From positions 3,145,501 to 3,209,500 of the forward strand of contig NZ_CP019419.1 of the NCBI RefSeq assembly GCF_001975665.1: a DNA stretch of 64,000 bases. The letters run 5' to 3'. Both the position numbers and the translations under genes were made by a program. Positions 1 through 64,000 of the stretch are shown one piece after another. The stretch's first letter is position 1. Every line of letters starts with the position of its first letter. The stretch is from Polaribacter reichenbachii. Lineage in GTDB: Bacteria; Bacteroidota; Bacteroidia; Flavobacteriales; Flavobacteriaceae. The notes below the pieces were generated by a model that was given only the letters and a program-made list of their open reading frames with translations, did not search any database and was not told the DNA's origin.

Positions 1-203
1 GGAATAAAGATACTGTAGATGACGCTGTGATTTTTAAACATTTATATGACTTATCTGATGGAAAAATAGATTTAAGAAATACAGAAGAAGAATTAACAGA
101 AAGTAAAAATCTATTGAAAAAAAGGAATTCTCAAGGACAAAATCATTCTAAGAGCAATCATAAGAAACAACACCACAATCATAAAAACAGAAAAAGATAT
201 TAA
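1..203 (+). CDS. DUF4290 family protein, 3' end only
   Basis: The window opens inside this gene; reading codons from base 3 gives about 66 residues to a TAA at 201-203. The visible tail is acidic then strongly basic and ends in a His/Lys/Asn-rich stretch (KKQHHNHKNRKRY), typical of a disordered C-terminus. The stop lies 3 bases before the murA start, so the two are almost certainly cotranscribed. The DUF4290 assignment rests mainly on my knowledge that such a gene usually precedes murA in flavobacteria, because the diagnostic N-terminal domain is outside the window. Function unknown. Confidence 0.6.
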   Translation, partial: NKDTVDDAVIFKHLYDLSDGKIDLRNTEEELTESKNLLKKRNSQGQNHSKSNHKKQHHNHKNRKRY

Positions 204-206
204 GTA

Positions 207-1511
207 ATGGCATCGTTTAAAATTGAAGGTGGTCATAAATTAAATGGAACCATCACTCCACAAGGAGCAAAAAATGAAGTTTTACAGATACTTTGTGCAG
301 TTCTATTAACTCCAGAAAAAGTTACAGTTCATAATGTTCCAGATATTATTGATGTTAACAAACTAATTTTTATTTTAGGAGAATTAGGTGTTAAAGTAGA
401 AAAATTAAGTAGTAATTCTTACGCTTTTCAAGCGGATGAAGTAAATTTAGGATATTTAGAATCTCCAGAATTTAAGAGAGATGGTAGCTCTTTACGTGGT
501 TCTATTATGCTTGTAGGGCCAATGTTGGCAAGATTTGGTAAAGGATATATACCTAAACCTGGTGGAGATAAAATAGGTCGTAGAAGATTAGATACACATT
601 TTGAAGGTTTTACAAATTTAGGTGCTTTTTTTAGATATAATAAAGAAGAATCTTTTTATGGAGTAGAAGCAGAAGAGTTATTTGGTACAGATATGTTATT
701 AGATGAAGCCTCTGTAACTGGTACTGCTAATATTTTAATGGCTGCAGTTTTAGCAACAGGTACAACAACTATATATAATGCAGCTTGCGAACCTTATATT
801 CAACAATTATGTAAAATGTTGAATTCTATGGGTGCAAACATAACAGGTGTTGGTTCTAACTTATTAACCATTATTGGTGTAGATACTTTAGGAGGGTGTG
901 AGCATACAGTTTTACCAGATATGATTGAGATAGGTTCTTGGATTGGTGTTGCTGTAATGACACGTTCAGCATTAACAATAAAAAATGTTAGTTGGGAAAA
1001 TTTAGGGCAAATACCAAATGTTTTTGCTAAATTAGGGATTGAATTCGAGAAAATAGGGGATGATATATTTATTCCAGAACAAGAATCATATGAAATTCAG
1101 AATTACATAGATGGTTCTGTTTTAACTGTTTCAGATGCTCCTTGGCCAGGTTTTACACCAGATTTATTGAGTATTGTTTTGGTTATTGCAACACAAGCAA
1201 AAGGTACAGTTTTAATACATCAAAAAATGTTTGAGAGTCGTTTGTTTTTTGTTGATAAATTAATTGATATGGGTGCTAAAGTTATTCTTTGCGATCCACA
1301 TAGAGCAACTGTTATAGGCCAGAATTTTGAAAGTACATTAAAAGCAACAACTATGACTTCTCCAGATATTAGAGCTGGAATCTCATTATTAATTGCTGCC
1401 TTATCAGCAAAAGGAACATCAATAATTCATAATATTGAACAAATTGATAGAGGTTACGAAAATATAGAAGCGCGTTTAAAATCAATAGGCGCTAAAATTG
1501 AAAGAATTTAA
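207..1511 (+). CDS. murA: UDP-N-acetylglucosamine 1-carboxyvinyltransferase MurA
   Basis: Transfers the enolpyruvyl group of PEP to UDP-GlcNAc, the first committed cytoplasmic step of peptidoglycan synthesis. The 434-residue length fits the family. The N-terminal substrate motif GAKNE (Lys22, Asn23) is present, and the flexible active-site loop reads KPGGDKIGRRRLDTH. In Escherichia coli this loop carries the catalytic Cys115 that fosfomycin alkylates; here the aligned residue is Asp121 (codon 567-569). Cys-to-Asp MurA enzymes remain active and are fosfomycin-insensitive in mycobacteria and chlamydiae, so intrinsic resistance at the target is expected. The gene follows the DUF4290 gene by 3 bases and probably shares its transcript. 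Confidence 0.97.
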   Translation: MASFKIEGGHKLNGTITPQGAKNEVLQILCAVLLTPEKVTVHNVPDIIDVNKLIFILGELGVKVEKLSSNSYAFQADEVNLGYLESPEFKRDGSSLRGSIMLVGPMLARFGKGYIPKPGGDKIGRRRLDTHFEGFTNLGAFFRYNKEESFYGVEAEELFGTDMLLDEASVTGTANILMAAVLATGTTTIYNAACEPYIQQLCKMLNSMGANITGVGSNLLTIIGVDTLGGCEHTVLPDMIEIGSWIGVAVMTRSALTIKNVSWENLGQIPNVFAKLGIEFEKIGDDIFIPEQESYEIQNYIDGSVLTVSDAPWPGFTPDLLSIVLVIATQAKGTVLIHQKMFESRLFFVDKLIDMGAKVILCDPHRATVIGQNFESTLKATTMTSPDIRAGISLLIAALSAKGTSIIHNIEQIDRGYENIEARLKSIGAKIERI

Positions 1512-1601
1512 AAATTGATATAAAATTTAATTGCTAGAAAAAGTTTCAAAAAAAATGAAAGTGAAAAAGTTTTATTATTAACTTAATTAAACTTTAAAAA
1601 A

Positions 1602-2153
1602 ATGATTAGAAACTTATGGAAAGAAGAATGGAAAGACATTCAATTTGATGAAAAGATTTCGACGAAGAAGAAGTTTAAAATTTCTAATTATGGACGAATC
1701 ATTAAATCGAGTAATGGAAAAGAAATTCTAAAAAGACAAACTTATATTAATGGGTATGAAACCATTTCTGTAAGACAAGTAGTAAACAAAAAATCTACAA
1801 GTAGGTATGTACATAAACTTGTGGCACAACATTTTTTACCCAAAGAAAATGATGACCAACTTTATGTAATCCATTTAGATTATGATAAAACAAATAATGT
1901 TTTAGAAAATTTAAAATGGGCTACAAAAAGAGAAAAAGAGTTGCATCAATTTAATCACCCAAATTGGGAGAATGTTGTTAAAAAAAGAAGTAAGAATATT
2001 GGTAAACTAACCGAAGGAAAGGTTAAAATTATTAAAAGGCAACTTAAAAATAATAGAACAAGAATTACTATGATCGCCAAACGTTTTGGTGTTTCAGATA
2101 TGCAAATTCATAGAATAAAGACTGGTGAAAATTGGTCGCATATTAAAATTTAA
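1602..2153 (+). CDS. NUMOD4/HNH-type DNA-binding protein with C-terminal HTH
   Basis: A 183-residue protein resembling free-standing HNH homing-type endonucleases. The N-terminus (about 8-45) matches a NUMOD4 module (WKDI, KISNYGRI). Residues 65-107 follow an HNH fold (VHKLVAQHFLP, then HLDYDKTNNVLENLKWAT), but the usual NHxD reads IHLD, so catalytic competence is uncertain. Residues about 135-183 form a basic helix-turn-helix (MIAKRFGVSDMQIHRIKTG). It sits alone between murA and grpE with its own terminator. It could be a domesticated homing endonuclease or a DNA-binding regulator. No intein or intron is visible nearby. Confidence 0.8.
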   Translation: MIRNLWKEEWKDIQFDEKISTKKKFKISNYGRIIKSSNGKEILKRQTYINGYETISVRQVVNKKSTSRYVHKLVAQHFLPKENDDQLYVIHLDYDKTNNVLENLKWATKREKELHQFNHPNWENVVKKRSKNIGKLTEGKVKIIKRQLKNNRTRITMIAKRFGVSDMQIHRIKTGENWSHIKI

Positions 2154-2160
2154 GAATATT

Positions 2161-2188
2161 AAATAGTGTCAAATTGACACTATTTTTT
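2161..2188 (+). terminator. Intrinsic terminator after the HNH gene
   Basis: AAATAGTGTC pairs perfectly with GACACTATTT around a short AAATT loop, followed by a T run. It begins 8 bases after the HNH stop codon and separates that gene from grpE. Confidence 0.85.
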
Positions 2189-2241
2189 TGTTGGCAACAT
2201 TTTTGACAATAAATTGTGTACAATTTAACGATTACAAAGAA

Positions 2242-2790
2242 ATGAGTAAGAAAGAAGATATAAAAGAAGAAGAAATTAGCAACGAGCAAGAAACTGCACA
2301 AGTAGAAGAAAATCAAGAAGTTGAAACAGAATCTGTAAAAGATGAGCCTACAACTGAAGAATTAGTTCAGGTAGAAAAAGATAAGTTTTTACGTCTTTTT
2401 GCTGAGTTTGAAAACTATAAAAAAAGAACAACTAGAGAAAGAATCGAATTATTTAAAACAGCAGGTCAGGAATTAATGACATCTTTACTGCCAGTTGTAG
2501 ATGATTTTGAGCGTGCTTTGACACATATCGAAGAAGATAAAGAAGCAGAAGAGTTAAGAAAAGGTGTTTTATTAATCTATAATAAATTCTACAACACTTT
2601 AGAGCAAAAAGGTTTATCTAGAATAGAAACTAAAACTGGAGATACTTTTGATGCTGAAATTCACGAAGCAATTACACAAATTCCTGCTCCGTCAGAAGAT
2701 TTAAAAGGAAAAATAATTGATTGTGTAGAAAAAGGTTACAAGTTAGGTGATAAAGTAATTCGTTACCCAAAAGTAGTAATAGGACAGTAA
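2242..2790 (+). CDS. grpE: Nucleotide exchange factor GrpE
   Basis: Exchange factor that releases ADP from DnaK, cytoplasmic. The 182-residue product has an acidic Glu/Lys-rich N-terminus, a long helical region (FLRLFAEFENYKKRT, the GrpE coiled-coil signature) and a C-terminal beta domain ending in VEKGYKLGDKVIRYPKVVIGQ-like sequence. I use the ATG at 2242; an in-frame TTG at 2188 lies in the preceding terminator and would add residues unlike the family. dnaJ follows 80 bases downstream on the same strand. dnaK itself is not in the window. Confidence 0.96.
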   Translation: MSKKEDIKEEEISNEQETAQVEENQEVETESVKDEPTTEELVQVEKDKFLRLFAEFENYKKRTTRERIELFKTAGQELMTSLLPVVDDFERALTHIEEDKEAEELRKGVLLIYNKFYNTLEQKGLSRIETKTGDTFDAEIHEAITQIPAPSEDLKGKIIDCVEKGYKLGDKVIRYPKVVIGQ

Positions 2791-2794
2791 TTAG

Positions 2795-2866
2795 TATTCA
2801 GTACACAGTAAGCAGTAGCCAGTAATTTACTGACTGCTCACTGAAAACTGCAAACTGCAAACTAAA
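2795..2866. repeat. Degenerate CAGT/ACTG-rich intergenic repeat
   Basis: The grpE-dnaJ gap is filled by repeated CAGT and ACTG words (CAGTACACAGTAAGCAGT, then TTTACTGACTGCTCACTG, then AAACTGCAAACTGC). The halves are partly complementary, with CAGTAA/TTACTG at the centre and GCAGT/ACTGC outside, so a hairpin can form. I have seen similar low-complexity runs between flavobacterial genes; no function is known to me. Confidence 0.6.
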
Positions 2867-2870
2867 AATA

Positions 2871-3992
2871 ATGGCAAAACAAGATTTTTACGAAATATTA
2901 GGCATTTCTAAATCAGCTTCAAAAGCAGAAATTAAGAAGGCTTACAGAAAAATGGCAATAAAATATCATCCAGATAAAAACCCTGGAGATACTACAGCAG
3001 AAGAAAATTTTAAAAAAGCTGCAGAAGCTTACGAAATTTTGAGCGACGAAAACAAAAAAGCAAGATACGATCAATATGGTCACGCTGCTTTTGATGGTCC
3101 TCAAGGTGGAGGAGGCTTTGGAGGTGGTGGTATGAATATGGATGACATATTTAGCCAGTTTGGAGACATCTTTGGAGGCGGTGGTTTTGGCGGCTTTGGT
3201 GGTGGAGGCCAAAGACAAGCTAGAGTAAAAGGGAGCAATATGCGTATTCGTGTTAAGCTTACTTTAGAAGAGATTGCAAAAGGAGTTGAGAAAAAAGTAA
3301 AAGTTCGTAGAAAAGTACAAGCAAGTGGTGTAAAGTATAAAACTTGTACAACTTGTAATGGTTCTGGTCAAGTTATGAGAGTAACCAATACTATATTAGG
3401 TAGAATGCAAACTGCAACCACTTGTAGTACGTGTTCTGGAGCAGGAGAAATTATTAGCTCTAAACCAAATGGAGCAGATGCTCAAGGTATGGTTGTAAAA
3501 GAAGAAACTGTACCAATTAATATCCCTGCAGGTGTAACAGAAGGTGTACAATTAAAAGTAGGTGGTAAAGGAAACGATGCTCCTGGTAAAAATTCAATTT
3601 CGGGAGATTTATTAGTTTTAATAGAAGAAATACCGCACGAAACTTTAAAAAGAGAAGGTACTAACATTCATTACGATTTATATGTAAACTTTTCTGAAGC
3701 CGTTTTAGGAACAAGCAAAGAAGTAGAAACCGTAACAGGTAAAGTAAAAATTAAAATTGATGCAGGTACACAATCTGGAAAAATTTTAAGATTAAAGGGT
3801 AAAGGTTTACCAAGTATAGAACGTTATGGAACAGGAGATTTCTTAATTCATACCAATGTTTGGACACCTCAAGAATTGAATAAAGAACAGAAACAATTTT
3901 TCGAAAAAATGTTAGATGATGATAATTTTTCACCAAACCCTAACAAATCAGACAAATCATTTTTTGAGAAGGTAAAAGATATGTTTTCTTAA
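2871..3992 (+). CDS. dnaJ: Chaperone protein DnaJ (two zinc motifs only)
   Basis: Hsp40 co-chaperone that stimulates DnaK ATPase. Residues 1-70 form a J domain with HPD at 33-35; residues 75-115 are a Gly/Phe-rich linker; the C-terminal substrate-binding domains extend to residue 373. The cysteine-rich region carries only two of the usual four CxxCxGxG motifs, at Cys159/Cys162 (CTTCNGSG) and Cys185/Cys188 (CSTCSGAG), enough for one zinc site rather than two. Otherwise length and order are normal for a type I DnaJ. It lies downstream of grpE, probably in the same stress-induced unit. Confidence 0.96.
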   Translation: MAKQDFYEILGISKSASKAEIKKAYRKMAIKYHPDKNPGDTTAEENFKKAAEAYEILSDENKKARYDQYGHAAFDGPQGGGGFGGGGMNMDDIFSQFGDIFGGGGFGGFGGGGQRQARVKGSNMRIRVKLTLEEIAKGVEKKVKVRRKVQASGVKYKTCTTCNGSGQVMRVTNTILGRMQTATTCSTCSGAGEIISSKPNGADAQGMVVKEETVPINIPAGVTEGVQLKVGGKGNDAPGKNSISGDLLVLIEEIPHETLKREGTNIHYDLYVNFSEAVLGTSKEVETVTGKVKIKIDAGTQSGKILRLKGKGLPSIERYGTGDFLIHTNVWTPQELNKEQKQFFEKMLDDDNFSPNPNKSDKSFFEKVKDMFS

Positions 3993-4062
3993 AAAAGTAT
4001 TAAAAACAGAAAAAAAGACTGCAAATTTTATCAAAAATGTTTTTTTATAAAACTTTTTAGTA

Positions 4063-4070
4063 TATATTTG
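4063..4070 (+). promoter_or_regulatory. Candidate -7 promoter element of a short RNA
   Basis: TATATTTG matches the Bacteroidota sigma-A -7 consensus TAnnTTTG. Transcription would start near 4076 and run into the hairpin at 4121-4145. No clear -33 element is visible. Confidence 0.45.
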
Positions 4071-4075
4071 TAATG

Positions 4076-4152
4076 TTGTTGAGAGATCAATAACACTTTT
4101 TCTTTTTCATAGCAATTTTTCCCACTCAAATTTTATTTGAGTGGGTTTTTTT
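4076..4152 (+). ncRNA. Candidate ~75-nt small RNA ending in an intrinsic terminator
   Basis: A promoter-like TATATTTG at 4063-4070 is followed about 50 bases later by a strong hairpin (CCCACTCAAAT, 4121-4131, pairing with ATTTGAGTGGG, 4135-4145) and a run of seven T. No ORF fits between them. The hairpin is 128 bases beyond the dnaJ stop, far for a simple gene terminator, though it could serve that role. Either a small RNA or only the dnaJ terminator is possible; I recognise no known RNA family. Confidence 0.4.
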
Positions 4153-4168
4153 ATAAATTAAAAAGAAA

Positions 4169-4176
4169 TACATTTG
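4169..4176 (+). promoter_or_regulatory. Candidate -7 promoter element of rnpB
   Basis: TACATTTG matches TAnnTTTG and sits 11 bases before the first paired base of RNase P RNA, giving a start near 4182. Confidence 0.6.
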
Positions 4177-4186
4177 AAAAATATTT

Positions 4187-4487
4187 AGCAGACTTATCTT
4201 ATCGTCCAGAATTTACTTCTGGGAGGAAAGTCCGGACACCAAAGAGTATTCATAGCGGATAACATCCGTCCAACGTAAGTTGAGGACAAGTGCAACAGAA
4301 AGCAAGTACAGTTAGGCTGTAGTGAAACCAGGTAAACTCTATGAGGTGCAATGTCATGTAAATTAGAGCTTGAGAGCTACTCGCTCGATTCTAAAGGGTA
4401 GGCAGATAGATTCTAAGAGTAATTTTAGAACTAGATAAATGATAAGAGCCTTTGTAAAAGGAACAGAATTCGGCTTATTAGTCTGCT
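4187..4487 (+). ncRNA. rnpB: RNase P RNA, bacterial class A
   Basis: Catalytic RNA that matures the 5' ends of tRNAs. The universally conserved 5' core is present as GGAGGAAAGTCCGGAC (4221-4236) and the 3' core as ACAGAATTCGGCTTA (4463-4477). The termini pair as expected for helix P1: AGCAGAC at 4187 with GTCTGCT ending at 4487. The length of about 300 nt is normal for Bacteroidota. Ends are set by the P1 pairing and may be off by a few bases; a T-rich tract follows. Confidence 0.95.
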
Positions 4488-4759
4488 TTATATTTTTTAT
4501 TTATTTCACACCTTTCTTCCTAATTTGTTGAATTATATGTAGATATTAAAAAAATAGTTTTTTTTTATTCATTAATTATACCAATCTATTATTTATCTTT
4601 CAAATTCAATATTAATGCTGTAATTTTGCTTGCGTAGACCTATTATTATAATATAGTTTAACTACATATTCTAATCATTTAGATTAGTATCATAATTTTT
4701 AATAATATTAAGATAATAAGCTACAAAAAATAACCAAAAAGAATTCTATAATATATTTT
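4488..4759 (+). other. AT-rich leader between rnpB and acnB
   Basis: No ORF or RNA family is recognisable in these 272 bases. A TAATTTTG at 4621-4628 fits the -7 promoter consensus and would give acnB a 5' leader of about 125 nt. Apart from homopolymer tracts I see no convincing structure. Confidence 0.4.
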
Positions 4760-7537
4760 ATGAGCATTTACAACGATTACCTTAAGGAGATTGAAGAGAG
4801 AAAACAACAAGGCCTTCATCCTAAACCTATTGATGGTGCTGAATTGCTAAGCGCAATTATTACACAGATTAAAGATTTAAATAACGAACATAGAGATGAT
4901 TCTCTTAATTTCTTTATTTATAATGTTTTACCAGGAACCACGAGTGCTGCAGTTGTAAAAGCAAAATTCTTAAAAGAAATTATTTTAGAACAAGAAGTTG
5001 TTAAAGAAATTACTCCAACTTTTGCTTTCGAACAATTATCACACATGAAAGGTGGTCCTTCTGTAGAAGTATTATTAGATATTGCTTTAGGAAGTGATGA
5101 AGCAAAAGCGAACCAAGCTGCAGAAGTTTTAAAAACACAGGTTTTTCTTTACGATGCAGATACAAATCGATTAGAAGAAGCATTTAATAATGGAAGCAAA
5201 ATTGCAAGAGAACTTATAGAAAGTTATGCTAACGCAGAGTTTTTTACCAAACTACCAGAGATTGAAGAAGAAATAGAAATTGTAACTTTTGTTGCAGGAG
5301 TTGGTGATATTTCTACGGATTTATTATCTCCAGGAGCAGATGCGCATTCAAGATCAGATCGTGAGTTACATGGTCAATGTATGTTTGAGCATAATAAAGA
5401 AATGCAGAATGAATTATTAGCATTAAAAGAAAAGCATCCAAATAAACGTGTGATGTTAATTGCTGATAAAGGAACAATGGGAGTTGGTTCTTCAAGAATG
5501 TCTGGTGTAAATAATGTTGCATTATGGACAGGTATTTCTTCAAGCCCTTATGTACCATTTATTAATATTGCACCAGTAATTGCTGGTACAAATGGTATTG
5601 CCCCAATTTTCTTAACAACAGTTGGTGTAACTGGTGGTATTGGTATCGATTTAAAAAACTGGGTAAAGCAACAAGATGCTAAAGGAAATACTATTGTAGA
5701 TGAAGATGGAGAGCCAATCTTAAAAGAAAAATATTCTGTTGCTACAGGTACAGTATTTACTATAAATACAAAAACTAAAGAATTATTAAAAGATGGAGAA
5801 GTAGTTAAAGATATTTCTACAGCTTTAACACCACCAAAAAAAGAATTTATTAAAGCAGGAGGTTCTTATGCTGTTGTTTTTGGTAAAAAATTACAAACAT
5901 TTGCTTGTAAAGTTTTAGGAAAAGATGTTCCTCAAGTTTATGCAGTTGCAAAAGAAGTTTCTATAGAAGGTCAAGGTTTAACTGCTGTTGAGAAAATTTT
6001 CAACAGAAATGCTGTAGGAACTACTCCAGGAAAAACATTACATGCTGGTTCTAACGTAAGAGTAGAAGTAAACATTGTAGGTTCTCAAGATACTACAGGT
6101 TTAATGACTTCTCAAGAATTAGAGATGATGGCTGCAACAGTTATTTCTCCTATTGTAGATACTGGTTACCAATCAGGATGTCATACAGCTTCTGTTTGGG
6201 ATGATAAGTCTAAAGCTAACATTCCAAGATTAATGAAGTTTATGAACGACTTTGGTTTAGTTACTGCACGTCATCCAGAAGGGAACTACCATGCAATGAC
6301 AGATGTGATTCATAAAGTTTTAAATGATCTTGCTGTTGATGATTGGGATGTTATTATTGGTGGAGATTCACATACACGTATGGCAAAAGGAGTTGCTTTT
6401 GGTGCAGATTCAGGTACTGTTGCTTTAGCTTTAGCAACTGGTGAGGCTACAATGCCAATTCCAGAGTCTGTAAAGGTTACTTTTAAAGGTGAAATGAAGC
6501 CTTATATGGATTTTCGTGACGTGGTTCACGCTACGCAACAGCAGATGTTAGAGCAGTTTGATGGGGAAAATGTTTTTCAAGGTAAAATTATTGAAGTACA
6601 TATTGGTACTTTAACTTCAGATCAAGCATTTACATTTACAGATTGGACTGCTGAAATGAAAGCAAAAGCATCTATTTGTATTTCTGAGGATGAAACTTTA
6701 ATAGAATCATTAGAAATCTCTAGAGATCGTATTCAAATTATGATTGACAAGGGAATGGATAATCCTAAGCAAGATTTAAAAGGTTTAGTTGATAAAGCTA
6801 ATACACGTATTATAGAAATTAAAACGGGTACAAAATCAGCATTAAAGCCAGATGCAGATGCTAAATATTATCAAGAAGTTGTTATTGACTTAGACAAGAT
6901 TATTGAGCCAATGATTGCTGATCCAGATGTATATAATGAAGATGTTTCTAAACGTTACACTCACGATTGTATAAATCCATTATCTTTTTATGGAGGAGTT
7001 AAAAAAGTAGATTTAGGATTTATAGGATCTTGTATGATTCATAAAGGAGATATGCAAATTTTAGCTCAAATGTTAAAAAATATTGAAAAACAACAAGGTA
7101 AAGTTGTTTTTAATGCACCTTTAGTAGTTGCACCACCAACATATAATATTGTTGATGAGTTAAAAGCAGAAGGAGATTGGGATGTTTTAGTAAAATACTC
7201 AGGTTTTGAATTTGATGATAGTGCTCCAAAAGGTTTAGCACGTACAAAGTATGAGAATATGTTATACTTAGAGCGTCCTGGATGCAACTTATGTATGGGT
7301 AATCAAGAAAAAGCTGAAGCAGGAGATACTGTAATGGCTACTTCTACACGTTTATTCCAAGGAAGAGTTGTAAGAGATACTGATGAGAAAAAAGGAGAAT
7401 CTTTATTATCTTCTACACCAGTAGTAGTATTATCTACAATATTAGGAAGAACTCCTACTATTGAAGAATATCAAGCTGCTGTAGACGGAATTGTTCTAAC
7501 GAAGTTTAAGCCTTCTACTAAACAATTAGTAAACTAA
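4760..7537 (+). CDS. acnB: Aconitate hydratase B / 2-methylisocitrate dehydratase
   Basis: Converts citrate to isocitrate in the TCA cycle; AcnB can also hydrate 2-methyl-cis-aconitate in the methylcitrate cycle. The 925-residue length and domain order (N-terminal HEAT-like domain, swivelling domain 4, then domains 1-3) are those of AcnB rather than AcnA. The three [4Fe-4S] ligands are visible as Cys758 (GSCMIHKGD) and Cys842/Cys845 (GCNLCMGN). A second, unrelated aconitase gene follows after a terminator and its own leader, so the two can be regulated separately. AcnB proteins can bind mRNA when the cluster is lost; whether this one does is unknown. Confidence 0.96.
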   Translation: MSIYNDYLKEIEERKQQGLHPKPIDGAELLSAIITQIKDLNNEHRDDSLNFFIYNVLPGTTSAAVVKAKFLKEIILEQEVVKEITPTFAFEQLSHMKGGPSVEVLLDIALGSDEAKANQAAEVLKTQVFLYDADTNRLEEAFNNGSKIARELIESYANAEFFTKLPEIEEEIEIVTFVAGVGDISTDLLSPGADAHSRSDRELHGQCMFEHNKEMQNELLALKEKHPNKRVMLIADKGTMGVGSSRMSGVNNVALWTGISSSPYVPFINIAPVIAGTNGIAPIFLTTVGVTGGIGIDLKNWVKQQDAKGNTIVDEDGEPILKEKYSVATGTVFTINTKTKELLKDGEVVKDISTALTPPKKEFIKAGGSYAVVFGKKLQTFACKVLGKDVPQVYAVAKEVSIEGQGLTAVEKIFNRNAVGTTPGKTLHAGSNVRVEVNIVGSQDTTGLMTSQELEMMAATVISPIVDTGYQSGCHTASVWDDKSKANIPRLMKFMNDFGLVTARHPEGNYHAMTDVIHKVLNDLAVDDWDVIIGGDSHTRMAKGVAFGADSGTVALALATGEATMPIPESVKVTFKGEMKPYMDFRDVVHATQQQMLEQFDGENVFQGKIIEVHIGTLTSDQAFTFTDWTAEMKAKASICISEDETLIESLEISRDRIQIMIDKGMDNPKQDLKGLVDKANTRIIEIKTGTKSALKPDADAKYYQEVVIDLDKIIEPMIADPDVYNEDVSKRYTHDCINPLSFYGGVKKVDLGFIGSCMIHKGDMQILAQMLKNIEKQQGKVVFNAPLVVAPPTYNIVDELKAEGDWDVLVKYSGFEFDDSAPKGLARTKYENMLYLERPGCNLCMGNQEKAEAGDTVMATSTRLFQGRVVRDTDEKKGESLLSSTPVVVLSTILGRTPTIEEYQAAVDGIVLTKFKPSTKQLVN

Positions 7538-7565
7538 TAAGTAAGATTTTAAACTTAAATATTTT

Positions 7566-7599
7566 AAAAGCCTAAATCATCGATTTAGGCTTTTTTTTT
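7566..7599 (+). terminator. Intrinsic terminator after acnB
   Basis: AAAAGCCTAAATC pairs with GATTTAGGC plus the following T residues around a three-base loop; nine T follow. Confidence 0.92.
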
Positions 7600-7708
7600 G
7601 CATAAACCATTCCTATATTATAATCATTCTATTTTATACCTATCTTTTTTATAAAAACTCAATATTTTGTATCTTAGATTTTTAACAAACACAAAAACAA
7701 GAAATCTT

Positions 7709-9976
7709 ATGGCATTTGATATTGATATGATTAAGCAGGTCTATGAAAGTATGACTGAAAGAGTTGATGCAGCTCGTAAAATTACTGGCAAACCATTAAC
7801 CTTGTCAGAAAAGATCTTATATTCTCATTTATGGGAAGGTATGCCTACAAGTGCATTTACAAGGGGTAAAGATTATGTAGATTTTGCTCCAGATAGAATT
7901 GCTTGCCAAGATGCAACAGCACAAATGGCTTTGTTACAATTTATGCAAGCAGGTAAACCAAAAGTAGCTGTGCCAACAACTGTACATTGTGATCACTTAA
8001 TTCAAGCAAAAGAAGGAGCAGCAAAAGATTTAAAACACGCAAATAGTACAAGTAGTGAAGTGTTTAATTTCTTAGAATCAGTTTCTAATAAATACGGAAT
8101 TGGTTTTTGGAAACCAGGTGCAGGTATTATTCATCAAGTTGTTCTAGAAAACTATGCCTTTCCTGGAGGAATGATGATTGGTACAGATTCACATACTGTA
8201 AATGCTGGTGGTTTAGGAATGGTGGCTATTGGCGTTGGTGGTGCAGATGCTGTAGATGTTATGGCTGGTATGGCTTGGGAATTAAAATTCCCAAAATTAA
8301 TTGGTGTAAAATTAACAGGTAAACTGTCTGGATGGACCGCTCCAAAAGATGTAATTCTTAAAGTTGCAGACATTTTAACGGTAAAAGGTGGTACAGGTGC
8401 AATTGTAGAATATTTTGGACCTGGTGCAACATCAATGTCTTGTACAGGTAAAGGTACAATTTGTAATATGGGAGCAGAAATTGGTGCAACAACATCAACC
8501 TTTGGTTATGATGATTCTATGGAACGTTACTTACGTGCAACTGATAGAGCAGATGTTGCTGATGCTGCAAATACAATAAAAGATTATTTAACTGCAGATG
8601 CAGAAGTTTATGAAAGCCCAGAAGAATATTTTGATCAGGTTATCGAAATTAATTTATCAGAATTAGGGCCATTATTAAACGGACCTTTTACACCAGATTT
8701 ATCTACAACAGTGGGTTCTGCTATGACAAAAAAAGCAAATGCTAATGATTGGCCTTTAACTGTAGAATGGGGATTAATTGGTTCTTGTACAAATTCATCT
8801 TACGAAGATTTATCAAGAGCATCATCCATAGCACAACAAGCCATTGATAAAGGTTTAAAAACAAAAGCTGAATTTGGTATTAATCCAGGTTCTGAACAAG
8901 TAAGATATACTGCAGAGAGAGACGGAATTCTTCAAATTTTTGAGAATTTGGATGCAAAAATTTTTACGAATGCTTGTGGACCTTGTATTGGTCAATGGGC
9001 AAGATATTCAGATCCTAAAAATGCACCTAAAAATAGTATTGTGCATTCATTTAATAGAAACTTTGCGAAAAGAGCAGATGGTAATCCTAATACACACGCT
9101 TTTGTTGCATCACCAGAAATTACAGCAGCAATTGCAATAGCAGGCCGTTTAGATTTTAATCCGTTAAAAGATAAATTGATTAATGAAGATGGTGAAGAAG
9201 TTATGTTTGATGAACCTACTGGATGGGAACTACCACCAAAAGGTTTTGAGGTAAAAGAAAATGGTTATTTAGCGCCAGATAAAGATGGAAGTGGAGTAGT
9301 AGTTTCTGTTAAAGATGATTCTGAAAGACTACAATTATTAACACCTTTTACACCTTTAGGAGATTCTATTACAGGTGCTAAATTGTTAATTAAAGCTTTT
9401 GGGAAATGTACAACAGATCATATTTCTATGGCTGGACCTTGGTTACGTTTTAGAGGTCATTTAGATAATATTGCTAATAATACGTTAATTGGTGCTGTGA
9501 ACGCGTACAACAAAAAAACAAACTTTGTTAAAAATCAATTAACAGGTGAGTATGATGCAGTGCCGGCTGTACAAAGAGAATACAAAAAAGCCGGAATTAA
9601 AACAATAGTTGTTGGTGATCATAATTATGGTGAAGGTTCTTCTAGAGAGCACGCAGCTATGCAACCAAGACATTTAGGTGTTGCCGCTGTAATTGTAAAA
9701 TCTTTTGCAAGAATACACGAAACAAACCTTAAAAAACAAGGTATGTTAGGTTTAACTTTTGATAATGAAGCTGATTACGATTTAATTTTAGAAGATGATA
9801 CATTCAACTTTACAGATTTAAATGAATTTGCTCCAGACAAACAATTAACTTTAGAAATTGTTCATACAGATGGAAGTACAGATACTATTAAATTGAATCA
9901 TACTTACAACAAAGCTCAAATTGATTGGTATAAAGAAGGTTCTGCATTAAACTTAATTAAAAAGCAAAACGCATAA
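7709..9976 (+). CDS. acnA: Aconitate hydratase, AcnA/mitochondrial type
   Basis: Second aconitase of the window (755 residues), of the mitochondrial/AcnA architecture with the swivelling domain at the C-terminus. Cluster ligands are in [10 protein letters not shown] and [10 protein letters not shown], and the C-terminal active-site segment reads [16 protein letters not shown] take the ATG at 7709 ([13 protein letters not shown]), which matches the family; an upstream in-frame start at 7667 would add unrelated residues. Having both aconitase classes adjacent suggests different oxygen or iron sensitivity, as in E. coli, but this is inference. The symbol is by class and not certain. Confidence 0.94.
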
Positions 9977-10003
9977 ATTATACTTAAAAGTAGATATTTA
10001 TTT

Positions 10004-10032
10004 AACTCTTGAAGAAATTCAAGAGTTTTTTT
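10004..10032 (+). terminator. Intrinsic terminator after the second aconitase gene
   Basis: AACTCTTGAA pairs with TTCAAGAGTT around a four-base loop and is followed by a T run. Confidence 0.88.
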
Positions 10033-10087
10033 GTAAGTATTTGTTAGTTTTTAAGACTTTTTTAACAATCACCTAAAAGTTTTAAAT

Positions 10088-10774
10088 ATGAATAATCTAT
10101 GGTTTTTTGATAATGTTAATTTATTCAATCTTCTATGTCCGCATAAGTTTAAAGACTATAAAGCATGCCATAATTTTGATCTTTATAAAAAAAGCGATTA
10201 TGTTTATTTTGAACAAGATGCTGCAAATAAAATTTATTTAATCGAAAATGGTAAAATAAAAATTGGTTATTATACTGAACAAGGAACAGAGGTTGTTAAA
10301 GCTATTTTATCTAAAGGAGAATTATTTGGCGAAAAAGCAATTTTAGGTGAAGAAAAAAGAAATGAATTTGCTCAATCTATAGATAATACAACTTCAATAT
10401 GTCCTGTAGGTATAGATACCATGCACGATTTAATGCGTGATAATAGAACATTCAGTTTAAAAATATATAAATTTTTAGGTTTGCGTATTAAAAAGTTAGA
10501 AAGAAGGTTACAATTAATTTTATTTAAAGACACTAAAACTCGTTTTTTAGAATTTATGAAAGAATTGTGTGAGGATTATGGTTACGATTGCGATAAATCT
10601 GGAGACAAAGTTATTCAACATCCTTATACACAGAAAGATATTGCCTCGTTAATTGGTACATCAAGATCAAATTTAAATGTGTTGATGAATGAGTTAAAAG
10701 AGGAAAACATCATTAAATTTAATAGAAAAGAAATAAGATTATTACATAAAATGGCGAAAACGTTCGCTAGCTAA
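10088..10774 (+). CDS. Crp/Fnr family transcriptional regulator
   Basis: A 228-residue regulator. Residues about 30-120 form a cyclic-nucleotide-binding-like barrel (DYVYFEQDAANKIYLIENGKIKIG, then GELFGEKAIL), followed by a dimer helix and a winged helix-turn-helix (YTQKDIASLIGTSRSNLNVLMNEL). There is no N-terminal cysteine cluster of the FNR type, although single cysteines occur (LLCPHKF near residue 19), so the signal is unknown. The gene lies between aconitase and a lipoprotein gene; the latter has its own promoter-like element, so cotranscription is not required. Targets cannot be predicted. Confidence 0.9.
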   Translation: MNNLWFFDNVNLFNLLCPHKFKDYKACHNFDLYKKSDYVYFEQDAANKIYLIENGKIKIGYYTEQGTEVVKAILSKGELFGEKAILGEEKRNEFAQSIDNTTSICPVGIDTMHDLMRDNRTFSLKIYKFLGLRIKKLERRLQLILFKDTKTRFLEFMKELCEDYGYDCDKSGDKVIQHPYTQKDIASLIGTSRSNLNVLMNELKEENIIKFNRKEIRLLHKMAKTFAS

Positions 10775-10797
10775 CATTTTAAGAGAATTCATCAATT

Positions 10798-10805
10798 TAA
10801 TTTTG
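10798..10805 (+). promoter_or_regulatory. Candidate -7 promoter of the lipoprotein gene
   Basis: TAATTTTG matches TAnnTTTG, 28 bases before the ATG at 10833. Confidence 0.45.
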
Positions 10806-10832
10806 TTGTTATTAATATAAAACAATAAAAAG

Positions 10833-11717
10833 ATGAAAAAAATATTAAAATTAGTTTACGTATGTGCAGTGTTATTTTTTCTTGCTTCGTGCGATGATGA
10901 AAATGAAATTATACCAACTACAGGAAATTTAACTATAGACTTAACAGGTTTAGAAGAATTAGGAACAGACTATGTTTATGAAGGTTGGTTAATTGTTAAC
11001 GGAACTCCTGTAAGCACTGGTACTTTTACAAGTATTGTTTTTCCGCAAACTTTTACAGTTGGTATAGATAATTTAAATACTGCTACACAATTTGTACTAT
11101 CTATAGAACCTGAAGGTGAAACAGGTACAGCAGCAGCAACCCCAGCAGCAACTAAATTATTAGCAGGTGATTTTTCTGGTAATTCTGCAAATGTAACATC
11201 AACAGGAATTGTAGGAGATTTTTCTAATTCTTGGGGAAAATATATTTTAGCAACTCCAACAGATGATGATAATTCTAATGAAGAAAGTGGTATTTGGTTT
11301 TTAGATAATTCATCAGGTAATGCAGAAGTTGGTTTAAGTTTACCAACTTTAACTGATGGATGGAAATATGAAGGTTGGGTAGTTTTAAACGGAACTCCGG
11401 TAAGTACAGGTACATTTTTAGATCCTGCAAGTGCAGATGATAATGCTGCAACTTCGCCTTATAAAGGTAGTTTAAACAATGGTCCTGCTTTTCCAGGAGA
11501 AGATTATGTAATGGGTTCTGCTGCTGGTGTAGATTTTCCTACGGATTTAAAAGATGCAACTATCGTAATATCTGTAGAACCTTATCCAGATAATAGTGCT
11601 GCGCCTTTTACATTAAAACCTTTGGCAAATGTAGTTCCAGCATCAGCAATGAATCACAGTGTTTTAAGTTTAGAAGCTGGACCTATATCAGTTTTAACAG
11701 GTACAGTTTCAAGATAA
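10833..11717 (+). CDS. Lipoprotein with two anti-sigma-K-like repeats
   Basis: A 294-residue protein with a lipoprotein signal (lipobox Cys20 in FFLASCDDENE; the acidic residues after Cys are compatible with surface export in Bacteroidota). Two copies of one domain are evident: YEGWLIVNGTPVSTGTF at about 49-65 and YEGWVVLNGTPVSTGTF at 179-195, each followed 20-60 residues later by an SIEP or SVEP segment. This layout resembles the C-terminal domain of RskA-type anti-sigma factors, but there is no transmembrane helix or sigma-binding zinc domain, so it is not an anti-sigma factor as such. It probably sits in the outer membrane or periplasm; function unknown. Confidence 0.8.
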   Translation: MKKILKLVYVCAVLFFLASCDDENEIIPTTGNLTIDLTGLEELGTDYVYEGWLIVNGTPVSTGTFTSIVFPQTFTVGIDNLNTATQFVLSIEPEGETGTAAATPAATKLLAGDFSGNSANVTSTGIVGDFSNSWGKYILATPTDDDNSNEESGIWFLDNSSGNAEVGLSLPTLTDGWKYEGWVVLNGTPVSTGTFLDPASADDNAATSPYKGSLNNGPAFPGEDYVMGSAAGVDFPTDLKDATIVISVEPYPDNSAAPFTLKPLANVVPASAMNHSVLSLEAGPISVLTGTVSR

Positions 11718-11741
11718 ATCTAATAATAAATCAATATTTTC

Positions 11742-11770
11742 AAAAGGAAGCTAATCAGCTTCCTTTTTTT
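11742..11770. terminator. Bidirectional terminator between convergent genes
   Basis: AAAAGGAAGCT and AGCTTCCTTTT form a perfect 11-bp stem with loop AATC, flanked by T runs usable on both strands. The stop codon of the minus-strand MFS gene (11751-11753) lies in the stem. Confidence 0.9.
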
Positions 11771-12929
11771 GTGTTTTTAAAGCAAATAATCCTAAAATAG
11801 GACCTAAGGCTAAAATCATAAAAATATAATTTGAATTTGTTATTGCTTTTAAACTATCAATAGAAAGAATACTGATGATTGTTATAGAATAACCAATACA
11901 ATTTACAATGGTTAAGGCTGTCCCTTTGTCTTTTACAGGGGCATTTTGTGCGACTAAAGTTGAAAACAAAGGAGAATCTGCGATAACAACCATTCCCCAA
12001 AAAATTAAAAAGCCGATAAATAGATATTCATTTGAAACTTGAAAAGCAAAAGGAGAAATTAAACAACAAAAACAAGAAATTAATAGGAAGTTAAAAGCAG
12101 TTTTTTGAACTCCTATTTTTTCTGATATATAACCTCCGAAAACACAAGAAAACCCTCCAAAAGCTATAATTATAAAAGATAAAATAGGAATATTAAATTT
12201 TATTTCTGGATGCAAATCTTTATAAATACTTAATAAAACAGGTACAAAAGCCCAAAATGTATACAATTCCCACATATGACCAAAATAACCAAATGCTGCT
12301 TTTTTAAAATTATCATTTTTAAAAACTGTATAACAAGCTGATAAATTTAAAGTTTTACTGGCTTTTCTGTAAGGGCCATTTTTAACAAATAAAAGCATAA
12401 TTAACCCTCCAAAACTTGCTAATGCAGATGTAGAGATTAAAACAATTTTCCAAGAATAATCAACCAAAACATCTTTTAATAAATGAGGTAGAGCAGTACC
12501 TATAACTAAAGCTCCAACTAAATATCCCAGAGATTTTCCTAAACCTTTGTTGTAATAATCTGTAGCAATTTTCATACCAACAGGATATATCCCTGCTAAG
12601 AAAAACCCTGTAAAAAAACGTAAACTCATTAAACTAAATAAAGTTTGATTATTTAAAATACAAGCAAAGTTAAAAACAGATCCTAAAATTGCACTGAAAA
12701 AAAAAACTTTAGAAGGCGAAAAACGATCTGCAATTGTAAATAACGCAAAGAGTAAAGTACCACCAATAAAGCCAAATTGAACAGCAGATGTTAAATAACC
12801 TAATGCGTTTTCTTGTAAATTAAATGTTTCTACAAGGCTATTCATTACTGCATTACCTGCAAACCATAAAGAGGTACAGCAAAATTGAGAAATTACAATA
12901 ACAAATAAAATGTGTTTTGGTATTTTCAT
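11751..12929 (-). CDS. MFS transporter
   Basis: A 392-residue integral membrane protein with about 12 hydrophobic segments in the major facilitator pattern, including the loop between helices 2 and 3 (ADRFSPSKV, a degenerate DRxGRR motif) and GFFLAGIYPVGMKIATDYY in helix 4-5. The second half carries EKIGVQKTAF, the equivalent cytoplasmic loop. It most resembles small-molecule efflux or anion/nitrile-type MFS members, but the substrate cannot be read from sequence. A lipoprotein gene lies 8 bases upstream on the same strand, so the pair could share a transcript. Confidence 0.88.
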   Translation of the reverse strand: MKIPKHILFVIVISQFCCTSLWFAGNAVMNSLVETFNLQENALGYLTSAVQFGFIGGTLLFALFTIADRFSPSKVFFFSAILGSVFNFACILNNQTLFSLMSLRFFTGFFLAGIYPVGMKIATDYYNKGLGKSLGYLVGALVIGTALPHLLKDVLVDYSWKIVLISTSALASFGGLIMLLFVKNGPYRKASKTLNLSACYTVFKNDNFKKAAFGYFGHMWELYTFWAFVPVLLSIYKDLHPEIKFNIPILSFIIIAFGGFSCVFGGYISEKIGVQKTAFNFLLISCFCCLISPFAFQVSNEYLFIGFLIFWGMVVIADSPLFSTLVAQNAPVKDKGTALTIVNCIGYSITIISILSIDSLKAITNSNYIFMILALGPILGLFALKTQKKEAD

Positions 12930-12937
12930 TAAACCTT

Positions 12938-13348
12938 TTATTTTAAGAGTTCTAATGTACTAAGATGTAAATCTTCTTTATCAAATGAATAAATAGGGTC
13001 TCTTTCATATACAGATATTTTTTTTATGCTTTGTACGCTAAAAAAAAGAGTACCAGATTCATCATCATCTTTATATAATTGAAATTTATCATTATCATTA
13101 AAATATCTAATTTCACTTACTTTAAAAATATCATTTATATTTTTGGTCTCTAAATTATCTAATATAGATTTATTAATTTTTCCATATAAATAGCTCAGAG
13201 TAGTATCTTTTTTCATAATGGTTTCAAGCTCAATGTAAACCCAAGAAGTTTCTTTTTTTGTAGGTGTTGTTCTTTTTATTAATTCGCCACAAGAACTTAA
13301 AAATAATATTATAGAAAAGATTATAAAATAAATTTTTCTGATATTCAT
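12938..13348 (-). CDS. Small lipoprotein of unknown function
   Basis: A 136-residue protein with a clear lipoprotein signal peptide (lipobox ending in Cys20, ILFLSSCGEL). The mature part is polar and rich in Lys, Asp and Tyr with no family I recognise. It lies 32 bases after an ORF that looks like the C-terminal end of a larger protein and 8 bases before the MFS gene. Its order after that fragment would fit a periplasmic immunity lipoprotein of a toxin module, but this is speculation from position. It could equally be an ordinary lipoprotein. Confidence 0.7.
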   Translation of the reverse strand: MNIRKIYFIIFSIILFLSSCGELIKRTTPTKKETSWVYIELETIMKKDTTLSYLYGKINKSILDNLETKNINDIFKVSEIRYFNDNDKFQLYKDDDESGTLFFSVQSIKKISVYERDPIYSFDKEDLHLSTLELLK

Positions 13349-13380
13349 TGTTATATTTTTACAACTAATATAACTTAAAA

Positions 13381-13692
13381 TTAAATATGGTCTCCTAAAA
13401 ACTTTTGGAATTTAGAAGGGTTTCCATCAGCATAAATCATACCTGCATCTGAAATGTCTGCTTTTTTTTCTTTATGTTTTTTAATAGACTTCCAAATCCA
13501 AGCAATATTATTATTTTTATGATCTCTTAACCAGTTCCAAACTGTCCAATCGTGGTTAGAACTCCAACCATCATTGGGTAAATTCTTTTTATTTTGATCT
13601 TTTATCCTCTTAAATTTTATACGATTTCCACTTAAATTTAAAACTTGATCTAATTTACGATAGTAAAGAAATGGCAAGTTTATTAAATATTT
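13381..13692 (-). pseudogene. Remnant C-terminal fragment, possibly of a polymorphic toxin
   Basis: An open frame of about 103 codons with no ATG; a stop codon (13693-13695) closes it upstream and the only start would be a TTG at 13675-13677, five codons into the frame. The sequence is basic and Trp/Asn-rich (DGWSSNHDWTVWNWLRDH, NIAWIWKSIKKHKEKK) and reads like a folded C-terminal domain whose N-terminal part is missing. It precedes a small lipoprotein gene on the same strand, the order seen for toxin tip plus immunity. I recognise no named toxin domain; an ordinary decayed gene is the main alternative. Confidence 0.4.
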
Positions 13693-13793
13693 CTATAAGT
13701 AGTGTGCACACTTCTAGACACAGAATTCGTAAAAAATGTAACTTCATAGAGATGAATATTAACTCAATAATATATAAATTCAAATATCAATTG

Positions 13794-13801
13794 TATATTT
13801 G
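13794..13801 (+). promoter_or_regulatory. -7 promoter element abutting the HMG-CoA lyase start
   Basis: TATATTTG matches TAnnTTTG and ends 5 bases before the ATG at 13807, so transcription would begin at or next to the start codon (leaderless mRNA). Confidence 0.5.
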
Positions 13802-13806
13802 GTTTA

Positions 13807-14667
13807 ATGAAAAAAGTTAAAATTATAGAATGTCCAAGAGATGCAATGCAAGGTATAAAATCGCATTTTATTTCAACAGAAAAAAAGGCATTGTATATCA
13901 ATTCTTTATTAAAAGTTGGTTTCGATACAATTGATTTTGGCAGTTTTGTATCGCCAAAGGCAATTCCGCAAATGCGTGATACAGCAGCAGTTTTATCAAA
14001 ATTAGACTTATCAAAAACGAATAGTAAACTATTAGCTATTATTGCTAATGTTAGAGGTGCAAATGATGCTTCTAAATTCGAAGAAATCGATTATTTAGGC
14101 TATCCTTTTTCTATATCAGAAAATTTTCAAATGCGAAATACGCACAAAACAATTGATGAATCTATAGCAACTTTAAACGAAATTTTAAATATCGCAGATA
14201 AATCGAATAAAGAAGTTGTTGCATACTTATCTATGGGGTTTGGTAATCCTTATGGAGATCCTTGGAATGTAGAAATAGTAGGAGAGTGGACAGAAAAATT
14301 GTCTAAAATGGGTGTGAAAATTTTATCACTCTCGGATACAATTGGTAGCTCAACTCCAGATGTAATAGATTATTTGTTCTCTAATTTAATTAAAGAGTAT
14401 CCTGAAATAGAATTTGGTGCGCATTTGCATACAACTCCAGACAAATGGTTCGAAAAAGTTAATGCGGCTTATAAAGCTGGTTGTTTACGTTTTGATGGTG
14501 CAATGAAAGGTTATGGAGGTTGCCCAATGGCTAAAGATGAATTAACAGGGAATATGCCAACTGAAAAATTATTGAGCTATTTTACTGCAGAAAAAGCTGA
14601 TACAAATATAAGACCAATGAGTTTTGAAAGTGCTTATAATAAGGCATTGGAAGTTTTTAAACATTAA
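13807..14667 (+). CDS. mvaB: Hydroxymethylglutaryl-CoA lyase
   Basis: Cleaves HMG-CoA to acetyl-CoA and acetoacetate, the last step of leucine breakdown. The 286-residue TIM barrel starts with a family motif (IIECPRDAMQGI, where most members have EVGPRDGLQ). Metal-binding residues appear in HLHTTPD, and the catalytic loop GYGGCPMAKDELTGN holds the active-site Cys. The variant N-terminal motif is what I would expect of the Bacteroidota branch; a related DRE-TIM lyase cannot be wholly excluded. The gene is monocistronic, ending before a bidirectional terminator. Confidence 0.9.
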   Translation: MKKVKIIECPRDAMQGIKSHFISTEKKALYINSLLKVGFDTIDFGSFVSPKAIPQMRDTAAVLSKLDLSKTNSKLLAIIANVRGANDASKFEEIDYLGYPFSISENFQMRNTHKTIDESIATLNEILNIADKSNKEVVAYLSMGFGNPYGDPWNVEIVGEWTEKLSKMGVKILSLSDTIGSSTPDVIDYLFSNLIKEYPEIEFGAHLHTTPDKWFEKVNAAYKAGCLRFDGAMKGYGGCPMAKDELTGNMPTEKLLSYFTAEKADTNIRPMSFESAYNKALEVFKH

Positions 14668-14772
14668 TAATAAACATTTTTGAGGATGAAAATCTTTTAA
14701 TTATAAAAAGGTAAATATTTAAATAGCTTCTATTTTTTGTATTCTAAAGCAACTTTATAAAAAAAGGACATA

Positions 14773-14807
14773 AAAAAAGCCTTACAATTAAAGTAAGGCT
14801 TTTTTTA
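14773..14807. terminator. Bidirectional terminator
   Basis: AAAAAAAGCCTTAC pairs with GTAAGGCTTTTTTT around a seven-base loop. It serves the HMG-CoA lyase gene on plus and the helicase gene on minus, 14 bases from the latter's stop. Confidence 0.92.
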
Positions 14808-14820
14808 TTTTTATAAGATT

Positions 14821-16632
14821 CTATCTTTCTCTACGTCTTCGACCAAAACCTCCAGATTTTCTATCGCCTGAATTTTTAGGTCTGTCAGAAGAACGCCTGT
14901 CAGTTCTTTTTCTTCCTCCATCATCACTACTTCCTCTAGATGAATTTTCAGAACTTCTTCTTCTTCCAAAACCACCATCTTTTTTACCAAAAGGTTTTTT
15001 ACCACCTCTTCTTCCTCCACCTGAACGTTCTTTTTTCGTAATTTCTACGTTAACAGAGCGTCCATCAAAATCTGGTTGATTACTAGAAAATGCTTCTAAT
15101 GTTTTGTCTTCGAAGTTTTTATCAATCTCAAAGAAAGAGAAGGTATCTAAAATATCTATTGCACCAATTTCAATTTTATCACCAATTTCTTGGTCATTGA
15201 TTAAACCGATTAATTTTGCAGGGTTTAAGCTGTCTTTTCTACCAATATTGATAAAAAAGCGAGTCATATTATCTGCAGTAGATCTTTTTCTTGAAGTTTC
15301 TCTACCTAAATCATTTAAATCTTTAGCGTTTTCGTAATACGCTAACATTGAGTTAAATTCTAAAGAAACGAATTTTTGGATTAATTCTTCTCTATCTAAA
15401 TCAGCTAATTTATCATAAATACTAGGTAAAAATTCATTGATTTCAGATTCGTTAACTTCAGTTTTTTGAACCTTATCAATTAAATTCATTAATTGATTTT
15501 GTACAATTTCTTTACCTGTAGGTACTTTACCTTCTACAAATTTCTTTTTAATGATTCTTTCAATAACACGTAGTTTCCCTTTTTCTTTTCCGTTAACTAA
15601 TACTATTGATATACCTTTATTACCAGCTCTACCAGTTCTACCACTTCTGTGTGTGTAGTTTTCTATTTGATCTGGTAATTTATGATTGATTACGTGCGTT
15701 AATTCGGTTACATCTAAACCACGGGCAGCAACATCTGTAGCTACTAAAATCTGAATTGTTTTTTTACGGAATTTCCCCATTACAGAATCTCTCTGTGCTT
15801 GAGATAGATCTCCATGTAAAGAATCTGCGTTATAACCGTCTTTTATTAAATTGTCTGCAACTTCTTGTGTTTCTCTACGAGTTCTACAAAAGATAATTGC
15901 ATAAATATCTGGATTTAAATCTGCTATTCTTTTTAAAGCTGGGTAACGAGTTCTTTCTGTAACTGCATAGTATTCGTGCTCTACATTCTCTGAACCAGAA
16001 TTTTTTTCACCAGAAGTAACTTCAACTGGTTTTGTCATATAGTTTCTTGCAATTGCTTCTACTTCTCTAGGAAATGTTGCAGAAAATAATAAGGTTTGTT
16101 TTGTTTCTGGGGTTGCTTCTAGAACTTTATCTAATTCTTCTTTAAAACCCATATTTAACATTTCATCAGCTTCATCTAAAACAAGCCACTGAACGTTTCC
16201 TAATTTTAAAGCTCTTCTGTTAATTAAATCTACAGTTCTACCTGGAGTACCAACTACAATTTGAGATCCTTTTTTTAAAGAACGAATCTGCTCTTCCATA
16301 CTAGAACCACCATAAACAGTAGTTACTTTAACGTTTTTCTGGTATTTAGAAAAATCTTTAATGTTGTTACCAATTTGCACTGCTAATTCTCTCGTTGGTG
16401 ATAAAATAATAGCTTGAACATTGCTATTGTTTTCATCTAAAAGTTCTAAAATTGGTAAACTAAAGGCAGCAGTTTTACCTGTACCAGTTTGTGCAAAAGC
16501 CTTTAAATCGTCTGTAGATGCAATTATTTGAGGTATTGCTTTTTCTTGAATAACAGTAGGTTTTTCGTAACCTAAATCTATTAATGCTTTACTTATAGGC
16601 TCTTTTAAGCCTAATTCTAAAAATGTTGACAT
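14821..16632 (-). CDS. DEAD-box ATP-dependent RNA helicase with DbpA-type RNA-binding domain
   Basis: A 603-residue cytoplasmic RNA helicase of the DeaD/CsdA type. In order: Q motif (VIQEKAIPQ), Walker A AQTGTGKT (47-54), PTRELA, DEAD, SAT, then the second RecA domain with ARGLDV and HRSGRTGRAG. A C-terminal domain around 455-535 (FFINIGRKDSLNPAKLIGLI, SVNVEITKKE) matches the DbpA RNA-binding fold, followed by an Arg/Gly/Ser-rich basic tail to residue 603. Such proteins assist ribosome assembly and mRNA unfolding in the cold. There are about 145 bases between its start and the next upstream gene, room for a regulated leader. Confidence 0.95.
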   Translation of the reverse strand: MSTFLELGLKEPISKALIDLGYEKPTVIQEKAIPQIIASTDDLKAFAQTGTGKTAAFSLPILELLDENNSNVQAIILSPTRELAVQIGNNIKDFSKYQKNVKVTTVYGGSSMEEQIRSLKKGSQIVVGTPGRTVDLINRRALKLGNVQWLVLDEADEMLNMGFKEELDKVLEATPETKQTLLFSATFPREVEAIARNYMTKPVEVTSGEKNSGSENVEHEYYAVTERTRYPALKRIADLNPDIYAIIFCRTRRETQEVADNLIKDGYNADSLHGDLSQAQRDSVMGKFRKKTIQILVATDVAARGLDVTELTHVINHKLPDQIENYTHRSGRTGRAGNKGISIVLVNGKEKGKLRVIERIIKKKFVEGKVPTGKEIVQNQLMNLIDKVQKTEVNESEINEFLPSIYDKLADLDREELIQKFVSLEFNSMLAYYENAKDLNDLGRETSRKRSTADNMTRFFINIGRKDSLNPAKLIGLINDQEIGDKIEIGAIDILDTFSFFEIDKNFEDKTLEAFSSNQPDFDGRSVNVEITKKERSGGGRRGGKKPFGKKDGGFGRRRSSENSSRGSSDDGGRKRTDRRSSDRPKNSGDRKSGGFGRRRRER

Positions 16633-16777
16633 GTCTGTGTTTTTGTAGATTCACAGAACGCCCACCTGTAAATCAAATTATAAATTATCGACTTGATTTT
16701 TTATTGAGTTGTACTCAAAATTAAAATCGTGCAAAGATACTGTAATTTAAATAGATAACTAATATTTAATTGATTAA

Positions 16778-18169
16778 TTAGTTTTTACTTAATTCTTCTA
16801 GGTAAGGATTAAGGTTTTTAGAAGCTATAGAACCATAGCCATTAATAACTTTACCGCGTTTATTGATTAAAATAGAACGAGGCATTTTACTTGTTAAAAA
16901 TTGATGAGCTTCGCTACTTTTATCCAGATAAAATTGGTTTTTTATATCTAATTTCTGAATTCTTTCTCCTTTATTACCATCAATCATTACCTGTATAAAT
17001 TGAATATTTGGGTAATTTTTAGACAAAAATATTATTCTAGTTTCTATATATGACCTTGAAACATACTCAGGACTCCAAAAGAATAATAAAGTATTTTTGC
17101 CTTTAATAATATCATAAACTTTATGCTTAGCATCAGAATAATTGGTAATATTAAAATTAGGCAATTGATCGTTTGCTGTAATTAATTTTGTGTCGTTTAC
17201 TAAATTTTTTAGCAACATTTTATCTTCATCATTTGTACTTAATTTAAAATAAGTATCAAAAGCTTTGGCATTAATATCGCAACTCGATTTATTGTAAAAA
17301 TGACTAATAATTGTTTGCCTTAAAAATGCGTTTTTAGATCTACTTGTAATAATTTCCTTATCAATTATATTTAATAAATCTACTGTAAACTCAGAAGAAT
17401 ACTTATTTTTCATTGGTGGATGACCCAAGGCATAGGTTTTATTATATAAATAATTTCTAATATATCTAGAATAAGGTGGATAATACATTAAAGAATCTTT
17501 ATTGATAGAAATATTGTTTCTATAATTATAAAAATTACTGCTTAAACTAGGGAAATTTCCATCCGTAGTATATTTAGTATGCATTAAAGGATATCTTTCA
17601 ATTCTAGAATAAATAGGAAAAGTTAATGCTGTTTTTAAGGCTTGTTTAAAACCAATTGTTTCTTTCGGGTGCTGATCTATATACTCATTAAATCGGTTTA
17701 ATTTTATATTGATTACAGAATCTGCTTTTTGTTTAAATTCAGTTGGTGAAAGTCTGTTATATTTGTAAAATAAATTTTGATCATTTTCACCTTCTAAAAA
17801 ACAGTCAATCAGTACATTATTTCTTTCAGCTCCTTTACCTGCAAAGACCAAAGATTCATCAAAATCCCAAGTGTTTAAGCGAATCATAACACTATCAGCA
17901 ACTTCTAAATAAATATGCTGTTTTTCGTTACCGTGATAAAAATAATACAAACCTTCGTTTGCATTTTTTATCTCACCAATAAATTTGTTTTTAGAATCTA
18001 AAAGAAAAGTGTCGATAACTTTATCCATAGAATGTAAGACAATATGATTGGTTTTAGGATTTATAATTTTACCACCAAAATATGTAGTTGTGCTTTTTTT
18101 GTCTGAATTACAGCTAAATAGGGTGATTAAATATGAAATTTGTAGTAAAAGGATTATCTTTTTTGTCAT
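16778..18169 (-). CDS. Thioredoxin-like (TlpA-family) lipoprotein lacking CxxC
   Basis: A 463-residue protein with a lipoprotein signal (lipobox Cys20, LITLFSCNSDKK). Residues 30-110 form a DUF4369-like beta domain, followed by a long helical middle and a C-terminal thioredoxin fold (about 340-463). The fold's active-site segment reads FFWSPEYVSRS, with Tyr369 and Arg372 where thioredoxins have the two cysteines; the cis-Pro segment KMPRSILI is kept. It is therefore unlikely to be a disulfide oxidoreductase; a binding role in the periplasm or outer membrane is more plausible. It stands alone between divergent neighbours. Confidence 0.85.
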   Translation of the reverse strand: MTKKIILLLQISYLITLFSCNSDKKSTTTYFGGKIINPKTNHIVLHSMDKVIDTFLLDSKNKFIGEIKNANEGLYYFYHGNEKQHIYLEVADSVMIRLNTWDFDESLVFAGKGAERNNVLIDCFLEGENDQNLFYKYNRLSPTEFKQKADSVINIKLNRFNEYIDQHPKETIGFKQALKTALTFPIYSRIERYPLMHTKYTTDGNFPSLSSNFYNYRNNISINKDSLMYYPPYSRYIRNYLYNKTYALGHPPMKNKYSSEFTVDLLNIIDKEIITSRSKNAFLRQTIISHFYNKSSCDINAKAFDTYFKLSTNDEDKMLLKNLVNDTKLITANDQLPNFNITNYSDAKHKVYDIIKGKNTLLFFWSPEYVSRSYIETRIIFLSKNYPNIQFIQVMIDGNKGERIQKLDIKNQFYLDKSSEAHQFLTSKMPRSILINKRGKVINGYGSIASKNLNPYLEELSKN

Positions 18170-18346
18170 ATATTATTCTAGCAATTACGCTCAACAAATT
18201 TAACCATACATAAGTGTTGTGTCTGTTAATACGTTGTTAAAAATATTTACAATATATTAATATTAACTATTTCTGTTTTTTTAAGAAATGGGTTTAAATT
18301 CTAAGTAGTTAAGAAAAATCAATTTATTACTTTTGCAGAAATTTAA

Positions 18347-19975
<1,629 letters not shown>

Positions 19976-20008
19976 AATATATTTTAAGAAACTTTATTTA
20001 TAAATTAA

Positions 20009-20048
20009 AAAACCTAATCTAAATTAAAACTTTAGATTAGGTTTTTTA
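20009..20048. terminator. Bidirectional terminator
   Basis: AAAACCTAATCTAAA pairs with TTTAGATTAGGTTTT over 15 bp with a seven-base loop, between the convergent ABC-F and oxyR genes. Confidence 0.9.
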
Positions 20049-20111
20049 ATTTACTATAATACAGTTATTTATATAAATTACGTTATGTAATAAATAGCTT
20101 GTTATTTGCTT

Positions 20112-21053
20112 TTAATTTTTCTGTAAAGGACTAATAATTTTAACATCAGAAAAAGAAATTGCACCTCTTACAACACCATCAATAGTTTTCTTTAAAACTT
20201 CTATCAATTGCATTTTTAATTGCGATTTATGATAAATTAAACTCACCTCTCTTGCAGGTGGTGGAGATGTAAATTCTCTTAAATGTTTCTTGTCGTTTTC
20301 ATTTAAATCTAAAGTATGTAAATAAGGTAATAAAGTCATTCCTAAACCTTCTTTAGAAAGTTTTATCAACGTATCAAAACTTCCACTTTCTAACTGAAAA
20401 CCTTTTTTGTTATCTAATTTATGTGTTCTACATAAATTAATTACACTGTCTTTAAAACAATGTCCATCTTCTAACAAAAGAATATCTTCCATTTCTAATT
20501 CATTCGAAGAAATATTTTTATTATTAAATAATCTATGATTTTGTGGCACCAAACCTACAAAAGGTTCGTAATATAAAGGTCTTTCTTTTATAGCTTCATT
20601 CTCTAGAGGTGTTGCAGCAATTGCAGCATCTATATGACCATCAGTAAGTTTTCTAGTAATTTCTTCTGTAGTTAATTCTTCTATAATCAACTTTACTTTT
20701 GGGTATTTTTTTGTAAAGTTATTTAAGAACATTGGCAAAAGAGTAGGCATAATAGTTGGTATAATTCCTAATCTAAATTCGCCACCTATATAACCTTTTT
20801 GTTGATGTACAATATCTAAAATTCTATTGCTTTCATCTACAATAACTTTTGCTTGTTCAACAATTTTTTTACCAACTTCTGTTAATTCAATTGGTTTTTT
20901 AGATCTATTAAAAATTTGTACAGATAATTCGTCTTCTAGTTTTTGAATTTGCATACTCAAAGTAGGTTGAGTAACAAAACTGTGTTCTGCAGCCACTGTA
21001 AAATTCTGATATTCTGCTACAGATAAAACGTATTTTAATTGAGTAATTGTCAT
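20112..21053 (-). CDS. oxyR: Hydrogen peroxide-sensing regulator OxyR
   Basis: LysR-family activator of 313 residues. The N-terminal helix-turn-helix (TVAAEHSFVTQPTLSMQIQKLE) is followed by a substrate domain with the redox pair in EDGHCFKDSVINLC. These cysteines fall at residues 199 and 208, the same numbering as the peroxide-reactive pair of E. coli OxyR, so peroxide sensing by a disulfide switch is well supported. The gene is divergent from dps, a classic OxyR target, with a 104-base shared intergenic region; regulation of dps from there is likely. Confidence 0.96.
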   Translation of the reverse strand: MTITQLKYVLSVAEYQNFTVAAEHSFVTQPTLSMQIQKLEDELSVQIFNRSKKPIELTEVGKKIVEQAKVIVDESNRILDIVHQQKGYIGGEFRLGIIPTIMPTLLPMFLNNFTKKYPKVKLIIEELTTEEITRKLTDGHIDAAIAATPLENEAIKERPLYYEPFVGLVPQNHRLFNNKNISSNELEMEDILLLEDGHCFKDSVINLCRTHKLDNKKGFQLESGSFDTLIKLSKEGLGMTLLPYLHTLDLNENDKKHLREFTSPPPAREVSLIYHKSQLKMQLIEVLKKTIDGVVRGAISFSDVKIISPLQKN

Positions 21054-21124
21054 TTAATAAGAATTTTTGATAAAGATATTAAATGTATCAATTATAACTA
21101 TTATTTATATTCATAAATTTCACA

Positions 21125-21132
21125 TAAATTTG
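21125..21132 (+). promoter_or_regulatory. Candidate -7 promoter element of dps
   Basis: TAAATTTG matches TAnnTTTG, 25 bases before the dps ATG. It is the second half of a short direct repeat (ATAAATTT at 21113 and 21124) in the oxyR-dps gap. Confidence 0.5.
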
Positions 21133-21157
21133 AATTATAATTAAAAATATAGATAAA

Positions 21158-21631
21158 ATGACCAAAACAATATTAGGATTAGACAAAAAAGAGACTGCTA
21201 ATTTAGTTGATGAATTAAATGGTTTGTTAGCTAATTTTCAAATATATTATCAAAATTTAAGAGGATTACACTGGAATATTAAAGGAAAAAACTTCTTTGA
21301 GTTACACGTAAAATTCGAAGAGTTTTATACAGATTCTCAAATTAAGATTGATGAAATTGCAGAACGTATTTTAACTTTGCAAGGTAAGCCTTTACATACA
21401 TTTACAGATTATATAGAAAATGCTTCTGTACCAGTTGGTAAAGATATTTCTAATGATGTAGATGGAGTAGAGTTAGTTGTAAATTCTTTATCAGAATTAT
21501 TAAAAATAGAAAGAAGTATATTAGAATCTTCTGATAAAGCTGATGATGAAGGGACAAATTCTATGATGAGCGATTTTATTGCAGAACAAGAAAAAACAAT
21601 TTGGATGTTAAATTCTTGGTTAGGTAAATAA
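21158..21631 (+). CDS. dps: Dps-type ferritin, DNA protection during starvation
   Basis: A 157-residue four-helix protein that forms 12-subunit iron-storage shells and detoxifies peroxide plus ferrous iron. The ferroxidase ligands are at His38, His50, Asp65 and Glu69 (LHWNIKG, ELHVKF, KIDEIAERI), with exactly the spacing known in Listeria Dps (31, 43, 58, 62). It lacks a long basic N-terminal tail, so non-specific DNA binding may be weak. It is divergent from oxyR, which fits peroxide control. Confidence 0.96.
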   Translation: MTKTILGLDKKETANLVDELNGLLANFQIYYQNLRGLHWNIKGKNFFELHVKFEEFYTDSQIKIDEIAERILTLQGKPLHTFTDYIENASVPVGKDISNDVDGVELVVNSLSELLKIERSILESSDKADDEGTNSMMSDFIAEQEKTIWMLNSWLGK

Positions 21632-21666
21632 TTGTTTTTAATCAGGAAATTAGTTTTATTACTGAT

Positions 21667-21715
21667 AAAAGCTTGTTTAAATTTCTTTTAATCAAAGAAT
21701 TTTAAACAAGCTTTT
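21667..21715. terminator. Long bidirectional terminator hairpin
   Basis: AAAAGCTTGTTTAAA pairs with TTTAAACAAGCTTTTT and the stem continues, with one bulge, through AAATTTCTTT/AAAGAATTT. It lies between convergent dps and the PagL-like gene. Confidence 0.88.
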
Positions 21716-22356
21716 TATATTTTAAAAGAATAACCAATTTCTAAACCTAAAATATTGTAACCAGCATTTGGTAAATTAAAATCGAGATTTGAAACGTGGC
21801 CAAATAAATTTGTACCTATATATAAATAAGAATCAGAAAATGTTTCATAAGAAATCCCCAAAGAAAAATTTTCTAGAAAAGTAAAGCCTTTGGCTATACG
21901 TTCTGTTCTAGTATCAATATAATTAAAACCTAAACTAATGGTGCCTTGTAAAGCTAACTTTTTAAAAATTTGTCTTTTTGCAGCAAAACCGAATTCAACA
22001 CCATATAAATTCATTTTTTTTTGTTGTGTAAATTCTTCTCTTTTTTCAAGGAAATTATCAATATCTGGTGTAACATATTGCTCGTTAATCAATTGATGTT
22101 TTATAAACTGAATTTGAGGTTGTACAATTAACTCAATATCAAATTTTTTCCAGTTTGTTAATTTATAAAAGGCCTGTGCTTTATAGGTATTTGTAGAATA
22201 ATCATAATCAGGATCATCATTTAAAAAATTCTCGTTTGTTGCAGAATTATATAAAAAACCAACCTTATAAGGTTTTAGTTTTGATTCCTTTTTTACATCT
22301 TGAGAAACAATAGAAAAACTTATAAAAAATAATAAAACGATTAGGCTATTTTTCAT
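21715..22356 (-). CDS. PagL-like acyloxyacyl hydrolase family protein
   Basis: A 213-residue outer membrane beta-barrel with an N-terminal signal peptide (LIVLLFFISFSIVSQ). The C-terminal motif GHVSNLDFNLPNAGYN matches the PagL active-site region (HxSN, then a Pro-Asn-x-Gly turn), placing His187 and Ser189 at the catalytic positions of lipid A 3-O-deacylase. The third triad residue, Glu 12 positions after the Ser in Pseudomonas PagL, is Asn201 here. Activity on lipid A is therefore uncertain. It follows the hydroxyacyl-CoA dehydrogenase gene by 3 bases or so and is probably cotranscribed. Confidence 0.75.
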   Translation of the reverse strand: MKNSLIVLLFFISFSIVSQDVKKESKLKPYKVGFLYNSATNENFLNDDPDYDYSTNTYKAQAFYKLTNWKKFDIELIVQPQIQFIKHQLINEQYVTPDIDNFLEKREEFTQQKKMNLYGVEFGFAAKRQIFKKLALQGTISLGFNYIDTRTERIAKGFTFLENFSLGISYETFSDSYLYIGTNLFGHVSNLDFNLPNAGYNILGLEIGYSFKI

Positions 22357-22359
22357 TAA

Positions 22360-23247
22360 TTATACAAACATTTTTGCTACTGTTTCTGCCTTTCTACTTT
22401 CTTTATAATCGTAAAAACCTTCACCAGATTTCACGCCTAATTTACCAGCATTTACCATATTAACCAACAGTGGGCAAGGAGCATATTTGGGGTTTTTAAA
22501 ACCATCATACATTACATTTAATATAGACAAACAAACATCTAAACCAATAAAATCTGCCAATTGCAAAGGTCCCATTGGGTGAGCCATTCCTAATTTCATA
22601 ACAGTATCAATCTCAGTAACACCAGCAACTCCATTGTATAAAGTTTCAATAGATTCGTTAATCATTGGCATTAAAATTCGGTTGGCTACAAATCCAGGAT
22701 AATCATTTACTTCAACCGGAATTTTACTAATTTTTTTAGACAATTCTACAATCCTATTCATTACTTCATCAGTAGTATTGTAACCTCTAATTATCTCAAC
22801 CAATTTCATAATTGGCACAGGATTCATAAAATGCATCCCAATAACTTTTTCTGGTCTTTTAGTAACAGCAGCTATCTGAGTAATAGAAATAGACGATGTA
22901 TTTGTAGCTAAAATTGTATTTTCATCACAAATAGCATCTAATTCTTTAAAAATTTTAGACTTTAAAGTTGCATTTTCAGTAGCAGCTTCAACAACCAAAT
23001 CCATATTTTTAACACCATCTTTAATGGCGGTAAATGTGGTAATGTTATTTAAAGTAGTAGTTTTATCAGCTTCAGAAATTTTTTCTTTAGCCAACATTCT
23101 ATCCAAATTTTTGGTAATTGTGGTTACACCTTTTTGCAAAGCAGCTTCAGAAATATCAATTAAATGTACATTATAATTAAATTGAGCAAAAGTATGGGCA
23201 ATTCCATTTCCCATAGTTCCAGCTCCAATTACAGCTATGTTTTTCAT
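22360..23247 (-). CDS. 3-hydroxybutyryl-CoA (3-hydroxyacyl-CoA) dehydrogenase
   Basis: NAD-dependent oxidation of 3-hydroxyacyl-CoA, used in fatty acid, aromatic or butanoate metabolism. The N-terminal Rossmann motif is GAGTMGNGIA, the catalytic His lies in GMHFMNPVP, and the C-terminal dimerisation domain has GVAGVTEIDTVMKLGMAHPMGPL-type sequence of the Hbd/PaaH class. At about 295 residues it is the single-function enzyme, not a FadB fusion. I start at the second of two adjacent Met codons (MKNIAVIG); starting at 23250 adds one Met. No neighbour fixes the pathway. Confidence 0.93.
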   Translation of the reverse strand: MKNIAVIGAGTMGNGIAHTFAQFNYNVHLIDISEAALQKGVTTITKNLDRMLAKEKISEADKTTTLNNITTFTAIKDGVKNMDLVVEAATENATLKSKIFKELDAICDENTILATNTSSISITQIAAVTKRPEKVIGMHFMNPVPIMKLVEIIRGYNTTDEVMNRIVELSKKISKIPVEVNDYPGFVANRILMPMINESIETLYNGVAGVTEIDTVMKLGMAHPMGPLQLADFIGLDVCLSILNVMYDGFKNPKYAPCPLLVNMVNAGKLGVKSGEGFYDYKESRKAETVAKMFV

Positions 23248-23276
23248 CAAAAAATAAATTTAAAAGTTAATGTTTT

Positions 23277-23356
23277 GGGCGTTTTAACGGGCTTTCATTA
23301 CTCGCTTTTTTGTAAAAAACAAAAAGAGCTCGAACAGACCATTCAATCCCTAACGC
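23277..23356. repeat. Flavobacterial intergenic hairpin repeat (GGGCGTT...CCCTAACGC)
   Basis: An 80-base element filling the gap between two minus-strand genes. The ends are inverted (GGGCGTT...GGG against CCC..TAACGC) and an inner stem can form (CGCTTTTTTGT with ACAAAAAGAGC). Its composition and the ending CAATCCCTAACGC match an intergenic repeat family I recall from many flavobacterial genomes, where copies end in the same bases. It encodes nothing; an ORF spanning it on the plus strand is not credible. Confidence 0.65.
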
Positions 23357-23382
23357 AATTTTTTGCCAACAAAAGGCAAAAT

Positions 23383-24360
23383 TTAAATAACGGCTTGTGT
23401 TTTAAAACAATCTATTACCCATTGTGCAATTCTTAAAGCTTCAGAACCATTTGCTAAAGTTACAATTGGTGTTGTATCATTTAAAATGGCATCAGCAAAA
23501 GTTTCTAGCTCGTCTAAAATTGCGTTATTGTTCGTAACTTCTGGATTTTCGAAATAAATTTGTTTTTCTACGCCTTCATCATTCTTTAAAACCATTGCAA
23601 ATTCATCTAAATTATCTGGGGCATCTTGTATTCTAACAATTTCTGATTCCTTACTCAGAAAGTTTACAGAAATATAAGCATCCTTCTGAAAAAAGCGAGT
23701 TTTACGCATATTTTTCATAGAAATTCTACTGGATGTTAAATTAGCAACACAACCATTTTCGAACTCAATTCTTGCATTGGCAATATCTGGAGTTTCAGAA
23801 ATTACAGATATTCCGCTTGCGTGCACATCTTTTACCTTAGAATTTACACAAGAAAGAATAATATCTATATCATGAATCATTAAATCTAACACAACAGGCA
23901 CATCAGTTCCTCTCGGATTAAATTCGGCCAATCTATGCGTTTCAATAAACATTGGGTTGTCTATTTTGTCTTTAACAGCAGTAAAAGCTGGGTTAAAACG
24001 CTCTACGTGACCAACTTGTCCTTTTACGTGATGTTGGCTTGCTAAAGTTCTAATCGCTTCAGCTTCTAACATTGTTTTTGCTATTGGTTTTTCAATAAAT
24101 ATATGACGTCCTTTTTCGATTGCTTTTTTTGCACATTCAAAATGTGATAGCGTAGGTGTTACAATATCTACAACTTCTACAGCATCAATTAATTCATCAA
24201 TAGAACTAAAAGAAGTATAACCAAAATCTTCTACAACTTTTTTTGCATTTTCTTTAGAAGGATCGTAAAAACCTACTAATTCGTATTTTGAAGATTGTTT
24301 TAATAATTTTAGATGAATTTTCCCTAAATGACCTGCTCCTAAAACCCCTACTTTAAGCAT
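23383..24360 (-). CDS. Gfo/Idh/MocA family oxidoreductase
   Basis: A 325-residue NAD(P)-dependent dehydrogenase. The N-terminal Rossmann motif is VGVLGAGHLGKIHLKLL, and the family motif EKPIAKT follows near residue 94. The C-terminal half is the usual beta-sheet substrate domain, with DLMIHDIDIILS carrying the catalytic His/Asp region. Members act on sugars, inositols or biliverdin, and this sequence does not reveal the substrate. The next gene downstream on the same strand lies across an 80-base hairpin repeat. Confidence 0.92.
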   Translation of the reverse strand: MLKVGVLGAGHLGKIHLKLLKQSSKYELVGFYDPSKENAKKVVEDFGYTSFSSIDELIDAVEVVDIVTPTLSHFECAKKAIEKGRHIFIEKPIAKTMLEAEAIRTLASQHHVKGQVGHVERFNPAFTAVKDKIDNPMFIETHRLAEFNPRGTDVPVVLDLMIHDIDIILSCVNSKVKDVHASGISVISETPDIANARIEFENGCVANLTSSRISMKNMRKTRFFQKDAYISVNFLSKESEIVRIQDAPDNLDEFAMVLKNDEGVEKQIYFENPEVTNNNAILDELETFADAILNDTTPIVTLANGSEALRIAQWVIDCFKTQAVI

Positions 24361-24554
24361 ATATATTATTGTTTTTGTCTTTGCAAAATGATAGAAACAA
24401 ACATTTTTAATAAGCGTAGTTTGTTAATTATTTTGATAAAGAAGATTGTTTTTAATTAATGATTTTTAAAAAATCAGCTATAAACAAAGATACAATTTTA
24501 TAAGAGTTTAATTTAATTTATTACTATTTTTAGACTCTTGAAACTGAACCAAAA

Positions 24555-25196
24555 TTGAGAGATACAGCAAAACACCAAGGACTTCGAAACCAATTAGCTA
24601 GCGTTTTACAAGCAAAAGGCATTGTAGATAATAATGTATTGAATGCTGTACGTAAAATTCCGAGACATTTATTTATAGACTCAAGTTTTGAATCGCACGC
24701 TTATCAAGACAAAGCTTTTCCTATTGCTGCAGACCAAACAATTTCTCAACCTTATACAGTAGCTTTTCAATCGCAAACTTTAAGGATAAATAGAGGCGAT
24801 AAAGTTTTAGAAATTGGTACAGGTTCAGGTTATCAAACTGCTGTTTTATTAGAGTTAAAAGCAGAAGTATATTCTATTGAAAGACAGCACGAATTGTTTA
24901 AGAAGACCTCTTTATTTTTACCAAAATTAGGTTACAAACCAAAGAAATTTATTTTTGGTGATGGTTATAAAGGTTGGCCAGAAAAAGCACCTTTCGATAA
25001 AATTATTGTAACTGCTGGTGCGCCTTTTGTACCAAAACCTTTACTAGCACAATTAAAAGTAGGAGGTATGTTATTGATTCCTGTTGGAGATAAAACTCAA
25101 ATAATGACTTTATTTTTTAGAAAATCTCCAAAAGAATTCGAAAAACACGAATTAGGTGACTTTGCTTTTGTGCCGATGTTAGAGGAGAGAAATTAA
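24555..25196 (+). CDS. pcm: Protein-L-isoaspartate O-methyltransferase
   Basis: Repairs isoaspartyl residues in aged proteins using S-adenosylmethionine. The 213-residue product has the PCMT motifs: substrate loop ADQTISQPYTVAFQ, SAM-binding VLEIGTGSGYQTAVL, and post-motif DKIIVTAGAP. The start is a TTG at 24555: the family's N-terminus (RDTAKHQGLRNQL) begins exactly there, there is no upstream in-frame ATG, and the first internal Met would remove the conserved substrate loop. Its last four bases overlap the stop of the convergent ATPase gene. Confidence 0.93.
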   Translation: MRDTAKHQGLRNQLASVLQAKGIVDNNVLNAVRKIPRHLFIDSSFESHAYQDKAFPIAADQTISQPYTVAFQSQTLRINRGDKVLEIGTGSGYQTAVLLELKAEVYSIERQHELFKKTSLFLPKLGYKPKKFIFGDGYKGWPEKAPFDKIIVTAGAPFVPKPLLAQLKVGGMLLIPVGDKTQIMTLFFRKSPKEFEKHELGDFAFVPMLEERN

Positions 25197-26431
25197 TTAC
25201 TTTTTAGTATTTTTCCTATAGAACCTTTTTGAGAAGGAATTAACTCATAAATAAAATTTGGTTGTAAGTTTTTTGTAGTTTTATGAGATACAAAAATTAT
25301 GGTTGTGTTACTTTCTTGGGCAATTTTATTTATTAAAGCAGTAATTATTTGGGTACTTTTATCATCTAAATTTATTAAAGGTTCGTCTAAAATTAATAAA
25401 GGTGGATGTTTAATCATTGCTCTTGCAATTAAAACCAATCTTTGATTTACAACAGATAAATTTTGAAATAATTCTTTACTTTTACTTTCTAAATCTAGCA
25501 ATTTTAGCCATTCAACTGCTAATTTTTCTTTAAGAATAGTTGGTGTTTTATACAAACCAATACTATCAAAAAAACCAGAAATTACCATTTCTTTTACTGT
25601 GGTACTTCTCTGAAACAATTCTAACATTACAGGGTTAAAATACCCGATTTTCTCTTTTATTTCCCAAATACTTTCTCCAGAACCTTTTTTTTGTCCAAAT
25701 AAATAAACTTCTTGCCCAAAAGCTTTTACATTATTACCATAAATCATTGATAAAATGGTGCTTTTTCCAGATCCATTTGGGCCAATTAATTGCCAAAATT
25801 CATTTTTATTGATGTTCCAATTAATATCATTTAAAATGTGATTATCATTATAAGAAACATTCACATTTTGCAAAGAAATTAATAGATTGGGGATGTTTTT
25901 ATAAAATGTTATTGGCTTAGGAATATTACAGTTAAAATTAACTGTATCTTCAGTAAAACGATAATTATCAATAGGAATTATATTCGTAATTTTACCCTTT
26001 TTAATTCCTAAAAAATGTGTAATAATCGGTAGAATTTCTTCTTTTCTACTAATAATTTGAATTAAAGTTATTTTCTTAGATAAGTTAATAAGTCTCTCTT
26101 TTAGTTCTTTAACAGATGTTTGATCTAAACTTTCAAACGGACTTTCTAAAACTAAAAAATCAGGATTATTTTCTATTAAATAATTGAGTAAAGCTTTTTT
26201 TTGTTCTCCACTAGAAAAAGTACGGATAGATCTTTTTTCTTTTTTGGTTAAAGTACTAGAACTGTGTTTTACCTCTTTTTCTATAAATTTGGTTAAAACA
26301 GCATTAGAGAATAGAAGTCCTTTTTTGTTTTTTAAATTAGATATTGAATGATTGCCTTTTAATAGGTTTTCAATTAATTTACTTTTTTTTGAAAGGGTTG
26401 TATTTTTAAGAACATAATGGAAATTCTCCAT
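25193..26431 (-). CDS. Tandem ABC ATP-binding protein (ModF/PhrA-like)
   Basis: A 412-residue protein of two fused ABC domains and no membrane segment, most like ModF. Domain 1 lacks a P-loop and has a weak Walker B (FLVLESP) but keeps a signature SSGEQ (73-77). Domain 2 has an intact Walker A GPNGSGKST (217-225) and Walker B LLILDEP (345-351) but a degenerate signature LSVVNQ (325-330). The single competent composite site would pair Walker A of domain 2 with the signature of domain 1. No permease gene is adjacent, so a transport role is unproven. It ends the minus-strand cluster of 25.2-28.5 kb. Confidence 0.85.
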   Translation of the reverse strand: MENFHYVLKNTTLSKKSKLIENLLKGNHSISNLKNKKGLLFSNAVLTKFIEKEVKHSSSTLTKKEKRSIRTFSSGEQKKALLNYLIENNPDFLVLESPFESLDQTSVKELKERLINLSKKITLIQIISRKEEILPIITHFLGIKKGKITNIIPIDNYRFTEDTVNFNCNIPKPITFYKNIPNLLISLQNVNVSYNDNHILNDINWNINKNEFWQLIGPNGSGKSTILSMIYGNNVKAFGQEVYLFGQKKGSGESIWEIKEKIGYFNPVMLELFQRSTTVKEMVISGFFDSIGLYKTPTILKEKLAVEWLKLLDLESKSKELFQNLSVVNQRLVLIARAMIKHPPLLILDEPLINLDDKSTQIITALINKIAQESNTTIIFVSHKTTKNLQPNFIYELIPSQKGSIGKILKSN

Positions 26432-26443
26432 ACTTTTTAAAAT

Positions 26444-26869
26444 TTATTTAGCTCTTTGCCAATATTTGGTTTTTCCAAAAAGAGAAAGACCAAGATAACC
26501 ACGAATTTTTAATTTATCTGGTTTCACTAATTTTATATAGCATTTGTAAACTTTACCATTTCTAGGATCTAAAATTTCTCCTCCAGACCATTCTTTGTCA
26601 TTTTTTTCTAAACCAGTTAAGATTTCTAAACCTAAAATGGGTTTATCTTTATTGGGTGCATCACATTTTTCACAAATTGCTTTTTGTTTTTCTGGGTCGT
26701 TAATTTGTAAAATTTTGGCGTAAGCTTTTCCATTTTTCTTATATACTTCAATTACGGAATCAACTTCGCCTGTTTCATCATTAACAGTATTCCATTTTCC
26801 AAAAATAGTTTGTGAATTCATTGAAAATGAGATAAATAAAATAAATAAAGTTGAAAGTAATTTTTTCAT
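26444..26869 (-). CDS. DUF2147 family secreted protein, copy 2
   Basis: A 141-residue exported protein (signal peptide ending near MNSQ) with the DUF2147 pattern: GKWNTVNDETGEVDSV near the start, a CEKC pair in the middle, and DPRNGKVYKCYIKL to GYLGLSLFGKTKYW at the end. The domain is a small lipocalin-like beta-barrel of unknown function. It is clearly paralogous to the gene 35 bases upstream, and both belong to the same minus-strand run, 12 bases before the ATPase gene. Confidence 0.88.
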   Translation of the reverse strand: MKKLLSTLFILFISFSMNSQTIFGKWNTVNDETGEVDSVIEVYKKNGKAYAKILQINDPEKQKAICEKCDAPNKDKPILGLEILTGLEKNDKEWSGGEILDPRNGKVYKCYIKLVKPDKLKIRGYLGLSLFGKTKYWQRAK

Positions 26870-26903
26870 AATATATTTGTAATTAAAGATTTAAAGATTT
26901 TTT

Positions 26904-27326
26904 TTAGCTTCTATCCCAATAAACAGTTTTACCAAAAAGAGGAATACCAGCATAACCTCTTACTTTTAGTTTTTTAGAATTTATCAATTTTATATAAACA
27001 TTAAAATAGTTTCCTGTTCTAGGGTCTAGCCCATAACCACCAACCCATTTGCCATTTTTTTCGGTTAGTTTATATAAGATGTGCAAGCCTAATGCAGGTT
27101 TGTCTTTTAAACTTCCTTTGCATTTTTTGCACAGCTCATTTTTTAATTCAGGGTCAGTAATATCAATTATTTTAGCAAACAATTCTCCTTTTTTTTCATA
27201 GATTTCAACTACAGAATCTATTTCTCCAGTTTTTTCATCTCTAGAATTCCATTTGCCCAGCACTTCTTGTGCATTCATTGTAATTGTTATAAAAAACACT
27301 AAGATAAAAAATAATCCTTTTTTCAT
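26904..27326 (-). CDS. DUF2147 family secreted protein, copy 1
   Basis: A 140-residue exported protein, paralogue of the following gene (GKWNSRDEKTGEIDSVVEIY, CKKCKG, DPRTGNYFNVYIKL, GYAGIPLFGKTVYW). I start at the Met that begins the signal peptide (MKKGLFFILVFF, codon 27324-27326); in-frame Met codons further upstream overlap the kdsC stop. Function unknown; the CxxC-like pair is shared by both copies and could bind metal or form a disulfide. Confidence 0.88.
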   Translation of the reverse strand: MKKGLFFILVFFITITMNAQEVLGKWNSRDEKTGEIDSVVEIYEKKGELFAKIIDITDPELKNELCKKCKGSLKDKPALGLHILYKLTEKNGKWVGGYGLDPRTGNYFNVYIKLINSKKLKVRGYAGIPLFGKTVYWDRS

Positions 27327-27327
27327 T

Positions 27328-27855
27328 TTAATCATATTTTGCATCAAAATTATTATCCCATTTGCCTTGCACTCTTAAAATTTGCTCAATAATGTCTCTC
27401 ACACAACCTTCACCACCTTTTTTATCAGAAATATATTTGGCAATTCCTTGAATTTCTTGAGCAGCATCATTGGGTGCAGAAGGTAAACCCACTAATTTCA
27501 TTACTGGATAATCAGGAACATCATCACCCATATATAAAACATTTTCTGGCTGTAAATTATATTTTTTAACCAACTCATTATATTGTTCAATTTTATTATG
27601 CGCGCCTAAATAAATGTCTTTAATTCCTAAGTTTGCCAAACGTGTTCTAACGCCTTCATTTTTTCCGCCAGAAATAATACAAACGTTAAAGCCTTTATCT
27701 ACAGCAGTTTTTAAGGCATAACCGTCTTTAATATTCATATGTCTAACCAATTCTCCATCTGGCATTATGGTAACCATTCCGTTTGTGAGTACACCATCTA
27801 CATCAAAAATTAAAGTATTTATTTTTGGTAATAATTGTTTGTAACTAATTTCCAT
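27328..27855 (-). CDS. kdsC: HAD phosphatase, KdsC type
   Basis: A 175-residue C0-type HAD hydrolase. Motif I is FDVDGVLTNG (nucleophile Asp18, acid Asp20), motif II ISGG, and motif IV MGDDVPDYPVM. These match 3-deoxy-D-manno-octulosonate-8-phosphate phosphatase, which makes the Kdo of lipopolysaccharide. Residue motifs do not exclude the related CMP-sialate-type phosphatases. Its start overlaps the end of the DUF2520 gene by 11 bases, indicating translational coupling. Confidence 0.88.
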   Translation of the reverse strand: MEISYKQLLPKINTLIFDVDGVLTNGMVTIMPDGELVRHMNIKDGYALKTAVDKGFNVCIISGGKNEGVRTRLANLGIKDIYLGAHNKIEQYNELVKKYNLQPENVLYMGDDVPDYPVMKLVGLPSAPNDAAQEIQGIAKYISDKKGGEGCVRDIIEQILRVQGKWDNNFDAKYD

Positions 27856-28540
27856 TTTGGATTGATTCTGTTAAGATTGTATAAATTTTTTGTTGCTCTT
27901 TATTTAGCAAAGCTAAATGATTTTTTATTGTTTTTTGATCTTTTCTAATAGCTGGGCCAGTTTGCGCATTTTCTGGTGATAATTCTTTAATTTTTGTTGC
28001 TGTTTCTTGTATTAAAGGCATTAAAATTTCGAAAGGCACATCATGTGTATTACAAATATCGTTCCCAATTTTAAATAAGTGATTGGTAAAGTTATTTACA
28101 AAAACAGCAGCTACGTGAATTATTTTTCGTTGTTCTGAATTGATAGCATAGATTTTATTGCCTATTAATTTGGCTAAGGTTTCTAGTAATTTATAATCTT
28201 GCTGATTTTCTGCTTCTAAGCAATAAGGCACATCAGAAAAATCGACTTTTTTATTTTTAGAAAAAGTTTGTAGCATATAAAAAACACCTTTTCTTGTTGT
28301 GTTTTTTAATTGATTAATACTAGATGCACCAGAAGTATGTACAATAAAAGTGTTTTTTATTTTTGATGAAACTTCAGCAATAGCATCATCTGAAACAGCA
28401 ATAATAGTAATGTCTGCTTTTGGAATATCTTGTAACTTTCTAGAACTGATTTGAGTAACCTTAATTTTATCAATATTAGAAAATACATTATATAAATGAA
28501 AGCCAACATTTCCTTTTCCAATTACTAAAACTGATATCAT
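27845..28540 (-). CDS. DUF2520 Rossmann-fold protein
   Basis: A 231-residue protein with an N-terminal nucleotide-binding fold (VLVIGKGNVGFHLYNVF; SVLVI start) and a C-terminal helical DUF2520 domain (RKIIHVAAVFVNNFTNHLF, then ENAQTGPAIRKD). The architecture resembles pyrroline-5-carboxylate or ketopantoate reductases, and members are often called F420- or NADP-dependent oxidoreductases without proof. It is first in the minus-strand run leading to kdsC and overlaps that gene. Confidence 0.88.
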   Translation of the reverse strand: MISVLVIGKGNVGFHLYNVFSNIDKIKVTQISSRKLQDIPKADITIIAVSDDAIAEVSSKIKNTFIVHTSGASSINQLKNTTRKGVFYMLQTFSKNKKVDFSDVPYCLEAENQQDYKLLETLAKLIGNKIYAINSEQRKIIHVAAVFVNNFTNHLFKIGNDICNTHDVPFEILMPLIQETATKIKELSPENAQTGPAIRKDQKTIKNHLALLNKEQQKIYTILTESIQNGN

Positions 28541-28572
28541 AAAACGAAGATATTGAAATTATAAATAAAATT

Positions 28573-28580
28573 TAGATTTG
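28573..28580 (+). promoter_or_regulatory. Candidate promoter of the Cys/Met PLP-enzyme gene
   Basis: TAGATTTG matches TAnnTTTG; a TTG at 28553-28555 lies 17 bases upstream as a possible -33 element. The ATG is 33 bases downstream. Confidence 0.5.
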
Positions 28581-28613
28581 GTTTTCCTAAATTAGCCATG
28601 ACAAATTATATAT

Positions 28614-29771
28614 ATGAAAGATTCTAAAAAATTAGGTATAAATACAACTTGTGTACACGTAGGTGAAGTTAAAGATAAACAATTTAAAGGAGCAGTTTCT
28701 CCTATATATATGGCAACTTCGTATGCTTTTGATAATGTAGATGTTAAACGTTATCCTCGTTATTACAATACTCCGAATCAAGAAATGCTTTGTAAAAAAA
28801 TTGCGGCTTTAGAAAATACGGAAGATGCATTGATTTTTAGTTCTGGAATGGCTGCAATTTCATCAGCAATGTTGGCTTTCTTAAAAAGAGGAGATCACGT
28901 TGTAATTCAGCAAGTTATTTATGGAGGAACGTATAATTTTATAGTCTCAGAATTTGATAAATACGGAATTGAATATTCTTTTACTGAATCTGATAAAGTT
29001 GAAGATTTTATTCCTCTAGTCAAAGAAAATACTAAGATTTTATATATCGAAACACCTTCAAACCCGTTATTGGGAATCACGGATATGCAAGCTATTGCTG
29101 ATGTTGCTAAAGAAAATGAAATTTTAACAATGATTGATAATACGTTCGCTTCACCTATCAATCAAAATCCTTATAATTTCGGAATTGACATTATTATTCA
29201 TTCTGCAACAAAATATATGGGAGGTCATTCTGATATTTCAGCTGGAGCAATTGCAGCATCTGCAGCACATATTGAACAAATTTGGAAAACCGCCATTAAT
29301 TTAGGTGGAAATTTAAGCGAGCAAACAGTTTGGTTATTAGAAAGGAGTTTAAAAACGCTAAATTTAAGAGTAAAAGCACAAACTGAAAATGCTAAAATTA
29401 TGGCAGATTATTTAGAGGCTAATTCGAATATAGATGCTGTTTATTATCCTGGGTTAAAAAGTAATCCTGGTTTTGAAATTGCTGCCAAACAAATGGAAGA
29501 TTTTGGAGCAATGTTGTCTTTTGAGTTGTCAGAAAATATAGATCCTATGGAGTTTCAACGAAATTTACAGTTGATAAAATCGTCTATGAGCTTGGCTGGT
29601 TTAGAGAGCACAACAGTAAGTCCGGCTCAAACTACACACGCTTTACTAAGCGAAGAACAACGTTTAGAAAGAGGAATAAAAGACGGATTAATTCGTTTTT
29701 CTGTGGGTATTGAAGAATCTGAAGATTTAATTGCAGATATTGAACAAGCCATAAAAAAAGCGAAGATTTAA
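28614..29771 (+). CDS. Cys/Met metabolism PLP-dependent enzyme (cystathionine gamma-synthase / methionine gamma-lyase type)
   Basis: A 385-residue fold-type I PLP enzyme. The PLP lysine is Lys200 in HSATKYMGGHSD; the phosphate and ring contacts appear in FSSGMAAISSAML and YIETPSNPLLGITDM. This family includes cystathionine gamma-synthase, gamma-lyase and methionine gamma-lyase, and sequence alone does not separate them safely; the residue after the N-terminal CVHVGEV segment is not diagnostic to me. No other methionine gene is adjacent. Its stop lies inside a terminator hairpin. Confidence 0.9.
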   Translation: MKDSKKLGINTTCVHVGEVKDKQFKGAVSPIYMATSYAFDNVDVKRYPRYYNTPNQEMLCKKIAALENTEDALIFSSGMAAISSAMLAFLKRGDHVVIQQVIYGGTYNFIVSEFDKYGIEYSFTESDKVEDFIPLVKENTKILYIETPSNPLLGITDMQAIADVAKENEILTMIDNTFASPINQNPYNFGIDIIIHSATKYMGGHSDISAGAIAASAAHIEQIWKTAINLGGNLSEQTVWLLERSLKTLNLRVKAQTENAKIMADYLEANSNIDAVYYPGLKSNPGFEIAAKQMEDFGAMLSFELSENIDPMEFQRNLQLIKSSMSLAGLESTTVSPAQTTHALLSEEQRLERGIKDGLIRFSVGIEESEDLIADIEQAIKKAKI

Positions 29772-29785
29772 AATCTTCGCTTTTT
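29756..29785. terminator. Bidirectional terminator enclosing a stop codon
   Basis: AAAAAGCGAAGATTT pairs with AAATCTTCGCTTTTT almost without a loop; the TAA of the upstream gene (29769-29771) is at the tip. The convergent transporter gene ends 25 bases away. Confidence 0.9.
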
Positions 29786-29809
29786 CGTCGTTTAACAAAT
29801 TATACAAAC

Positions 29810-31648
29810 TTAGAAAGGCCAAATAATTGGTACCAATAATAAGGTTGTAATTACAAATAGTATTAAAAGCGGAAAGCCTACTTTTAAATAATCCATAAAT
29901 TTATAATCACCAGAACTCATAACCATTGCATTTGTTGTAGTTCCAATAGGAGTTAAAAATGCGGTAGATGCACTAATTGCAACTGTTATTAATAATGGTT
30001 CTGGAGAAATATTTAAGGTTCCTGCAGCCAAAATTACAATCGGTGTCATTAAAACTGCGGTTGCAGAATTATTAATAAACTGACTAAATGTTGTTGTTAA
30101 TAAGAAAATTCCACCTAATAATAGTGTAGGGTTACCTTCTCCTAAAAAGCTAATTAATGAATTAGAAATCATTTCAGCAGTTCCGGTTTTTTGAATTGCA
30201 ACACCCATAGGTATCATTGCAGCAATCATTACAACACTAGTAAAACTGATACTTTTATAAGCTTTTGTAAAGGGTACACAGCCAGAAAATAATACAATAC
30301 CAGCAGAAATTAATGCGGCTATAGAACCTGGTACAGCTTTAACAACTAAAAGAACAATCATTAAAATTAATGCACCTAAAGCGATATAAGATTTTGGTGT
30401 AAGTTCATCAACATCTTTTAACATTTCTTCTGGGCTACCTACAACTACTATGTTTTTATGCTGATCTTTTAATTTTTCAATATTTTCCCAAGGACCTCTA
30501 ATAATAAAGCTATCACCAGCGTTTACTCTCATTTCTTCTTCTAAATAAGGTTCTCTGTTTCTAGAAGTTGCTAATAATTGAATATCATATCTTTTAAAAT
30601 ATTCTTTTAATTTCATTTTTCTACCTACTAGAAATGATTTTGGAGAAACTAATACTTCTGCCATACCAACTTCTTGACTAATTAAGTTATTACGTAACTC
30701 ACTTTTAGCAGATTCTTTTGTTAATAAACCTAAATTAAACTCAATCATTAACTTATTAATATCTTCAGTATTACCTTTAACAGTAATAATATCATGGTAT
30801 CTTAATTCAGTTTCATTCTGAGGAAATTCAATATAAGGTTGCGTACCTTTTAATCTATTTGGGTGTCTTCTTTTTAAACGAATAACATTAATATGGTATT
30901 TATTTTCTAAATCCCAATCACTTAATTTAGTATTAAGTAAAGTAGATATTGAACGAATTCTTAGTCTATAGTAATGATTGTCTATTTGATAAGCTTCAAT
31001 CCATTCGTGTAAAGTTGAGTCTATATTAATAGGTTTATTATTTGTTTTATTAGTTGGTAATAATTTAAACCCAAAGTATCTAAAATAAATAAGAGCAATA
31101 ATTAACAGCGGTAAACCAATTAAACCAAATTCAAAGAAAGAAAAGCCTTCAAAACCAGCTTCTATTAAAGCATTATTAGCAATAATGTTTGGTGGAGTAC
31201 CAGTTAAAGTTAACAAACCACCTGTATTAGAACCAAAAGCAACCGGTATTAAAATTTTAGATGGCATTGTACCAATACTCCAAGCCGAAGAAATTGTTGC
31301 AGGTAATAAAGTAGCTACTGTACCAGTATTACTTACAAAACCAGATAAAACTCCAGAACCTAATGTGATAATTACAAGTAGTTTAGGGACACTTTTACCA
31401 GCCAATTCAATTAATTTTTTTCCTGCTAAAGCAGTCCAACCAGTTTGTGATAAACCTTCTCCAATAATAAAAAGAGCAGCAATCATAATTACAGTAGGAT
31501 TGCTAAAACCACTTAGAGTTTCACTTAAATTTAAAATTCCGCACAAAAATAGACTTAGCATAGAAACTAAGGCTACTACATCTGGGGAGTATTTACCCCA
31601 AACAAATAAAGCAATGGTAATAACAAGGATAATCAGCATTAAAGTCAT
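29810..31648 (-). CDS. SLC13/DASS-type anion transporter with two TrkA-C domains
   Basis: A 612-residue inner membrane protein: an N-terminal set of membrane helices (to about 195), two cytoplasmic RCK/TrkA-C domains (YHINVIRLKRRHPNRL and AEVLVSPKSFLVGRKMKLKEYF with GDSFIIRG), then a second membrane set. Repeat signatures include SNTGGLLTLTGTPPNIIANNA and SASTAFLTPIGTTTNAMV, the paired SNT/TP substrate motifs of DASS transporters. Substrates in the family are sulfate or di/tricarboxylates; not predictable here. I start at the Met of MTLMLIILVIT; upstream Met codons precede a less hydrophobic, atypical leader. Confidence 0.92.
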   Translation of the reverse strand: MTLMLIILVITIALFVWGKYSPDVVALVSMLSLFLCGILNLSETLSGFSNPTVIMIAALFIIGEGLSQTGWTALAGKKLIELAGKSVPKLLVIITLGSGVLSGFVSNTGTVATLLPATISSAWSIGTMPSKILIPVAFGSNTGGLLTLTGTPPNIIANNALIEAGFEGFSFFEFGLIGLPLLIIALIYFRYFGFKLLPTNKTNNKPINIDSTLHEWIEAYQIDNHYYRLRIRSISTLLNTKLSDWDLENKYHINVIRLKRRHPNRLKGTQPYIEFPQNETELRYHDIITVKGNTEDINKLMIEFNLGLLTKESAKSELRNNLISQEVGMAEVLVSPKSFLVGRKMKLKEYFKRYDIQLLATSRNREPYLEEEMRVNAGDSFIIRGPWENIEKLKDQHKNIVVVGSPEEMLKDVDELTPKSYIALGALILMIVLLVVKAVPGSIAALISAGIVLFSGCVPFTKAYKSISFTSVVMIAAMIPMGVAIQKTGTAEMISNSLISFLGEGNPTLLLGGIFLLTTTFSQFINNSATAVLMTPIVILAAGTLNISPEPLLITVAISASTAFLTPIGTTTNAMVMSSGDYKFMDYLKVGFPLLILFVITTLLLVPIIWPF

Positions 31649-31932
31649 AATATATTTTTTATTTTGATGATGTAAAATTAGCATCAATATACATTGGTTT
31701 TTATGATAGATATCATACTCTTAAGAAGCCATTAACTTTTATGAATTCAATAAAAAAAAAGCTATTTTTTTTTGAAAATAAAAATCGAAAACGTAATAGA
31801 AATCTTTTAAAACGAAATATAAGCTTTAAATAGATTATTTTTGATTGCTGTTGATGAAGGTTATTAAATAAATATTTTTTTTGTTTGATATAAATTCGTC
31901 ATTTTTAAACTTTATAAACAAAATAATCATTT

Positions 31933-32649
31933 ATGAAATTAGATATTTTAGCATTTGGAGCTCATCCTGATGATGTAGAATTAGGAAGTGGAGCAACAAT
32001 TGCCAAAGAAATTTCTTTAGGTAAAAAAGTAGGAATTGTAGATTTAACCAGAGGTGAATTAGGTACACGTGGTTCTGCTGCAATAAGAGATATAGAAGCC
32101 AAAAATGCTGCAAATATTTTAGGAGTTTCTGTAAGAGAAAACTTAGGTTTTGCAGACGGATTCTTTGTTAACGATAGAAAACATCAGCTCGAGATTATAA
32201 AAATGATTCGAAAATATCAACCAGAAATTGTGTTGTGTAACGCTATAGATGATAGGCATATAGATCATTCTAAAGGAAGTAAGTTAGTTTCTGATGCTTG
32301 TTTTTTAAGCGGATTGTTAAAAATTGAAACCACAGTAGAAGGGAAGCTTCAAGAAAAATGGAGACCTAAGTATGTATATCATTATATACAATGGAAAAAT
32401 ATTGAGCCAGATTTTGTTGTTGATGTTACTGGCTTTATGGAAATCAAAGAAAAATCGGTATTGGCATATAGTTCTCAGTTTTTCGATCCAACAAGTAACG
32501 AGCCAGAAACACCAATAACCAGCAAAAATTTTACAGAAAGTATAAATTACAGAGCAAAAGATTTAGGAAGGTTAATTGGGGTAGATTTTGCAGAAGGCTT
32601 TACGTCAGAACGTTATGTAGCTGTAGAAAATTTAAGTAAATTAATTTAA
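31933..32649 (+). CDS. bshB1: Bacillithiol biosynthesis deacetylase BshB1
   Basis: Deacetylates GlcNAc-malate in the second step of bacillithiol synthesis. The 238-residue LmbE-fold enzyme has the zinc motif AHPDDVE (His11, Asp13, Asp14) and the later HIDHSKGS segment; KVGIVDLTRGELGTRG is characteristic of BshB1. The presence of ytxJ (62.7 kb) in the same window supports use of bacillithiol as the main low-molecular-weight thiol. The gene is monocistronic and followed by tRNA-His. Confidence 0.95.
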   Translation: MKLDILAFGAHPDDVELGSGATIAKEISLGKKVGIVDLTRGELGTRGSAAIRDIEAKNAANILGVSVRENLGFADGFFVNDRKHQLEIIKMIRKYQPEIVLCNAIDDRHIDHSKGSKLVSDACFLSGLLKIETTVEGKLQEKWRPKYVYHYIQWKNIEPDFVVDVTGFMEIKEKSVLAYSSQFFDPTSNEPETPITSKNFTESINYRAKDLGRLIGVDFAEGFTSERYVAVENLSKLI

Positions 32650-32679
32650 TTTTTTTCTTTCCATAATTCAAAAATTAAT

Positions 32680-32687
32680 TATATTTG
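32680..32687 (+). promoter_or_regulatory. -7 promoter element of tRNA-His
   Basis: TATATTTG matches TAnnTTTG and gives a start near 32693, about 10 bases before the tRNA. Confidence 0.65.
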
Positions 32688-32703
32688 CACCCGCAAGTTA
32701 TAT

Positions 32704-32778
32704 GGTGGTTGTAGCTCAGTTGGTTAGAGCGTCGGTTTGTGGTACCGAAAGTCGCCGGTTCGAATCCGGTCTTCCACC
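32704..32778 (+). tRNA. tRNA-His (anticodon GTG)
   Basis: Cloverleaf read by eye: D stem GCTC/GAGC, anticodon stem TCGGT/ACCGA with loop TTGTGGT (anticodon GTG), T stem GCCGG/CCGGT with loop TTCGAAT. The extra 5' G (32704) opposite discriminator C (32778) is the tRNA-His identity element. The acceptor stem GTGGTTG/CTTCCAC has two adjacent U-U mispairs (positions 5-68 and 6-67). Full CCA is not encoded. A terminator follows 17 bases later. Confidence 0.95.
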
Positions 32779-32794
32779 CAAAATACTTTGAATT

Positions 32795-32826
32795 AAAAAG
32801 CCTATCTTTTCAGATAGGCTTTTTTT
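32795..32826. terminator. Bidirectional terminator between tRNA-His and HTH gene A
   Basis: AAAAAGCCTATCT pairs with AGATAGGCTTTTT around a four-base loop; T runs on both strands. It ends tRNA-His transcription on plus and the 3' element of HTH gene A on minus. Confidence 0.9.
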
Positions 32827-32955
32827 AGGGGTAAAGGGGATTTAATTGATTCTTTCTTTAAATCAAATATTGAAGGTTTAACTCCCAAAAAAATACAATG
32901 CTAGGGAACAATATATTTTTCTTTTTGTTAAACTCTAAATTATACGATGGGCTCG
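32826..32955 (-). other. Conserved three-block 3' element, copy A
   Basis: Between HTH gene A and its terminator, three blocks recur in copy B: TAGGGGTAAAGGGGATTTAAT (32826 onward), CTAGGGAACAATA (32901-32913) and TACGATGGGCTCG (32943-32955), given here in plus-strand sense. On the minus-strand transcript they are C-rich (CGAGCCCATCGTA first). The intervening bases differ between copies. A 3'-UTR-derived RNA or DNA binding sites are both possible; no known family recognised. Confidence 0.6.
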
Positions 32956-33321
32956 CTAATTAGAATTCTTAACAGAATCTTCAATATTTGATAGTTTTTG
33001 AACAATGTCTTTAGACAACTCTTCAAATTGTTTCATAACTATGTTTTTTATATGCTGTTCAATAGGGGATTGAACTTTTAGGGGGACATAATTATTTTTA
33101 TATTTTCCATTGCCAGTAAATAACCACATTGGGTCTATACCTTCTATATTATCTATAATAGCAAGCAAAATAGTTTCATTAGGTTTTTTTGTATAATTAA
33201 CCACTGCACTTATCAATTGTTGCGAAACTCCAATCAGTTCCGAAAACTGTCTTTGATTTAATCCAGTATCTTTAAAAACCTTTATTACTCTATCAGAACG
33301 TTGTTTATCTTCATCTTTCAT
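32956..33321 (-). CDS. Small HTH (Cro/CI-type) repressor, copy A
   Basis: A 121-residue protein with an N-terminal XRE-type helix-turn-helix (LNQRQFSELIGVSQQLISAVVNY) and a C-terminal helical tail (EQHIKNIVMKQFEELSKDIVQKL) that probably oligomerises. The middle motif IDPMWLFTGNG resembles phage-repressor-like DNA-binding domains of Bacteroidota. It is a close paralogue of the gene at 33605. Its promoter holds an inverted repeat between the -33 and -7 regions, so autorepression is likely. No prophage genes are adjacent; a remnant or a domesticated regulator is possible. Confidence 0.88.
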   Translation of the reverse strand: MKDEDKQRSDRVIKVFKDTGLNQRQFSELIGVSQQLISAVVNYTKKPNETILLAIIDNIEGIDPMWLFTGNGKYKNNYVPLKVQSPIEQHIKNIVMKQFEELSKDIVQKLSNIEDSVKNSN

Positions 33322-33331
33322 AATAACACTT

Positions 33332-33354
33332 CAAATGTAGTAATAATTTACCAC
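33332..33354 (-). promoter_or_regulatory. Promoter and operator of HTH gene A
   Basis: Minus-strand -7 element TACATTTG (33332-33339) overlaps an inverted repeat GTGGTAA-N4-TTACTAC (33337-33354), one mismatch from the perfect version upstream of copy B. Confidence 0.65.
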
Positions 33355-33452
33355 AAACAATGTATTTTTATCAATAAATATGGTAATATTTTTAATAAAG
33401 TATTTAAATCGCTATTAATCAGTAATTTATGATATATAAAAATATGACTTGT

Positions 33453-33485
33453 AAAAAAAAAGCCTACAGAACGTAGGCTTTTTTT
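33453..33485 (-). terminator. Terminator of HTH gene B
   Basis: AAAAAAAGCCTAC pairs with GTAGGCTTTTTTT around AGAAC; it occupies the same place relative to gene B as the 32795 hairpin does to gene A. Confidence 0.88.
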
Positions 33486-33604
33486 AGGGGTAAAGGGGAT
33501 TTAATATAAATTAAAAACCAAATATTAAAGATTATAACCTAAATAATATTGCCTAGGGAACAATACAAATGAGATTTGTTAATTTTGTAATTACGATGGG
33601 CTCG
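33485..33604 (-). other. Conserved three-block 3' element, copy B
   Basis: Second copy of the element: TAGGGGTAAAGGGG at 33485, CTAGGGAACAATA at 33553-33565 and TACGATGGGCTCG at 33592-33604 (plus-strand sense). Block offsets are 68 and 107 bases against 75 and 117 in copy A, so the blocks are kept while spacers changed. In this copy TATTG and CAATA flank the middle block and could pair on the transcript. Confidence 0.6.
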
Positions 33605-33970
33605 TTAATTAGAATTCTTAACAGAATCTTCAATATTTGATAGTTTTTGAAGGATGTCTACAGACAATTCTTCAAACTCCTTTCTAACTATGTTTTTTAT
33701 ATGAAGCTCAATAGGGGATTCTACTTCTAGGGGTTCATAGTTATTCTTTTCAGAACCAACACCGGTTAACAACCACATTGGATCAATTCCTTTTATTTTA
33801 TCAATAATAGCGAGTAAAATAGCTTCATTTGGCTTCTTAGTATAATTAATTACTGCACTTACTAACTGTTGTGATACTCCAATGAGTTCAGCAAACTGTC
33901 TTTGGTTTAATCCAGAATCATTAAATACTGAAATTACTCTATCAGAACGTTTTTTATCTTCAATTTTCAT
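33605..33970 (-). CDS. Small HTH (Cro/CI-type) repressor, copy B
   Basis: A 121-residue paralogue of copy A: same helix-turn-helix (LNQRQFAELIGVSQQLVSAVINY), same IDPMWLLTGVG motif and an identical C-terminus (QKLSNIEDSVKNSN). I start at the ATG 33968-33970 (MKIEDKKRSDRV), which aligns with copy A; an upstream in-frame GTG would place the start near the mapped promoter. The recognition helix is nearly unchanged between copies, so both may bind the same operators and cross-regulate. Confidence 0.88.
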   Translation of the reverse strand: MKIEDKKRSDRVISVFNDSGLNQRQFAELIGVSQQLVSAVINYTKKPNEAILLAIIDKIKGIDPMWLLTGVGSEKNNYEPLEVESPIELHIKNIVRKEFEELSVDILQKLSNIEDSVKNSN

Positions 33971-33990
33971 AGCGTGAGGGACTAACACCA

Positions 33991-34019
33991 CAAATGTAGT
34001 AATTATTTACTACAAACAA
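33991..34019 (-). promoter_or_regulatory. Promoter and operator of HTH gene B
   Basis: On minus, TTG (34017-34019) and TACATTTG (33991-33998) form a -33/-7 pair 18 bases apart. Between and over them lies a perfect inverted repeat GTAGTAA-N4-TTACTAC (33996-34013), a likely binding site for the encoded repressor. Confidence 0.7.
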
Positions 34020-34043
34020 TGATTATTTTTAAAAAAGTTTTAA

Positions 34044-34790
34044 TTATTTTTTTAAAGCAGCAATGATTTCTGTCTTTTTCCTTGCTGACACAGGGATGTT
34101 AGAAGAATCAGTTAATATTAAATAACCTCCATCAGACTTGATAAATTCCTTAATGAAGCTCTTATTTACTAAATGACTCTGATGAACACGTAAAAAATTA
34201 ACCTCTTTTAAGATGTCTGAGTAGTACTTTAAGGTTTTAGAAACAAGAATTTTAGTGTTATCTAGTAAATAGAAGGTTGTGTAGTTATTATCAGACTTAC
34301 ATCTTACTATATTCTCAATATCAACAATAATAATCTTTTCTGATGTATGCAGTGAAAGTCTTTTTGGTTTTTCTGTAGGTTGTGTAACTAACTGTTTTAA
34401 AACACTTAATTGTTTTTGTCTTGGTTGAATTTGATCTTTAGCTTTGGCAATTGCGTTTGTTAATTCGTTAATAGAGTAGGGTTTAAGTATATAATCTATT
34501 GCAGCAAATTTAAAAGCTTTAATAGCAAATTCATCGCTTGCAGTAACAAATATTACCTTAGTATTTAAGTTGGGTACAATTTCTAAAATATCAAAACCAG
34601 TACCATCACCTAACATAATATCTAGAAAAAGTAAATCTGGTTTTAGTGTTTGTAATTGCTTAGAAGCCTCTACCACACTAGAAGCTTTACCTATAATTTC
34701 TATTTCTGGATGGTTTCTTTCAATATCATTAGATAACATTTCTAAAGCTTCAGGAATATCATCTACCACAAATGATGTAAACTTTTTCAT
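34044..34790 (-). CDS. LytTR-family response regulator
   Basis: A 248-residue regulator: receiver domain with Asp10/Asp11 and phospho-acceptor Asp57 (PDLLFLDIMLGDG), then a LytTR DNA-binding domain (about 145-245; RLSLHTSEKIIIVDIENIVRCKSD, LRVHQSHLVNKSFI). It begins 17 bases after the sensor kinase stop on the same strand, so the two form an operon. LytTR regulators bind direct repeats as dimers; targets are not evident here. Confidence 0.95.
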   Translation of the reverse strand: MKKFTSFVVDDIPEALEMLSNDIERNHPEIEIIGKASSVVEASKQLQTLKPDLLFLDIMLGDGTGFDILEIVPNLNTKVIFVTASDEFAIKAFKFAAIDYILKPYSINELTNAIAKAKDQIQPRQKQLSVLKQLVTQPTEKPKRLSLHTSEKIIIVDIENIVRCKSDNNYTTFYLLDNTKILVSKTLKYYSDILKEVNFLRVHQSHLVNKSFIKEFIKSDGGYLILTDSSNIPVSARKKTEIIAALKK

Positions 34791-34807
34791 AATTGGAGTA
34801 TTGGGTT

Positions 34808-36778
34808 TTAATAATCTGTTTTTAAAGGGATTCTAAAATTTACTTGAGTTCCTTTAATATCTTTATCTTCTTTAATCTCAGATATCTTTAAATTACTTTT
34901 GGTGCTAATTAAATATAATCGTTCTTTAGAAACCTTTAAAGCTACTGATTTATGATGAGAATGTTGCTTTTGTTGCTTAGATTGATGGATACCAATTCCG
35001 TTATCAATGATACTACAAAGTAAGAAATGATGTTTTACTTCAAAATTAATCATTATTTCACCTGTTTTGTTTTTCTGGAAAGCGTGTTCTATAGAATTCT
35101 CTACAAATGGCTGTATTAACATTGTAGGAATTAGTATTTCTTCTGGATCTATATTGTTTAATTGTGTGTTTATTGAATAGGTAAAAGTCTTAGCACTCAT
35201 TCTTTGCTCAAGTTCTATATAGTTCTTTAAAAGGTCTATTTCTTCTTGTAGAGTAATCTCTTCTTTTCTAGAATTGTTTAATATACCTCTTAATAAAACA
35301 GAGAATTTAGAAATGTTACTATTTAAATCATCTATTTTACCTGCATTCCCTAATGCTTTTATTCCGTTTAAAACATTAAAAATAAAATGTGGATTCATTT
35401 GTAATTGTAGAGCTTTTTGCTCTAATGTTAGTAAACGATTCTTCAATTTTAGTTGATCTACTTTTTCTTTATTCTTTTTATTGATGTTTTCGATATAGAA
35501 ATGGAGTGAAATGTAAGATATTAATAAGAATGCAATGACTACAGCAAAAATAAACCAAGCTTGCTTGTAAAATGGCGCATCAATTGTAAATGTGAATGAT
35601 TTAAAATCGCTTTCAAGAGTATTAATCTTTGATTGAACCTTGAAATGGTATTTACCTTCATTTAAATTAGGGAAATTAACAGTATTGTTAGTAGACCAAG
35701 GAGAAAGTTTACCATTTAGTTGATACCTATATTGTACTTTTTTAGGATTATATAAATCAATCGTTTTAAATGATATAGCAATGTTATTTTCTGAATTTGA
35801 GAGCTTTACATTATTCACCACAAATAAGGATTCTTGATTTTTATGGTTTACCTGTAGATTTTCAAATTGGATTAAAGGTCTATTTATTGGATTTATTTGA
35901 TTGTTTTTAATAACATATATCCCTTTATCTGAGGCAATATATTTAAAGCCTTTATTATCTTTAAAAACGGAATTAATTTGATTTGTTTGTAATGAATTGT
36001 ACTTATTTATTTTTTGTTTAAATGTAAAATATGGAAGTGAAAAAACTTCAATTCCGTTTGTTTTTGAAGTAACCCAAAGCTCATTTTTTAGTTTTTTTAT
36101 TGATGAAATATCGCTTATAGTTTCAATAATTTCTGATATAGAATCTTGTTTAATGATTAATAATTCATTTTTAGCTGTAGCTGCGATTATTGTATTTTGA
36201 AAAATCTCTAATGAATTTGTTTTTGTTTTATTTAATAATTTTATATTGCTTAAATTGAGTGTTTTGTCTAACTTAATTAAACCTTTACTTGAAGATAAAA
36301 AATATGAATTATCAATGTAAATAATATCGTTTATGATAGAAAAATCTATAGAAGAATTAATTTTAACAGGTGTTAAATTATCATTTTTTAAACTATAGAT
36401 TCCTTCTATAGTAGCAACATAAACCTCATTTTTATGAACCAATGTTTTTAGTACTTTTTTTGAGGTATATGTTTTTTCTTCAGATTTATTTTTAATGAAT
36501 AATCCATTTTCTAAACCAGAATAGATCACATCATTTTGATCAATAAAAAGATTTGTTGTTTTTAATTTATGAATTTGAATAAAATCGTCACCATCAAATT
36601 TTACCAAACCTTTTTCTGTGGCAATCCATAAATAACCAATTTTATCTTGTTTAATATCATAAACTATATTACTTGGCAATCCATCTTTGATGGTAATATT
36701 TTGAATTTCATTTTGAGCAACAATATTTATCGCAAAAAAAACAAGACTTAAAAAAATGTATTTTTTTAAAATAGACAT
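34808..36778 (-). CDS. LytS-type sensor histidine kinase with periplasmic propeller
   Basis: A 656-residue membrane kinase. A signal peptide (1-21) precedes a periplasmic beta-propeller built from two-component regulator propeller repeats (about 25-300; DKIGYLWIATEKGLVKFDG) and a Y_Y_Y domain (about 325-400; VQYRYQLNGKLSPWS). One transmembrane helix (408-428) leads to a coiled coil and His_kinase domain with phospho-acceptor His464 (LQMNPHFIFNVL), then an ATPase domain (ENSIEHAF, DNGIGI). Such sensors in Bacteroidota often watch polysaccharides or cell-surface state, but no transport or glycan genes are adjacent. Partner regulator is immediately downstream. Confidence 0.94.
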   Translation of the reverse strand: MSILKKYIFLSLVFFAINIVAQNEIQNITIKDGLPSNIVYDIKQDKIGYLWIATEKGLVKFDGDDFIQIHKLKTTNLFIDQNDVIYSGLENGLFIKNKSEEKTYTSKKVLKTLVHKNEVYVATIEGIYSLKNDNLTPVKINSSIDFSIINDIIYIDNSYFLSSSKGLIKLDKTLNLSNIKLLNKTKTNSLEIFQNTIIAATAKNELLIIKQDSISEIIETISDISSIKKLKNELWVTSKTNGIEVFSLPYFTFKQKINKYNSLQTNQINSVFKDNKGFKYIASDKGIYVIKNNQINPINRPLIQFENLQVNHKNQESLFVVNNVKLSNSENNIAISFKTIDLYNPKKVQYRYQLNGKLSPWSTNNTVNFPNLNEGKYHFKVQSKINTLESDFKSFTFTIDAPFYKQAWFIFAVVIAFLLISYISLHFYIENINKKNKEKVDQLKLKNRLLTLEQKALQLQMNPHFIFNVLNGIKALGNAGKIDDLNSNISKFSVLLRGILNNSRKEEITLQEEIDLLKNYIELEQRMSAKTFTYSINTQLNNIDPEEILIPTMLIQPFVENSIEHAFQKNKTGEIMINFEVKHHFLLCSIIDNGIGIHQSKQQKQHSHHKSVALKVSKERLYLISTKSNLKISEIKEDKDIKGTQVNFRIPLKTDY

Positions 36779-36948
36779 AAAACAAACTTACTAAATTAAA
36801 TTTTTTGAATTTGGATAAATGAGTAACATCATTAAAGTTACATCAATCTTTAGATTCTAGATAATACTTATAAAAATATATTTAATTAAAACGTCATTAT
36901 ACAGTATTTCGCATAATGACGTTTCTAAAAACCAATTCTCCTTTTCAA

Positions 36949-38040
36949 TTATTTCATTGCGTACAAACGTTTGTTATTTGTATCTGGTGTAATGTGCTGT
37001 AATTCTCCATAAGGTTTAATTAAAGGCTTTAATACTACTAACCCTGTCGTTTTTCCTTTAATTATCAATGTACTATTTTTCATAGAGTAGGTCCATCTAA
37101 ATTTATCAATAGGAACGTTTAATTGTTTAACTTCAAAATAAAATACTTCTTGTTGCTCTATAAAATCCATAATTTCTTCTTGATTTTCAAAAGTTGGCAC
37201 CTCTTCATCAGAATTATGATAATCTAATTCAAATTTTAAAGGAATATTAAAATGTGTTGCGTAAGCTTCACCTACAAATCTTTCTTCATCATTATTTAAA
37301 GCGGTTAACCAATCAATATCTTTTTCTTCTGGATATTTTTTAGCAATTTCTTTTGATAAGTCTACTTTTCCTGGTGAATTTGCTGTAGGATAAAACACAT
37401 AATGTGGTTTTGCTAAATAATGTTTGCTAAAATCGCCATCAAAAATTGAATAATAAGGTGAAGCTACCACATTTGGTAATTCATCTGCACAAAAGGCATC
37501 TTTAAAAACTTTCATTAATGCTGTATTTTCTCCTAAACCATTTGCGTGAAAAATAATTTTAGAATTCGCGTTTACACTTTCTTGTAAAATTGGTAAAGTG
37601 CCTTTTGTAATGTGCATTCTTAAAGATTCTGCAGTCACTTTTTCTCCTTTAACAACAGTTTCTAAAGACATTCCTTCAAAAGGATTGCTATTATTTACAA
37701 TATGAATTTCTCCATAAGGATTTTCGTTTTCGTTTTTGTTTAACCAATTAATAATCTCTTCTACAGAATATTGATCTTCTACAATTTGATAGTTTTTTTC
37801 TTTAAAAAATGATCTTGCATTGTTGTAATAGGTTTCATTTCCTTTATCATAACCTGTTATAAATACTAAAGGATTTCTAGTAACCACTTCTTCTTTTACT
37901 GTATAATCTATGGTATTTTCTGCAATTAATGTTGATGTTTCATTTTTTACTACAGATGATGTTTTATCGCAATTTACAAATAGACTTGAAGTTAACATAA
38001 ATGCTGTTGCGAATACTGATGTTTTAAATATTGAGTTCAT
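36949..38040 (-). CDS. Exported protein of unknown function
   Basis: A 363-residue protein with an N-terminal signal; Cys24 (SLFVNCDKTS) could be a weak lipobox. I do not recognise a family. The segments GEIHIVNNSNPFEGMSL and KIIFHANGLGENTALMKVF recall the His-bearing strands of caspase-like or DUF4347 domains, but without a clear catalytic Cys this is only a resemblance. No operon partner: the gene is flanked by 170 bases on each side. A monocistronic surface or periplasmic protein is the safest reading. Confidence 0.7.
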   Translation of the reverse strand: MNSIFKTSVFATAFMLTSSLFVNCDKTSSVVKNETSTLIAENTIDYTVKEEVVTRNPLVFITGYDKGNETYYNNARSFFKEKNYQIVEDQYSVEEIINWLNKNENENPYGEIHIVNNSNPFEGMSLETVVKGEKVTAESLRMHITKGTLPILQESVNANSKIIFHANGLGENTALMKVFKDAFCADELPNVVASPYYSIFDGDFSKHYLAKPHYVFYPTANSPGKVDLSKEIAKKYPEEKDIDWLTALNNDEERFVGEAYATHFNIPLKFELDYHNSDEEVPTFENQEEIMDFIEQQEVFYFEVKQLNVPIDKFRWTYSMKNSTLIIKGKTTGLVVLKPLIKPYGELQHITPDTNNKRLYAMK

Positions 38041-38219
38041 AATTTCTATTTTTAAATGTTAATACACTGTAAAAGTAGTGGAGAACTTTACCTAAATTTT
38101 GGCTGTTTTAGAATTCGTGATTGGTATATTAGAATTCGTAAAGAATTGATTTTAACTTTTATAAAATTTCTATTAAAACATAATTTCTTAAATTTAGAAT
38201 CTAATCAAACAAAACCATT

Positions 38220-41200
38220 ATGAAACGCTTAATTAACCTATTGGTACTCTTTTTAGTATCTACTATTTTTTCTCAAAACAATGAAGTTTATTTCACGTTA
38301 AAACCAACCTTAACTCCAGATGGTAGTGAGGTTATTTATAGTTATCAAGGAGATTTATGGAAAGTGAATTCTAATGGAGGAGATGCTTTTAGACTTACTG
38401 CTATGGATGGAACAGAAACAGATCCAAGTGTTTCTCCTGACGGAAAATGGTTGGCATTTTCTAGCAATCAATATGGGAATTACGATGTATATATAATGTC
38501 TTTAAATGGAGGAGAAATAAAACAACTTACTTTTCATCAAAGTAATGATAAGGTTACTTCATGGAATTGGGATAGTAAAACAATTAATTTTACGTCGAAC
38601 AGATTTAATAGAATTACAAATTTTACAATTTCTATTGATGGTGAAACTCCTAAAAGAACTTTTCCTCATTATTTTAATACCATCCATAATGTAGTGCAAC
38701 ACCCAAAAACAGATGATATTTACTTTAATGAATCTTGGGAAAGCTCAAATTTTGCAAATCGAAAAAGATATAAAGGCGATTATAATCCTGACATAAAATC
38801 ATACAATATTAAAACCAAAAAATTCACAAAACATACTTCTTACAGAGGTAAAGATTTTGGAGTTACCATAGATAAAAACGGAACTGTTTACTTTAAATCT
38901 GATGAATATAAAGGAGAGTACAATTTGTATCAATTAGAAAACGGAACTAAAAAAAGGCTTACAAATTTCTCTACATCTATTATGTGGCCTAAAGTTAGCG
39001 CAAATGGAAACAAAATTGTTTTTAGAAAAGACTATCAAATCTATGTGTATGATGTTGCTAAAAATACTTCTAAAAAGCTAAACATCAACATCAATAACAA
39101 TTCTACAGTGGCTAAAAACCAATCTTACAACGTTAAAGGAAATATTACCTTTTTTGATGTTTCTGCTGATGGAAAAAAGATGGCTTTTGTATCTAGAGGA
39201 AAATTATTTGTTTCTGATGTAAAAGGGAAGTTTATAAAAGAAATTGATACTAAAAAAGACGAAGCTGTTCAAGAAGTAAAATGGTTAAAAGATAATAAAT
39301 CTCTTATATACTCTAGGTCTTATAATGGGTATTACAATTGGTTTTTGGTTGATGTTACTAATGCATCTAGCAAAAAGCAAATCACAAAAAATACGATGAA
39401 CAATAGACAAATTACTTTTAATAGTGATTTAACTAAAGGTGTTTATTTATCAGGAAGAAATGAGATTCATATTATAGATTTAAAAACTTTTAAAAGTGAA
39501 TTGGTTGTAAAAGATGAACTTTGGGGGTTTTATAATTCAAACCCTTACTTTTCTCCAGATGATAAATACCTAGTTTATAATGCATACAGAGATTTTGAAG
39601 CAGATATTTTAGTATACAATATGGCCTCTAAAAAGACAATAAATTTAACAAATACAAAGGTTTCAGAATCAGAACCTGCTTGGTCTTCTGATGGAAAATA
39701 TATTTATTTTACTTCAGAAAGAACTTCTCCGAATTTTCCTAGTGGAGGAAAGGGAGCATCTAAAGTGTATCAAATGGCTTTAGATAAGTTTGAGAAACCT
39801 TTTAAAATGAATAAAGTAAATGAATTGTTTGCTAAAAAAGATACAACAAAAAAGGATAAAAAGAAGCCTGAAATTAAGGTTGATATAAATTCGAATGGAT
39901 TAATGGATCGTTTAACAAGAATTAGCCCAAGGTTTGGGAATCAAAGAAATATTTCTATTATTAATTCTGGTGATAAAACCCATATATTATACATTTCGAA
40001 TCACGATGAAGGGACTAACAAATTATGGAAAACAACTATTGAGCCTTTTGAGAACAATAAAACTGTAAAATTAGGTGATACTCGTATTTTTGGCTATCAA
40101 TATGTATCAGCAAAAAAGAACCACTATATTTTGGCAAGTGGTAAAATTCATACATTAAACTTAACCACCAATAAATTAAAAGCAATTGCTATAGATACTA
40201 AGTTTAATAAATCTTTAGCTGATGAGTTTGAGCAAATGTATTTTGAAGCTTGGGCAGGAATGGAAGAAAATTTCTATGATGAAAATTTTCACGGTCAGAA
40301 TTGGCAAAAATTAAGAGATCGCTATGCAAAATATTTGCCTTATGTTTCTGAAAGAGCAGATTTAAGACTAATTTTTAATGATATGTTAGGTGAATTAAAT
40401 ACATCGCATTTTGGTTTTAATTCTTATGGTGCAGAAGAAAAAATATATTACGGAACCAGAACTCTAGCTACAGGTATTGTTTTTAATAATGATAATCCTT
40501 ATCAAGTAGATCGAATTGTTACAGAAAGTCCTGTTGATGTAAAAAATAAAGGAATTAGAAAAGGTGATGTTTTAATTGCAGTAAATGGAGTAGAAGTTGA
40601 TGCAACTAAAAACAGAGAATCTTATTTTACAAATCCAGAAAATAAAGATGAAATTCAATTAACATTCTCTAGAAATAAAACCAATTTTGATGTTTACATT
40701 CATACCACAAGCTATCTTAATGTAAGAAATTTAATTTATGATGAATGGCAAGATGAAAATCAAAAGTATGTAGATCAAAAAACAAATAATGAAATTGCTT
40801 ATGTGCATATGAAAAATATGGGTGGTGGAGAATTGACCAAATTTTATCAAGATTTAATGAGTGAAGAAGCTTATAAAAAAGGATTAATTTTAGATTTAAG
40901 ATACAACACAGGTGGTAATGTACACGATGCAGTGTTAAACTTTTTACAACAAAAACAATATTTAAACTGGAAATATAGAGAAGGAAAACTAACAAGTCAG
41001 TCTAATTTTAGTTATGGAAATAAACCAATAGTTTTGCTAATTAATGAGCAATCTCTTTCTGATGCAGAAATGACAGCTGCTGGTTTTAAAGAATTAGGTT
41101 TGGGTACTATTGTAGGTACAGAAACGTATAGATGGATTATTTTTACATCAGGTAAATCTTTGGTTGATGGTTCTTTTTACAGATTACCTTCTTGGGGTTG

Positions 41201-41342
41201 TTATACTTTAGATGGCAAAGATTTAGAATTAAATGGAGTTGCTCCAGATGTTTATGTGGGTAAAAATTTTAAAGATCGATTAGATAAAAATACACCTCAA
41301 TTAGATAAAGCTATTGAGATTATTATGCAAAAAATAAAGTAA
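38220..41342 (+). CDS. Tricorn-like S41 family protease
   Basis: A 1040-residue exported protease (signal peptide 1-18, ending at FSQ). Residues about 25-560 form WD40-like beta-propellers (PD40 repeats such as DPSVSPDGKWLAFSSNQYGNYDVY and SEPAWSSDGKYIYFTSERT), followed by a helical C1 region (about 670-760), a PDZ domain (about 765-850; GIRKGDVLIAVNGVEV) and an S41 catalytic domain. The likely nucleophile is Ser947 in EQSLSDAEM. This matches tricorn-protease homologues, which degrade peptides in the periplasm of Bacteroidota. Monocistronic, with a strong terminator. Confidence 0.93.
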   Translation: MKRLINLLVLFLVSTIFSQNNEVYFTLKPTLTPDGSEVIYSYQGDLWKVNSNGGDAFRLTAMDGTETDPSVSPDGKWLAFSSNQYGNYDVYIMSLNGGEIKQLTFHQSNDKVTSWNWDSKTINFTSNRFNRITNFTISIDGETPKRTFPHYFNTIHNVVQHPKTDDIYFNESWESSNFANRKRYKGDYNPDIKSYNIKTKKFTKHTSYRGKDFGVTIDKNGTVYFKSDEYKGEYNLYQLENGTKKRLTNFSTSIMWPKVSANGNKIVFRKDYQIYVYDVAKNTSKKLNININNNSTVAKNQSYNVKGNITFFDVSADGKKMAFVSRGKLFVSDVKGKFIKEIDTKKDEAVQEVKWLKDNKSLIYSRSYNGYYNWFLVDVTNASSKKQITKNTMNNRQITFNSDLTKGVYLSGRNEIHIIDLKTFKSELVVKDELWGFYNSNPYFSPDDKYLVYNAYRDFEADILVYNMASKKTINLTNTKVSESEPAWSSDGKYIYFTSERTSPNFPSGGKGASKVYQMALDKFEKPFKMNKVNELFAKKDTTKKDKKKPEIKVDINSNGLMDRLTRISPRFGNQRNISIINSGDKTHILYISNHDEGTNKLWKTTIEPFENNKTVKLGDTRIFGYQYVSAKKNHYILASGKIHTLNLTTNKLKAIAIDTKFNKSLADEFEQMYFEAWAGMEENFYDENFHGQNWQKLRDRYAKYLPYVSERADLRLIFNDMLGELNTSHFGFNSYGAEEKIYYGTRTLATGIVFNNDNPYQVDRIVTESPVDVKNKGIRKGDVLIAVNGVEVDATKNRESYFTNPENKDEIQLTFSRNKTNFDVYIHTTSYLNVRNLIYDEWQDENQKYVDQKTNNEIAYVHMKNMGGGELTKFYQDLMSEEAYKKGLILDLRYNTGGNVHDAVLNFLQQKQYLNWKYREGKLTSQSNFSYGNKPIVLLINEQSLSDAEMTAAGFKELGLGTIVGTETYRWIIFTSGKSLVDGSFYRLPSWGCYTLDGKDLELNGVAPDVYVGKNFKDRLDKNTPQLDKAIEIIMQKIK

Positions 41343-41369
41343 AATTAGAAATACAGGTATTCATTTTCA

Positions 41370-41405
41370 GACCCCACAGGTTTTTAAAACCTGTGGGGTC
41401 TTTTT
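41370..41405. terminator. Strong palindromic terminator (GACCCCACAGG type)
   Basis: GACCCCACAGGTTTT and AAAACCTGTGGGGTC form a perfect 15-bp stem with a one-base tip, then five T. The ACAGGTTTT/AAAACCTGT palindrome is one I have met between many flavobacterial genes, so this may be a repeat that doubles as terminator. Confidence 0.88.
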
Positions 41406-41556
41406 ATGCGAGTTTTCTATACTTCACGGCTTTTCGTTAAAAAATGAAATTATAACAATAATATCAACTAATTTTCAAACAAGTCTAGCCCAGATTGAAA
41501 CGACATCCTTTTTTCTTTTTCAGAAAAAAGATATAGTGTAAAGCTGGAAATAGCTT

Positions 41557-44349
41557 CTAAAAACTCAACTTTTCTGCCAAATATGGAGCAGTATAAGAGG
41601 ATTTGTTTTTAGCTAAATCTTCTGGAGTTCCTTGAAAAATAAGGTTTCCGCCATTTTTACCACCTTCTAAACCTAAATCAATAATATAATCTGCACATTT
41701 AATTAGTTCTATGTTGTGCTCAATAACCACCACAGAATGACCACGTTCAATTAAAGCATTAAAAGATGCTAATAATTTTTTAATATCGTGAAAATGTAAA
41801 CCTGTTGTGGGTTCATCAAAAATGAATAAAGCTTTGTCTTTTGTGTTACCCTTTACTAAAAAGGAAGCCAATTTAATTCGCTGTGCTTCACCACCAGAAA
41901 GTGTAGAAGAAGACTGGCCTAGAGTAACATAACCCAAACCAACATCTTGCAAAGGTTTTAATTTACTGGCAATTTTAGGTACTAAATTTTCTGAGAAAAA
42001 GGCAACTGCATCATCTATGGTTAAGTTTAAAATATCGTCTATCGATTTATTTTCGAATTTTACTTCTAAAACCTCTTTTTTAAATCTTTTTCCATTACAA
42101 ACATCGCATTCTAAATGCACATCTGCCATAAATTGCATTTCAATAGTAACTTCACCTTCACCTTTACAAACTTCACAACGTCCGCCTTCTACATTAAAAG
42201 AAAAATGTTTGGGTTTATAATTTCTGATATTTGATAATTTTTGATTTGAAAACAACGCTCTAATATCATCGTAAGCCTTAATGTAAGTTACAGGATTTGA
42301 ACGCGAAGAACGCCCAATCGGATTTTGATCTATAAATTCTACGTGTTTTAAAATATCAAAACTTCCTTTAATTTCAGTATATTGTCCAATTTTCTCTCCA
42401 TAACCAGAAATTTGTTTCTGTATGGATGGATATAATATTTTCTTAACCAAAGTACTTTTACCTGAACCAGAAACTCCTGTAATAACCGTCAAAGAATTCA
42501 AAGGAAAATTAACATCTATATTTTGTAAATTATGCTCTCTAGCACCAATTACCTGAATATTATTTTTTGATGTTCTTCGTTTTTTAGGAACCTCAATTTT
42601 TAACTCTTCATTCAAGTATTTAGCCGTTAACGATTCTGATTTTAGAATTGTTGCAAATGTACCTTCTGCAACCACATTACCACCAAAAGTACCTGCTTCT
42701 GGGCCAATATCTATAATATAATCGGCTTCTTTCATGATATCTTCATCGTGTTCTACCACAACTACTGTATTACCTAAATCGCGTAAGTTTTTTAAAACAC
42801 CAATTAATCTTTCTGTGTCTTTTGGATGTAAACCAATACTGGGTTCATCTAAAATATACATAGAACCCACTAACGAACTACCTAAAGAAGTTGCTAAATT
42901 GATACGCTGACTTTCTCCACCAGAAAGTGTGTTCGAAGTTCTATTGATGGTTAAATAGGAGAGGCCAACATCTGTTAAAAACTGTAATCGATTATTGATT
43001 TCTGTTAACAATCGTTTTCCTATTTTTTCTTGATATTTATCTAGTTTTAAGTTTTTGAAAAACAGAGCCAATTCATCTAATGGTAAAGAAACTAAATCTG
43101 AAATGGTTTTTTCATTGATTTTTACATAGTTGGCTTCTTTTCGTAAACGCTTACCATTACACGTTGTACACTTGGTTTTACCACGATAACGTGATAACAT
43201 GACTCTATTCTGAATTTTATAGCTTTTTTCTTCTAAAACCGAAAAGAAATGATGAATTCCGTTAAAAGATTTGTTACCATTCCAAACTAATTCTTTTTGT
43301 TCTTCTGATAACTCAAACCAAGGTTTATGAATAGGAATATCAAATTGATAAGCTACCGAAATTAACTCTTCTTTATAATGAATGTAAGAAGGAGTTCTAA
43401 AAGGAAAAATGGCATCATCAAAAATAGATAAACCAGTATTTGGTATTACTAAATCTTCATCTATACCAATTACATTTCCATAACCTTCGCAAGTTGGACA
43501 AGCTCCATAAGGATTGTTAAAACTAAATAAATGCGTATTTGGTTCTAAAAAAGACATTCCGTCTAAATCGAATTTATTACTAAATTCCGCAACCTTGTTA
43601 TCTGCTAAACTTTCAATAAAACATATTCCTTTACCTTCAAAGAAAGCAGTTTGTATAGCATCGGCTAATCTGTTGTAAAAATCTTCATCATTTTTAGTTA
43701 CAATTCTATCAACTACTAAAAATAAAGCTTCATTTTTATAATCCTCTTGAGGAAAATCTGATATTCTATAAACAGTATTATTCCATTTTAAACGCGCATA
43801 ACCTTGTTGTTCTAAAACTTGTAAAACAGTTTTTAAATCGCGGTTTTCATCAATAGCAATAGGTGCTAACAATAATAATTTTGTTCTATCTTCAAACTCT
43901 TTTACAAAATTTACTACATCAGAAACTGAATCTTTTTTTACTTCTTTACCAGAAATAGGAGAGTAGGTTTTACCAATCCTGGCATATAATAATTTTATAT
44001 AATCGTAAATTTCTGTGGATGTACCTACTGTAGAGCGTGGATTTGTAGAATTAACTTTTTGCTCAATAGCAATTGCTGGTGCAATACCTTTAATATAATC
44101 GACTTTTGGTTTGTGCAGTTTGCCTAAAAATTGACGTGCGTAAGAAGATAAACTTTCTACATAACGTCTTTGGCCTTCTGCATACAATGTATCAAAAGCC
44201 AATGAAGATTTACCAGAACCAGATAAACCTGTAATTACAACGAGTTTATTTCTGGGTATAACAACATCAATATTTTTTAAATTATGGAGTTTAGCTCCTT
44301 TTATGATGATGTTTTCTTTCGGGTTTACAGTAGAAATATCAGTATTCAT
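41557..44349 (-). CDS. uvrA: Excinuclease ABC subunit A
   Basis: Damage-recognition ATPase of nucleotide excision repair (930 residues). Both ABC modules are intact: Walker A GLSGSGKSS near residue 42 and GVSGSGKST in the second half, with signatures NTLSGGESQR and STLSGGEAQR. Zinc-binding pairs are visible in CPTCEGYG, CTTCNGKR and CEVCKGEG/CDVCNGKR. Length and order are those of ordinary UvrA, with no extra domain. uvrB and uvrC are not in the window, as is common. Confidence 0.96.
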   Translation of the reverse strand: MNTDISTVNPKENIIIKGAKLHNLKNIDVVIPRNKLVVITGLSGSGKSSLAFDTLYAEGQRRYVESLSSYARQFLGKLHKPKVDYIKGIAPAIAIEQKVNSTNPRSTVGTSTEIYDYIKLLYARIGKTYSPISGKEVKKDSVSDVVNFVKEFEDRTKLLLLAPIAIDENRDLKTVLQVLEQQGYARLKWNNTVYRISDFPQEDYKNEALFLVVDRIVTKNDEDFYNRLADAIQTAFFEGKGICFIESLADNKVAEFSNKFDLDGMSFLEPNTHLFSFNNPYGACPTCEGYGNVIGIDEDLVIPNTGLSIFDDAIFPFRTPSYIHYKEELISVAYQFDIPIHKPWFELSEEQKELVWNGNKSFNGIHHFFSVLEEKSYKIQNRVMLSRYRGKTKCTTCNGKRLRKEANYVKINEKTISDLVSLPLDELALFFKNLKLDKYQEKIGKRLLTEINNRLQFLTDVGLSYLTINRTSNTLSGGESQRINLATSLGSSLVGSMYILDEPSIGLHPKDTERLIGVLKNLRDLGNTVVVVEHDEDIMKEADYIIDIGPEAGTFGGNVVAEGTFATILKSESLTAKYLNEELKIEVPKKRRTSKNNIQVIGAREHNLQNIDVNFPLNSLTVITGVSGSGKSTLVKKILYPSIQKQISGYGEKIGQYTEIKGSFDILKHVEFIDQNPIGRSSRSNPVTYIKAYDDIRALFSNQKLSNIRNYKPKHFSFNVEGGRCEVCKGEGEVTIEMQFMADVHLECDVCNGKRFKKEVLEVKFENKSIDDILNLTIDDAVAFFSENLVPKIASKLKPLQDVGLGYVTLGQSSSTLSGGEAQRIKLASFLVKGNTKDKALFIFDEPTTGLHFHDIKKLLASFNALIERGHSVVVIEHNIELIKCADYIIDLGLEGGKNGGNLIFQGTPEDLAKNKSSYTAPYLAEKLSF

Positions 44350-44566
44350 TCAATATAAATATAAGGGATAAAAATACCACTATTTTCAAGGACTTTAAAA
44401 AAAGATGAATGCCAAATTTGTTAAAAAGTTTGTTGGATTAAAAATTAAAGTTATATTTGAAGACTTAATATTCACAAAATTAGACGCATATAGTTAAAAA
44501 CTACTTTTAAATTATTAGTTAGAATAATAAAATTGAAGAACAACTTGTTCCTCAAAAAAAGTAGTT

Positions 44567-45154
44567 ATGATGCAAAAAAAAACAATTTCAGATAGTACTT
44601 TAGTAAGTGATTATATTAGAGGAAATGAATCAGCTTTAGGTGTTTTAATCAAAAGACATCAACAAAGGCTTTTTAGCTTTATTTATAGTAAGGTTAAAGA
44701 TAAAGACATTACAGAAGATATTTTTCAAGATACTTTTATAAAAGTAATTAGAACATTAAAAAAAGGTAATTATAACGAAGAAGGTAAGTTTTTACCTTGG
44801 GTGATGCGTATTGCTCATAATTTGGTGATCGATTATTTTAGAAAGTCGAATAGAATTCCTGCTTTTAGTACTACAGATGAATTTGATATTTTTTCTGTTT
44901 TAAGTGATGGTAATCTAAATGCAGAAAAACAAATTATACAAGAACAGATTTTTGCCGATGTTAGAGAACTCGTAAATGAGCTGCCAGACGAACAAAAAGA
45001 TGTTTTGGTAATGCGTATGTATAAAGATATGAGTTTTAAAGAAATAAGTGAAAACACTGGTGTTAGCATTAATACAGCTCTAGGTAGAATGCGTTATGCA
45101 CTTATAAATATGCGTAAATTAATAGAAAAAAATAAAATTATTTTAGTAAACTAA
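44567..45154 (+). CDS. ECF-type RNA polymerase sigma factor
   Basis: A 195-residue sigma-70 family factor with region 2 (ALGVLIKRHQQRLFSFIYSKV, ITEDIFQDTFIKV) and region 4 (LPDEQKDVLVMRMYKDMSFKEI, SINTALGRMRYAL). No region 3 and no adjacent typical anti-sigma gene; a 47-residue ORF follows 57 bases downstream in the same orientation and may be functionally linked. A Met immediately after the first is an alternative start. Regulon unknown. Confidence 0.93.
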   Translation: MMQKKTISDSTLVSDYIRGNESALGVLIKRHQQRLFSFIYSKVKDKDITEDIFQDTFIKVIRTLKKGNYNEEGKFLPWVMRIAHNLVIDYFRKSNRIPAFSTTDEFDIFSVLSDGNLNAEKQIIQEQIFADVRELVNELPDEQKDVLVMRMYKDMSFKEISENTGVSINTALGRMRYALINMRKLIEKNKIILVN

Positions 45155-45211
45155 CAATAAAGAGAAATTTGTGTCGTTACTTATTTATAACCAAGTTATT
45201 AAATAGTATAT

Positions 45212-45355
45212 ATGATGCAACTTTACTCAAGAAAGCCATCTGAAATTCAGATGCAACCCAAACAAGAAACAGTTCAATTTTTGATTGATTTTTCCAAATC
45301 GCTAACTATTGTAAAAACCAAATCAAAAGGCTTCATTGAATTGAATTTGAATTAA
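45212..45355 (+). CDS. Small conserved-looking protein downstream of ECF sigma factor
   Basis: A 47-residue ORF starting with two Met codons (MMQLYSRKPSEIQMQPKQ, then VQFLIDFSKSL and ending IELNLN). It lies 57 bases after the sigma factor stop and 7 bases before an intrinsic terminator, so it fits the same transcript. I recall similar tiny proteins after sigma genes in other flavobacteria. It has no signal peptide or membrane segment; a helix around residues 20-30 is amphipathic. A role as small partner of the sigma factor is inference only. Confidence 0.6.
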   Translation: MMQLYSRKPSEIQMQPKQETVQFLIDFSKSLTIVKTKSKGFIELNLN

Positions 45356-45361
45356 GAGTGG

Positions 45362-45394
45362 AAAAAGCTTCAACTGATGTTGAGGCTTTTTTTA
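45362..45394 (+). terminator. Terminator of the sigma-factor operon
   Basis: AAAAAGCTTCAAC pairs with GTTGAGGCTTTTT (one mismatch) around TGAT, followed by T residues. Confidence 0.85.
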
Positions 45395-45470
45395 TGTTTA
45401 AATTGTATATCCATTAAAATTTACATTGTATAAGCAAAAATGTACTTCTGTTTTCAACGAAATTTGTGGT

Positions 45471-46094
45471 ATGGAAAATATATTAGTAGCAGGTGCCAAT
45501 GGTACCACAGGAAAAAAAATAGTAAATTTATTAGCAACATCACAATATTTTACACCAGTAGCAATGGTGCGTAAAGAAGAACAACAAAAGCAATTTATAC
45601 AGCGAAATATACAAACTGTTTTAGCAGATTTAGAAGAAGACGTTGCACATACCGTAAAAGATATTGATAAAGTTATTTTTGCAGCAGGTTCTGGAGGAAA
45701 AAAAGTAAAAGAAGTAGATGAAAATGGTGCTAAAAAATTAATTGCAGCAGCCGAAAAAGAGCATATAAAAAAGTTTGTGATGTTGAGTTCTATGGGGGCA
45801 GATAACCCAAAAGGTGCCGAAGATTTACAAGAGTATTTAGAGGCCAAACACAATGCAGACGAGTTTTTAAAGAAAAGTAATTTAACCTATTCAATTGTTA
45901 GACCAGGAACATTAACTGATGATAAAGGTTCTGGAAAAATTGAATTAAAACACAAATTAAATAAACAAGGAGAAATTAGTAGAGATGATGTGGCACAAAC
46001 TTTAGTAAGGGTTTTACATGATAGTGCAGAAGTAGATGATACTTTTGAGATTATTAAAGGAGACACTTTAATTGGTAAAGCAATTCCTCATTAA
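45471..46094 (+). CDS. NAD(P)-binding SDR-like oxidoreductase
   Basis: A 207-residue atypical SDR of the NAD(P)H-binding/NmrA-like group. The N-terminal motif AGANGTTGKKIV binds the dinucleotide; KKFVMLSSMGADNP and the YSIVRPGTLTDD segment are typical of YhfK/YwnB-like proteins. I start at the ATG at 45471 (MENILVAGANG); an in-frame TTG further upstream adds residues foreign to the family. No catalytic Tyr-x3-Lys is present, as is common in this subgroup. Substrate unknown. Confidence 0.9.
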   Translation: MENILVAGANGTTGKKIVNLLATSQYFTPVAMVRKEEQQKQFIQRNIQTVLADLEEDVAHTVKDIDKVIFAAGSGGKKVKEVDENGAKKLIAAAEKEHIKKFVMLSSMGADNPKGAEDLQEYLEAKHNADEFLKKSNLTYSIVRPGTLTDDKGSGKIELKHKLNKQGEISRDDVAQTLVRVLHDSAEVDDTFEIIKGDTLIGKAIPH

Positions 46095-46115
46095 AATTAA
46101 GAACTCTTTTTAAGA

Positions 46116-46145
46116 TAAAAAAACACCTTTTAAGGTGTTTTTTTT
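46116..46145. terminator. Bidirectional terminator overlapping the nth stop codon
   Basis: AAAAAAACACCTT and AAGGTGTTTTTTT form a stem with a two-base tip. The minus-strand nth stop (46130-46132) lies within it. Confidence 0.88.
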
Positions 46146-46792
46146 GTTTTATAGTAATCATCTAAAACCGATTTTCTACCAATAGTTTTAGTTATAATAT
46201 CTTTTTCTAAGTCCCAACCACGTGCAGGTGAGTATTCACGACCATACCAAATAATTTGTAAATGCAAATCGTTCCATAATTCTCTAGGAAACAAACGTTT
46301 TGCATCCTTTTCAGTTTGATTTACGTTTTTTCCATTGGTTAAATTCCATCTGTATAGCAATCGATGAATGTGAGTATCTACAGGAAAAGCAGGTACTCCA
46401 AACGCCTGACTCATTACCACACTTGCAGTTTTATGACCTACAGAAGGTAATTCTTCTAAACCTTCAAAAGATTCAGGAACTTCGCCATTATATTTTTCAA
46501 TTAATATTTTTGATAAACCATAAATTCCTTTCGATTTCATTGGCGATAATCCACAAGGACGAATGATTTCTTTAATTTCATCCACAGATAGTTTAACCAT
46601 CTCAAAAGGATTATCAGCTTTAGCGAATAATAAAGGTGTAATTTTATTTACTCTAACATCTGTACATTGTGCAGATAACAAAACAGCTACCAAAAGTGTA
46701 TAAGGATCTTTATGATCTAAAGGAATTGGTATTTCTGGATAAAATTCTTGAAGTTTATCAATTACAAATTTAACTTTTTCTTGTTTGGTCAT
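46130..46792 (-). CDS. nth: Endonuclease III-like DNA glycosylase without Fe-S cluster ligands
   Basis: Base-excision repair glycosylase/AP lyase for oxidised pyrimidines. The helix-hairpin-helix LPSVGHKTASVV contains catalytic Lys121, and Asp139 lies in FPVDTHIHRL, matching Lys120/Asp138 of E. coli. I start at the ATG 46790-46792 (MTKQEKVKFV). In E. coli the C-terminus holds four cysteines that bind a [4Fe-4S] cluster; here that region reads YGREYSPARGWDLEKD and the whole protein has only Cys43 and Cys80, so the cluster is absent. Catalysis should still be possible. Confidence 0.93.
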   Translation of the reverse strand: MTKQEKVKFVIDKLQEFYPEIPIPLDHKDPYTLLVAVLLSAQCTDVRVNKITPLLFAKADNPFEMVKLSVDEIKEIIRPCGLSPMKSKGIYGLSKILIEKYNGEVPESFEGLEELPSVGHKTASVVMSQAFGVPAFPVDTHIHRLLYRWNLTNGKNVNQTEKDAKRLFPRELWNDLHLQIIWYGREYSPARGWDLEKDIITKTIGRKSVLDDYYKTKKTP

Positions 46793-46881
46793 TATTAATT
46801 TTAAGTTCAAAATTTAACATTCAAAGTTAGCTAACTTATTCGTAATTTTAAACTTTGAATTTTAAATATTAAATTGAATAT

Positions 46882-47334
46882 ATGACATCATTAAAAATAG
46901 GGGATAAGGCTCCACAATTTGAAGCAAAAGATAATGCCGGGAATACCATTAAATTATCTGATTATTCAGGTAAAAAACTAGTGTTATTCTTTTATCCAAA
47001 GGCAAGTACGCCTGGTTGTACTAACGAAGCTTGTGATTTAAGAGACAATTATCAAACTTTTTTAGCTAAGGGTTATGACGTTTTAGGCGTAAGTGCAGAT
47101 TCAGCAAAAAGACAACAAAATTTTATCAATAAAAATGAATTACCTTTTCCGTTATTAGCAGACGAAGATAAAACTGTAATTGAAGCTTTTAATGTTTGGG
47201 GACCAAAGAAATTTATGGGTAGAGAATATGATGGTATTCATAGAACTACCTTTATTATTGATGAAAATGGGATAATTGAAGATGTAATTACCAAAGTTAA
47301 AACTAAAGCGCATGCAGAGCAAATATTGAATTAG
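46882..47334 (+). CDS. bcp: Thioredoxin-dependent thiol peroxidase (Bcp/PrxQ)
   Basis: A 150-residue atypical 2-Cys peroxiredoxin that reduces peroxides. The peroxidatic Cys46 (STPGCTNEAC) and resolving Cys51 sit five residues apart, as in bacterioferritin comigratory proteins of the PrxQ alpha group. The FFYPKAST and GIHRTTFIIDENG segments are standard. It is divergent from nth with 89 bases between starts. A peroxide role fits the other stress genes in the window. Confidence 0.95.
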   Translation: MTSLKIGDKAPQFEAKDNAGNTIKLSDYSGKKLVLFFYPKASTPGCTNEACDLRDNYQTFLAKGYDVLGVSADSAKRQQNFINKNELPFPLLADEDKTVIEAFNVWGPKKFMGREYDGIHRTTFIIDENGIIEDVITKVKTKAHAEQILN

Positions 47335-47360
47335 GAGGTAGATTTGAGTTTTTTGTATTG

Positions 47361-47388
47361 AAAAATACCTAGTACTAGGTATTGTTTT
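47361..47388 (+). terminator. Terminator of bcp
   Basis: A perfect palindrome AATACCTAGTACTAGGTATT (47364-47383) flanked by A and T runs, 27 bases after the bcp stop. Confidence 0.75.
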
Positions 47389-47462
47389 TAATTGTTAAAT
47401 TGATAATATTTGGAGTTAAATTTAAATATTTTACTAATTTTTTAATTAAAAACTATTAAATA

Positions 47463-50400
47463 ATGAAAATTAAATTACTTTTTATTTTTGCATTCTTTTT
47501 TCTGAGTAATCAGTTTATTGCTCAAAATGTTCCAATTCCAGACACTAATTTTGAACAAGCTTTAATCGATTTAGGTTGGGATACCAATGGATTAAATGGA
47601 AATATACTTTTATCTGAAGCACAAGCAATTGATAGTCTTAAAATAGAAAAAACAGCAGATGCTACTGATAAGATTAAAAATTTAACAGGTATTGCAGCAA
47701 TGTCTAATTTAGTGTCTATAGAAGCTGGTTATAATGAAATTACTACTGTAGATTTATCTCAGAATACTGCACTTGTTAATTTGTTTTTAAATGATAATGG
47801 ATTAACAGGTATTGATGTTTCAAATAATTTAGCTTTAAAACGTTTAGGAGTATTTGGTAACAATATTACATCTCTAGATGTTAGTATGTTAACAGATTTA
47901 GAAGAGTTATTTATTCATTACACAAAATTAACAAATATTGATGTTTCTAATAATGCTAAATTATGGTGGTTATATGCTTTTGGAAATGAAACTACCAATC
48001 AATTTACTACAATAGATGTAAGTAACAATCCAGAATTAAAGTATTTATATCTTTCTGGAAATCAATTAACAAGTATTGATGTAAGTAATAATCCTAATTT
48101 AGTTAGATTAGTTATTGATAATAATGAACTTACATATGTAGATGTAAGTCAAAATAATCTAATTGAATGGGTTACAACTTTTGATAATCCAAACTTAACA
48201 GATATTAATTTTGGTGATATTTCTAGTGTAACATCAATTTGGTCTTGGGGTACAAATTTAACAAGTTTAGATTTTTCTAAATTAACCAATCTACAATATT
48301 TAAGATTAAGCAACAATGTAAATATTTCTGCTATAGATTTATCTAAAAATCCTAAACTAATATCATTAGAAATAGGGAATACAGGTACTAATGCTATAGA
48401 TATAAGTAATTTAACATCCTTAGAATTCTTATTAATTGAGAATAATCCTTTAAACGCTATTGATTTATCGAATAACACAGCTTTAGTAAAGTACTATGGT
48501 TCTAATTTAACAGGAAGCTTAAGAGAAATTGATTTTTCTAACAATCCTAAATTAGAAACAATTCACGTAAACGGAAATAATTTATTATCATTAAATGTTA
48601 AGAACGGTGCAAATTCTATTTTAACCGAATTTCAAGCAGTTAATAATCCAGATTTACAATGTATTCAGGTTGATGATATTACCATTGCAAACACTAATCT
48701 AACCAATCAAACTTGGCTAAAAGAGAGTGTAGCGAATTATAATACAGATTGTAGTTTAACATCTGTATCAATTCCAGACACCAATTTTGAACAAGCTTTA
48801 ATAGATTTAGGCTGGGATACAAATGGGTTAAATGGAAATATCCTTTTGTCTGAAGCACAAGTAATTGATAGTTTAAAATTAGCAAAAACAGTAGAAGCTA
48901 TAGATAAAATAACAAATTTAACAGGAATTGAAGCAATGTCTAATTTAGTATCGATAGAGGCTGCTTACAATGAAATTACTTCTGTAGATTTATCTCAGAA
49001 TAGAGCACTTACTAATTTGTTTTTAAATGATAATCAATTAACAGCAATTGATGTTTCTAATAATGTAGCTTTAGAACGTTTTGGAATTATGCGAAATCAG
49101 ATTACAGCAGTAGATGTTTCTATGCTATTAAATCTTAAAGACTTATTTGTACATGATAATCAGTTAACTAGTATAAATTTATTAAATAATACTGAGTTAA
49201 CTTGGTTATTTGCTTCAGGAAACCAATTGTCTAGTATTGATCTATCAGCAAATACAAAATTAGTGAGAATTGATATTTACAATAATCTATTAAAAAGTAT
49301 TAATGTAAGTAGTTTACCAGATTTAAGCGATTTTAGAACAGCAAATAATCAATTAACAGATTTAGACCTTTCTAACAATAGTCAACTACTTTCATTTAGT
49401 TGTAACGATAATTTATTAACGTCATTAAATGTAAAAAATGGTAATAATAGCAATTCAACTTACTTTGACGCTTCAAATAATCCAAATTTAACGTGTGTAA
49501 CTGTTGATGATGTTGCTTATTCAACAACAAATTGGACGCAGAAAGATGCACAAACCAATTTTAAAACAAACTGTGATGACCTAATTGTTTATATACCAGA
49601 TGCTAATATGAAAGCAGCTTTATTGGCAGACCCTTTTATAAATACAAATGGAGATGGTGAAATTCAAGTAGCAGAAGCAGAAGCAATACATCAAGATATT
49701 GATAAAGGAGAAAGTTTAAATATATCTGATTTAACAGGAATTGAAGCCTTTATAAATATTACTGGTTTAAATGTAAATAATAATAATTTAACAACTGTAG
49801 ATTTATCAAAAAACACAAAACTTACGTGGTTAAGTATAAATGATAATAGTTTAACAAGTATAGATTTATCTAACAATACAGCATTGCAAACTATTAATAT
49901 AAGCAACAATAATTTATTAAATTTAGATGTTTCTAAGCTAACAAATTTAGAAAATCTATATGCTTATAGTAATAAGATTGGTGCAATAGATGTAACCAAC
50001 AATCTTAAATTAAAGAAGCTTTGGTTAAATGTAAATGAGTTAACATCTTTAGATATATCAGCCAATAGTATTTTAGAAGAATTACAATTAGACTGGAATT
50101 TTAATTTATCTGCAATAGATTTATCAAATAATTTAGAGTTAAATAGAATCCATTTATGGAAAACAGCTATCAGTACAATAGATGTAAGTATGTTATTAAA
50201 ACTGCAAAGATTATATGTTTCTGATACCCAAGTTACAACTTTAGATATTACCAATAATACAAAATTATTTGATATTCGTTTGGGAGAAACAGACATTACT
50301 ACATTAGATGTTTCTAAAAATGTTTTGCTAGAAAGAATAGATGTTTTTAAAACCAAAATAACTTCTTTAGATATTTCTAAAAACAGCAAATTAACAAGAT

Positions 50401-51527
50401 TGTTAATGAACGAAAACGAATTTACAAGTATAGATATATCTAAAAACCCATTTTTAATTGAATTGGTGGCAAATGATAATAAAATTGTAAATATAGATAT
50501 TCATAAAAACACAAGTTTAGAAAATTTAACCATCAATAATAATCGTTTAGAAAGAGCGGTTTTAAGAAATGGTAACAATACAGCAATCACAAATTTAGAT
50601 ATTACAGGCAACGAAAATTTAACTTGTATTACTGTTGATAATGTTACTTACGCTAATGAAAATTGGTTAAATAAAGATGCAACTGCTACTTATAGCACAG
50701 ATTGTAATGCAGTTTGGGAGGTATATACAGAAGATACCAATTTAGAAAGTTCGTTAAATTCAATTACAGGTTTAGATGATGATGGAGATGGAGTAATTAC
50801 TTATGAAGAAGCACAAGCATTTACTGGTGATTTAGATTTAAGTGGACAAGATATAAGTGATGCAACTGGTTTAGAAGCATTCTCTAACGCTGCTAGTATA
50901 AATATTTCTGGAAATAGTATTACAGATATTAGCAGTTTATTAACTAGTTCTACAGTTGTGGTTAGCTCTAGAGTTACAGGAGAAAAAAGAACATTATCTA
51001 GAAGTTCTAACGGAATTAAAAAATTAAATGTTGCTAATAATTTAATAGAAGAAATAGACATTACAGCAATTACAAGTATTACAGAACTTATTGTTGCAAA
51101 TAATAGGTTAACTTATTTAAATCTTAATAACAGTGCAAATACTAGCATTATTACTATGGATGCAACAGGTAATCCTGATTTAAGTTGTATTCAGGTTGAT
51201 AATATTATGGATGCAGAAGGAAATCCAAACTGGAAAAAAGACAGCACAGCAAGTTATAATACCAATTGTCCTAAAACGGTTTTAGCAACAGAAAACTTTT
51301 TAAAAGAAAATATCTCTGTTTATCCAAACCCAGCAAGTAGAAATATAGAAGTTTCGTTAAGCAATGGGTTAAACTTAAAATCTATTGAGATTTACAATTT
51401 GGTTGGTAAAAGTATCCTTAAAACAAAGAATAATTTAGTTGATATTAATAAGTTATCAAAAGGAATTTACTTTGTAAAAATACATACAGACCAAGGTTAT
51501 ATAAATACCAAATTGATAAAAGAATAA
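47463..51527 (+). CDS. Large modular leucine-rich-repeat protein with T9SS tail
   Basis: A 1354-residue secreted protein. After a signal peptide (1-20) come four modules of internalin-like repeats of about 20-23 residues (LTSIDVSNNPNLVRL type). The first three open with IPDTNFEQAL- or IPDANMKAAL-type sequence, the last with EDTNLESSLNSI. Each module ends with a Cys-bracketed cap (CIQVDD to TDC). EF-hand-like loops occur (TNGDGEIQVAEAEA, DDDGDGVITYEEAQ). The C-terminus is a type A T9SS sorting domain (VYPNPASRNIEV, LSKGIYFVKI). It is probably a surface adhesin or binding protein; partner unknown. Modules 1 and 2 are close duplicates. Confidence 0.93.
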   Translation: MKIKLLFIFAFFFLSNQFIAQNVPIPDTNFEQALIDLGWDTNGLNGNILLSEAQAIDSLKIEKTADATDKIKNLTGIAAMSNLVSIEAGYNEITTVDLSQNTALVNLFLNDNGLTGIDVSNNLALKRLGVFGNNITSLDVSMLTDLEELFIHYTKLTNIDVSNNAKLWWLYAFGNETTNQFTTIDVSNNPELKYLYLSGNQLTSIDVSNNPNLVRLVIDNNELTYVDVSQNNLIEWVTTFDNPNLTDINFGDISSVTSIWSWGTNLTSLDFSKLTNLQYLRLSNNVNISAIDLSKNPKLISLEIGNTGTNAIDISNLTSLEFLLIENNPLNAIDLSNNTALVKYYGSNLTGSLREIDFSNNPKLETIHVNGNNLLSLNVKNGANSILTEFQAVNNPDLQCIQVDDITIANTNLTNQTWLKESVANYNTDCSLTSVSIPDTNFEQALIDLGWDTNGLNGNILLSEAQVIDSLKLAKTVEAIDKITNLTGIEAMSNLVSIEAAYNEITSVDLSQNRALTNLFLNDNQLTAIDVSNNVALERFGIMRNQITAVDVSMLLNLKDLFVHDNQLTSINLLNNTELTWLFASGNQLSSIDLSANTKLVRIDIYNNLLKSINVSSLPDLSDFRTANNQLTDLDLSNNSQLLSFSCNDNLLTSLNVKNGNNSNSTYFDASNNPNLTCVTVDDVAYSTTNWTQKDAQTNFKTNCDDLIVYIPDANMKAALLADPFINTNGDGEIQVAEAEAIHQDIDKGESLNISDLTGIEAFINITGLNVNNNNLTTVDLSKNTKLTWLSINDNSLTSIDLSNNTALQTINISNNNLLNLDVSKLTNLENLYAYSNKIGAIDVTNNLKLKKLWLNVNELTSLDISANSILEELQLDWNFNLSAIDLSNNLELNRIHLWKTAISTIDVSMLLKLQRLYVSDTQVTTLDITNNTKLFDIRLGETDITTLDVSKNVLLERIDVFKTKITSLDISKNSKLTRLLMNENEFTSIDISKNPFLIELVANDNKIVNIDIHKNTSLENLTINNNRLERAVLRNGNNTAITNLDITGNENLTCITVDNVTYANENWLNKDATATYSTDCNAVWEVYTEDTNLESSLNSITGLDDDGDGVITYEEAQAFTGDLDLSGQDISDATGLEAFSNAASINISGNSITDISSLLTSSTVVVSSRVTGEKRTLSRSSNGIKKLNVANNLIEEIDITAITSITELIVANNRLTYLNLNNSANTSIITMDATGNPDLSCIQVDNIMDAEGNPNWKKDSTASYNTNCPKTVLATENFLKENISVYPNPASRNIEVSLSNGLNLKSIEIYNLVGKSILKTKNNLVDINKLSKGIYFVKIHTDQGYINTKLIKE

Positions 51528-51542
51528 GTAATTATAAAGCAG

Positions 51543-51579
51543 AAAAAAAGAGGAAAACATTGCGTTTTCCTCTTTTTTT
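51543..51579. terminator. Bidirectional terminator
   Basis: AAAAAAAGAGGAAAAC pairs with GTTTTCCTCTTTTTTT around a five-base loop, between the LRR gene and the convergent barrel gene. Confidence 0.92.
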
Positions 51580-51599
51580 ATAATATGAATTTTAACCTG

Positions 51600-52199
51600 T
51601 TATAACTGAATCGATAATCCAACTATAATTTGATTAACTCTTGTATCGTATTCTACATTACCTAAATTACCAGCAAAAGAAGATTCAACATCAGAAAAAC
51701 CTCTTTCCCAACGTACATCAATTCCTAATTTACCAAATTCAACGCCACCACCAAATTGTAAACCTACAGTAAAACCATCAGCATCAACATCGTTAATATC
51801 TTTATAACTAAAATCTGAATCTAAGATATACTGAAAAGATGGGCCAATAAAAACATTACCAATTCCAAAAATCTTTTTTCCTAATAATACAGGAATATCA
51901 ATTTTTTGAAAAGTGTGAGTTGTAGTTGTTGTTCCTTGTGTGTAATAGACTTCATTTTCTAAATTGGTGTACACCAATTCTGGTCTAATATAAAGACCAA
52001 TAATAGGTAATTTACCACGTAACCAAATACCAGCATGGTAACCTGTTTTACTTTTAGCTCCGCTAAAAACATCTTGGCTTGTTTCTTTAATAGAGTTTGA
52101 GTTGTAGTTTACACCACCTTTAACACCAAATTGAATTTGAGCGTTAGAAGTTTGGCTAAATCCGAAAGCCAATAACATGAATACGATTACTTTTTTCAT
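51600..52199 (-). CDS. Outer membrane beta-barrel protein (PorT/OmpX-like)
   Basis: A 199-residue protein with a signal peptide ending near SNAQ and eight or so amphipathic strands (IQFGVKGGVNYNSNS, FIGPSFQYILDSDF, GLQFGGGVEFGKLGIDVRWERGF). The C-terminal strand VNQIIVGLSIQL ends in a hydrophobic residue as expected for barrel insertion. This is the generic outer-membrane-protein beta-barrel family of Bacteroidota. No function can be assigned. It is separated by 52 bases from the transketolase gene on the same strand. Confidence 0.88.
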   Translation of the reverse strand: MKKVIVFMLLAFGFSQTSNAQIQFGVKGGVNYNSNSIKETSQDVFSGAKSKTGYHAGIWLRGKLPIIGLYIRPELVYTNLENEVYYTQGTTTTTHTFQKIDIPVLLGKKIFGIGNVFIGPSFQYILDSDFSYKDINDVDADGFTVGLQFGGGVEFGKLGIDVRWERGFSDVESSFAGNLGNVEYDTRVNQIIVGLSIQL

Positions 52200-52251
52200 A
52201 ATTTTAAAATTTTTAGTTTATATAAAGACGCTTTTAAAAACAAAAACGTTA

Positions 52252-53202
52252 TTATTTTCTAGAAATTACTTTTTTAACAGCTTTAATTACAGCATCTGCA
52301 TCTAAACCGTATTTAGCCATTAATTGAGCTGGAGTTCCAGACTCACCAAAAGTATCATCAGTTGCCACAAATTCTTGTGGAGTAGGTGTGTTTAACGCTA
52401 AAGTTCTAGCAACACTTTCTCCTAAACCTCCTAATTTATTATGCTCTTCTGCAGTTACTATACAACCTGTTTTTGCAACAGATTTTAAGATAATTTCTTC
52501 GTCTAGAGGTTTAATAGTATGAATATTAATTACTTCAGCAGAAATACCTTCAGCTTCTAATTTTTCGGCAGCTTGTAAAGATTCCCAAACTAAATGTCCA
52601 GTAGCAACAATAGTTACATCTGTACCTTCTGTTAATTGAATTCCCTTACCAATTACAAATTCACCTTCTGGCATAAAAATTGGCACTTTTGGTCTACCAA
52701 AACGTAAATAAACAGGCCCATCAAAATCTGCAATTGCAATAGTTGCTGCTTTTGTTTGGTTATAATCACAAGGATTAATAACTGTCATTCCTGGTAACAT
52801 TTTCATTAAACCAATATCTTCTAAAATTTGGTGTGTTGCACCATCTTCTCCTAAAGTTACACCTGCATGCGAAGCACAAATTTTTACATTTTTATTTGAA
52901 TAAGCAATAGACTGACGGATTTGATCGTACACACGACCTGTAGAAAAGTTTGCAAAAGTACCCGTAAAAGGAATTTTACCTCCAATAGTCATTCCTGCAG
53001 CAATACCCATCATATTTGCTTCTGCAATACCTATTTGAAAAAACCTTTCTGGGTTTTCTTTAATAAAGTCTGCCATTTTTAAAGAACCTACTAAATCAGC
53101 ACATAAAGCAACTACGTTTGGGTTTGTTCTACCTAATTCTGTTAAACCATCACCAAAACCAGAACGTGTATCTTTTTTTTCTGTGTACGTATATTTTTTC
53201 AT
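52252..53202 (-). CDS. Transketolase, C-terminal (pyrimidine-binding) subunit
   Basis: A 316-residue half-transketolase containing the Pyr domain and the C-terminal domain. The catalytic Glu that activates thiamine diphosphate is Glu61 in GIAEANMMGIAAG; GVTLGEDGATHQ and FGRPKVPIFM are typical. The N-terminal PP domain (GDG..N motif) is missing and must come from a separate subunit, as in other split transketolases. The N-terminal subunit gene is not next to it here: maf lies upstream and a barrel gene downstream. Acts in the non-oxidative pentose phosphate pathway. Confidence 0.94.
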   Translation of the reverse strand: MKKYTYTEKKDTRSGFGDGLTELGRTNPNVVALCADLVGSLKMADFIKENPERFFQIGIAEANMMGIAAGMTIGGKIPFTGTFANFSTGRVYDQIRQSIAYSNKNVKICASHAGVTLGEDGATHQILEDIGLMKMLPGMTVINPCDYNQTKAATIAIADFDGPVYLRFGRPKVPIFMPEGEFVIGKGIQLTEGTDVTIVATGHLVWESLQAAEKLEAEGISAEVINIHTIKPLDEEIILKSVAKTGCIVTAEEHNKLGGLGESVARTLALNTPTPQEFVATDDTFGESGTPAQLMAKYGLDADAVIKAVKKVISRK

Positions 53203-53342
53203 TATAATAATTGTGTTGTAAAATTTTGCGTAAAAATAAACTTTTATTTTTCTTTAGAGAAGAAAATAGACTTTAGAATAAAGACTTTTAAAAATATTTT
53301 TTAATGAAAATTAATAATCTAACAGTAAAACGAGATATTAAT

Positions 53343-53921
53343 TTACAATTTCATAAATTCTTGATAAAGTTTATGAATGGGTAAGCCAACTACATTAAAA
53401 TAACTGCCTTCCATTTTATCAATAGCAATAAAACCTATCCATTCTTGAATGCCATAAGCACCAGCTTTATCAAATGGTTTGTAGTTTTTAATGTAATAAT
53501 TGATTTCTTCATCAGTAAGTTCTTTAAAAGAAACTGTTGTTACATCATTTATAATCTTTTGAAAATGCCTGTTTTTTATGCTTATTGATGTAATAACCTC
53601 GTGTTTTTTACCAGATAATTTTCTAAGCATTGTAAAAGCATCAGCAGCATCTTTAGGTTTACCAAGCGCTTCATTATTTAACCAAACAATGGTATCAGAA
53701 GTAATTAATACATCTTTTTCGGATAAATTTGTAAATGCTTTTGCTTTTAAATCAGCTAAATAATCAGTAATTTCTGTTCCTTTTAGAGTATCAGGATAAA
53801 TTTCATCTACTTTTTTTACATCAATTGTAAATTCGATATCTAAATCTTTAAAGAATTGCTGCCTTCTTGGTGAACCAGAAGCCAAAATTATATGGTAGTT
53901 TTTTAATTTTTCTTTAAGCAT
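53343..53921 (-). CDS. maf: Maf-type nucleoside triphosphate pyrophosphatase
   Basis: A 192-residue house-cleaning enzyme that hydrolyses non-canonical or pyrimidine NTPs. The Maf motif ASGSPRRQQFF is at residues 15-25; ITSDTIVWLNNEALGKP carries the catalytic Asp. The sequence lies closest to the dTTPase/UTPase (YhdE) branch by SDTIV and the GIQEWIG segment, but this is not decisive. Its start overlaps the smpB end by 8 bases, implying a shared transcript. Confidence 0.93.
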   Translation of the reverse strand: MLKEKLKNYHIILASGSPRRQQFFKDLDIEFTIDVKKVDEIYPDTLKGTEITDYLADLKAKAFTNLSEKDVLITSDTIVWLNNEALGKPKDAADAFTMLRKLSGKKHEVITSISIKNRHFQKIINDVTTVSFKELTDEEINYYIKNYKPFDKAGAYGIQEWIGFIAIDKMEGSYFNVVGLPIHKLYQEFMKL

Positions 53922-54375
53922 TAAAGCCTTTCTTTATTCTTGCTAAATCTCGTTTATTATCTCTGTCTTTAATTACGTTTCGCTTATCGTGCGTTTGTTT
54001 TCCTTTGGCTAAAGCAATTTCTAATTTAGCAAAACCTTTATCATTAATAAATAATTTTAAAGGTACAATTGTATTTCCTTTGGCTTCAACATCTTTTTTT
54101 AAACTACGCAATTCGCGTTTGTTTAATAACAATCTGCGTTCACTTTTAGGATTGTGATTAAAATGATGCCCATACATATATTCTTGTATATACATATTTA
54201 TGATAAACAATTCTCCACGATCATTAAATTCGCAAAAGCTTTCTGTAATTCTTGCCTGACTTAATCTTATCGATTTTATTTCTGTACCTGTTAATTGAAT
54301 TCCAGCTACATATTTGTCAAGAATTTCGAATTCGAAACGCGCTTTTTTATTCTGTATGTTTATTTTTTTCTGCAC
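53914..54375 (-). CDS. smpB: SsrA-binding protein SmpB
   Basis: RNA-binding partner of tmRNA in rescue of stalled ribosomes (153 residues). The oligonucleotide-binding barrel has KKARFEFEILDKYVAGIQLTG-type sequence with GTEIKSIR; the C-terminal tail (KGKQTHDKRNVIKDRDNKRDLARI) is the basic segment that enters the mRNA channel. It overlaps maf downstream. The tmRNA gene is not in this window. Confidence 0.96.
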   Translation of the reverse strand: MQKKINIQNKKARFEFEILDKYVAGIQLTGTEIKSIRLSQARITESFCEFNDRGELFIINMYIQEYMYGHHFNHNPKSERRLLLNKRELRSLKKDVEAKGNTIVPLKLFINDKGFAKLEIALAKGKQTHDKRNVIKDRDNKRDLARIKKGFNA

Positions 54376-54434
54376 TATGTAAGGCGGATTTTAAATTTAT
54401 ACAAAGATACATTTTTAGTTTGGTGAAAGAAATG

Positions 54435-54442
54435 TAATTTTG
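54435..54442 (+). promoter_or_regulatory. -7 promoter element of the DUF6503 operon
   Basis: TAATTTTG fits TAnnTTTG, 33 bases before the ATG at 54476. This argues against translation from the in-frame ATG at 54440-54445, which would overlap the promoter. Confidence 0.5.
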
Positions 54443-54475
54443 ATGTCAATTTTAACTCAAATCAAACAAAAATTT

Positions 54476-55207
54476 ATGAAATATTTTGTTCTTTTTATTT
54501 TAGTGATTGCAGTTTCTTGTAAGCCAACAGAAAAAAAATTAACAGCTCAAGAAATTATTGATAAAACCATTTTATACTCAGGTGCCGATTTGGTGGTTAA
54601 TTCTGAAATTAATTTCACTTTTAGAGACAAAGAATACAAAGCCATCAGAAATAATGGGAAATTTAGTTTATCGAGAACATTTGATTCGATTACAGATAAA
54701 TTAACTAATTATGGTTTTACAAGAACTATAGATGGTAATATTGCAGAAATCGACTCTGCAACAATTAATGTACAAAGCAATGCAGTAAATTCTGTGCATT
54801 ATTTTTCGGTTTTGCCCTTTGGTTTAAATGATAAAGCTGTTCATAAAAAGTTGCTAGCATCATCAACCATAAAAAACAAAGACTATTATAAAATTGAAAT
54901 TACTTTTTCTGAAGATGGAGGAGGAGAAGACTTTGAAGATGTGTTTATTTATTGGATTGGTAAAGATGATTTTTTGGTAGATTATTTAGCGTATTCTTAC
55001 CATACAAATGGAGGAGGAAAGCGTTTTAGAGTGTTAAAAGAACAATGTACTAAAAACGGAGTTCGTTTTGTAGATTACCATAATTACAAACCTTTAGCTA
55101 AAAATATTGCTTTGGTTGATATTGATAAAGCTTTTGAAAACAACGAATTAAAGAAGGTTTCAGAAATTGTATTAAAAGATATTGAGGTTAAGCTTATAGA
55201 GGAATAA
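54476..55207 (+). CDS. DUF6503-like lipoprotein
   Basis: A 243-residue lipoprotein (lipobox Cys15, LVIAVSCKP). Residues about 20-235 resemble the outer-membrane-lipoprotein-like DUF6503 family (AQEIIDKTILYSGAD start; FNFTFRDKEY-like strand FTFRDKEYKAIRNNG; VFIYWIGKDDFLVDYLAYSYHTNGGGKRFR), a LolA-like half-barrel. I start at the Met beginning the signal peptide. It is followed after 20 bases by a sensor kinase gene, so it may be the first gene of a signalling operon. Ligand unknown. Confidence 0.8.
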   Translation: MKYFVLFILVIAVSCKPTEKKLTAQEIIDKTILYSGADLVVNSEINFTFRDKEYKAIRNNGKFSLSRTFDSITDKLTNYGFTRTIDGNIAEIDSATINVQSNAVNSVHYFSVLPFGLNDKAVHKKLLASSTIKNKDYYKIEITFSEDGGGEDFEDVFIYWIGKDDFLVDYLAYSYHTNGGGKRFRVLKEQCTKNGVRFVDYHNYKPLAKNIALVDIDKAFENNELKKVSEIVLKDIEVKLIEE

Positions 55208-55227
55208 GAACTGTTTTAAATTTAGTT

Positions 55228-56886
55228 ATGAATATAAAAAGATGGATAATTATAATTATAAATACATTAAATATATGTGTTGTTTTATTTTTATCAGTTA
55301 CTTTTTATAAAGAATTCTCTAAAGTTTTAGACAATCGAGTTTTATTGCAATTAAATTCCATCAAAACATTAAAACACATTCAGTTACAAAAACTAATAAA
55401 TTCTGAATGGCAAAAAATTAATACAGCAAAAACAGCGCAATACAATTCACCAAGTTTTATTTTACCGGCAACCAAATTCGATAAAAAAGGAATATATGAT
55501 GTTACTCATTTAAACCCAACCAAAGAAACATCAATTGTATTTATTAATTTTATTGATGGCGTTCGAAAAATTCATCTTTTAGATTATAATAAAGTTAAAA
55601 ACATTTTATTAGAAAGAACAGGAATGGGGGTAAGTGGAGAATCTTATTTGGTTGCAGATGATTTTAGATTGCGTTCTCAATCTCGTTTTTATCCGAAGAA
55701 AATACCTTATCACATAAAAGCAAAAACCAAAGGAGTTTTAAAAGGTATTAAAGGTAATTTTAATTCAGGTATATTTTTAGATTATAGAAATATAAGTGTG
55801 TATAGTGCTTATCAACCCATAAATATTGGAAATTTAAATTGGGTTATTTTATCTGAAATTGATGTTGATGAAGTATCTAAACCTTTAATAGCAATGCGTA
55901 AAAAATTAATTTTTATTACCATTTGTATCATTGTTGTTTCTGTTTTCTTATCTCTTTTTTTAACCAAAATCATAACACAACCTATTATTGAAATGAAAAA
56001 AAGGTTAATGATTATGGCTAAAGGAAATTATAATCAAAATTTTGAAGTAAATTTAGAATCATCAAAATCTTTATTGGCTAAGCCAAAAGAAATTAATGAA
56101 ATGTTTGAAGCTTTAACAAGTTTAAAAACAGCACTTTCTGGAGCTGTAGATTTCTCTGTAGAAGTGGGTAATATGAATTTAACATCAGATTATAGTCCTA
56201 AAAGTACAGACGATTTATTAGGAAAAACGCTTTTAAAAATGCGTGAAAAATTAATTGATTTTCGAAATAAAGAACAGCAATTAATCTTAAATAACAAAAG
56301 GCTTTTAGTAGTTAGATTAGAAGATGAAAGAAAAAAATTAGCAAGAGAATTACACGATGGTATAGGACCATTTTTAACTACTTTAAAATTTTATATTCAG
56401 AATAATATTGAAAAAGAAAGTCATAAAAAAGAAATAAAAAGTATGATAGACACAACTATTGCAGAAGTTAGGTCTATGACAAATGCATTAATGCCCTCTA
56501 CTTTAGAAGATTTTGGTATAGGACCAACTTTAAAAAATTATGTAGAAACCATACAGCAATCTGTAGCTATTAAAATAGAATTTGATGATGCTTCTAAAGG
56601 AAATATTTCTAATGAATTGGCTATTAATTTATTTAGAATTGTTCAAGAACTTATTAATAACACCATAAAACACTCAAAAGCAAACCAAATTAAAATTACT
56701 TTATCTGAGTTCGAAAATTTTATTTCTTTATTTTATTTTGATGATGGTGGTGGTTTTAATCTAGAAAAAATAAACTTAGGTTCTGGAATTAACAATATTA
56801 GAGAAAGAGTAGAAATATTTAATGGTACCTTAGATTTAAATACAGAAAATGGTACCACAATATTTGAAATTGAAATACCAATTTAA
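55228..56886 (+). CDS. NarL-type sensor histidine kinase with periplasmic Cache-like sensor
   Basis: A 552-residue membrane kinase. Transmembrane helix 1 (7-27), an extracytoplasmic sensor domain (28-225; GMGVSGESYLVADDFRLRSQSRF and AYQPINIGNLNWVILSEID suggest a Cache fold), helix 2 (226-247), HAMP (about 248-300), then a HisKA_3 domain with phospho-acceptor His376 (ARELHDGIGPFL) and an ATPase domain (QELINNTIKHSKANQ, DDGGGF, GSGINNIRERVE). The cognate regulator follows after 9 bases. The ligand is unknown; Cache domains usually bind small metabolites. Confidence 0.93.
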   Translation: MNIKRWIIIIINTLNICVVLFLSVTFYKEFSKVLDNRVLLQLNSIKTLKHIQLQKLINSEWQKINTAKTAQYNSPSFILPATKFDKKGIYDVTHLNPTKETSIVFINFIDGVRKIHLLDYNKVKNILLERTGMGVSGESYLVADDFRLRSQSRFYPKKIPYHIKAKTKGVLKGIKGNFNSGIFLDYRNISVYSAYQPINIGNLNWVILSEIDVDEVSKPLIAMRKKLIFITICIIVVSVFLSLFLTKIITQPIIEMKKRLMIMAKGNYNQNFEVNLESSKSLLAKPKEINEMFEALTSLKTALSGAVDFSVEVGNMNLTSDYSPKSTDDLLGKTLLKMREKLIDFRNKEQQLILNNKRLLVVRLEDERKKLARELHDGIGPFLTTLKFYIQNNIEKESHKKEIKSMIDTTIAEVRSMTNALMPSTLEDFGIGPTLKNYVETIQQSVAIKIEFDDASKGNISNELAINLFRIVQELINNTIKHSKANQIKITLSEFENFISLFYFDDGGGFNLEKINLGSGINNIRERVEIFNGTLDLNTENGTTIFEIEIPI

Positions 56887-56895
56887 TAGACATAA

Positions 56896-57522
56896 ATGAT
56901 AAATTTAATTATTACAGACGATCACGATTTATTTAGATTTGGGCTAACAGAATTACTAAAAAAGCATAAAGATATTAATGTAGTCAATACTTTTTCTGAT
57001 GGACAAGAACTTTTGAATTGTTTAGAGAAAAAAGAAGATATTGATGTTGTTTTATTAGATATTTCTATGCCAAATTTAGATGGTTTTCAAGTTTTAAATA
57101 AAATTAAAAATTTATCAACTAACGCAAAACCTATTATTATTTCTATGCATAATGAGGGGAATTACATTGCCAAATGTGCAAAGGGAGGTGCATATGGCTA
57201 TTTAATTAAAAATGCTGATGAAGACGAACTTTTAATGAGCATTAGAACAGTAGCTAAAGGTAAAAAGTATTTTAGTGTAGAAATATCAGAAAAAATGGTA
57301 AACTTTATGTCAGAAAATAAAGTAAGTGCTAATCAATTATCAAACAAAGAAAATCAAGTTTTAGAATTAATATCTAAAGGCTTTACAACTAAAGAAATAG
57401 CCTCTCAATTGTTTGTGAGTTCAAGAACAATTGAAACGCATAGAGCTAACATTCTAAAAAAGTTAGAAGTTAAAAATACAGCTGCTTTAATTAAAAAAGC
57501 TACAGAGAAAAATATAATTTAG
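56896..57522 (+). CDS. NarL/LuxR-family response regulator
   Basis: A 208-residue regulator with a receiver domain (acidic pocket Asp8/Asp9, phospho-acceptor Asp55 in VVLLDISMPNLDG, Lys104 in YLIKNA) and a LuxR-type helix-turn-helix (LSNKENQVLELISKGFTTKE, SRTIETHRANILKKL). It pairs with the kinase directly upstream. Its stop codon lies in a long hairpin. Confidence 0.95.
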   Translation: MINLIITDDHDLFRFGLTELLKKHKDINVVNTFSDGQELLNCLEKKEDIDVVLLDISMPNLDGFQVLNKIKNLSTNAKPIIISMHNEGNYIAKCAKGGAYGYLIKNADEDELLMSIRTVAKGKKYFSVEISEKMVNFMSENKVSANQLSNKENQVLELISKGFTTKEIASQLFVSSRTIETHRANILKKLEVKNTAALIKKATEKNII

Positions 57523-57550
57523 TATCCGTATAAATACGGATATTAAATTA
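57515..57550 (+). terminator. Long hairpin at the end of the response regulator gene
   Basis: TAATTTAGTATCCGTA pairs with TACGGATATTAAATTA over 16 bp (one G-U) around TAAA. It contains the TAG stop at 57520-57522. The tail (CCAATTTTCT) is not a clean T run, so it could be a processing or attenuation hairpin instead. Confidence 0.6.
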
Positions 57551-57644
57551 CCAATTTTCTTATACCTCGTTAAAGGGGTTTTCATGTTTAATTTTATAAA
57601 AGTTATTCAATAGTGTTTAACTCAACTATAAAAATTAAAATATC

Positions 57645-57950
57645 ATGAGAAATATTGTTTTAGCGTTTGGTTTTATTTTAATTTCTGCGGTTACTTATGC
57701 TCAGAAAAGGAGCGATTTTAAAGGTCCTGCTTATAAAAATTATAAATATTGGAAGCATAATACAGCACCTACTATTATATATGTAAGTAATGCTAAAAAA
57801 GGTTTACAAGGACCTGCCTATAAAAATTACAAACCCAGTAAAGATGATAGTAATACCAAGTCTTTTAGAATTTTAAATGTAAAATCTAAACGTAAAAATT
57901 TAATGGGACCAGCTTATAAAAACTATAAAATCTGGAAAAAAAATAAGTAG
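57645..57950 (+). CDS. Secreted protein with three GPAYKNYK repeats
   Basis: A 101-residue exported protein: signal peptide 1-20 (ending TYAQ) and a very basic mature part of 81 residues carrying GPAYKNYK three times (27-34, 56-63, 88-95), spaced 29 and 32 residues and each preceded by FK, LQ or LM. Two copies continue with YWK or IWK. Linkers differ. No known domain; the lysine/tyrosine-rich repeats suggest binding to an anionic partner such as polysaccharide or DNA, which is inference. It lies 122 bases after the regulator gene and may be one of its targets. Confidence 0.8.
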   Translation: MRNIVLAFGFILISAVTYAQKRSDFKGPAYKNYKYWKHNTAPTIIYVSNAKKGLQGPAYKNYKPSKDDSNTKSFRILNVKSKRKNLMGPAYKNYKIWKKNK

Positions 57951-57960
57951 TTGTTTGTAT

Positions 57961-57996
57961 AATTAACCTCAAGTATCAATGCACTTGAGGTTAATT
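57961..57996 (+). terminator. Terminator after the GPAYKNYK gene
   Basis: AATTAACCTCAAGT pairs perfectly with ACTTGAGGTTAATT around an eight-base loop, then TTAA. Confidence 0.85.
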
Positions 57997-58025
57997 TTAA
58001 TTATTTAAAAATTAAATTTTAACAA

Positions 58026-58622
58026 GTGTCTATCTACAATAAAATAAAATGGATTTTAGGTATTTTAATCATTTTTGTACTCATTATTACTACTAATTTA
58101 ATTGATAAAAGTAATTTTACAAGAATAAAAAATACCGTAACTAATATCTATGAGGATCGGCTAATTGCTAAAGATTTAATTTTTAAGGTATCTAAAGTAA
58201 TTACAGAAAAAAACATTGCATATATTTTAAAAGAAGAATCTTATTTTAAAAGTAAGAACTCTATTTTAAATGAAAACTTAGATAGTTATTTAATTCGTTT
58301 TGAAGAAACTAACTTAACTAAAGAAGAAAAAAAACTTTTTATTGCTTTAAAAAACAAGATTAAAAATTTAATTGTAATTGAAAATAAAACTGACGAAAAT
58401 TTTTTAAAAAACTCAAATAGCAATTATTTAAATGAAATAAACAAAATAAATAATATCCTTACAGAGCTGTCTATAATTCAAGTTAATGAAGGCAGTAGGC
58501 AAGTTGCTATAAGTGAAAAAGCATTATCCACCATTGAACTTTTTACACAGATGGAAATTTATTTTTTAATTTTTTTAGCCATCATTGTTCAAATTATAGT
58601 AGTGTATAATAATCCTAAATAG
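58026..58622 (+). CDS. Membrane four-helix-bundle protein resembling a chemoreceptor sensor domain
   Basis: A 198-residue protein starting at GTG (58026). Transmembrane helix 1 (about 7-26), a long helical extracytoplasmic region (27-175) that resembles the 4HB ligand-binding bundle of methyl-accepting proteins (NIYEDRLIAKDLIFKVSKVI), and helix 2 (about 178-195) followed by only a few residues. There is no HAMP, kinase or signalling domain, so it ends where a receptor would normally continue. No ATG gives a better start. It may act as a partner of the upstream kinase or be a truncated receptor. Confidence 0.7.
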   Translation: MSIYNKIKWILGILIIFVLIITTNLIDKSNFTRIKNTVTNIYEDRLIAKDLIFKVSKVITEKNIAYILKEESYFKSKNSILNENLDSYLIRFEETNLTKEEKKLFIALKNKIKNLIVIENKTDENFLKNSNSNYLNEINKINNILTELSIIQVNEGSRQVAISEKALSTIELFTQMEIYFLIFLAIIVQIIVVYNNPK

Positions 58623-58628
58623 TTAAAA

Positions 58629-59132
58629 CTAATTATTTTCTACTTTTTCAATTTTTGATTCTTTTTCATTGCCTTTTACAGTTACAATAAATAGACTTCC
58701 ATTGTCATTATCATCCATATCTTGATAAATTTCTTCACCTAAAATTTTATTTGCTAAATGAGGAGTTGTGTTACTGTGCCCAACAACTAAAACAGTTTTT
58801 CCTAGCGTTTCTGCTTGAAAAACAGAATCGAACATTTTACTGGGATTATAATATTTTATTTCTAATCCTTTTGTTTTTGCAGTAGGTGTTGCAGTTTCTA
58901 CAGTTCTAAAATATTTAGTAGAATAGACAGCATCAAATTTAATGTCTTTAAAATATGCAGCCCATTTCTGAGCTCTTTTTTCGCCTTCAAAATTTAAATG
59001 CGGATTCGCATTCATCATATTAGATCTATCTTTTTCTGAATGACGGATTAAATAATAAGAAGTTTTTTTATCTGAAGTACAAGAACTTAAAAAGCTAAAA
59101 GCAAATACAAATAGTAGAATATAATTTTTCAT
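58629..59132 (-). CDS. Histidine phosphatase family (SixA-like) lipoprotein
   Basis: A 167-residue lipoprotein (lipobox Cys18, FSFLSSCTSD) of the phosphoglycerate mutase/histidine phosphatase superfamily. The catalytic motif is LIRHSEKDRS (RHxE in place of the common RHGE), with further conserved DAVYSTKYFRTVETA and VVGHSNTTPHLA. The fold is single-domain SixA type, but export to the envelope makes a role on small phosphate esters more likely than phosphorelay control. Convergent with the membrane protein gene, 6 bases apart. Confidence 0.88.
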   Translation of the reverse strand: MKNYILLFVFAFSFLSSCTSDKKTSYYLIRHSEKDRSNMMNANPHLNFEGEKRAQKWAAYFKDIKFDAVYSTKYFRTVETATPTAKTKGLEIKYYNPSKMFDSVFQAETLGKTVLVVGHSNTTPHLANKILGEEIYQDMDDNDNGSLFIVTVKGNEKESKIEKVENN

Positions 59133-59169
59133 TAGGTTTGGTTTAAAGAACGAATATAGTTAAAAAAGA

Positions 59170-59197
59170 AAAAGCGATGTTTTAAACATCGCTTTTT
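59170..59197 (-). terminator. Terminator of hsp20
   Basis: AAAAAGCGATGTTT pairs with AAACATCGCTTTTT with almost no loop, 23 bases past the hsp20 stop on minus. Confidence 0.88.
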
Positions 59198-59219
59198 ATA
59201 GAAACCTTACTAAATCATT

Positions 59220-59648
59220 TTACAACACTTCAATTAATTTTATAGGTTTTGGTTTTGCTTCTTCTAATTTAGGAATGGTAATTTTTAACTCACCATTTTT
59301 GTAAGTAGCACTAATTTCATCGCTATTTACAACACCTTTTGGTAGTGTAAAACTTCTTTTAAAAGACAAATAACTATATTCTTTTCGAGTATAATTTTCA
59401 TCAGAAGTATCATTATTGATGGTTTTTTCTGATGAAATTGTTAAAATTTCATTGTCTAAATCAATTTTAAAATCTTCTTTTTCCATTCCAGGAACTGCAA
59501 CATCCACAAGAAATTCATTTTCATTTTCTTTAATGTTTACAGCTGGTAATGTTGTGTTTGTGTCAGAAAAATTTGATGTAGACCAATCTCTAAAAAAATC
59601 GTTAAACACATTTGGTAAAACTGGAAAATCTTTACTTTTTAATAACAT
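59220..59648 (-). CDS. Small heat-shock protein, Hsp20/alpha-crystallin family
   Basis: A 142-residue ATP-independent chaperone. The alpha-crystallin domain spans about 40-135 (PAVNIKENENEFLVDVAVPGMEKEDFKIDLDNE), with the conserved GVL-like segment as ATYKNGELKITIPK and a C-terminal IxI-like anchor (KPIKLIEVL). It lies next to clpB, which reactivates aggregates held by small heat-shock proteins; joint heat induction is plausible. Confidence 0.95.
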   Translation of the reverse strand: MLLKSKDFPVLPNVFNDFFRDWSTSNFSDTNTTLPAVNIKENENEFLVDVAVPGMEKEDFKIDLDNEILTISSEKTINNDTSDENYTRKEYSYLSFKRSFTLPKGVVNSDEISATYKNGELKITIPKLEEAKPKPIKLIEVL

Positions 59649-59793
59649 AATTTTACATTTTTAAGTTGAACATTAATTTTTATAACAATCTTTGTAAAAC
59701 AAAAAAAATGCCATCTTATAAAAGTGACATTTTTTCAGTTTTTAAAAATACATTTTGACAGTTACTTTGTTAATCATTAGTGTTTTATGTAAA

Positions 59794-59826
59794 AAAAAAG
59801 CGATGTTTATTATAACAACGCTTTTT
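59794..59826 (-). terminator. Terminator of clpB
   Basis: AAAAAGCG and CGCTTTTT pair with an inner TGTT/AACA stem and an A-A mismatch around TATTAT; 32 bases past the clpB stop on minus. Confidence 0.8.
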
Positions 59827-59857
59827 CCAAACTCCCCTTAAATACTTCAATTAATTA

Positions 59858-62464
59858 TTAATTTACAACCAAATCAGATTGATTTCTAAATACTAACTCA
59901 TCATCAAAAGCATCTAATAGAATAATACTATCTGTGGTAACTTTACCTGATAAAATTTCTTTAGATAGCTGATTTAAAACTTCTTTCTGAATCACTCTTT
60001 TTACAGGTCTTGCACCAAATTCTGGCTGATATCCTTTCTTAGCTAAATAAGTAATTGCTTCATCAGTAGCATCTAAAGTTATTTCTTGTTTACCAATCAT
60101 TTTCTTTAAATGTTCTATTTGTAGTTTTACAATTTCAAATATATCTGACTGATTTAATGGTGTAAACATAATTACATCATCAATTCTGTTTAAAAATTCA
60201 GGTCTTACAGATTGTTTTAATAATCCTAAAACTTCAATTTTTGCCAATTCTGTTACCGCTTCTAAATCTGCTTTTGGATCTGCAAATTTCTCTTGAATTA
60301 TATGGCTTCCCATATTAGAAGTCATAATAATAATTGTGTTTTTAAAATCTGCAACACGTCCTTTGTTATCTGTTAATCTACCTTCGTCTAATACTTGTAA
60401 TAGAATATTAAAAGTATCTGGATGCGCTTTTTCAATTTCATCTAAAAGCACTACAGAATAAGGTCTTCTTCTTACAGCTTCTGTTAATTGTCCGCCTTCA
60501 TCATAACCCACATATCCTGGAGGCGCACCAACTAGTCTACTTACAGAATGACGTTCTTGATATTCACTCATATCAATACGAGTCATAGCATTTTCATCAT
60601 CAAATAAATATTCTGCTAAGGCTTTTGCTAATTCTGTTTTTCCTACACCTGTAGTTCCTAAAAATAAGAAACTACCAATGGGTTTATTAGGATTTTGTAA
60701 ACCAGCTCTAGAACGTCTTACAGCATCAGAAACAGCAACGATTGCTTCTTCTTGCCCTACAACTCTTTTGTGCAATTGGTTTTCTAAAAACAATAATTTT
60801 TCACGTTCAGATTGTATCATTTTAGTAACAGGAATTCCTGTCCATTTTGCAACAACTTCAGCAATATCATCTAAAGTAACTTCTTCTTTAATTAAAGATT
60901 TTTCAGACTGATTTTCTTGCAAATTTTTCTGTAAAACTTCTAAATCTTCTTGTGCTTTTTTAATTTTCCCATAACGTAACTCTGCAACCAATCCATAATT
61001 TCCTTCACGTTCTGCTTTTTCAGCTTCAATCTTAAAGCTTTCAATATCCATTTTTGCATTCTGAATATTGTCTACAACTTCTTTTTCAGACTTCCATTTT
61101 GCGTTAATTTCGTTACGTTCTTCTTTTAAATTGGCTAAATCAGAACGCAAAGACTTTAGTTTTACTTCATCTTTTTCACGTTTAATCGCTTCAATTTCAA
61201 TTTCCAACTGCATTATTTTACGATCTAAAACATCTAATTCTTCTGGTTTAGAATTGATTTCCATACGTAATTTTGATGCAGCTTCATCCATTAAATCGAT
61301 GGCTTTATCTGGTAAAAAACGATTGGTAATATAACGTTGTGACAATTCTACAGCGCCAATAATAGCTTCATCTTTAATACGAACTTTATGGTGAGTTTCG
61401 TACTTTTCTTTAATTCCTCTAAGAATAGAAATGGCACTTTCTGTATCTGGTTCATCAACTATAACCTTTTGAAAACGTCTTTCTAATGCTTTGTCTTTTT
61501 CAAAATATTTTTGATATTCATCTAGAGTAGTTGCACCAATTGCACGCAATTCTCCACGCGCCAAAGCAGGTTTTAAAATGTTTGCAGCATCCATTGCACC
61601 TTGTCCACCTCCAGCACCAACAAGAGTATGAATTTCATCAATAAAAAGTACAATATCACCATCAGAAGTGGTAACTTCTTTGATAACTGCTTTTAAACGC
61701 TCTTCAAACTCACCTTTGTATTTTGCACCAGCAATTAATGCACCCATATCTAAAGAAAAAATTAATTTATCTTTTAGGTTTTCAGGTACATCACCATCAA
61801 CAATTCTATGAGCTAAACCTTCTGCAATTGCTGTTTTACCTGTACCAGGTTCTCCAACCAAAATTGGATTGTTTTTTGTTCTACGTGATAAGATTTGTAA
61901 CAATCTACGTATTTCTTCATCTCTACCAATTACAGGATCTAATTTGCCATCTTGTGCTAATTGATTTAAGTTTTTAGCAAACTTGTTTAAAGAATTGTAA
62001 GTTTCTTCTTGAGATTGAGAGGTTACTCTTTCTCCTTTTCTTAATTCATCAATAGCAGCTTTTAAGTGCTTTTCTGTAACTCCCTGATCTTTTAAAACTT
62101 GGGCAATATTACTTTTCGATTTAAAAATTGCTAAGATTAAATGTTCAATTGAAACATAATCATCTTTCATATTTTTAGCGATGATTGATGCTTCGTTTAA
62201 ACTTTTACCAGCTTCTCTAGAAAGCATTAATTCTGCTCCAGAAACTTTAGGTAAACTTTCTAATTGTTTGTCTAAAATTTGAGTAACTACATCAATATTG
62301 ATATTTAATTTCTTCAATAAAAAAGGCAATACATTTTCATCAACTTGTGTTAAGGCTTTAAAAATGTGCTCATTTTCTATTTGATTATGACCAAAACTTT
62401 GCGCAATTTGCTGCGCCATTTGTATGGTTTCTTGCGATTTTGTTGTATAATTATTAAAGTTCAT
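59858..62464 (-). CDS. clpB: ATP-dependent disaggregase ClpB
   Basis: A Hsp100 unfoldase of 868 residues that rescues aggregated proteins with DnaK/DnaJ. Domains in order: ClpN repeat domain (1-145), first AAA+ (Walker A GEPGTGKT, Walker [15 protein letters not shown]), coiled-coil middle domain (about 405-530; [19 protein letters not shown] ends it), second AAA+ ([20 protein letters not shown]), and C-terminal D2 small domain. The middle domain identifies ClpB rather than ClpA or ClpC. Its upstream region is 193 bases long and shared with divergent ytxJ. Confidence 0.97.
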
Positions 62465-62627
62465 TTTTTGTAATTTTTTTAAACAATGGTTTTTAACTCA
62501 TTGTGATTATTTTCTTTTTTCAATGGATAAATAACAATTTTAGTACCATTACATAATTCTCTTTAATATAAGTCAAAATGTCTGTAAAACCTAATAAATA
62601 CTGACTTTTTGGCTGATTAAAGTTTAG

Positions 62628-62635
62628 TATCTTTG
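62628..62635 (+). promoter_or_regulatory. Promoter of ytxJ
   Basis: TATCTTTG fits TAnnTTTG; a TTG at 62609-62611 lies 16 bases upstream. The ATG is 22 bases downstream. Confidence 0.55.
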
Positions 62636-62657
62636 TACTTATAAAAGAAAAAAAGGA

Positions 62658-63059
62658 ATGGGAATATTCGATAATTTATTTGGAGGAAAAGATGATGAAA
62701 AATCAAAAAATGTAAAAGAAACATTTTTAAACTGGCTTCCTTTAACTTCTTTAGATCAGTTAGAAGAAATAAAAAAACAATCTGAAACTGAATCTATTTT
62801 AATTTTTAAACATTCTACAAGATGCGGAATTAGTAGTATGGTTATAAAACAATTTGAAAAACTTTTCAAAGAAGAGCATAAAAACCTAAAAGTGTATTAT
62901 TTAGATTTGTTAAGTTACAGAAATATTTCTGATGAAATAGGTTATCAATTTCAGGTAATGCACCAATCACCACAGCTTTTAGTGATTAAAAATGGAGTTT
63001 CTGTACACAATGCTTCTCATTATGATATTACTTTAACTGATTTATCAAGATTTATCTAA
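62658..63059 (+). CDS. ytxJ: Bacillithiol system redox protein YtxJ
   Basis: A 133-residue thioredoxin-fold protein (DUF2847). The active site is a monothiol, Cys56 in KHSTRCGISS, in the glutaredoxin-like position, as in YtxJ proteins proposed to remove bacillithiol from proteins. The N-terminal GIFDNLFG and C-terminal HQSPQLLVIKNGVSVHNASHYDIT segments are typical. bshB1 is 30 kb away in the same window, which supports a bacillithiol-using organism. Confidence 0.93.
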   Translation: MGIFDNLFGGKDDEKSKNVKETFLNWLPLTSLDQLEEIKKQSETESILIFKHSTRCGISSMVIKQFEKLFKEEHKNLKVYYLDLLSYRNISDEIGYQFQVMHQSPQLLVIKNGVSVHNASHYDITLTDLSRFI

Positions 63060-63090
63060 CATAAACTTGCATTAAACCTTATTTAAATCT

Positions 63091-63098
63091 TATTTTTG
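63091..63098 (+). promoter_or_regulatory. Promoter of the helicase gene
   Basis: TATTTTTG fits TAnnTTTG, with a TTG at 63067-63069 21 bases upstream. A second match, TACGTTTG at 63115-63122, overlaps the start codon and is less likely. Confidence 0.5.
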
Positions 63099-63119
63099 TT
63101 TTTTTAAATTTTTATACGT

Positions 63120-64000
63120 TTGGCAGAAATAAATATTTCAAATAAGGTTGTAGGGAAAGAATTATATGGATATCAAAAAGATGCACTTCGTGAAATCTTT
63201 GATAGATTTGAGAATGCACCTAAAGATTATCATTTATTATATCAACTACCAACTGGTGGTGGAAAAACAGTTATATTTTCTGAAATTGTAAGACGTTATA
63301 TCGCAAATTTTAAAAAGAAAGTTTTGGTTTTAACTCACAGAATTGAGTTAAGTAAACAAACTTCTAAAATGCTAAAAGAGTTTGGAGTTAGCAATAAAAT
63401 AATAAACTCTACTGCAAAATTAGATGATCAGCACGATTTTGATTGCTTTGTTGCAATGGTCGAAACTCTAAAAAATCGATTAAATGATGATAAACTAGAT
63501 ATTTCAGATATTGGTTTGGTAATTGTTGATGAGGCACATTATAATTCATTTACAAAAATATTTAAGTTTTTTGATCAATCTTTTATACTAGGAGTTACTG
63601 CAACTCCTTTAAGCTCAAACATTAAATTACCAATGTATGAGAACTATCAAGAGTTATTTGTGGGTGAATCTATTCAAGATTTAATTGATAATAATTACTT
63701 AGCAAAAGCAAATATGTACTCTTATAATGTAGGGTTAACCTCATTAGAAGTTGGTGCAAATGGAGATTATACTGTAAAATCATCCGAAGATCTGTATACA
63801 AATACAGATATGCTTACCAAATTAGTTTCTGCTTACGAAGAAACAGCAAAAGGTAAAAAAACATTAATATTCAATAACGGTATTAATACTTCAATTCAGG
63901 TTTTTCACGCATTTAAAAAAGCAGGTTATCCAATTGCACATTTAGATAATACCAATACTAAAAAAGAAAGAGAATTAATTTTAAGATGGTTTCATAAAAC
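63120..64000 (+). CDS. DEAD/DEAH-box helicase, 5' part
   Basis: An SF2 helicase running off the window after about 293 codons. The start is a TTG at 63120 (followed by AEINISNKVVGKELYGYQKDA-type sequence); no in-frame ATG precedes the conserved Q-tip/Walker region. Walker A is LPTGGGKT (43-50), followed by VLTHRIEL, VIVDEAHYNSF (motif II) and GVTATP (motif III), then the start of the second RecA domain (KTLIFNNGINTSIQVF). This resembles SSL2/RecQ-independent type I restriction-like helicases used in repair. C-terminal domains are outside the window. Confidence 0.9.
   Translation, partial: MAEINISNKVVGKELYGYQKDALREIFDRFENAPKDYHLLYQLPTGGGKTVIFSEIVRRYIANFKKKVLVLTHRIELSKQTSKMLKEFGVSNKIINSTAKLDDQHDFDCFVAMVETLKNRLNDDKLDISDIGLVIVDEAHYNSFTKIFKFFDQSFILGVTATPLSSNIKLPMYENYQELFVGESIQDLIDNNYLAKANMYSYNVGLTSLEVGANGDYTVKSSEDLYTNTDMLTKLVSAYEETAKGKKTLIFNNGINTSIQVFHAFKKAGYPIAHLDNTNTKKERELILRWFHK

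Follow-up and report, generated by a model that had tools for sequence, protein, structure and literature searches.

The 64-kb window that we analysed (the whole stretch G000:C1:3145501-3209500, taken from the 4.1-Mb genome of Polaribacter reichenbachii, G000) contains a tandem pair of minus-strand genes, each encoding a 121-aa HTH_3 repressor-like protein (unit 1, 32956..33321; unit 2, 33605..33970, with a further open GTG start at 33991). The HTH_3 domain scored above the curated cut-off in both proteins (PF01381, 26.3 and 30.5 bits against 23). Identity as DicA itself was rejected, the NCBIfam DicA model giving 22.9 and 21.8 bits with a cut-off of 101, and comparison of the HTH proteins with anti-phage families returned weak, generic HTH similarity only. 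Each unit ends in an intrinsic terminator, recognized by eye in the predicted fold (minus strand, 32796..32827 in unit 1 and 33454..33485 in unit 2), and a tRNA-His gene is located at 32705-32779. The locus is flanked by genes for a LytTR regulator and a histidine kinase, and by what we take to be a BshB1-like deacetylase and UvrA. The same tandem pair adjoins the same tRNA in Polaribacter vadi; inspection by eye of 13 related loci revealed a regulator-like ORF in 10 and a deacetylase-like ORF in 12.

Three sequence blocks sit on the transcript side of the two HTH genes, all read on the minus strand: block 1, TAGGGGTAAAGGGG, at 32826-32839 (unit 1) and 33485-33498 (unit 2); block 2, CTAGGGAACAATA, at 32901-32913 and 33553-33565; and block 3, TACGATGGGCTCG, at 32943-32955 and 33592-33604. 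Alignment of the two units confirmed exactly the shared blocks and the offsets (75/117 and 68/107) given in the initial annotation of this DNA. The identity between the units extends upstream of the blocks, through the last ~45 nt of both ORFs, and in both units the 3' UTR contains the (near) reverse complement of the coding end. In addition, CCCCTA occurs twice inside the coding sequence of each unit (33063..33084 in unit 1 and 33712..33733 in unit 2, minus strand). None of these three features (ORF-end identity, reverse complement in the 3' UTR, CCCC within coding sequences) had been recorded in the initial annotation. Six of the nine CCCCTA sites on both strands of the 64-kb window belong to the sense strand of the two units (binomial, about 6e-11), and CCCCTTTACCCCTA, with at most one mismatch, has only two sites in the whole genome, both in these units. 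Block 1 alone was found only in this genome when it and 58 relatives were searched. A spaced-pattern search with blocks 3 and 2 in the genome collection matched Polaribacter vadi and nothing else; the pattern is too strict, since spacing and order vary. The fixed three-block layout originally described does not extend to other units, in which the number, order and spacing of C-runs differ.

In both units a single minus-strand RNA structure is predicted, built from the coding end and the 3' UTR. The predicted folding energy is -59.5 kcal/mol for unit 1 (z -8.3 relative to dinucleotide shuffles) and -46.5 kcal/mol for unit 2 (z -6.2), and for either unit 0 of 200 shuffles were as good. In the predicted fold, a long closing stem is made by the coding sequence ..TATCAAATATTGAAGAT.. 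and the 3' UTR (minus strand; unit 1, 5' arm 32977..32993 in the coding end, ..LSNIEDS, and 3' arm 32861..32877 in the 3' UTR; unit 2, 5' arm 33626..33642 and 3' arm 33516..33532, both from the fold and the stem count). The stem encloses hairpins with C-rich loops that carry block 3 (GCCCA, in the hairpin CGA[GCCCA]UCG) and block 2 (UUCCCUAG, in and beside the hairpin loop). The single-stranded CCCC tail (block 1, CCCCUUUACCCC) lies outside the stem and is followed by the terminator, with CCCCUUUACCCCUA predicted to be single-stranded directly 5' of it.

Since the number of hairpins varies between units, stem pairs were counted directly, in place of building a covariance model. In 33 units, selected because both arms are present, each of the 12 inner stem positions forms a standard pair in 31-33 cases. 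Changes on both sides of a pair (compensatory changes) were observed in three lineages, namely the G109 stand-alone copy (two pairs), G106 and the G009 stand-alone copy; the stand-alone copies, which lack a long ORF, are described below. A pairing score of at least 10 was reached by 30 of the 33 units, the lower-scoring ones being G106, G114 and G021, whereas mononucleotide shuffling of the DNA downstream gave such a score 51 times in 1650; this count excludes at least four HTH units that show no evident stem (G015, G086, the second G105 copy and one of the two G137 copies). In a subgroup of units (G085, G084, G133 and others) the stem is retained, but C-runs are scarce or absent in the 3' part. 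The second arm in G085, G084, G004, G096, G011 and G133 is placed inside a convergent 108-aa ORF ending ..KLEAVSNIKGLAS, and in these six convergent-type genomes the 3' arm may be conserved for coding. A strict stem pattern, which misses both units of the P. reichenbachii genome and may therefore miss further copies, was matched in 17 of the 166 genomes of the genus, at the HTH locus by coordinates in 10 and elsewhere in 7 (taken as chance).

The constraint on C-runs is also visible at the codon level. In 32 HTH coding sequences we found 70 occurrences of CCCC, compared with 1.93 expected and with a maximum of 10 in 2000 synonymous shuffles; the shuffling used window codon usage. Because the units share ancestry, this and the other unit counts are not independent, and the excess is not expressed as a p-value. 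Loci duplicating one unit were dropped from the analysis; for the CCCC count, L028 was omitted owing to stops inside the HTH frame, and L023 and L029 are partial coding sequences. At least one CCCC is present in 30 of the 32 sequences, the exceptions being G015 and G086, both of which possess a stand-alone RNA. The stand-alone RNA is also present in G009, G105 and G109, which retain CCCC in the ORF, so loss of CCCC beside a stand-alone RNA is not obligatory. The codons at the SPI site are TCC CCT in 23 of 25 units (again except G015 and G086), and TCC accounts for 8 of the 226 other Ser codons of the same HTH frames. The earlier suggestion that the blocks are under selection is supported. CCCC+ is also found within 25 nt before the ATG of 10 of the 32 HTH genes. 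One example of the C-rich motif is ACCCCUAA.

The exposure of C-runs was analysed in 27 RNAs, comprising the 3' regions of 22 of 25 HTH units (three were dropped, having no terminator in range) and five stand-alone RNAs, with the six convergent-type units kept outside this set. In this set, the terminator finder shortened window_31045 to 129 nt, the G109 RNA is a fixed stretch with its end set without a terminator check, and the G009 RNA was taken as 1011 nt for unpaired probability and as 407 nt for run counts and fold placement. The 27 RNAs contain 104 CCC+ runs and a single GGG+ run. The C-run is followed by U at +1 in 85% and by A at +2 in 72% of cases. In the predicted fold, 83 of the 104 CCC+ runs are fully unpaired and 47 are in hairpin loops, which agrees with the initial proposal of a minus-strand 3'-end RNA carrying single-stranded C-rich motifs. 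On average, CCC+ runs are unpaired with a probability of 0.91 and other C residues with one of 0.35. However, CCC+ runs in dinucleotide-shuffled sequences already reach 0.77, a consequence of the low G content of these RNAs, so the fold accounts for only part of the C-run exposure. Double-stranded DNA-binding sites, the other interpretation offered for the blocks, find no support here, as the signal is confined to one strand and lies largely in unpaired parts of the predicted RNA fold.

The unit 2 protein has matches at E<=1e-5 in 50 of the 166 genus genomes. The HTH family was counted in 28 of them, with matches down to E about 3e-31, and in the remaining 22 genomes the matches are weak (1e-8 at best) and concern other HTH proteins. 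A protein-database search at E<=1e-6 identified 232 relatives, and the organism names among the 120 matches listed are all Polaribacter. At the family level, in a list of 397 genomes with only three rows from the genus, the HTH family was detected at E<=1e-12 in one genome, that of P. reichenbachii itself. The unit 2 protein had no match among 50,697 phage and 72,556 plasmid records, and a search of IMG/VR yielded no confirmed relative. These results, and the presence of the same chromosomal neighbours in most of the related loci viewed, lend no support to the mobile-element origin that had been hinted at for the locus.

Upstream of each HTH gene we identified an operator-promoter on the minus strand by a genus-wide pattern match (TTTGTRGTAAAT..TTACTACATTTG; unit 1, 33332..33357, G000:C1:3178832-3178857; unit 2, 33991..34016, G000:C1:3179491-3179516). 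It consists of a conserved inverted repeat that overlaps a presumed -7 element, TAnnTTTG, presumably of the Bacteroidetes-type promoter. When at most one mismatch was allowed, the pattern had 28 sites in 21 of the 166 genomes, all mapping by coordinates to the HTH locus, and 0 in the reversed control; the pattern was derived from these same loci, weaker sites would escape it, and it finds nothing in 7 of the 28 HTH genomes. The HTH protein may bind this conserved operator. Since the sites are confined to the HTH locus, the protein has, within the pattern's reach, no predicted targets beyond itself and the RNA. The candidate operator DNA for the HTH protein is TTTGTAGTAAATAATTACTACATTTG.

The wider surroundings of the locus were fetched for eight HTH genomes, and in five of them (G009, G105, G086, G015 and G109) a stand-alone copy adjoins the HTH gene and has its own operator-promoter. 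The longest ATG-started ORF in these copies is 20, 14, 9, 8 and 4 aa, respectively (for G109 in a 340-nt piece), whereas the CCC+ runs number 8, 7, 8, 9 and 8. A terminator is present in four of the five copies. The closing stem is also found in four (G009, G105, G086 and G109), and none was found in the G015 copy. The surroundings of G188, G137 and G126 contain no stand-alone copy; the remaining 20 HTH genomes were covered only by the strict stem pattern and by short loci, and G000 by the window. The ORF-less copies point to the RNA as the working part of the locus and, taken with the restriction of the operator to the locus, suggest that the RNA is its likely output. The initial description of a 3'-UTR element therefore holds for the 3'-end RNA but is incomplete, as the element also includes the coding end, the closing stem, the CCCC runs of the ORF and the stand-alone copies in five relatives. 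The locus looks like an mRNA turning into a non-coding RNA, in which compensatory pairing and codon-level selection would mark the part that is kept.

A search for the complement of the motif led to further CCCC transcripts, among them a family of 72-aa membrane-protein-like genes, often arranged in tandem (three copies in G000 and eight in G009). CCCC+ was found in the last 22 nt before the ATG in 37 of 50 distinct 72-aa genes from 20 genomes, and CCC+ in 46 of the 50 (25 of 26 in HTH genomes and 21 of 24 in the others), compared with 0 and 2, respectively, of 43 long ORFs of the window. These 50 are the distinct genes in the stretches fetched and not every copy in the 20 genomes; of two further members in the P. 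reichenbachii genome, one has CCCC before the ATG and one has no C-run. An example of a CCCC leader is AATTCCCCCAATTATG. Many 72-aa genes, like the HTH units, have ACCCCUAAA or a similar sequence before the terminator. The HTH family is present in 11 of 20 genomes that carry the 72-aa family and in 17 of 146 that do not (uncorrected for ancestry). In genomes without the HTH locus, a CCCC+ leader is present in 14 of 24 72-aa genes. The CCCC-leader gene set thus exists with or without the HTH locus, which makes the decoy proposed below dispensable for these genes; the locus would be an added regulator and not the core of the system. At the family level the 72-aa family was detected, at E<=1e-6, in 1 of 397 genomes (again with three rows from the genus), the P. 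reichenbachii genome. The pattern CCCC-N(1-9)-ATGAA has 77 matches in this genome compared with 58 in the reversed control, overlapping matches being counted separately. We rejected these matches as a clean regulon; of ten such stretches retrieved, several turned out to be repeats or normal coding sequence.

We consider it somewhat more probable than not that each unit is a dual-function RNA, serving both as the mRNA of an HTH autorepressor and as a multi-site decoy that titrates a CCCC-binding factor. The unit transcript would encode the small HTH autorepressor and at the same time expose motifs of the (A/U)CCCCUAA type, both in hairpin loops and in unpaired stretches. A trans-acting factor, which is most likely a protein that binds RNA, would attach to these motifs and would also recognize CCCC(C) about 3-8 nt upstream of other start codons, e.g. 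those of the 72-aa membrane proteins, and titration of the factor by the RNA would alter translation of the CCCC-leader gene set. The HTH protein would set the level of the RNA by repressing its own promoter and, where a stand-alone non-coding copy is present, the promoter of that copy. On the sequence side, this model is consistent with the predicted fold, the compensatory pairing, the selection for CCCC in codons, the ORF-less copies, the locus-restricted promoter-operator and the CCCC leaders; operator binding by the HTH protein, protein binding to CCCC, an action on translation and titration as the function are what we infer. We suggest more tentatively, and with rather less conviction, that Polaribacter, which lacks CsrA, may run a CsrA/CsrB-like network, in which a protein acting on CCCC(U/A) upstream of start codons would be titrated by an autorepressed RNA that serves as a repressor mRNA in some species and in others additionally as a purely non-coding decoy.

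The main rival to titration is pairing with UUAGGGG. The CCCCUAA loops of a small RNA would pair with UUAGGGG-like stretches in target mRNAs, in the way that the C-rich loops of Staphylococcus aureus RNAIII and Listeria LhrC pair with G-rich ribosome-binding sites. The Polaribacter RNA shares with these Gram-positive RNAs the repeated C-rich motifs in loops, and its short motif copies are complementary to G and largely unpaired. However, TTAGGGGT is not enriched in the P. reichenbachii genome (64 exact 8-mers compared with 73 in the reversed control), none of 30 inspected hits of the 64 lies on the sense strand at most 25 nt from the start of an ATG ORF of at least 90 aa, and some intergenic hits are opposite-strand CCCCUAA motifs before terminator-like hairpins. 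Moreover, one report describes Bacteroidetes mRNAs as naturally devoid of Shine-Dalgarno sequences (PMC6847099), and a limited check revealed no UUAGGGG targets, both of which set the Polaribacter RNA apart from RNAIII and LhrC and make this mode of action unlikely. It is also unlikely that a single G-rich RNA, or a protein controlling mRNA stability, translation or 3' ends, has all the CCCC transcripts as its targets, the HTH transcript being one target and no decoy. The occurrence of ACCCCUAAA just 5' of terminators and of C-runs before the start codon in many 72-aa genes and a secreted-protein gene, together with the CCCC+ leaders of a part of the HTH genes noted above, would fit such a common target, which nevertheless leaves unexplained why ORF-less copies come with a promoter, with several motifs and in four cases out of five with a terminator, and why the operator is common only to HTH genes and stand-alone copies.

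The element is attached to the HTH gene in most units seen and its stem includes coding sequence, as would be expected if the 3' UTR structure acted only in cis, stabilizing or tuning the HTH mRNA with which it was duplicated. The stand-alone copies and the strong codon-level constraint at the CCCC sites of the ORF render this improbable. Hardly credible is a functionless remnant of a recent tandem duplication, of gene conversion or of a mobile element, to which the identical coding ends of the two copies and the adjoining tRNA-His could be ascribed. The initial annotation had named simple duplicates in a single genome as the sign of a functionless recent duplication, but the HTH family occurs in 28 of the 166 genus genomes with compensatory stem changes, phage, plasmid and IMG/VR searches gave no relative, and most loci viewed have the same neighbours.

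The titration model has parallels among known regulatory RNAs. RNAs of the CsrB/RsmZ type are built of several hairpins and single-stranded stretches that present one short motif repeatedly. CsrB-type RNAs are reported to sequester CsrA via GGA motifs. The Polaribacter units resemble CsrB/CsrC and RsmX/Y/Z as multi-hairpin RNAs in which one motif is present many times and recurs near the start codons of other genes. They differ in that the motif is CCCCUA-like (of the 24 GGA in the 27 RNAs, the predicted fold leaves 4 fully unpaired) and in that most copies are coding mRNAs of the HTH repressor. CsrA (PF02599) was detected in 0 of 166 genus genomes, with the same search positive in 3 of 14 control genomes, and no CsrB-type Rfam match was obtained at E<=1. 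Since GGA loops are missing and CsrA is absent from all 166 genomes, we rejected membership in the CsrB family; the likeness would lie only in the mode of working, with CCCC replacing GGA. The flaA mRNA of Campylobacter jejuni is reported to be a dual-function mRNA that titrates CsrA (PMC4894983) and, as proposed for the units, is a coding mRNA doubling as a protein sponge; titration was shown for flaA and is inferred for the Polaribacter RNA. The flaA mRNA carries two GGA loops in its leader (PMC4894983), whereas the Polaribacter C-runs extend over the ORF, the 3' UTR and some leaders, and ORF-less relatives exist.

Matches to Rfam release 15 at the gathering score were limited to RNase P, Flavo-1 and tRNA over the whole window, and to the neighbouring tRNA at the locus and the stand-alone copies; the best non-tRNA sub-threshold match at the locus was BTnc231 (23.9 bits, cut-off 80.4). 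Among the titles and abstract beginnings of openly available journal papers on Polaribacter small or noncoding RNA and on C-rich, sponge, RRM and CsrA-CsrB themes in Bacteroidota, we found no description of such an element, which may represent a novel type of regulatory RNA that soaks up a protein. In Bacteroidota, gene control after transcription is still poorly understood, and Bacteroides is said to be without Hfq, ProQ and CsrA (PMC12119571). An RNA that is defined by its motif and occurs both with and without an ORF, combined with the same motif at start codons, would offer a handle for finding the missing RNA-binding protein. A comparable arrangement in the same phylum is RbpB/FopS, an RNA-binding protein with a multi-copy RNA network (PMC11697453). 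The FopS family of Bacteroides thetaiotaomicron is described as 14 sRNAs with a common 41-nt motif (PMC11697453); there the motif is shared across sRNAs, whereas in Polaribacter one and the same RNA carries many copies of a short motif.

Runs of C like those in the predicted RNA of the helix-turn-helix (HTH) repressor units recur around genes for 72-aa membrane-protein-like products, which form tandem arrays in the fetched loci L095 (positions 2,543,500-2,553,500 of the P. reichenbachii chromosome NZ_CP019419.1; genes at locus positions 2763, 5671 and 5946), L127 and L130. In these arrays CCCCC(C) lies 3-4 nt ahead of the ATG, and many of the genes also carry ACCCC(T/G)AA ahead of their terminators. 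Another Polaribacter genome (G009) holds eight tandem copies of the gene, and within 8 kb there CCCC occurs 41 times on the sense strand versus once on the other strand. Genes for secreted-looking proteins of ~160-165 aa were located at L096 (1008-1505, minus strand), L130 (~2643-3122, plus strand) and L095 (6433-6927, plus strand), and two of the three adjoin 72-aa arrays. In the L096 and L130 genes a terminator-like hairpin is preceded by ACCCCTAAA; the L096 gene, moreover, has a C-rich leader and CCCCTAAA directly 3' of its start codon.

A candidate RNA of ~75 nt, with CCCCCC in the loop of a terminator-like hairpin, is followed by a ~39-aa ORF whose leader contains CCCCCC and by a second such hairpin whose loop contains CCCCC (L172, chromosome positions 1,127,600-1,130,000; locus positions 780-860 and 1000-1385). 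Flavo-1 RNA (RF01705; window 41483-41554, plus strand) contains no GGGG and is therefore not an obvious partner of the CCCC loops; one GGGG lies upstream of it, in a hairpin (41395-41398). A long, repeat-like intergenic region (L167, chromosome positions 3,377,000-3,379,800), in which CCCCGACATACTATGGTTTACGTAGC and other blocks are repeated, is apparently unrelated to the motif set.

In a subgroup of the HTH loci (L023-L027 and L029) the HTH ORF is extended by ~30 codons, into overlap with a convergent 108-aa ORF ending in ..LEAVSNIKGLAS, and the closing stem is an inverted repeat common to the ends of both genes. The one 108-aa product tested matched no Pfam family above the cut-off. Directly upstream of the HTH pair in the window lie genes for a LytTR response regulator and a Y_Y_Y-type histidine kinase (34044-36778, minus strand). 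A regulator-like ORF stands beside the HTH gene in 10 of the 13 related loci viewed, an arrangement that may reflect a functional link.
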